A stretch of DNA of 25,362 nt from a virus. Location: the IMG/VR virus record IMGVR_UViG_3300042111_000185, positions 1-25,362 of that record; one strand, given 5' to 3'. Made by a program: the position numbers and the translations under genes. This document shows, in pieces, positions 1 through 25,362 of this stretch. The notes beneath the pieces are model-generated. The model ran no database searches. It saw only the letters and a program-made list of their open reading frames with translations, and was not told where the DNA came from. Numbering within the stretch: position 1 is the stretch's first letter; every line of letters begins with the position of its first letter.

Positions 1-1455
1 GCAATCGAACGCCGCAAGGCCCAGGCCACCCCCTCCCCCGAGGCCGCTGTCAGCACTCTGCCTACCATTGACCAGTGGCCAGAGTTTGCTCGTCTAACCT
101 GGATCACTACAGGTGGCACCGTAGCTCCGTTCAACCCATACGACTTTCAGATTGATTTAATACAGCAGATCTATTCCCATCAAAATATTATTGTAAATAA
201 ATCACGCCAAGTTGGCGTCAGTGAAACTGTTGTCAACGCTCTGAGCTGTCGTGCCGCCACTGAACCTGGCTATGTTGCTGTCGTATTTTCCAAAACTCAG
301 GGCGATTCGTCGCAGTTAGCACGCCGCGCTAAGCGGATGCTTAATAGTATTCCAGGTCACTCGTTCCGGTATGCCACAGACAGCGCGACGCTAATCAGCA
401 TCGTGGGCTTCGGCACTATCTATTTTCTACCTGGCAGCCCCCGTGCTGCTCGCGGTATCCCCTCTTGCTCAGACCTATGGATTGACGAGGCCGCCTTTGT
501 GGATGGCGCCGAAGAGATCTACCGCGCCGCCAGCCCCACGTTGTCCATGTTGGGAGAGAAAGGCCGTGTGATTGTCACCAGCACACCGGACACGGCATCG
601 GACTGGTACGGCTCTTTGTGGCACAGCGGTCTTTTCCCTGATTGGTACACCCACGTTCAGAAGGCCGCCGACAGTCCCACCAATGGTCCTGCCGCCCTCG
701 CTGAGCTAAATCACCGCCTGGCGCAACTCCCTGACAAGTGGCTCCGCATTGCGATTCACTACTCCCAGCACCCGGTTTACAACCAGGACTCCAACTGGGC
801 GCAGAAAACCCGAGAGTCCCGCCGCATCACCCAATCCGCCTGGGCCACCGAGTACGAACTAGCGTTCGGCGCCACCAACAGCCAGGTCTACCCCTACGAC
901 CTGATCAATCGTGGCGCCCGGGGCTCCTGGCGCGAATGCGGCTCCGTCAACCGTACATATGTACTGGCAATAGATCCCAACGCCGGCGGCGATGATTACT
1001 TCGTAGGCTTGGTACTTGACATCACCAGCAAGCCGTTCGAAGTTGTGAGCCTATACCGTGAAAATGGCCGCAGCACTGAGTACAGTCTACGCAAGATCAA
1101 AGAGCTGATAGAAGACTACATACCTCATCGCATCATTGTGGAAAAGCAGGCCATGGGTGCAGTGATCGCCGAAGCGTTGCAGGGCATCGTCCCCGAGTAC
1201 GCGATCGAGCTGTTTTCCACTTCTCAACCCAGCAAGATCACAGCTACCGACCGTATCCTGTTCCTGCTCGAACACGGCGACTTGATCTTCCCCGAGGGCG
1301 TAATTGTCGATGAGCTCCGCGCTTTCCAGCAGAAAGATCACGGAGCGCGTGCCGCCGCATCTGGTTTCCACGATGATACTGTCATGGCTTTAGCCTTTGC
1401 GTGTAGTTTGATACCCGAAACTCCAAATACAGCAGCGTTTTTTGCGAATATTTAG
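1..1455 (+). CDS. terL: Terminase large subunit (5' end outside window)
   Basis: This is the ATP-driven motor and nuclease that packages DNA into the prohead through the portal. The frame is open from base 1, so the N terminus lies to the left; 484 residues are visible. An internal ATG at 337 is not the start, because the ATPase motifs lie upstream of it. A Walker A variant (NKSRQVGVS) is at codons 66-74. Walker B (LWIDEA, with Asp and Glu) is at about codons 160-164. The RNase-H-like nuclease shows its acidic residues in AIDPNAGGDD (Asp at codon 325), VEKQAMG (about codon 380) and HDDTVMALAF (codons 457-466). Order and spacing are standard for TerL. The portal gene follows after an 89-base gap. 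The family is certain; the packaging mode (cos or headful) cannot be told from this. Confidence 0.97.
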   Translation, partial: AIERRKAQATPSPEAAVSTLPTIDQWPEFARLTWITTGGTVAPFNPYDFQIDLIQQIYSHQNIIVNKSRQVGVSETVVNALSCRAATEPGYVAVVFSKTQGDSSQLARRAKRMLNSIPGHSFRYATDSATLISIVGFGTIYFLPGSPRAARGIPSCSDLWIDEAAFVDGAEEIYRAASPTLSMLGEKGRVIVTSTPDTASDWYGSLWHSGLFPDWYTHVQKAADSPTNGPAALAELNHRLAQLPDKWLRIAIHYSQHPVYNQDSNWAQKTRESRRITQSAWATEYELAFGATNSQVYPYDLINRGARGSWRECGSVNRTYVLAIDPNAGGDDYFVGLVLDITSKPFEVVSLYRENGRSTEYSLRKIKELIEDYIPHRIIVEKQAMGAVIAEALQGIVPEYAIELFSTSQPSKITATDRILFLLEHGDLIFPEGVIVDELRAFQQKDHGARAAASGFHDDTVMALAFACSLIPETPNTAAFFANI

Positions 1456-1487
1456 GCGCCCAGTCTAAGTTTGTCTACGCCTATTGC

Positions 1488-1501
1488 AATTTCGCGAAAT
1501 T
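1488..1501. promoter_or_regulatory. Perfect 14-base palindrome between terL and portal gene
   Basis: AATTTCGCGAAATT reads identically on both strands and sits in the only sizeable gap (1456-1544) of the first three genes. No T-tract follows, so it is not an intrinsic terminator. It could be an operator or a small RNA hairpin before the portal gene. The function is not shown by the sequence. Confidence 0.35.
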
Positions 1502-1544
1502 ACACTTTAGCGATAGGATGTAGCACATAGGGCACCAACATTGA

Positions 1545-3362
1545 GTGGATAACTCGTCCGACACATTCCGGAATGACGAAGCTGTAAGTCGTACAGATGG
1601 TGCGCTGGTGAACGTGCTTACCGGCATGGGGACTGCCTCTACAGACCGCACCGTAGCTACACGAGTTGCAAACACAACGCTGCTCTCACAGACAGAATTA
1701 GAAATACTGTATCTAAATGGTATTCCCCGCCGCTATGTAGATAATATTGCAGACGCAGTTCTGCGTCATCCCGCTACTATAAAACTAGGCGGAGACGATA
1801 TCCCCAATGCCAACGATCTCATTGCTGACTTTGAAGAATACATAAAGAACATCCAATTTCGTCGCGCATATTCCGAAGTAGTAAAGCTCCAACGGCTCTA
1901 CGGCGGTGCTGTCCTAGTCCTGCTGGTTGACGACGGCCTACCACCCGAAGAACCTGTGGACTCCACCCGCATTCGAGCTGTCCGAGGCTTCGTCCCCCTG
2001 TCTCGCCACGAGGTGATCCCCGAGGACTTTACGATTGTTGATTACAGCAAGCCCGAGTACTACCGGATCTCCACGTCCCAGCGGATGTCGCCCGAGCAGA
2101 CTAGCCCTTATGTTGATATGCGCATACACGCAACGCGAGTGGCCCGCTTTGACGGGCTGTATCTCCCGTGGAATCTCCGAGTCCGCAACACCGGCTGGGG
2201 CCAATCCGTCTTACAACTGATCTGGGATGCCTTTAAGCGCTACGAAAGTGGCATGATGGGCTTGGAAACAATGCTTACCGACGCTGATCTATTTGTACAT
2301 AGTATCCCAGGTCTGTTTAACCGTATTGCCGCTGGCAATGAATCAGACATCCGCAAGCGCCTAGAAGCCAATATCTTATCTCGCAGCATGTACAAAGGTA
2401 TGGTCATTGACAAAGAAGAGACAGTTACATATCTCAACCGTGCTCTCAACAATATCTCTTCCGCGACAGACCCCTTCATCAAAGACCTCCAGGCCGCCAC
2501 TGGTTGGCCTTCTGCCATCCTCATGGGTGAGTCCCCAGGGGGCCTGGGCAAAGAGGGCCGTTTTGAGGAGCGCCTCTGGGCCTCCCTGGTGGAAAACTGG
2601 CAGGAGATCTATTGCCTACCTCCTGTTGAGCAGATTTTCACCTACATCCTGGTCAGCCAAGAGGGCCCCACTCGAGGACGCCCCCCGCGTAATTGGTCCG
2701 TTTCGTTCCCTTCAGCTTTTACCGAAACAAACAAAGAGAAGGCTGATATCCGCGCTGCCCAAGCCCAGATTGATACCGCCTACGTCAACCTCGGCGTGTT
2801 GAATGCTATTGAGGTGCGTGAAGCCCGCTTTGGTGGTACAGACTTCAACACCGAAACCACGCTCAATCCTGCTGTCACAGAGCAGATGATCGCTATTGCA
2901 GACGCCTCGTTCGAGAGTCAGATGATGGGGTATCAGAACCAGCAGATTGCCGCCCAGCAGCCTCTGGGTGAAGAGAAAGAGCAGCCCCCACTTCCCGAGG
3001 ACGGCGCCAAGACCGATGCTTTCGACCACTACCAAGCTCACGGCCTGCGGATTCGGGTTACCCATAGGGTGGACGACCTCTGCGCGGGCTATCTGGTGGG
3101 GCCTGATGGCCAGCGCACCGACTCCAGCCAAACGGCCCCAATGGTGGTATTCGGCCCCCACCGTGCTCGGGCCTACAAGCTGTATCGAGCCCGCTTCGAC
3201 CGCGACGGTGAGCTGATCGACGGCCCCTACGTCACCGGTTTTGCGTCTCTCCGGGCTGCCAAGCTTGGAATTACCCGCTTGTACCGGCAGAATGTGGTAG
3301 GGCTCTCCGCTATCCCCGAGAGCGAAATCGAATCGCTCCGTGCAGGATGGGAGGTGTACTAA
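1545..3362 (+). CDS. Portal protein, DUF1073 / Phage_portal_3 type, with C-terminal extension
   Basis: This is the portal subunit that forms the dodecameric ring at one capsid vertex for DNA entry and tail attachment. It has 605 residues and a GTG start; no other start in this frame lies closer, and no strong Shine-Dalgarno is present. The portal core covers about residues 45-430. Typical stretches are NGIPRRYVDNIADAVLRHP near the N terminus, LQRLYGGAVLVLLVDDG, the ring-forming segment NLRVRNTGWGQSVLQLIWDA, and GWPSAILMGESPGGLGKEGR followed by ENWQEIYCLPPVEQI. A Gln/Pro-rich linker (about 455-490) leads into an extra basic C-terminal domain (about 495-605) that I do not recognise in other portals. 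The gene sits directly before a MuF-like gene, which is the usual pairing. The family call rests on recalled motifs and position. Confidence 0.9.
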   Translation: MDNSSDTFRNDEAVSRTDGALVNVLTGMGTASTDRTVATRVANTTLLSQTELEILYLNGIPRRYVDNIADAVLRHPATIKLGGDDIPNANDLIADFEEYIKNIQFRRAYSEVVKLQRLYGGAVLVLLVDDGLPPEEPVDSTRIRAVRGFVPLSRHEVIPEDFTIVDYSKPEYYRISTSQRMSPEQTSPYVDMRIHATRVARFDGLYLPWNLRVRNTGWGQSVLQLIWDAFKRYESGMMGLETMLTDADLFVHSIPGLFNRIAAGNESDIRKRLEANILSRSMYKGMVIDKEETVTYLNRALNNISSATDPFIKDLQAATGWPSAILMGESPGGLGKEGRFEERLWASLVENWQEIYCLPPVEQIFTYILVSQEGPTRGRPPRNWSVSFPSAFTETNKEKADIRAAQAQIDTAYVNLGVLNAIEVREARFGGTDFNTETTLNPAVTEQMIAIADASFESQMMGYQNQQIAAQQPLGEEKEQPPLPEDGAKTDAFDHYQAHGLRIRVTHRVDDLCAGYLVGPDGQRTDSSQTAPMVVFGPHRARAYKLYRARFDRDGELIDGPYVTGFASLRAAKLGITRLYRQNVVGLSAIPESEIESLRAGWEVY

Positions 3363-3370
3363 CTTAAGTT

Positions 3371-4243
3371 GTGGATATACTTGAGCGCTACAACAGGCTG
3401 CTACGCGCTGCTGAGGATGACACAATCTTATTATTAAATAAGGTTTTGGAGAGTTCATTCAATCGTCTGCTGCGCCGCTCGCGGGAGTACATGCGGCGCG
3501 GGATGCAAGATCCAAGTCAACGGAATGTGTTGTTACTGCAAGTGTTCCGGGAGCTGATTCCAGCTGTGCGGCCAGACATGCAGGATAAGTATGACCAGCT
3601 ATTTCGGAATTTAGTTGAGGAGGCATCAAAGCTAGGGATTGTTGCAGCTGATGCGCTCACGGGTGAGCTTTTACCGACTCACCCACGAGTAGATGTAACA
3701 CTACCGGTGGAAGCAACGATGGCTGCTGCAGCGCAGGCGAAAGGGTATTTAAGGCGTCATGGTGATGAGTTTGCTCGAACGGCTGCGGAAATTGTTGCGC
3801 AGGGGATTGCGGAGGGTCGTCCGACTGATGCGATGGTGCGCGACATGCGTGATCGCTTGGTGATTACAAGAGGGAGAGCGGAGACAATTGTAAGAACTGA
3901 GAGTTTACGGGCGTATTCAGAAGCAAGTAGTGCATATTATGCGGCTATAGGGATTGATCTAGTGATGTATTACGCGACGAGTGATGACCGAACATGTCCA
4001 GTATGTAGAGACAGGGCAGGTCGAATTTATCGTCGTGTGGAGTTAAAGTTACCGTTACACCCAAGGTGTCGGTGTGCTTTAGCACCTTACGATCCTGATA
4101 TAGCAAGGATTGATCCTACCTATGCTGGCATGGCTTCGCGTCATCGGAAGGAAGTTGCAAAGCACACTGGTGTTCCATTGAGCGACGATTTAACCAAAGC
4201 GGTGTTTGAGTCGATTACGCCCACTCCTGTGACTAGCGTTTAA
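3371..4243 (+). CDS. MuF-like minor head protein (head morphogenesis, PF04233 type)
   Basis: This is a minor capsid protein, usually present in few copies near the portal, and it may be ejected with the DNA in some phages. It has 290 residues and a GTG start eight bases after the portal stop. The N-terminal half is helical. The MuF domain covers about residues 140-240: it contains TIVRTESLRAYSEA and then a metal-binding set Cys209, Cys212, His230, Cys233 and Cys235 in CPVC and HPRCRC. These residues are characteristic of the family. Base use differs clearly from the flanking genes: third positions favour G, A and T instead of C, and the coding strand becomes G-rich. This suggests a separate origin. 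Only bases that look regulatory separate it from the accessory island downstream. Confidence 0.92.
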   Translation: MDILERYNRLLRAAEDDTILLLNKVLESSFNRLLRRSREYMRRGMQDPSQRNVLLLQVFRELIPAVRPDMQDKYDQLFRNLVEEASKLGIVAADALTGELLPTHPRVDVTLPVEATMAAAAQAKGYLRRHGDEFARTAAEIVAQGIAEGRPTDAMVRDMRDRLVITRGRAETIVRTESLRAYSEASSAYYAAIGIDLVMYYATSDDRTCPVCRDRAGRIYRRVELKLPLHPRCRCALAPYDPDIARIDPTYAGMASRHRKEVAKHTGVPLSDDLTKAVFESITPTPVTSV

Positions 4244-4248
4244 TACAT

Positions 4249-4331
4249 GACGGATTGTGAACCGTCCGGGTGATGGATGACCAAACCGTCACGGATGCGC
4301 TACTATTAGGACATCGGAGGGGAGGCCCTCC
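4249..4331 (+). promoter_or_regulatory. Putative promoter with repeated operator-like motifs and leader hairpin
   Basis: ATGACC (4277-4282) and TACTAT (4301-4306) are 18 bases apart and resemble a sigma-70-type -35/-10 pair. The words ACGGAT (4250, 4291) and ACCGTC (4261, 4285) each occur twice. The first pair forms an inverted repeat, GACGG..CCGTC. The second forms CCGTcACGG inside the promoter spacer, a classic repressor position. Downstream, GGAGGG (4316-4321) and CCCTCC (4326-4331) can form a hairpin around GAGG. All of this is inferred from spacing and symmetry. Confidence 0.35.
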
Positions 4332-4348
4332 ACCACTTAACACCAGCC

Positions 4349-4519
4349 ATGACTGCCTTTTCCGCCAAGCTCCCCACCCTTGCCACCGAAGAGCTGCTTG
4401 TTCTGATTCGCCGCATGATCACCGAAGAGATCTTCAACGATTGCTTTGATGCTGCAGTTGATGAAGCCTGCCGCCGTGACGAAAACCTGGCGGTCACCAT
4501 CGACGCGATGTGGGGCTGA
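4349..4519 (+). CDS. Small acidic hypothetical protein (56 aa)
   Basis: The ORF runs from ATG at 4349 to TGA at 4519. The product begins MTAFSAKLPTLATEELLVLI and ends with an acidic stretch and AMWG. Predicted character is two short amphipathic helices, with two cysteines and no recognised motif. Third positions are mostly C and G, as in real genes of this island, and the frame follows the only promoter-like sequence nearby. The next ORF starts 17 bases after the stop. I do not recognise the family. By size and context it could be a small regulatory or accessory phage protein. A chance ORF is possible but the codon pattern argues against it. Confidence 0.55.
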   Translation: MTAFSAKLPTLATEELLVLIRRMITEEIFNDCFDAAVDEACRRDENLAVTIDAMWG

Positions 4520-4536
4520 TCCCCGAGGCCGACAGT

Positions 4537-4755
4537 ATGTCTGACCCCACCGCCGCTGCCCGCGCCAAGCGCTACCGGGATCGCAAGGCCGGCCGCCTGC
4601 CGCCAGTGCAGCGGCCCACGTGTACCGCCTGCGGCATCTTGCACACCGGCGCCCGTGGTGTGCTCTGCTCCAGGTGCTGGGAACGGCTGGACCCTGCCGG
4701 TCGGGCGTTCAAGGCCGAGCGGGTGCGCAGAGTCAGGGAGCGGCGCAGCTTCTGA
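4537..4755 (+). CDS. Small basic zinc-ribbon protein (72 aa)
   Basis: ATG at 4537 begins MSDPTAAARAKRYRDRKAGR; a GTG nine codons upstream overlaps the previous gene and is less likely. The first 20 residues are arginine- and lysine-rich, as in nucleic-acid-binding tails. A C4 zinc ribbon follows, CTAC then CSRC with eleven residues between, and then an Arg-rich C terminus (AERVRRVRERRSF). Such small ribbons often bind DNA or RNA, but no specific function can be assigned. It is followed nine bases later by a second ORF with the same CxxC-CxxC arrangement, so the two may be diverged copies or parts of a set. The region is distinctly GC-rich compared with the head genes. Confidence 0.65.
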   Translation: MSDPTAAARAKRYRDRKAGRLPPVQRPTCTACGILHTGARGVLCSRCWERLDPAGRAFKAERVRRVRERRSF

Positions 4756-4763
4756 TTCCAGCG

Positions 4764-4982
4764 GTGCCGGTGAGGGAATGCCCGGTGTGCTTCGCGGCAA
4801 TGGCCGGGGGTGTGCCAATTTGTGAAGAGTGCGGACATGTGTTCGTAGTTCCGACCGCACAGCGATCTGATCCTCTGGGACAGCTCCACCCGCGCCACCA
4901 AGGGCAAGCTCGGCGCCCCCGATGGCACCAAATCCTGGATCGATGCCATCCATCACTGCGCCCACCGCGCTCGCATCATTGA
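4764..4982 (+). CDS. Second zinc-ribbon ORF, 3' part out of frame with methylase remnant
   Basis: A GTG start at 4764 (or 4770) gives VPVRECPVCFAAMAGGVPIC followed by EECGHVF. This is a clear C4 zinc ribbon, CPVC then CEEC with ten residues between. After about residue 30 the translation turns into Arg/Pro/His-rich low-quality sequence, while the overlapping frame from about 4858 looks like genuine protein. The likely meaning is that the first ~90 bases are a real ribbon gene whose 3' part was replaced or shifted at about 4850-4860. A direct +1 shift would instead join the ribbon to the downstream frame. Whether a stable 72-residue protein is made is uncertain. Confidence 0.45.
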   Translation: MPVRECPVCFAAMAGGVPICEECGHVFVVPTAQRSDPLGQLHPRHQGQARRPRWHQILDRCHPSLRPPRSHH

Positions 4983-5196
4983 TCTCAATGCCGCAAAGCA
5001 GCTGCTCGATGACAACGGCCTGGCCAACAGCCCCGTCTTCCTCACGGCCCTGGAGGCCGTACTTGAAGTGCTGCCCCTCTCCGCTCGCTACACCGGCTTC
5101 GATCCGGTGAAGGCCGCCGCGCCTGCTGCGTCCGACTTCGAGGCACTGGAGAACTTGCGTCGCCTCGCCCTGGCGGAGCAGGTGCCGGCACCCTAG
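4858..5196 (+). pseudogene. C-terminal remnant resembling DUF1156-type adenine-specific DNA methylase
   Basis: This frame is open from 4849 to the TAG at 5196 but has no ATG, GTG or TTG near its 5' end. The translation reads HSDLILWDSSTRATKGKLG, continues through WIDAIHHCAHRARIIDLNAA and FLTALEAVLEVLPLSARYTG, and ends SDFEALENLRRLALAEQVP. From memory this closely matches the last ~110 residues of the large DUF1156 adenine-specific methylases, some of which belong to defence or modification islands. In those, a short tail of QLEL type often follows. Here QLELVRVK is encoded just after the TAG, suggesting a premature stop as well. The catalytic N-terminal parts are absent, so the piece would not methylate DNA. 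The family assignment needs a search; the broken-gene reading is better supported than the name. Confidence 0.5.
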
Positions 5197-5374
5197 CAGC
5201 TGGAGCTGGTGAGGGTAAAGTAGTTTCGTCAATTGGTCAGCGCGGGCGGGGTGGGTCACCGGAGGGTGATCTGCCTGATGTCGGCGTGATGGATCCAAGC
5301 CTATCGGGATGAGGAGCAGCTAACCAAATCCCCCGAGCACGCTACCTTATGGCTATATCCCCATTGTTGTTGCT
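5197..5374. other. Non-coding gap after methylase remnant
   Basis: The first 27 bases look like the lost C-terminal codons of the remnant (QLELVRVK, then TAG at 5221-5223). The rest holds no ORF with coding character. It contains a weak CACC/GGTG inverted repeat near 5255-5275 and an AT-richer stretch (about 5344-5360) just before the next start, where a promoter could lie. No terminator with a T-tract is visible. Confidence 0.4.
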
Positions 5375-5593
5375 ATGGCATTAACCAAAAAGAACTTGAT
5401 GCCACCCCCGCAGGAGGAAGAGTGTAAGGACGGCGGGATTTACAAGCCGATGATGTGCGATGAAAGCAAACCACAACTGATGGCGAGCACGATGCAAGCT
5501 AATCCTTTGAGCTACAAGCCCAAGCAGAAGAAGAAGAAGTCCACGGCAGATAGCATTTGGGCTAAAGGCTTTGCATCACGTTTTAGCAAGTAG
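5375..5593 (+). CDS. Lysine-rich small hypothetical protein (72 aa)
   Basis: ATG at 5375 begins MALTKKNLMPPPQEEECKDG and the product ends in a basic segment (KPKQKKKKSTADSIWAKGFA). It is hydrophilic, probably disordered, with two cysteines and a Pro-rich start. No membrane segment or known motif is present. The last 18 bases overlap the 3' end of the leftward gene at 5576, so the two are convergent, and no terminator separates them. The Lys-rich tail could bind nucleic acid, but that is speculation. I do not recognise the family. Codon use is more AT-rich than in the zinc-ribbon genes just upstream, so the island is itself mosaic. Confidence 0.55.
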   Translation: MALTKKNLMPPPQEEECKDGGIYKPMMCDESKPQLMASTMQANPLSYKPKQKKKKSTADSIWAKGFASRFSK

Positions 5594-5770
5594 TTTCCGC
5601 ACCTTGTAGCGGCTCAGACCTAGATGGTCTGCGATTCGCTGCTGACTCCAGCCTGCAATACGAAGGCGATAAACCCTAGCTGTTGGGGTTTCACTGAGCC
5701 ACGCCAGGAACAACAGGGGGAACAAAAGCAGCATGAAAGCCCAGAAGAGGGCGCAAGAAATGGTAGTCAT
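5576..5770 (-). CDS. Membrane-anchored helix-turn-helix microprotein (64 aa)
   Basis: ATG at 5770 gives MTTISCALFWAFMLLLFPLL followed by FLAWLSE. That is one strongly hydrophobic segment of about 20 residues at 5-26, with no charged residue inside it. A basic patch (ARVYRLR) and a helix-turn-helix follow at about residues 40-63: AGWSQQRIADHLGLSRYKVR, ending KLLAKT. The HTH resembles the short C-terminal DNA-binding helices of resolvases and other homeodomain-like proteins. An upstream TTG at 5806 would add 12 residues (MPAPGELLQLFT). It lies downstream of the XRE repressor gene on the same strand, probably co-transcribed, with 76 bases between them (40 with the TTG start). A membrane-tethered DNA-binding protein this small is unusual. 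The role is unknown. Confidence 0.62.
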   Translation of the reverse strand: MTTISCALFWAFMLLLFPLLFLAWLSETPTARVYRLRIAGWSQQRIADHLGLSRYKVRKLLAKT

Positions 5771-5846
5771 GGTGAAAAGCTGTAAGAGCTCACCGGGGGC
5801 GGGCAACAGGCCACGCGCTTCCGGTATCTCTGTAGCTTAGCACCTT

Positions 5847-6062
5847 TTACACGTCAGTGACGACATCGCAAGCCTTAACGCCATATAAGTCACACAATTC
5901 GAGCAGTTTCAGCACGGATAGCTCCACTTCTCCTGTTTCCAGCCGACTGTATGCTGCTTGACTGATACCAAGATGTTCTGAAACCTCATTTTGTGTCATC
6001 TCCGCACACATCCTGAGTGCCTTAATCCGCCTGCAAATCGTCAACTGCCTGTAGATAGCCAT
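5847..6062 (-). CDS. XRE/Cro-CI family transcriptional regulator (71 aa)
   Basis: This is a small DNA-binding repressor or activator of Cro/CI type. The whole 71-residue protein is one HTH_3 domain. MCAEMTQNEVSEHLGISQAA carries helix 2 and the turn, with the recognition helix at ISQAAYSRLETGEVELSVLK, and LLELCDLYGVKACDVV closes the five-helix bundle. ATG at 6062 is the only sensible start. The gene points left, away from the prohead protease gene. The 61-base gap between the two starts holds a dyad at 6090-6115, so self-regulation and control of the rightward head genes are both plausible. A regulator inside the structural cluster is out of place for a typical phage repressor. The family is certain; the target is inferred. 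Confidence 0.92.
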   Translation of the reverse strand: MAIYRQLTICRRIKALRMCAEMTQNEVSEHLGISQAAYSRLETGEVELSVLKLLELCDLYGVKACDVVTDV

Positions 6063-6089
6063 TACCCCTATCCGCTTTTCGATTAAGCC

Positions 6090-6115
6090 TACTCATTACA
6101 CCCAAAACGAGTAAT
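6090..6115. promoter_or_regulatory. Nested dyad in the divergent XRE / head-gene intergenic region
   Basis: TACTC (6090-6094) pairs with GAGTA (6109-6113), and ATTAC (6095-6099) pairs with GTAAT (6111-6115). The result is an imperfect nested inverted repeat around CACCCAAAAC. It lies between the divergent starts at 6062 and 6124. Small XRE proteins bind such dyads next to their own genes, so this is a candidate operator. No clear -35/-10 pair can be defended. Confidence 0.4.
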
Positions 6116-6123
6116 CTGACTCC

Positions 6124-7383
6124 ATGGAAACATCCGTTTCTCGCTACGACTTCGCTCCGATAACAAAGAGCGAGACCACCCCAGAGGGCTACCTCCGGGT
6201 GTGGGGTCGTGCAGCTCGTGTCGGCACTCAGTTGTACCGACGCGCAGACGGCAGCCAGGTTCGAGAGTACCGCTCTCCTGAAGAGGTTGGTAACCCTGAA
6301 TCACTCAGTACGTTCGGAATGACGCCCGTAACGTATGGCCATCCCCCTGCTCTTCTTGATTCTACAAATACAAAGCTGTATCAAACTGGCTACTCCGGTA
6401 GTAAAGTCCATTACAGCGATGGCTTCGTAGAAGTCTGCCTCACAATTACAGACGCAGACTCTATTGAGAAGATCAAAAGAGGGGATGCTACCGAACTATC
6501 TGCTGGATACAAAGTCGATTACGACCCCACCCCTGGTGTCACTCCCAATGGTGAGGCCTACGACGGCATCCAGCGAAACATTCGTGCCAACCACATCGCT
6601 GTTGTCCCCCAAGGACGAGCAGGCCCTGAAGTCCGTCTGCTCCTGGACCGCATGGATGCTGCTGATGCAGTCGCCATCGATCTCGACACCCCCCTCGATC
6701 TCTCATCTCAGTTCCCTACAAAACCATCTCCTCGTATGGCCACTGTCAAACTTGACGGCCTGGAGATCGAACTGCCCAGTGATGCAGCAACCGCTGTCCA
6801 GTCCTATGTACGGGATCTGGAACGCCGCGTTGATGCCACAAAAGCCTCCGAAAACGAGTTGCGCACTGCACTCGATTCGGCCCAATCCGATCTCGAAGCC
6901 CTGTCCCAAGAAAAAGCCGCCGCCGACGGGCGTGCTAATGCTCTTAAGGAGCGAGTTGATGAGCTGGAATCCGCCACCGGAGCCCGTCTCGACACCGCGC
7001 AGATCGACCAACTGGTTGAGAAACGCCTGACCACCCTCAAGCACCTTGCTCCAGCCTTCGCTGACAATTTCCATTTCGATGGAATCGACGACGAAGAGCT
7101 CTACAGCCAGGCCTTTACCAACCTCACCGGTAACAAACCCCCCGAGGACGCGCACCCCAGCTACATCCGAGGCACTGTGGACGGCATTATCGCCCACCGC
7201 GACTCGGAAGACCCCGAGGACACCGAAGAGGACGAATCCCCTGAAGAGGACCGCGCCGATAGCTCTGTTGTTCTTCAGCAGGCTCTTAGAGGTGTTGGTA
7301 ACTCCTCTCGCAATCCAATTGCGCAATACCATGCCGACCAACGGGACGCATGGAAAAAACCGCTCACTGCCACTAAGAAGTAA
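6124..7383 (+). CDS. Prohead protease fused to scaffold (DUF2213 type)
   Basis: This is a capsid maturation protease with a built-in scaffolding region. It has 419 residues and an ATG start. Residues 1-195 match the DUF2213 style: RVWGRAARVGTQLYRRADGS, YGHPPALL (His73), ATELSAGYKVDYDPTPG (Ser126) and NHIAVVPQGRAGPEVRL (His157). His and Ser are the expected catalytic type, but which residues act is inferred. From about residue 205 to 295 a long heptad-rich helix (LERRVDATKASENELRTALD and on) forms the scaffold coiled coil. An acidic tract (DSEDPEDTEEDESPEED) lies near residues 358-376. An in-frame ATG at residue 205 could give a separate scaffold. The next gene starts directly after the stop. 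Confidence 0.9.
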   Translation: METSVSRYDFAPITKSETTPEGYLRVWGRAARVGTQLYRRADGSQVREYRSPEEVGNPESLSTFGMTPVTYGHPPALLDSTNTKLYQTGYSGSKVHYSDGFVEVCLTITDADSIEKIKRGDATELSAGYKVDYDPTPGVTPNGEAYDGIQRNIRANHIAVVPQGRAGPEVRLLLDRMDAADAVAIDLDTPLDLSSQFPTKPSPRMATVKLDGLEIELPSDAATAVQSYVRDLERRVDATKASENELRTALDSAQSDLEALSQEKAAADGRANALKERVDELESATGARLDTAQIDQLVEKRLTTLKHLAPAFADNFHFDGIDDEELYSQAFTNLTGNKPPEDAHPSYIRGTVDGIIAHRDSEDPEDTEEDESPEEDRADSSVVLQQALRGVGNSSRNPIAQYHADQRDAWKKPLTATKK

Positions 7384-8007
7384 ATGGCTGTCACTTTCAC
7401 CACTACAACTGTAGCCAACCCCATCGGAGTTCAGGGGAATTATCCCCTGACTCAGGATGCAGCTCATGAGGGCATGATTGCTGATCAGCAAGCCTATGTC
7501 TCTCGTAGCTACATTAACCAGTCCGGCGCGGCACTGCCCTTCGGAGCACTGCTGAGGATCGACAACACTCCGACCACCAATGTTGCATTGGCAGTCGAAA
7601 TTGCTTCGGCAGCTACCCTCATCGTTGGCTTGGCTGTCAGCTCCATGACCATGGAGGGTGTTTCCGCCTCTCAGGCGTACATCCCCAACCCAACTCCTCT
7701 GTATTCCGATGGCCGCCTTGGCTATCCCGATAAGGAGACTGTGAATGTCCTCTCCAAAGGCGTCGTGTGGGTTTATGTCACTGAGGCCGTCGCTCTCGGA
7801 GATGACGTGCGTTTCTGGAATGCTGCCAACACCACTGGTGGCAGCGCTGTTGCAGGCGCCTATCTTGGTCGTTTTGCCAAAACGGCTGTGGCCAATAAAA
7901 CCACGCGCATCACTGGTGCCCGTTGGCTCTCTGAGACCACGGCAGCCGGTCTGGTTCTCCTCGAACTAGACATCCCCGCTTCCACTTTTACCGCTGACGT
8001 GCCATGA
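7384..8007 (+). CDS. Capsid structural cement/decoration protein (Gp24-like)
   Basis: This is a putative capsid-stabilising protein of 207 residues. ATG immediately follows the protease stop, and the 3' end overlaps the capsid gene start in ATGA. The product is beta-rich and small-residue-rich, with typical stretches FGALLRIDNTPTTNVALAVE, ATLIVGLAVSSMTMEGV, LSKGVVWVYVTEAVALGDDV and ITGARWLSETTAAGLVLLEL. This is the pattern of structural cement proteins that sit between DUF2213 protease and DUF2184 capsid genes. No signal peptide or membrane segment is evident. Identification rests mainly on gene order and overall sequence style, so decoration rather than cement function remains possible. Confidence 0.8.
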   Translation: MAVTFTTTTVANPIGVQGNYPLTQDAAHEGMIADQQAYVSRSYINQSGAALPFGALLRIDNTPTTNVALAVEIASAATLIVGLAVSSMTMEGVSASQAYIPNPTPLYSDGRLGYPDKETVNVLSKGVVWVYVTEAVALGDDVRFWNAANTTGGSAVAGAYLGRFAKTAVANKTTRITGARWLSETTAAGLVLLELDIPASTFTADVP

Positions 8008-8918
8008 CCCGAGACATCCGTAATGATGCTGATGTCGGTATCTTCCTTGCTCGTGAGCTGGAGCAAATCCTTACTCGCACTTACGAGCAACAGTACGCTG
8101 ACATTAAGTATGCCACTGTTGTACCTGTTTCAACTGAAGTAGGTCCCGGTGCTGATTCTTACACCTATCGGGTGTTCGACAAGATCGGCAGCATGAAGAT
8201 GATCGCCGACAAGGCGCAAGATCTTCCTCGCTCCGATGTGCTCCGCAAGGAGGTCACGCATCCGGTGCGGTCCTTCGGCGCCTCCTTCGCTTACACCGTG
8301 CAGGAGACCCGAGCTGCGGCCATGGTTCCCGGCCTGAACCTAGAGCAGCGCCGTGCCAACGCCGTCAGGCGGGCCTACGAGGAAACCATGCAATCTCTTG
8401 CCTACTTCGGGGAAACCGCAAGTGGCATGAAGGGCTTCCTGAACAATGATCAGATCGACAAGCTTGTTCCCAACAAGTGGTTCGACACTGCATCCACGGA
8501 CGAGATGCTGCAACTTTTGAATGAAGGCCCCACTCGCCTTGTTCAGAACAGCAACATGAAGGAAAGCCCCAACACCATGTTGGTGCCCTACGACGTGTAC
8601 CGCATCATCTCCACCACCCCGAGATCGCCAACCAGTGACACCACGGTGTTGGAGTTCTTCCTCCGCACCAATCCGATCATCCGCGCCATCGAGCCCATCA
8701 ATGAGCTCGAAGCGGCCAAATCTGGTGGTCGCCTGTCCAAGGACCGCATCATCATCTACGACCGGAGCCCGGACAAGCTCCAGTTCCACATCACTCAACC
8801 TCTGGAGTTCTTTCCTCCTGAGCGCCGTGGTCTGGAGTTCTCCGTAGCCGCACACGCACGTTGCGGTGGCCTCGCTTGGTACTACCCCAAGAGCGGCCTT
8901 GTCATGGAGAAAGCGTAG
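8004..8918 (+). CDS. Major capsid protein (DUF2184 type)
   Basis: This is the main shell protein, 304 residues, with an HK97-like fold expected for the family. Start ATG at 8004 overlaps the preceding stop (ATGA). Diagnostic stretches are FLARELEQILTRTYEQQYAD near the N terminus, VSTEVGPGADSYTYRVFDKIG, then RSFGASFAYTVQETRAAAMV and RRANAVRRAYEETMQSLAYF, with GMKGFLNNDQI after it. The C-terminal part contains RIIIYDRSPDKLQFHITQPL and a hydrophobic end. The length is usual for the family. No strong Shine-Dalgarno precedes it, so expression probably relies on translational coupling to the cement gene. A hairpin (8925-8950) follows the stop. Confidence 0.93.
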   Translation: MTRDIRNDADVGIFLARELEQILTRTYEQQYADIKYATVVPVSTEVGPGADSYTYRVFDKIGSMKMIADKAQDLPRSDVLRKEVTHPVRSFGASFAYTVQETRAAAMVPGLNLEQRRANAVRRAYEETMQSLAYFGETASGMKGFLNNDQIDKLVPNKWFDTASTDEMLQLLNEGPTRLVQNSNMKESPNTMLVPYDVYRIISTTPRSPTSDTTVLEFFLRTNPIIRAIEPINELEAAKSGGRLSKDRIIIYDRSPDKLQFHITQPLEFFPPERRGLEFSVAAHARCGGLAWYYPKSGLVMEKA

Positions 8919-8924
8919 CCTTTC

Positions 8925-8950
8925 CTGACCTACCCTGAATAGGTTGTCAG
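8925..8950 (+). other. Bulged hairpin after major capsid gene
   Basis: CTGACCTA (8925-8932) pairs with TAGG and TCAG (8940-8943 and 8947-8950) across a three-base bulge. No T-run follows. It may stabilise or process the capsid mRNA end rather than stop transcription. Confidence 0.3.
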
Positions 8951-8965
8951 CACAACCCATCCGTC

Positions 8966-9382
8966 ATGATCCTTGTTTACCGACCCGACCTACTCAATCC
9001 CCAAATGGACAAAGAAGCCTATTGGGGCTTCTCTTTCCTGCAGGAGAAAGGCCTTCCTGATTACTTCCGCCTCTCAGCGGGAGTCAATCGAGAGGTTGAC
9101 GAGGCAATTTGGGAGAAGATCAAAAACTACGCAGAGGTTAAAAATGCTCTTCAACTCGGTGCTCTTCGCATCGAAGCAGAAGAGTCCTCTGCTGTAGAAG
9201 AAACTGTCAAGGGTGAAGTACACGATTCCATCGTAACTTTTCCTCTTGAAACCGCCTTGCGGTTGATTGATGACAGCTTTGATCTTGAGCAGCTTTCTAA
9301 ATGGGGAGCAAAGGATCAGCGAATTAAGGTCAAAAACGCGATTACACATCGCATCAAAGCCATTACTGCGGGTAATGGCTAA
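8966..9382 (+). CDS. Hypothetical head-tail region protein (138 aa)
   Basis: ATG at 8966 lies 47 bases after the capsid stop; the stop at 9382 overlaps the next start (TAATG). The product starts MILVYRPDLLNPQMDKEAYW. It has a mixed N-terminal domain with many aromatic residues (AYWGFSFLQEKGLPDYFRL), and a helical C terminus ending WGAKDQRIKVKNAITHRIKA. Acidic residues dominate the middle. I do not recognise the family. Position between capsid and DUF4054-type connector suggests a head-completion or connector-associated protein, or a small chaperone. No motif decides between these. Confidence 0.82.
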   Translation: MILVYRPDLLNPQMDKEAYWGFSFLQEKGLPDYFRLSAGVNREVDEAIWEKIKNYAEVKNALQLGALRIEAEESSAVEETVKGEVHDSIVTFPLETALRLIDDSFDLEQLSKWGAKDQRIKVKNAITHRIKAITAGNG

Positions 9383-9690
9383 TGGCGATGCCTTCGACTG
9401 ATTCTTTTTTAACCCGATTCCCCGAGTTCGGAGAACAATCAGAAGACATCGTGGCAGGAGCTATTGCAGAAGCAGGGCGTGCTGCTTCTTCTGTCGTGTG
9501 GGGCGCACTCCACACAGACGGCGTCAGCTACCTGGCCGCCCATCTCCTGGCTACCCGCATCGCCCAGATCGGTCTACAGATCGAGGCCCGCTCCGGTTCC
9601 CCCACAGGCAATCTGATCGAATCAACTCTTTACGGCCAAGAGTACAAACGACTTCTTGACTCACTCGCTATTTGTGGTTTCAGTCTTTAA
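9382..9690 (+). CDS. Head-tail adaptor (DUF4054-like)
   Basis: This is a 102-residue connector protein that would bind the portal ring and start the neck. The start ATG overlaps the previous stop as TAATG. The sequence follows the DUF4054 pattern: FLTRFPEFGEQSEDIVAGAI at the N terminus, then AEAGRAASSVVWGALHTDGV, YLAAHLLATRIAQIGLQI, and a final Gly-containing helix with TLYGQEYKRLLDSLA. All-helical structure is expected. It lies in the conserved order capsid, adaptor, stopper, gp10-like, terminator. The family call is from recalled motif style and is fairly secure. Confidence 0.85.
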   Translation: MAMPSTDSFLTRFPEFGEQSEDIVAGAIAEAGRAASSVVWGALHTDGVSYLAAHLLATRIAQIGLQIEARSGSPTGNLIESTLYGQEYKRLLDSLAICGFSL

Positions 9691-9692
9691 TC

Positions 9693-10094
9693 ATGCCTAT
9701 CGCTGCCGCGATTATTGCTGATTACGCCCCTTGGGGTAACGCTGAATTAGCGTTTGAAGTGCCTGCAAATAGGCTAGGCACAGAAGATCCTACTACAGGA
9801 AACTTCAGTCAAGATCTCGTAACTGTCGAATACCTCGCTGCTCTCAAGCTCCAGGGTCCCTCCTTGTCCCCACAGAGCGGCATAGACAGCACGGTTTATT
9901 CGTGCTCGGGGCGCTTGTTGCACCCTACCAAGCTTGATCCACGCATTACAAACGGCTCCCAAGCCTTTGCCACAATCAACGGCTACCAAGGCCGCTTCGA
10001 GCTTGTATTCGACCTTGCGATGGACGCCTACCACCGCGAAACCCTTCGTCAATCGATTGAAGGAACCTTCCGTGTCGTTGGGGGCCCAGCGTAA
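9693..10094 (+). CDS. Putative head closure (stopper) protein (133 aa)
   Basis: ATG at 9693 is preferred over a TTG at 9672 because the TTG overlaps the end of the adaptor gene. The product is beta-rich in its middle (VTVEYLAALKLQGPSLSPQS, then GRLLHPTKLDPRITNGSQAF), with a C-terminal amphipathic helix (MDAYHRETLRQSIEGTFRV). A small beta-barrel of this size is typical of head-closure proteins of the SPP1 gp16 kind. Here the assignment comes from position between a DUF4054-like adaptor and a gp10-like protein. The stop overlaps the next start (TAATG). The product name is an inference; that it is a real gene is well supported. Confidence 0.75.
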   Translation: MPIAAAIIADYAPWGNAELAFEVPANRLGTEDPTTGNFSQDLVTVEYLAALKLQGPSLSPQSGIDSTVYSCSGRLLHPTKLDPRITNGSQAFATINGYQGRFELVFDLAMDAYHRETLRQSIEGTFRVVGGPA

Positions 10095-10468
10095 TGCCAA
10101 GTCCTCAACGCGATATTAAGCGCGCTATTCAAGCTGCTAAGGCCAAAGCAATGCGGCAGTTAGCGGTATATCTCGAAGCTAGTTTCACTGCGGAAATTTC
10201 AGCAGTGAAGTGGGGTTGGCCTAACCCGCCAATTACAAGAGACATCGTGGACACAGGCCGTCTGCGTAGCAGCGTGACTCGGGAGATGAATGCTGACGAT
10301 TCAGTGACCTTCAATTGGCCTGTTGAGTACGCCTCTCACGTCCATGAGGGGTATATCGCCATCGATGGTAAACGCTACCCAGCTAGGCCCTGGACACGGG
10401 AGCCACTCAAGGAAGTTCCGACAAAGTTCGGTGAATTTTTCCGTGCTGCCCTGGAGCGCTCGTCATGA
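10094..10468 (+). CDS. HK97 gp10-like neck / tail completion protein
   Basis: This is a 124-residue connector component. A basic N-terminal helix (RDIKRAIQAAKAKAMRQLAV) leads to the characteristic HK97-gp10 pattern: VDTGRLRSSVTRE, then VEYASHVHEGY, then the proline-rich PARPWTREPLKEVPTKFGEF and a final helix. The family forms part of the neck or tail terminus in siphoviruses. The start overlaps the preceding stop as TAATG and the 3' end overlaps the next start as ATGA, so the four connector genes form one translationally coupled set. Confidence 0.87.
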   Translation: MPSPQRDIKRAIQAAKAKAMRQLAVYLEASFTAEISAVKWGWPNPPITRDIVDTGRLRSSVTREMNADDSVTFNWPVEYASHVHEGYIAIDGKRYPARPWTREPLKEVPTKFGEFFRAALERSS

Positions 10469-10938
10469 CGATCTCCACCGCTTGCCCCAGCCCCCTGGAC
10501 CTACGCCGCACTCTTGAGCGCCACATCCTCGACATCTACGAGGATGATGGCTCCACCCTCAAGTCTGAGCTGTATTGGCCAGGTGTTTACACCCTGCCCA
10601 ACAAAACTCGAATCCCTGCGGTCTATGTCATCGGTTCTTCCATGGTGCCATCAAGCTGGAATATCACCGGCATCGAATGCATCGTAGAGGAAGTCCCCGA
10701 GGCCGTATCCCCCGGTTCCATGAGCGGCATCCTGACTTTCGAGTCATGGTCTGTGCGTTTCACAAACTATGGCAAAAGAGAGGGTACGCAAATGCCTCTT
10801 TCCATGAGGGACATCGTCCGTCGCTTAGTGCGGGCTTTCCCTCGGGCCTCAATTGTTCCAATGCCTCGCACCGAGGCGACATTTGAGGCTGTTACGGCTC
10901 GTATTACTGAGCCATCCATCCATCCCCCCATCCCCTAG
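10465..10938 (+). CDS. Putative tail terminator protein (157 aa)
   Basis: ATG at 10465 overlaps the gp10-like stop. The product begins with a helix (LDLRRTLERHILDIYEDDGS) and continues with beta strands, IPAVYVIGSSMVPSSWNITG, ECIVEEVPEA and SGILTFESWSVRFTNYG, then a helix MRDIVRRLVRAFP. This alternation and the location just before the major tail protein fit tail terminator proteins (lambda gpU-like), which cap the tail tube and join it to the neck. Sequence resemblance to any one family was not recognised, so the role is by position. Its stop TAG is part of the sequence that supplies the Shine-Dalgarno of the next gene. Confidence 0.78.
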   Translation: MTISTACPSPLDLRRTLERHILDIYEDDGSTLKSELYWPGVYTLPNKTRIPAVYVIGSSMVPSSWNITGIECIVEEVPEAVSPGSMSGILTFESWSVRFTNYGKREGTQMPLSMRDIVRRLVRAFPRASIVPMPRTEATFEAVTARITEPSIHPPIP

Positions 10939-10941
10939 GAG
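10937..10941 (+). promoter_or_regulatory. Strong ribosome binding site of major tail protein
   Basis: AGGAG lies ten bases before ATG 10952. It fixes that start rather than earlier in-frame codons, which overlap the terminator gene. It is the clearest Shine-Dalgarno in the window. Confidence 0.75.
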
Positions 10942-10951
10942 AACATCCATC

Positions 10952-11560
10952 ATGGCTGATTATGCGATCGGCTTAGCTTTTCACAAGGCCCATCGGACGC
11001 TCGTTCGTGCTGTGGGTCTAAAAGCCCCCTGTCGCTATTATGCGACAAGGAACACTACTACAGGCCTAATTACCCTGCCCACATTGGATACTGGTGATGC
11101 TTACATCACTATGCAGGGTGTCTCCCAAACATCTTTCCAGATCAACGATCAGAACCAAGATTTCCGTTTGCTTGGTGATGACGGCTGGGGCGACAGCGTA
11201 ATCACTGGTAGCTCTGTTCAAGCTAGTGTCACGACCTATTTCCTGAGGGACACCGCCACCCCCGTGGGCGGTGGCTGCCCAACGTTTGTAGGTGACTACG
11301 AGGAAGGCTTCCAGCTTTTCCAGCGTGCCCGCTACGACAAGGACTACGAAGTTTACTTCGAGTTCCTGAAAGAAATGGGACGTGCTGCTGGCTCGACTGG
11401 TAACTACATTTATGACTTCACCGGCTTTAACGCCGTGGTCAGTAACTACCAGGAGCAGATGTCCGCTGAAGGTCTCACCGAGATCTCTTTGGATCTCATG
11501 TCCCGAGGCCGTCCGGTGTTCGGCAAGTACAGCAACACCACTGCTCTGAGCTTTGCCTGA
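10952..11560 (+). CDS. Major tail (tube) protein
   Basis: This is the 202-residue subunit expected to form the hexameric rings of the non-contractile tail tube. The frame is open further upstream, but ATG 10952 has the AGGAG site and begins MADYAIGLAFHKAHRTLVRA. The body is beta-rich: DTGDAYITMQGVSQTSFQIN, DDGWGDSVITGSSVQASVTT, then DFTGFNAVVSNYQEQ and ISLDLMSRGRPVF. This is the usual character of tail tube proteins of gpV/Phage_TTP kind. Position after a tail terminator and before the frameshifting chaperones agrees. An intrinsic terminator directly follows. High expression is expected from the good ribosome site and the terminated transcript end. Confidence 0.88.
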   Translation: MADYAIGLAFHKAHRTLVRAVGLKAPCRYYATRNTTTGLITLPTLDTGDAYITMQGVSQTSFQINDQNQDFRLLGDDGWGDSVITGSSVQASVTTYFLRDTATPVGGGCPTFVGDYEEGFQLFQRARYDKDYEVYFEFLKEMGRAAGSTGNYIYDFTGFNAVVSNYQEQMSAEGLTEISLDLMSRGRPVFGKYSNTTALSFA

Positions 11561-11583
11561 TCGTAGCTCGTGTCACACTCACT

Positions 11584-11606
11584 GGCCCCGTCTTCGGGGC
11601 CTTTTT
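11584..11606 (+). terminator. Rho-independent terminator after major tail protein
   Basis: GGCCCCG (11584-11590), loop TCTT, CGGGGCC (11595-11601), followed at once by TTTTT. The seven-base-pair GC stem and T-run are textbook. It lies 23 bases after the major tail stop. It probably reduces transcription into the less-needed chaperone and tape measure genes. Confidence 0.93.
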
Positions 11607-11613
11607 CATCTAA

Positions 11614-11847
11614 ATGCAGTCTTCTCTCCTGTCCGACCCAGAACGCACAGTCTTTGCGATGAATTGTCGAGTCGAGGGCTCCACGCTCCACTGCGGTGCC
11701 CTCTACCTCGAACCCCTCATCCGCCACCAGTCTATACGCTTAGCGGATGAACGCGCTACATTGTCGGTAGATATTCCTTCTGAACTGCTCAACCAGTCCA
11801 TCCCATTTCGGGCCTGGGATGTTGAGCTCCCCATAAGCCATGAGTAA
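11614..11847 (+). CDS. Small hypothetical tail-region protein (77 aa)
   Basis: ATG at 11614 lies just seven bases beyond the terminator T-run; the stop overlaps the next start by eight bases. The product begins MQSSLLSDPERTVFAMNCRV and is mixed beta in pattern (GALYLEPLIRHQSIRLADER, then VDIPSELLNQSIPFRAWDVE). Two cysteines are present and there is no motif. No ribosome site is visible, and the 5' leader would be very short if transcription started after the terminator, so it is probably made from read-through message. The family is unknown. An internal ATG at 11659 would shorten it by 15 residues. Confidence 0.65.
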   Translation: MQSSLLSDPERTVFAMNCRVEGSTLHCGALYLEPLIRHQSIRLADERATLSVDIPSELLNQSIPFRAWDVELPISHE

Positions 11848-12382
11848 GTACGGCAGCCTTCTGTTCCCAACCCCTACTGAGTTCCACGAGATCGGGCCAT
11901 TCCGTTTTCCTATTCATAAAGAGCTGCGCCCGGGTGAGATCATCGGTTTTGAAAAAATCGATAGGCAGCAGAGTAAGGCCACACTTGCACAGATGAAGCT
12001 CGTGCGTCGTATCTCTAGAGATAAGAAGGTTACACCTACGGAAGCGCAAGACATGCTTTCTAAGATGTCAGACGATGAGAACTCGAATCTACTATTTGAC
12101 TACGTCGATGAATTTAGCGAAGTTCAGAATGCGGGCGTGTCCATTACACAGACACAAATCAGCTACGTCACCGTGCTGATGCAGTACAGAGGGCAAGTCA
12201 AGATGCCCAAAGCTAAGGACTGGATTCAAACCCAAGACTGGACACAAGAGGATACTGAGGATCTGCCTTCCGAGATCCGCACAAATATTTACCAATTCAT
12301 CCTGTGGGAACGCGACGGCTGGCCGGTAGCCGAACCGGAGGGAAAGCCCGAAGAGGAGCTGGAACCAGCTCTCGTGAGCTGA
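11840..12382 (+). CDS. Tail assembly chaperone, short form (lambda gpG analogue)
   Basis: This is a 180-residue product in the zero frame. It begins MSKYGSLLFPTPTEFHEIGP. A helical middle (KKVTPTEAQDMLSKMSDDEN) and an acidic C terminus (PEGKPEEELEPALVS) follow. By analogy with lambda gpG it would coat the tape measure and keep it soluble while the tube polymerises. Evidence for the role is the position before the tape measure gene and the slippery heptamer near its end, which joins it to a second frame. The sequence itself is not recognisably related to gpG. The start overlaps the previous gene. Confidence 0.85.
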   Translation: MSKYGSLLFPTPTEFHEIGPFRFPIHKELRPGEIIGFEKIDRQQSKATLAQMKLVRRISRDKKVTPTEAQDMLSKMSDDENSNLLFDYVDEFSEVQNAGVSITQTQISYVTVLMQYRGQVKMPKAKDWIQTQDWTQEDTEDLPSEIRTNIYQFILWERDGWPVAEPEGKPEEELEPALVS

Positions 12383-12831
12383 GCATTGACGACATCATCG
12401 ACCGCTGCGAAAAGCATCTTCGACTTCCCAAGACCGATTGGGACTCGATCTACTTCCGCATCCGCTGCTCCCCTCTTGGGCCCGATTTTCCTGCTGACCA
12501 GTTCCTAAGGACCCCAGTTCGCGTCATCCGGTGGGTGCTCCGCGAACTGGACAACCAGGAGTTCGGACGCGCCAACCTGGAAGCGCTGCCAGTAGCTCGC
12601 CTGACCACGACACTGATCAGCATTGCTCACGGGTTTTCTGGTTCCAAGCGGGCTGCTCCCAAGCTGGATGTTAAGGACTTCCTACCGTACCCAGATTGGA
12701 AACCTGAGGGCGCATCTAGTACAGGCCCCAGTGACGAAACTGCAGCCCAGTTGAAAGAATTGTTGAGCAAACGACAGATTCCCATGCATGTGTTTACTTC
12801 TTTGATTACCCCAATCAGCCGATCCACGTAA
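11840..12831 (+). CDS. Tail assembly chaperone, -1 frameshift fusion (lambda gpGT analogue)
   Basis: Ribosomes reading the short form as far as codon 169 can slip one base back on GGGAAAG and continue in the other frame from 12346 to the TAA at 12831, giving about 330 residues. The added part reads ARRGAGTSSRELSIDDIIDR and continues with WDSIYFRIRCSPLGPDFPAD and VIRWVLRELDNQEFGRANLE. It is clearly coding yet lacks its own ATG; only a poorly placed GTG at 12304 exists. In lambda the T domain of gpGT recruits tube subunits to the tape measure, and the same is expected here. The slippery site and hairpin are listed separately. The tape measure gene starts 28 bases after the stop. Confidence 0.85.
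12340..12371 (+). promoter_or_regulatory. Programmed -1 ribosomal frameshift signal
   Basis: G GGA AAG (12340-12346) is in the correct phase of the upstream frame for tandem slippage, giving GGG AAA. After a 9-base spacer the perfect inverted repeat GAGCTGG-AA-CCAGCTC (12356-12371) can form a tight hairpin. The heptamer is the same as that used by lambda G-T. The zero-frame stop lies only 34 bases past the heptamer. Confidence 0.88.
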
Positions 12832-12859
12832 AATACGGATAACGTATAGGGCTTAAGGT

Positions 12860-15800
12860 GTGTCTGGGTATCAAATCACAGTCACAGCGGATACCAAAGC
12901 CGCTATAGATGAATTAAGAAAACTGTCTAAACAGATAGAAGATATAAACAAGCCAAAGATAAAGCCTATTGTAGACTCTAATAGTCTAGCTTCTTTAACT
13001 AGAGGTTTACAAACTGAGCTACGGCGTTTAAAAGAGCAGCAAGTCACCGTTGACATTAATAGCACTTCGTTCAAACAGTTAGGCGCACAAATTCAAGATA
13101 CTCAAAATAGGCTTAGGGGTCTTGAGCAAAAGAAGCTGCTTATTGACGCAGACCCCTCTAGCATCGTTGCGTTAAAAGCTAAACTCGGAGACTTACAGCA
13201 ACAACTTGAGAGAGTTAGTACAAAATCTGAAGAGTTTAAGCAACTTACTGGTGAGATCAAAAAAACTGAAGCTGCCTTAAGCGGAGTAGGTAACGCGGGC
13301 AGAGGAGGCGCAATGCGTCTTGTGGAAAACTTTGCAAAAGTTGGTTTCGCTCTGTACGGTATTCAAGAGGCTGTACGTCTCACGAGCGCTGCTTTCAAAG
13401 GTTTTTTTGATGAAACAATAGGCAGGGAAATAAAGTTCAGAGAAACAATACTTAAAACTCAGACCACTTTGGCTTCTACCAACAAAGTTTTTCGCAATGG
13501 CGAAGAAATTACAGATCCTTATCAAAAGATTGTAGCTCTTACAGGACAAGTTGAAGAGCGCGTCGATAGCATCCGTAAGCGCTCCATTGAACTTGCGGGA
13601 GTCACGTCTAATGATGTAGTTGAAGTCTTTGGAATTGTTTCCTCTCAAATCGGGATGATTGGTGGGGGCTTAAAAGACGCGGAAGATTTAGCAATTAGCT
13701 TCTCCGCTGCTTTAGGCACTTTTGGTCTTCCACTACATCAGGCTCGCCAGGAGATCGGCTCCATCATGCGGGGGGATATAACACAGGATTCTTACCTTGC
13801 AAAGGCTCTTCAAATCACTCCAAAAGATATAGAAAAAGCCAAAACACAAGCCGGTGGTGTTGTAGATTTCATCCAAAAGAAACTACAAGGTGCTGTCGCG
13901 GGCCAAAAGATTTCTGCGCAGAGCTTCTCTGGCGTGCTAAGCAATCTTAAAGATCTGCAAGAACTCTTCGGACAAGAATTTGGTAAAGGTCTACTCGACC
14001 CACTACTGAATGGGTTGCGAGCCGTATTTAACTATTTGAACAGCATTCGAGATTCACTTTTTGCGATAGGCAAAGAAGCCGGGGCGAGCTTAGGTAAACT
14101 ATTTAGTAATAATCTATCTGCACTTATTGGTGGGTCCGACTTATTCAAAGGGATGGGAGCAAGTGCGGCCGAAGGTGCCAAACAATTAGTCACTACAATA
14201 CAAAATGCATTTGCATCACTTCAATCACATGCAAATGATTTTATAGCACCTGTGCGCAACATACTAGAGGAATTAGTCAAAAGTGCTGTTGTATTAGGAT
14301 CAGCATTTGCCGAGGTTGGCAAAGGGCTCGGATCCATCGGGATTGAAACACTTAAAAATATTGTATCACTAATATCAAACCTAAGTGAAGTAGCTACAGT
14401 TGCGGTAACTGGTATTGCAGGAATTATCAAGGTATTTGGTCAACTTTTACAGTTGCCGCCTGTTCAAGCTTTTGTCCAGCTCCGTATGGAGATGGAAATC
14501 ATCAACCGCCTTGGTATTGCAACTGCCATTCAAAGTTCAATTGGTCCCATTCGTAATATGGGCGCTGCTGTCGCTGGTTTAGGTCAAAACTTAGCGCGTA
14601 GCGCAATTGGCATGCGGTCTTTTTCTCAAGCAGCAGCAGGCATTGGTGTTGCGGTATCAACAGCAGTTAAATCAATGGGTGCTGCAGTTGCGTCATTCAT
14701 GAAAACGAATGGGATCTTGTTATTAATACAGGTTGCTTTAACTGTAGCCATTGATCTATTTGGACGTTTTCAGCGGCAACAGGAAGAAATCGCACGCTCG
14801 CGTAAGGCTGATGCAGCGCTACAGGAATTAAATACCAAGTACAAAGACCTTAGCGAAGGCGCTTCCGAGGCCGAGAAAGCACAGAAGGCTTATCTTGAAT
14901 CTCTTGTAAGCAATGAATACGACGCGGCTATTAATAACTTAAATGAGATTAATGAAAAGCTCCGTGCGCAAGAGGGCCCTAATATCTTTGAACAATTAGG
15001 CAATAGTGTGAAATGGTTTGCAGGAGAACTAAGTAAATTAGTACGTCAATTTGGCCCATTGCTTTCCATTCTTACAGGTGGTGCATTAGGTGGAGGGATG
15101 GCTGGAATTATTTCTAGTGCCAACTCAAAAACAGGTAGTAAAGCTCGGGATAACAAGATTTTTGGTTTTGATACTCGAAATATTACTGACCCATTTGGGC
15201 GTCATAGCAAAGATGGCTGGTACATGCAGGAGCTAAAGAAGCAACAGGCTGAAGCTACAGCCCGTGCTGAAAAGTTTAAACCTGCGGATAAAGGTGGATT
15301 CGGCGAATCTAATGATATTCGACTTCAAGCTGAAGCAGCTACTGCCAATATGGAAAAACAGAAACAACTAGAAGAAGACATGGCTGAGCGTCGCCGTGCC
15401 TTCGAGGAAGAGCTCGCCAACTTCCGCAAGTCCCAGGAGGACGCAGTCTTCGAGCGTCGTCAGTCCCTAGCCCAGAAGGAAATCGACATCTTCCGCGCTG
15501 CTGGGGAACTTCGCATCGCTCAGATGGAGCAGGCAAACGCGAAGATGATCGAAGGCGAGCAGGGCGCTTCTCGCGCCGCTATGGAAGCGCTTAACACCTA
15601 CATCGCCGAGCGCGAAAAGGGAGAGTTAGACATAGAAGCGCAGAAGCAAGAGATAGCACAGGAAATGATAAAGATGGAAAAGACACTAGCTGACTACAGG
15701 CTAGAGCAGGAGAAGCGAATTGCAGAGATACGTCGAAAAGCAGATGAGTATTCAATGGCTATCTCCAAAGCAAATGCGCAAATAGCCAGCAGCAGCGCCA

Positions 15801-18800
15801 TGTCCGCAGGTAGTAGTAGCGATACTGCAGGTATAACCGCTGTATCCGGTACTCAAGCTGCTTTTGATACAGGTTTACGTACAGGACCTGCTCATACTAT
15901 TGGTGGTAGCTCTGATTATCACCAAGATATGGCATTCGGCACAATGGTGTCACTCAAAGAGCAGGTAGCTCTTGTACGCCAGATGGCGCAAGCCTACGAC
16001 AAGATAGGCCGACATATGGAGTTGTCTAATAATGGAGTTGCAGGAAAAATATTCCCAGTAAATGGCTCAGAGGCTGAACAAACACAATGGGTTACCTCAG
16101 CCCGAGCGGCCCACCGAGCCCGTAACGGAGGCACAGGTAGAGACGCTATTGATTTCTACACACCGCTAAAAGGTACAGACAGGTATCACAGGTCTGTTGA
16201 AGACACTCCAATGTTAGCTCCTGTGATACCTGGAGCAGAGAAGCAATACTTTAGTGGTGGGCCCGCAGGTGCAGGCGTGCGTTTAGTGAAGAATGGACAA
16301 AAGCTGTTCTCTCTTATCCATGGGCGCACAGATAGAGCTCTACCTCAGAATGGTGTGTTACCTGCGAGTTCAGTGCCTGCTCAAACCGTTGCAGCGTCTT
16401 CAACAAGACCGACTCAGTCCTCGGCCCCTACAGCTTCTCGTCCTTCTAGCAGCGGTATCACTCCACAGCTCCGAGCCATACTCGACACTATTCGACACGC
16501 CGAAGGCACTTGGCTTGGTGGATCTGACAAGGGCTACCAGACCATGTTTGGTGGTGGCACCTTCTCCAATTACGCCCGCCACCCAGATAAGGTCATCCGT
16601 TCCGGAGGCTACGCCAGCGCTGCTGCCGGTGCCTATCAGTTCATGCCCGACACCTGGGCCGCTACCAGCAAAAAGCTAGGTCTAAAAGACTTCAGCCCAG
16701 AGAGTCAAGACAAGGGCGCAATCGAACTATTAAAAAGACGGGGTGTCTACGATGCGCTCGCAGCAGGTAAGTTCACACCTGAAATTGCAGCAAAGATGGC
16801 CCCCGAGTGGGCATCATTCCCAACAATGGCTGGCGGCAGCTACTACGGGCAACCCAGTAAGAAATTCGCAGAACTACAAAAGTTCTATCAACAACGGCTG
16901 GGAGAAAACCAGAAGACACAACCGTTCCGCCCCGTCCCCGAGTACGGCCCGACTCTCGATAACCCACAGCACATGCAAAAAATCGGAGATCTTGAGCGGC
17001 AACTCGTAGGAAGCAACCAAAAGCTGGCAACTCTCCGCGCTTCTTTAACCGATCTCAGCAACAGCAAAAACTTCGATGCTATAGGCAAAGCATTTGAAGA
17101 TGCTCTTCCTGGCAAGGAAGATTTTGAAGCGATGGAAACGCAGTTGTATAGCACGATGCAGACTATTACCCAACTTGGAGAGACTGCAGGCGAGGCTTTC
17201 GATCCTGAAGCAGCCAAGCTTATGGTTGAGCACACTACCAACCAAATGGTATTAGAGCGTGAGCTTGGCCAAACAAGAGCGCATATTGCACAACTAAGTA
17301 ACCTGTCAGATGCAGAGCGACTGAAGATAAATGAGATGCTGAACAAAACTGCAGAGAAGTATAACCAGGATCAGGCCCGCACTTTAGAGCTGAAAAAACA
17401 GCAACTCGCTGCAGAACGCGGTCTGGCCTACATCCAAGAGGCAAAGCAGCGCACTGGTGAAATGAAAGAGCAGACAGAAATCATGCGTAATACTTCGCAG
17501 ATGAAGTTTAGCGGGATGCGGCAGGAAGATATAGATTACAAACTAGACGTAGCAGCTATTCGACGCAACTACGATAAACAATTCAAGGAGTTACTTACGG
17601 CCAATCCTGTAGCCAACAAAATCAGTGAAACTTTCACATCACCTGTAGCCGAACCGGTCGATGCTGGAATCTTTACCGCACCCTTACCAAAACTAGCGGT
17701 GCCCCCCGCCCCCGTAGTACCTGCGGTGGCCGCACCTGCCAACAACATCGTTCCTACAAACGGCAAGCCTCCCACTGCCGCTACCACATCCGTCCCCCCG
17801 AGCACGAGTTCGATCTCCGCACTCGTGGCCGGCGCTAAAACCTCCCTATTGGACACACAAGCTGCGGCATTAGCACTTTCTACCACAGCTACTAACACCC
17901 TTGCTCCTGCACTCTCCAATGCTTTTGCTTCTATTGCTGCAGGCGCAATGCAACTTCCTGAAGGATTACAAGCTATATCCGCAGGTTTTGCGGAATCTAC
18001 AAAGACATTCCTCGATGCATCTGGTGGATTAAGCGCCCAACTAAACGCCGAGACCGAGAAACAAATAGAGGCACGCGGTAAGCTGCGGGACGCCATCATC
18101 GAATCCAACGATCCAATCCGCAACCAGATCGGTCAATGGCGCCGAGAACTAGCCGATACTGAAGGCATGGTGGCGAGTCTCGGAGGTACCATCCAATCCG
18201 AGCTCTCCCAGGCCATGAGCACCTCCTTGATCGGCCTGGTCAATGGCACGAATACAGCCAAGGAAGCGTTCAGCTCAATGCTGCAAAGCATTGGCAAGAC
18301 GATGGTGGACACCGCCACGCAGATGCTGTCCAAGTCGCTGGTGAGCGGCTTGATGGGTAACGGCGCTGCCGGTGGCGGCCTCCTCGGCAGCATCTTCGGT
18401 CTCAGTGGGGGCGGTGGCGGACTCGGGGGCCTTCTCGGCGGCCTCTTCGGCGCTCGCGCTGCTGGAGGTCACGCTGATGCCAACCGCCCCCTGCTGATCG
18501 GCGAGCGCGGCCCCGAGATCTTCGTACCCGATACCGGGGGCCAGATCGTTCCGAACCACCGCGCCCAGGCTTACGCAGCGATGTCGCGCTCGGTGGACGA
18601 CTCGGCTTTTCCCAAGACACAGAAAGGCGGAACGAATCTACGACAACAAGAAGATCCCTTTGCAGCTAATAAAGAAGTGCTCAACTCAATTGCTGCTGCG
18701 TCCCAGAAGCGCAGTACGGAGAAATCTATAGCCAGCATTGGCGGCACCTCCGAGATCAAATACTCCCGCGTCAACTCCGGTGACCTCCCCTTCATCACCG

Positions 18801-18919
18801 AGGACGATGCCCTGCGCATCGCTAAACAAGCTGAAATGAATGGAGCTAAGATGGGCCAACAGCGCACCCTTGCAGCCCTGCGCAACAACCCGAGCACGAG
18901 GAGAGGCATAGGTATCTAA
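12860..18919 (+). CDS. Tail tape measure protein with embedded GH104 lytic domain
   Basis: This is the length ruler of the tail, ejected at infection: 2019 residues, GTG start. Order seen: N-terminal helices (1-150); tape measure core with hydrophobic segments near 500-531, 614-640 and 735-755; a long charged coiled coil (about 827-970); a globular region at about 1010-1165 with AIDFYTPLKGTD and FSLIHGRTD, which resembles an M23 peptidase fold lacking the full metal ligands; and a lytic transglycosylase domain at about 1200-1347. The last shares RAILDTIRHAEGTW, AGAYQFMPDTW and LGLKDFSPESQD with lambda endolysin R (GH104), with the catalytic Glu at 1215. More coiled coil follows, then a Pro/Ala linker (about 1600-1660). 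The glycine-rich C terminus carries the common tape measure signature LLIGERGPEIFVPDTGGQIV (near 1881). It probably opens the cell wall. Confidence 0.96.
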   Translation: MSGYQITVTADTKAAIDELRKLSKQIEDINKPKIKPIVDSNSLASLTRGLQTELRRLKEQQVTVDINSTSFKQLGAQIQDTQNRLRGLEQKKLLIDADPSSIVALKAKLGDLQQQLERVSTKSEEFKQLTGEIKKTEAALSGVGNAGRGGAMRLVENFAKVGFALYGIQEAVRLTSAAFKGFFDETIGREIKFRETILKTQTTLASTNKVFRNGEEITDPYQKIVALTGQVEERVDSIRKRSIELAGVTSNDVVEVFGIVSSQIGMIGGGLKDAEDLAISFSAALGTFGLPLHQARQEIGSIMRGDITQDSYLAKALQITPKDIEKAKTQAGGVVDFIQKKLQGAVAGQKISAQSFSGVLSNLKDLQELFGQEFGKGLLDPLLNGLRAVFNYLNSIRDSLFAIGKEAGASLGKLFSNNLSALIGGSDLFKGMGASAAEGAKQLVTTIQNAFASLQSHANDFIAPVRNILEELVKSAVVLGSAFAEVGKGLGSIGIETLKNIVSLISNLSEVATVAVTGIAGIIKVFGQLLQLPPVQAFVQLRMEMEIINRLGIATAIQSSIGPIRNMGAAVAGLGQNLARSAIGMRSFSQAAAGIGVAVSTAVKSMGAAVASFMKTNGILLLIQVALTVAIDLFGRFQRQQEEIARSRKADAALQELNTKYKDLSEGASEAEKAQKAYLESLVSNEYDAAINNLNEINEKLRAQEGPNIFEQLGNSVKWFAGELSKLVRQFGPLLSILTGGALGGGMAGIISSANSKTGSKARDNKIFGFDTRNITDPFGRHSKDGWYMQELKKQQAEATARAEKFKPADKGGFGESNDIRLQAEAATANMEKQKQLEEDMAERRRAFEEELANFRKSQEDAVFERRQSLAQKEIDIFRAAGELRIAQMEQANAKMIEGEQGASRAAMEALNTYIAEREKGELDIEAQKQEIAQEMIKMEKTLADYRLEQEKRIAEIRRKADEYSMAISKANAQIASSSAMSAGSSSDTAGITAVSGTQAAFDTGLRTGPAHTIGGSSDYHQDMAFGTMVSLKEQVALVRQMAQAYDKIGRHMELSNNGVAGKIFPVNGSEAEQTQWVTSARAAHRARNGGTGRDAIDFYTPLKGTDRYHRSVEDTPMLAPVIPGAEKQYFSGGPAGAGVRLVKNGQKLFSLIHGRTDRALPQNGVLPASSVPAQTVAASSTRPTQSSAPTASRPSSSGITPQLRAILDTIRHAEGTWLGGSDKGYQTMFGGGTFSNYARHPDKVIRSGGYASAAAGAYQFMPDTWAATSKKLGLKDFSPESQDKGAIELLKRRGVYDALAAGKFTPEIAAKMAPEWASFPTMAGGSYYGQPSKKFAELQKFYQQRLGENQKTQPFRPVPEYGPTLDNPQHMQKIGDLERQLVGSNQKLATLRASLTDLSNSKNFDAIGKAFEDALPGKEDFEAMETQLYSTMQTITQLGETAGEAFDPEAAKLMVEHTTNQMVLERELGQTRAHIAQLSNLSDAERLKINEMLNKTAEKYNQDQARTLELKKQQLAAERGLAYIQEAKQRTGEMKEQTEIMRNTSQMKFSGMRQEDIDYKLDVAAIRRNYDKQFKELLTANPVANKISETFTSPVAEPVDAGIFTAPLPKLAVPPAPVVPAVAAPANNIVPTNGKPPTAATTSVPPSTSSISALVAGAKTSLLDTQAAALALSTTATNTLAPALSNAFASIAAGAMQLPEGLQAISAGFAESTKTFLDASGGLSAQLNAETEKQIEARGKLRDAIIESNDPIRNQIGQWRRELADTEGMVASLGGTIQSELSQAMSTSLIGLVNGTNTAKEAFSSMLQSIGKTMVDTATQMLSKSLVSGLMGNGAAGGGLLGSIFGLSGGGGGLGGLLGGLFGARAAGGHADANRPLLIGERGPEIFVPDTGGQIVPNHRAQAYAAMSRSVDDSAFPKTQKGGTNLRQQEDPFAANKEVLNSIAAASQKRSTEKSIASIGGTSEIKYSRVNSGDLPFITEDDALRIAKQAEMNGAKMGQQRTLAALRNNPSTRRGIGI

Positions 18920-19389
18920 TGCAAATAGCGATTGGCACCTATATCAACTTTCGACTGTTCACAGGTGCAGATACAGGGTATGCCTTTCAAAACTTTCACG
19001 TAGGAGCGACGCGCAGCTATGGAGGCGTCAGTTACATCTACGCAGGTTTTGGTTTCAGTGGAACCAGTGTAGACCTACAAGGCAGCGCGATCGATGCGCA
19101 GCTGGTTTTTGCTGTTAGTTCCTTGCTGATGACTTTTATCCAGCAAGCTGCAGACGAGCGTTGGATCCTCCGAGTGCGCACTGTTTGGCTAGACCCCGAT
19201 ACATTAGTGGAGACGAGCACCTATATGGAAGAAGTCTACCAAGTACATGCATTCCAGCATGATGGAAGTCGGCTCAGTCTAAAGCTAGGTAGTCCTTTAG
19301 ATGCTGTAGCAAGCCATATCCCCAAGCGCACGCTACGCCAAGCGCTTGTAGGAGCTTTACCTTCTTCAGGGCAGATTAACTTCTCATGA
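18919..19389 (+). CDS. Minor tail-tip protein (gpL / DUF1833-like)
   Basis: ATG overlaps the tape measure stop as TAATG and the stop overlaps the next start as ATGA, so it is coupled to both. It has 156 residues, beta-rich: YGGVSYIYAGFGFSGTSVDL, then DERWILRVRTVWLDPDTLVE, VYQVHAFQHDGSRLSLKLGS and PLDAVASHIPKRTLRQALVG. The ending with a KRTL-type motif after LGSPLDA recalls minor tail protein L and DUF1833-type tip proteins. The cysteines that bind an iron-sulfur cluster in lambda gpL are absent, so only the beta-domain part is represented. It should sit in the tip between tube and hub. Position supports this more strongly than sequence. Confidence 0.82.
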   Translation: MQIAIGTYINFRLFTGADTGYAFQNFHVGATRSYGGVSYIYAGFGFSGTSVDLQGSAIDAQLVFAVSSLLMTFIQQAADERWILRVRTVWLDPDTLVETSTYMEEVYQVHAFQHDGSRLSLKLGSPLDAVASHIPKRTLRQALVGALPSSGQINFS

Positions 19390-22300
19390 CATTAACGCCA
19401 TATAAAGGTCCAATAATCTTACTTCCTGAAGACAGGGAGCTAATTAGCACTTTAGGCATTACAGAGGAAGAGTATCGCTTTTTTGTCCGCGAGGCGATGA
19501 AGCGCTCTCGTGTGGAGCCCGGAAAGCCTCAAGCTTTACTGCTCATCCCCTTTGTTGCCAATTTAGTTATTGGCTTAGCGCTGAGTTACGCCAGTAGCCT
19601 GCTGGCACCAAAAACAAGTGGCAAGGGCCCCAATATCCGCCAGACGCAGAAGCAAGGGCAGAATCTTGTCAATCAGACGGAGTATGCACCAAAGGTCGGT
19701 TTCGACTCTCTGCAGAATGTAGTTGAACTAGGATCAACAATTCCTGTTATCTATGCGAAGCGCGAAGTAATCAATGGTTTTACCTATGGTGGTGTGCGTG
19801 TCAATACAAACCTCATTTGGTCGCAGATGCAGTCGTATGGAGGTAATCAACTCCTGCGAGCAATCTTCTTAGTTGGTGAAGGCCCTATAGGTGCTTTAGA
19901 TCCTAAGCAATTCGCCTTCGGTGATAACACAATCAATGGCTATGACTTTGGATTAGCAAATGAGAACAACAGTAAAGTCACCTTCTACCAAAAGATAAAT
20001 GGTGGACGAATTCAGAATGGCGACCGTATAGCGGGACGCGCAGCGAACAAAGACCCCGGGAACGCACAAAACCAAGGAGCCCCTGATGTATTTTACATTA
20101 AAAGTCTAAACAATAAATGGCGACCTGATTTCTGTTATTCCTACAAGCCTGCAACTCAAACACAATTCGGTGTCTATTCCCCAATTGGTGTTGGTTTAGG
20201 CTACAGAGTAAACCCCTCCATGCGGCCTACTGTAGTAGTACGAACAGAACCTGCGGGTAGCAAAAAAGATAAGGTCAGAGTTAAATGCGACAATGATGGT
20301 GCTGCTCTAGCGCAGCGCGAAAAGTATAACTATAAATTTAGATCACAAAGCGGCATTATTCGGATCAATGGTGTAAACTTTCTGCCGTCACAAAATAGCG
20401 ATGGCGAACGTACTGAGAATCGCTTTCTTAATGTCAATGACACTGTTACTTATATCTTAAGAAGAGACACCGATGCCTCCAAGAGGTTTAGAGGATCACA
20501 AGCTGGAGATGATCATTTTGAAACAAGTAATGATGTTGCACAAGCTGTTGCTGGTCGGCAAAAAAACTGGGATGATTCCTGCTCTATTGGTGATCTATAC
20601 AAATTAGGGACAGCGCAACTCATATGTGAGTCACGTAGTCCTGAAAGCGAAATATTTGCTTCTAAGATTGAGCAAGATCCGCCTAGTGGTGGGCGTGACA
20701 TGGAGGTCACGTTCCGTGTTGTAAAGAGCGGCACAGCGGAATTAACTGACCCCTCTGGAGTCGGAACAGGCACCGGCAGATCTCATCTACTCAAGCTCGC
20801 CGTATGCAGTTTCAGCCTATCAAGAGCCACGCAAGTCCTTGAATTAGGTTTCAAAAGTACACTAGGTATTCGCATAAGTGGTCTTTGTAATTTTAGAGAT
20901 TGTATCAGTCAAGGGGAGATCAACGAGAGAGCCTGCGAAAAAGCTGAGGACGAGGAGTTTGGAAGCGGCGAAAGCTTAAAACTCAGCTCTTTCACATCAG
21001 GAACCTTTTCAGGATCTGAGCGCCGCTACTCCTTCTTCCGAATTGGCTACCGTGTTGCAGGCAGCAGTAGTGCCTACACTTTCTTAGCCCCATGTTTTGG
21101 CTTTGCTGGCATAACCCAACAGAACCAATTTAATTATATTCGACTTCAAATGCCAAAATTTGAAGTTTGGGAATTTCAATTAGTGCCCCTGTCTGGTTGG
21201 GAGATAAGGTCCGGTTACGCCTCTGGTAGGCTATTAATACTAGACTCTAAAATAACAAGCTCTTTAACAGTTTGGGGTAATCAAGTTGGTGCAACATTCA
21301 ACGGTAAAGAGATAAGCCGCAACAGGGGCGCTTTTCAGATGGCGTGTACAAGAGACAAAAACTTAGGTATCACTCAACAAGACAGCAAAGACTACGCGGA
21401 CGATTGGGGAAGGTTAGCTGAAACATTTGTCTTCGATGAAATCCAGTCGTCCGCACGCTCCCCCGAGCACGAACTGGTTTACATCAACATCATCACACCC
21501 AATACAACGACTCCGCAGTATAATAACCTGGCCTTAATAGGCATGAACATTCGGAGCAGCACCGAATTTTCACAACTTAAGCAACTATCTGTTTATGTTA
21601 CTTCCGGTCTAGGTGGTTATCACACGTTCCCTAAAATCCTTCAGGATTTATTCTATAGCCAGCGTTACGGTGTCGGGGCGACTTTAAGCTCTCAACAATG
21701 GAACGACTCTCTCCTTAATGCAGCTGCAACCTGGACTCAAGACCGCCGCTACTTTTGGGACGGCGCTCTCCCCGAGCCCGTCAACATCCGACAATGGGCA
21801 AGTACAACAGCTCCATATTTCTTACTCGACTTTATAATCAGAAACGGTAAATTTGCGCTGCAACCTGCCGTCTATTTCGATCAACCTGAGGTTATTACTA
21901 ACCTGTACACCAGCGGTAACATCTTAGAAGATACATTTGAATTTGCCTATAGTGATACTGAACAGCGCATACCTAAGCGTGTTTCTGTAAAATGGAGACA
22001 CGAAAGACCGTCAAACACAAATAACTCAGCCGGTATCTTCCCACTAATCCGGGAAATTAATGTCCGCGAGGTCGGTACTCCAGCAGACGCACCATTAGAA
22101 ACCGTCGATTTAACGGATTTTTGTACAAATCAAGATCACGCTATTGATGTTGCTAAATATATCTGCCGGACTTCAAGACTAATTACGCATTCGGTGTCCT
22201 TCAAGACTATCCCAAGTCAAGCCGGGTTGGAAATCGGCCGCTGCTTCAAACTAGGCCTTGAGACAGTTAATTACTCCCAGCCGAATAATGGTGTAATCGC

Positions 22301-25300
22301 CGGGGACGGCACAATTACAAGTATTGATCCTATAGCCAATGGCAGTTACGACGTACTGCTATGGGACGGCGCATCAACGACAATTAGCGAGACTGTCCTA
22401 AATGTTCAAAACGGAAAAGCTACTAACTATATCAGCGCAGTCTTTTGTCTCAAGGAGTCCTCATCTGATACGGTAGCGTATAAAGTTCAATCCCTCGCAT
22501 TCGACGATGAAGGCAATCTTCAAGTAGAAGCTACTGTATTTCCACTTAAAGAGAACGGGTACAGTCTAATCACTGATGGCTGGGATGTTTCAAGCAACTG
22601 GATCATTGAAGGGGAGATTGCTGGAGGAGAAACTGATGAACCAGAAGAACCATCATTCGAGGGCGTCAACTTAGTTGGTCCTCTTGCTCTTACTAAGAAT
22701 GTGGGTGACGATTACACCGCTTTGATCAGCGGGACTGATGACACCTACACATACTATTGGCAGGCTATAAATAAGCCTGTGGGGATGAACGTCATTTTCT
22801 CCGCACCCACATCTGCAACAACTAGAGTAACTGCTTCGACAGAAGGTGAATTTGATCTAGAAGTCTTCGTTACGAACTCAGGGGGCCTTTCTTTAGGCAA
22901 AGCCCAAACTATTGAAGTTACAAGTCCTACTGTCCTCCTCGATCTTATTGGCACAGTTGAGGTTAAAGGGTCCGCGACGACCGCTACGGATGTACCTACA
23001 ACATACACAGTGGAGTACACGGGGCAGCCTGCGCCAAAAGTCGCAACCGCTCTCACTGCTCAAGGTTCATATCAGATAGTTACCGCAGGCACAACAAACT
23101 TCACTGCTATTGGTGCGGCTAACAACAACGTCGGCACTGTCTTTACTGCTACAGGCCCAGGAACCGGTACAGGAACTGCGCATGATCTGAGCGATGCCTT
23201 CATTTCATGGTCGTGGACTTCCACTACACCGGGTGCTGAAGCCGATATCGAAAGATCAGGTGTGCCACGCACGAACATAACCTTCCGTGCGGGCGGCACC
23301 TACAGCGTTAAATGTATTATCAGCTCTCCTACAGCATCCGATAGTCCTAAAACAGGCACATTGTCTGTCACTGTCGGGGCGCCTTCCATCAGCGTTGAAG
23401 CTACAGACTCCAACGCCGCTGAAACTGGCCCATCAGAAGCCGCAGATGGAGGAGCGTTCACACTCACTCGCACAGGTACTACAACTGATCCTTTAACTGT
23501 AATTGTATCGCTGACAGGCACAGCAATCAACGGACTCGACTACACACACCCTTTAGTCTCTAATGCGCCTTCTACTGGATATAAAGTTGATTTCGCTGCA
23601 GGCTCAGCAGTAAGCGTCATTCCTATCACGGTTTTATCTGACACGATCAGCGAAAACCCCGAGACCGTTACACTAGAAATCCTTGACGAACTCGGTTACT
23701 CAGTAGGTTCTCCTTTTAGCGCCACTATAACGATACAAGAAAAAGTAGGCTCTAATCAAGTTTATGCAGGCCCTTCAACAGGATCTGATCCTACCCGCCC
23801 TACATTCAGATTTTTAACTGCCGATGATCTTCCTAATATCGGCACTCCTGGTACATACACCAAAGTTACAACAGACGTTAAAGGTCGAGTTACAGCAGGT
23901 AGCAATCCTACAACACTAGCGGGTTACGGCATTGGAGATACCTACACAAAAGACGAGGTTGACTCCCTTGTTCAAGGCTTAAAACCTAAAGAAATTGTCC
24001 GAGCAGCTACTACAACGAATATCACATTATCAGGGTTGCAGACTGTTGATGGGATTGCATTAGCAGCCGGAGACCGTGTCTTAGTTAAAGACCAGACGAA
24101 TAAAACACAGAATGGTATTTATATTGCTGCAACAGGTGCGTGGACCCGCTCCACAGATTTTGATGTTTTCGAAGAAGTTCCAAATGCTTATGTCTCTGTG
24201 CGTTCAGGCACTGTTAATGCTAGCGACAGTTTTGTTTGTACAAGTGGTAGTTCATTATTTGGGCAAAGCGAAATTGGTACTACAGATATAAACTTCATCA
24301 CATTCTCCGTAGCCCTCGAAATCGCTGCTGGAGTCGGTCTTACCAAAACGGGGAATACTCTCGCGCTAGCAGACACCACAGTAACTCCAGGTAGCTACGG
24401 CAGTGCTTCACAGGTATCTACATTTACTGTTGACGCACAAGGGAGGTTAACAGCTGCAGGAACCGCAGCCCTCGGTATCGGCACAACTGCCAATTTGCCA
24501 ATTATTACCGGAGCTGGTGGTTCTTTAACTACTGGCGCATTTGGAACAGGCCCTAATGATTTTGTGCGTGGTAACGACAGCAGATTAGATGCACTAGGCA
24601 CAGTCACAAGTGTAGGACTAGCCTTACCCACGATATTTACAGTAACAAATAGTCCAGTCAATTCCAGCGGGATTTTAACCGCAACGCTGACCACACAAAC
24701 ACCTAATCAGATATTTGCTGGACCCGCTACAGGAACAGCAGCAGCAGCGCCAACGTTCAGAGTAATGGCTGCTGCAGACCTGCCGGACTCGGGGGTCACG
24801 CCTGGTACATACGGGACTGCTTCGCAAGTTACAACAGTCACTATTGATTCAAAAGGGCGTATTACTTCTATTGTCAATACTGCTATTGCCATACCGGATT
24901 CTGCGATCTCGGGTCTCGGCACAGCAGCCAAGAAGAATGTACCTGTCACTGGTAATGCACTTCCCGCTGAAGTTGTTTTAGGTTCTGATAGTAGATTAAG
25001 CGATCCCAGAACTCCTGCTTACACTAATCAAAACGCAAATCATGTTTTAGCAGGTCCCCTTACAGGTGCTGCAACAATCCCAACATTCAGGCTATTGGGC
25101 GCCGCCGATATCCCATCGCACAACCAAGCATGGTCTACACTAATTAGCACGCCAACCACTATAGCTGGATACGGTATTACTGATGCCGTAAGCAATACAG
25201 ACAGTCGATTAAGTGATGCCCGCACTCCGTTAGCCCACACGCACGGCAATATTAGTAACGCTGGTGCTATTGGTACAACTGCCAATTTACCAATAATTAC

Positions 25301-25362
25301 CACCACAAGTGGTGTACTAACTACAGGTACGTTTGGTACTGCTGCAGGTACTTTCTGTCAAG
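19386..25362 (+). CDS. Giant tail-tip hub (gpJ-like) fused to tail fibre; 3' end outside window
   Basis: From ATG 19386 the frame runs without a stop to the window end, at least 1992 codons. A short N-terminal part contains a hydrophobic helix (LLIPFVANLVIGLALSYASS, about residues 52-71), as in gpI-like tip proteins. The gpJ-like hub fills about 80-1080, with VELGSTIPVIYAKREVINGF near its start and FWDGALPEPVNIRQWASTTA near residue 800. Ig/PKD-like sequence (about 1095-1330) contains an inserted Gly/Thr module (1223-1265). A Calx-beta domain lies at about 1332-1453 (NGLDYTHP, SENPETVTLEIL). A fibre domain (IVRAATTTNITLSG to AWTRSTDFD) begins near 1533. Repeats of AGPxTG...PTFR, TPGTYG and GTTANLPII type fill the rest. 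It should bind the host surface and gate ejection. Codon use is more AT-rich than in the head genes. Confidence 0.93.
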   Translation, partial: MTLTPYKGPIILLPEDRELISTLGITEEEYRFFVREAMKRSRVEPGKPQALLLIPFVANLVIGLALSYASSLLAPKTSGKGPNIRQTQKQGQNLVNQTEYAPKVGFDSLQNVVELGSTIPVIYAKREVINGFTYGGVRVNTNLIWSQMQSYGGNQLLRAIFLVGEGPIGALDPKQFAFGDNTINGYDFGLANENNSKVTFYQKINGGRIQNGDRIAGRAANKDPGNAQNQGAPDVFYIKSLNNKWRPDFCYSYKPATQTQFGVYSPIGVGLGYRVNPSMRPTVVVRTEPAGSKKDKVRVKCDNDGAALAQREKYNYKFRSQSGIIRINGVNFLPSQNSDGERTENRFLNVNDTVTYILRRDTDASKRFRGSQAGDDHFETSNDVAQAVAGRQKNWDDSCSIGDLYKLGTAQLICESRSPESEIFASKIEQDPPSGGRDMEVTFRVVKSGTAELTDPSGVGTGTGRSHLLKLAVCSFSLSRATQVLELGFKSTLGIRISGLCNFRDCISQGEINERACEKAEDEEFGSGESLKLSSFTSGTFSGSERRYSFFRIGYRVAGSSSAYTFLAPCFGFAGITQQNQFNYIRLQMPKFEVWEFQLVPLSGWEIRSGYASGRLLILDSKITSSLTVWGNQVGATFNGKEISRNRGAFQMACTRDKNLGITQQDSKDYADDWGRLAETFVFDEIQSSARSPEHELVYINIITPNTTTPQYNNLALIGMNIRSSTEFSQLKQLSVYVTSGLGGYHTFPKILQDLFYSQRYGVGATLSSQQWNDSLLNAAATWTQDRRYFWDGALPEPVNIRQWASTTAPYFLLDFIIRNGKFALQPAVYFDQPEVITNLYTSGNILEDTFEFAYSDTEQRIPKRVSVKWRHERPSNTNNSAGIFPLIREINVREVGTPADAPLETVDLTDFCTNQDHAIDVAKYICRTSRLITHSVSFKTIPSQAGLEIGRCFKLGLETVNYSQPNNGVIAGDGTITSIDPIANGSYDVLLWDGASTTISETVLNVQNGKATNYISAVFCLKESSSDTVAYKVQSLAFDDEGNLQVEATVFPLKENGYSLITDGWDVSSNWIIEGEIAGGETDEPEEPSFEGVNLVGPLALTKNVGDDYTALISGTDDTYTYYWQAINKPVGMNVIFSAPTSATTRVTASTEGEFDLEVFVTNSGGLSLGKAQTIEVTSPTVLLDLIGTVEVKGSATTATDVPTTYTVEYTGQPAPKVATALTAQGSYQIVTAGTTNFTAIGAANNNVGTVFTATGPGTGTGTAHDLSDAFISWSWTSTTPGAEADIERSGVPRTNITFRAGGTYSVKCIISSPTASDSPKTGTLSVTVGAPSISVEATDSNAAETGPSEAADGGAFTLTRTGTTTDPLTVIVSLTGTAINGLDYTHPLVSNAPSTGYKVDFAAGSAVSVIPITVLSDTISENPETVTLEILDELGYSVGSPFSATITIQEKVGSNQVYAGPSTGSDPTRPTFRFLTADDLPNIGTPGTYTKVTTDVKGRVTAGSNPTTLAGYGIGDTYTKDEVDSLVQGLKPKEIVRAATTTNITLSGLQTVDGIALAAGDRVLVKDQTNKTQNGIYIAATGAWTRSTDFDVFEEVPNAYVSVRSGTVNASDSFVCTSGSSLFGQSEIGTTDINFITFSVALEIAAGVGLTKTGNTLALADTTVTPGSYGSASQVSTFTVDAQGRLTAAGTAALGIGTTANLPIITGAGGSLTTGAFGTGPNDFVRGNDSRLDALGTVTSVGLALPTIFTVTNSPVNSSGILTATLTTQTPNQIFAGPATGTAAAAPTFRVMAAADLPDSGVTPGTYGTASQVTTVTIDSKGRITSIVNTAIAIPDSAISGLGTAAKKNVPVTGNALPAEVVLGSDSRLSDPRTPAYTNQNANHVLAGPLTGAATIPTFRLLGAADIPSHNQAWSTLISTPTTIAGYGITDAVSNTDSRLSDARTPLAHTHGNISNAGAIGTTANLPIITTTSGVLTTGTFGTAAGTFCQ
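23052..23180 (+). other. Inserted GTTxFTxIGAxxNxVGTxFTATG module in the fibre gene
   Basis: Residues 1223-1265 of the hub-fibre protein read LTAQGSYQIVTAGTTNFTAI and continue to TVFTATGPGTGTGTA. From memory this Gly/Thr module recurs in marine cyanophage structural proteins. Here it interrupts a PKD/Ig-like domain between TVEYTGQPAPKVA and FISWSWTS. Confidence 0.55.
23754..25362 (+). repeat. Degenerate tail-fibre repeats (protein level)
   Basis: Three copies of N-Q/H-x-x-A-G-P-x-T-G, then PTFR and AADLP or similar, start at 23754, 24705 and 25038. TPGTY modules follow the first two, and one more lies near 24385 (TPGSYG). GTTANLPII modules lie near 24477 and 25270, and DSRL-type motifs near 24579, 24990 and 25200. 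DNA identity between copies is low, so they are old or diversified. The array continues past the window end. Confidence 0.85.

Follow-up and report, generated by a model that had tools for sequence, protein, structure and literature searches.

A putative lambda-type programmed −1 frameshift between two tail genes of a phage contig, kept among relatives whose proteins have diverged

Between a probable major tail protein gene and the tape measure gene, a 25,362-base phage contig from IMG/VR (the whole stretch analyzed, hereafter the window) carries two overlapping ORFs, raising the question of whether the second is a gene of its own or is reached from the first by a programmed −1 frameshift. In phage lambda, low-level −1 frameshifting yields gpG and gpGT at a ratio of about 30:1, both of them tail assembly chaperones (PMC5009743; the programmed shift is credited to Levin 1993 and Xu 2004 as cited there). 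This tail-chaperone frameshift is widely conserved in long-tailed phages though sequence similarity is low (PMC5009743).

The window belongs to a tailed phage with a head-to-tail structural module in the order terminase, portal, minor head protein, maturation protease, major head protein, probable major tail protein, the G-like and T-like ORFs, and tape measure protein, and the genes beyond the tape measure gene are probably tail genes. Named phages searched with the window at the DNA level gave no match; the closest named relatives of the window phage infect cyanobacteria. The features of the locus are as follows.

10949 to 11560, plus strand: probable major tail protein gene, 203 aa, from its position and a weak match to phrog_1407, major tail protein (E=0.0077)
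11614 to 11847, plus strand: small 77-aa ORF, placed after the tail protein gene and before the G-like gene, from the ORF list
11840 to 12382, plus strand: G-like ORF in the 0 frame, 180 aa, a putative short tail assembly chaperone, from the ORF, a family alignment, and its place a short way upstream of the tape measure gene
12340 to 12346, plus strand: slippery heptamer G_GGA_AAG in 0-frame phase, from the sequence and relatives
12347 to 12355, plus strand: spacer CCCGAAGAG, 9 nt to the first Watson-Crick pair of a downstream hairpin, 8 nt if its outer G-U pair is counted
12346 to 12831, plus strand: T-like extension in the −1 frame, 161 codons, from the ORF and a T part alignment
11840 to 12831, plus strand: predicted GT fusion, 330 aa, junction ...EPEGK-ARRGAG..., from translation of 11840-12346 and then 12346-12828
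12860 to 18919, plus strand: tape measure gene, 2019 aa, from its length and synteny with the annotated tape measure gene of Synechococcus phage S-CBS4

The G-like/T-like pair thus lies between a weakly identified major tail protein gene and the tape measure gene, with the T-like extension directly upstream of the latter as in the V-G-T-H layout of lambda. Among relatives of the locus, a long ORF occupied the tape measure position directly after the T part at all 55 testable loci. The tape measure protein of the window gave a match to Tape_meas_lam_C below the Pfam cut-off. Separately, its residues from about 1188 to 1358 form a lysozyme-like domain (phrog_90, E=1.6e-36; phrog_17230). Family searches with the 77-aa ORF found no match; in S-CBS4, a small ORF is annotated at the equivalent position.

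Near the 3′ end of the 180-aa ORF, the 0-frame codons read GAG GGA AAG CCC, confirming the phase of GGGAAAG and the 9-base spacer claimed in an earlier note on this DNA. No stop interrupts the −1 frame between 12259 and 12828. Most ribosomes would terminate at 12382 to release the 180-aa G-like protein, and a minority would slip back one base on G_GGA_AAG, the GGA and AAG tRNAs re-pairing with GGG and AAA, to resume translation at GCC (12346) as the first codon after the slip and make the 330-aa GT protein. Following lambda, the tape measure protein may be the binding partner of the shared N-terminal part, and the T part may recruit the major tail protein. As a measure of chance, the upstream portions of the same genes had in-phase X_XXY_YYZ heptamers at 22 of 9,993 codon positions and in-phase GGGAAA at none of them.

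The equivalent gene position of lambda reads GCG GGA AAG. The two phages share an identical heptamer in identical phase, a −1 shift into a second ORF, and a gene pair between the major tail protein and tape measure genes. They differ in the length of the G part (180 aa in the window versus 140 aa in lambda) and in the proteins, between which we detected no relation. Comparison by hhalign gave probabilities of 0.2% and 1.9% against lambda G and T, so no homology to these proteins was found, as the earlier note had supposed; the 80 relatives of lambda T were 99% identical and gave no useful profile. Sequence searches of Pfam, PHROGs, and PDB likewise found no match to either part. Predicted models of the two parts, made with the S-CBS4 row left out of the input alignment, had confidences of 82.7 and 86.8, and Foldseek found no significant match to either in PDB. 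Viral structure models gave weak matches only, some of them labelled tail assembly chaperone. The best of these for the G part was a 264-aa protein, the same length as gp032 of Cylindrospermopsis virus CrV-01T, which lies directly upstream of the CrV-01T T homologue. By these searches, the G and T proteins show no detectable kinship with lambda G and T, nor with a named family.

To find relatives, loci were searched with the G part and then with G and T part alignments, which gave more than 100 contigs; with identical slip regions collapsed, 65 distinct sequences remained, the window and S-CBS4 included. In every one of the 65, which share kinship and are not independent, the second ORF lay in the −1 frame and the overlap contained at least one in-phase X_XXY_YYZ heptamer; at the background rate given above, about 3.4 of 65 would be expected to do so. 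A second search with the S-CBS4 T part gave 64 sites, namely S-CBS4 itself and 63 new ones, and these 63 further distinct relatives, nearly all of the S-CBS4 type, had the same −1 layout and in-phase heptamer, mostly A_AAA_AAA. Both features were therefore present in 128 of 128 distinct relatives (65 plus 64, one shared). Across the relatives, the G and T parts diverge from those of the window by up to 71-73%, and the heptamer changes in type among relatives and clades while its phase and role are kept. The slip signal is thus maintained as the proteins diverge, which bears out the earlier note, as does the conservation of the slippery site in relatives that it had proposed as a check.

The G part family alignment of 39 members contained 13 invariant residues. 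With 27-88% identity across relatives and indels that preserve the frame, the T part is, by alignment, conserved as a protein. At the codon level, the codon before GGA ended in G at 62 of 62 GGGAAA-type sites, versus 28% of background third positions upstream. Where that codon encoded Glu it was GAG in 44 of 44 cases (elsewhere GAG:GAA was 563:458), and glycine is seldom encoded by GGA in these genes (57 of 415). This codon-level constraint restates the heptamer finding because the sites were chosen by heptamer. It does show, however, preservation of the heptamer at the nucleotide level and not of the peptide alone.

The heptamers of the 65 sequences were GGGAAAC (35), GGGAAAG (22), GGGAAAA (5), AAAAAAA (2), and AAAAAAC (1), a distribution that bears on how the frame would be changed. 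The change might be real and yet arise through slippage of RNA polymerase on the template rather than of the ribosome, and the A_AAA_AAA run of S-CBS4-type relatives is of the kind on which polymerases can slip. Against this explanation, 62 of the 65 sequences, the window among them, have GGGAAAN, which lacks a long run of one base, and the heptamer keeps to a strict codon phase, as slippage of the ribosome requires. We consider polymerase slippage extremely unlikely.

The second ORF might instead be a separate gene, translated from its own start or by re-initiation after the 0-frame stop. The window does contain a possible start in the −1 frame, a GTG at 12304 that precedes the slip site by 36 nt, so the earlier claim that the second frame has no start of its own needs qualification here. 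No Shine-Dalgarno sequence is visible before this GTG, however, and it is not conserved. Between the upstream stop and the heptamer, 60 of the 65 relatives had no ATG, GTG, or TTG in the −1 frame, as the claim would have it, and only 5, the window among them, had any; 26 of the 65 had no start there or in the next 40 codons after the slip. In several relatives (L022, L056, L135, and L148), the open stretch of the −1 frame begins exactly at the heptamer. Among the relatives, the second ORF therefore overlaps the first in the −1 frame without a conserved start, and a separate gene would leave the conservation of the heptamer unexplained. Independent initiation has, in our judgment, hardly any probability. 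Instead, the comparison strongly supports the programmed −1 shift advanced in the earlier note, and the window site is very probably a lambda-type tail-assembly-chaperone frameshift. We infer from the conserved site that slipping occurs; by analogy with lambda, its rate may be a few percent and the G and GT proteins may act as chaperones.

We then considered whether the RNA downstream of the heptamer forms part of the signal. The inverted-repeat arms GAGCTGG (12356-12362) and CCAGCTC (12365-12371), separated by AA, are present as described in the earlier note, which had called the repeat clean and perfect. A 7-bp stem is impossible, because a 2-nt loop cannot be closed by the innermost pair. 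Two hairpins, mutually exclusive, can form, the first of them being the version of this repeat that is able to fold.

12355 to 12372, plus strand: first hairpin, GGAGCUG-GAAC-CAGCUCU, a possible weak stimulator, with 6 Watson-Crick pairs, an outer G-U pair, and the tetraloop GAAC (−9.6 kcal/mol)
12366 to 12381, plus strand: competing hairpin, CAGCUC-UCGU-GAGCUG (−8.6 kcal/mol)

The first hairpin might be an essential, selected stimulator that makes the signal unusual. Hardly any control segment from the same genes is as stable; it lies 8-9 nt downstream of the slip site and in the nearest relative (L001, G part 96% identical) retains its GCUG-GAAC-CAGC core with the four inner pairs, the outer stem being bulged. 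In a 54-nt fold, however, the competing hairpin prevails over it, and it is absent in the next relatives, L002 and L003 (80-82% identical in protein), and beyond. Across 27 aligned relatives, the share of cells in which the stem positions paired, 37.5%, did not exceed that of shuffles, and the positions did not covary; shifting the partner 1-3 bases towards the 3′ end gave more pairing. Stems of at least 7 bp followed the slip site in 3 of the 65 relatives versus 1.8 expected, chance alone placing such a stem at that distance at about 3% of positions, and the window contains 13 perfect 7-bp inverted repeats with a gap of 2-6 nt. The 30-nt segments after the slip site were slightly more stable than same-gene controls (mean of −6.4 versus −4.5 kcal/mol), in a region of 64% G+C. 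No conserved or covarying stem was thus found at the right distance in the relatives examined. Owing to the loss of the hairpin, the lack of covariation, and near-chance stem counts, a downstream structure is not a conserved part of the signal. The weight that the earlier note placed on the hairpin is not sustained, its altered form being found in the nearest relative only. The hairpin beside the slip site is probably not essential, an essential role being in our view unlikely, and it is at most a lineage-specific enhancer.

In S-CBS4, gp032 and gp033 are homologous to the G and T parts (30.6% and 28.9% identity) and have the same layout before the annotated tape measure gene; they differ in the slip site, A_AAA_AAA, and in their annotation, which treats them as distinct hypothetical proteins and shortens both at the start. 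Homology at this locus (L011 6001-6968; NC_016766.1 19779-20746) reaches upstream of both annotated starts. Judged by sequence comparison, gp032 and gp033 are probably joined by a −1 slip on A_AAA_AAA and appear to be mis-annotated.

In the Cylindrospermopsis phages Cr-LKS4 and CrV-01T and related contigs, too, the −1 frame encodes the T homologue. No X_XXY_YYZ heptamer occurs in the overlap of Cr-LKS4 and CrV-01T. An in-phase G_GGG_GAG was invariant in all 8 distinct sequences examined from these phages and related contigs (L012 and L013 at 2968-2974; also L316, L318-L321, L323, L330, and L336). The similar GGGGGAA is frequent in the SEA-PHAGES chaperone gene set of PRFect (PMC10885494), and G_GGG_GAG therefore also has precedent. 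In this clade, the annotation begins the second gene at an internal start that lies later.

It is conceivable, though we regard it as rather doubtful, that these cyanophage-like tail chaperones swap slippery sites freely (G_GGA_AAG, G_GGA_AAC, A_AAA_AAA, and, in the Cylindrospermopsis phage clade, the noncanonical G_GGG_GAG) and lack any conserved stimulatory structure, in which case the slip site and host tRNAs alone would set the frameshift rate. The relatives provide over 100 natural variants with which to ask how a bacterial −1 site works without a conserved stimulator, and position and mode of expression suggest a likely function for a protein family that had no annotation. Phage Colossus (PMC3556154) and Burkholderia phage KL1 (PMC3483164) have GGGAAAC at predicted tail chaperone frameshifts in what is, by description, the equivalent gene pair; this heptamer is the commonest in the window's relatives and differs from the GGGAAAG of the window itself. 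Since such sites were already reported in these chaperone genes, the finding belongs to a known kind. The general picture of a conserved frameshift in proteins that are not conserved, established since 2004, is unaltered.

Some further observations concern single loci. The sole relative from a bacterial genome collection (L155 472-1100, found in the second search) is on a 4.1-kb contig in the 'Proteobacteria bacterium' assembly AM_0268; it is probably a stray phage contig and therefore poor evidence of host. At 4243-5375 of the window, an interval of about 1.1 kb that separates the minor head protein gene from the next gene, several overlapping ORFs lie on both strands without a clear gene. 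Within the structural module, a small helix-turn-helix repressor-like gene is on the minus strand at 5847-6062, and S-CBS4 has an annotated repressor, also on the minus strand, in the matching place.
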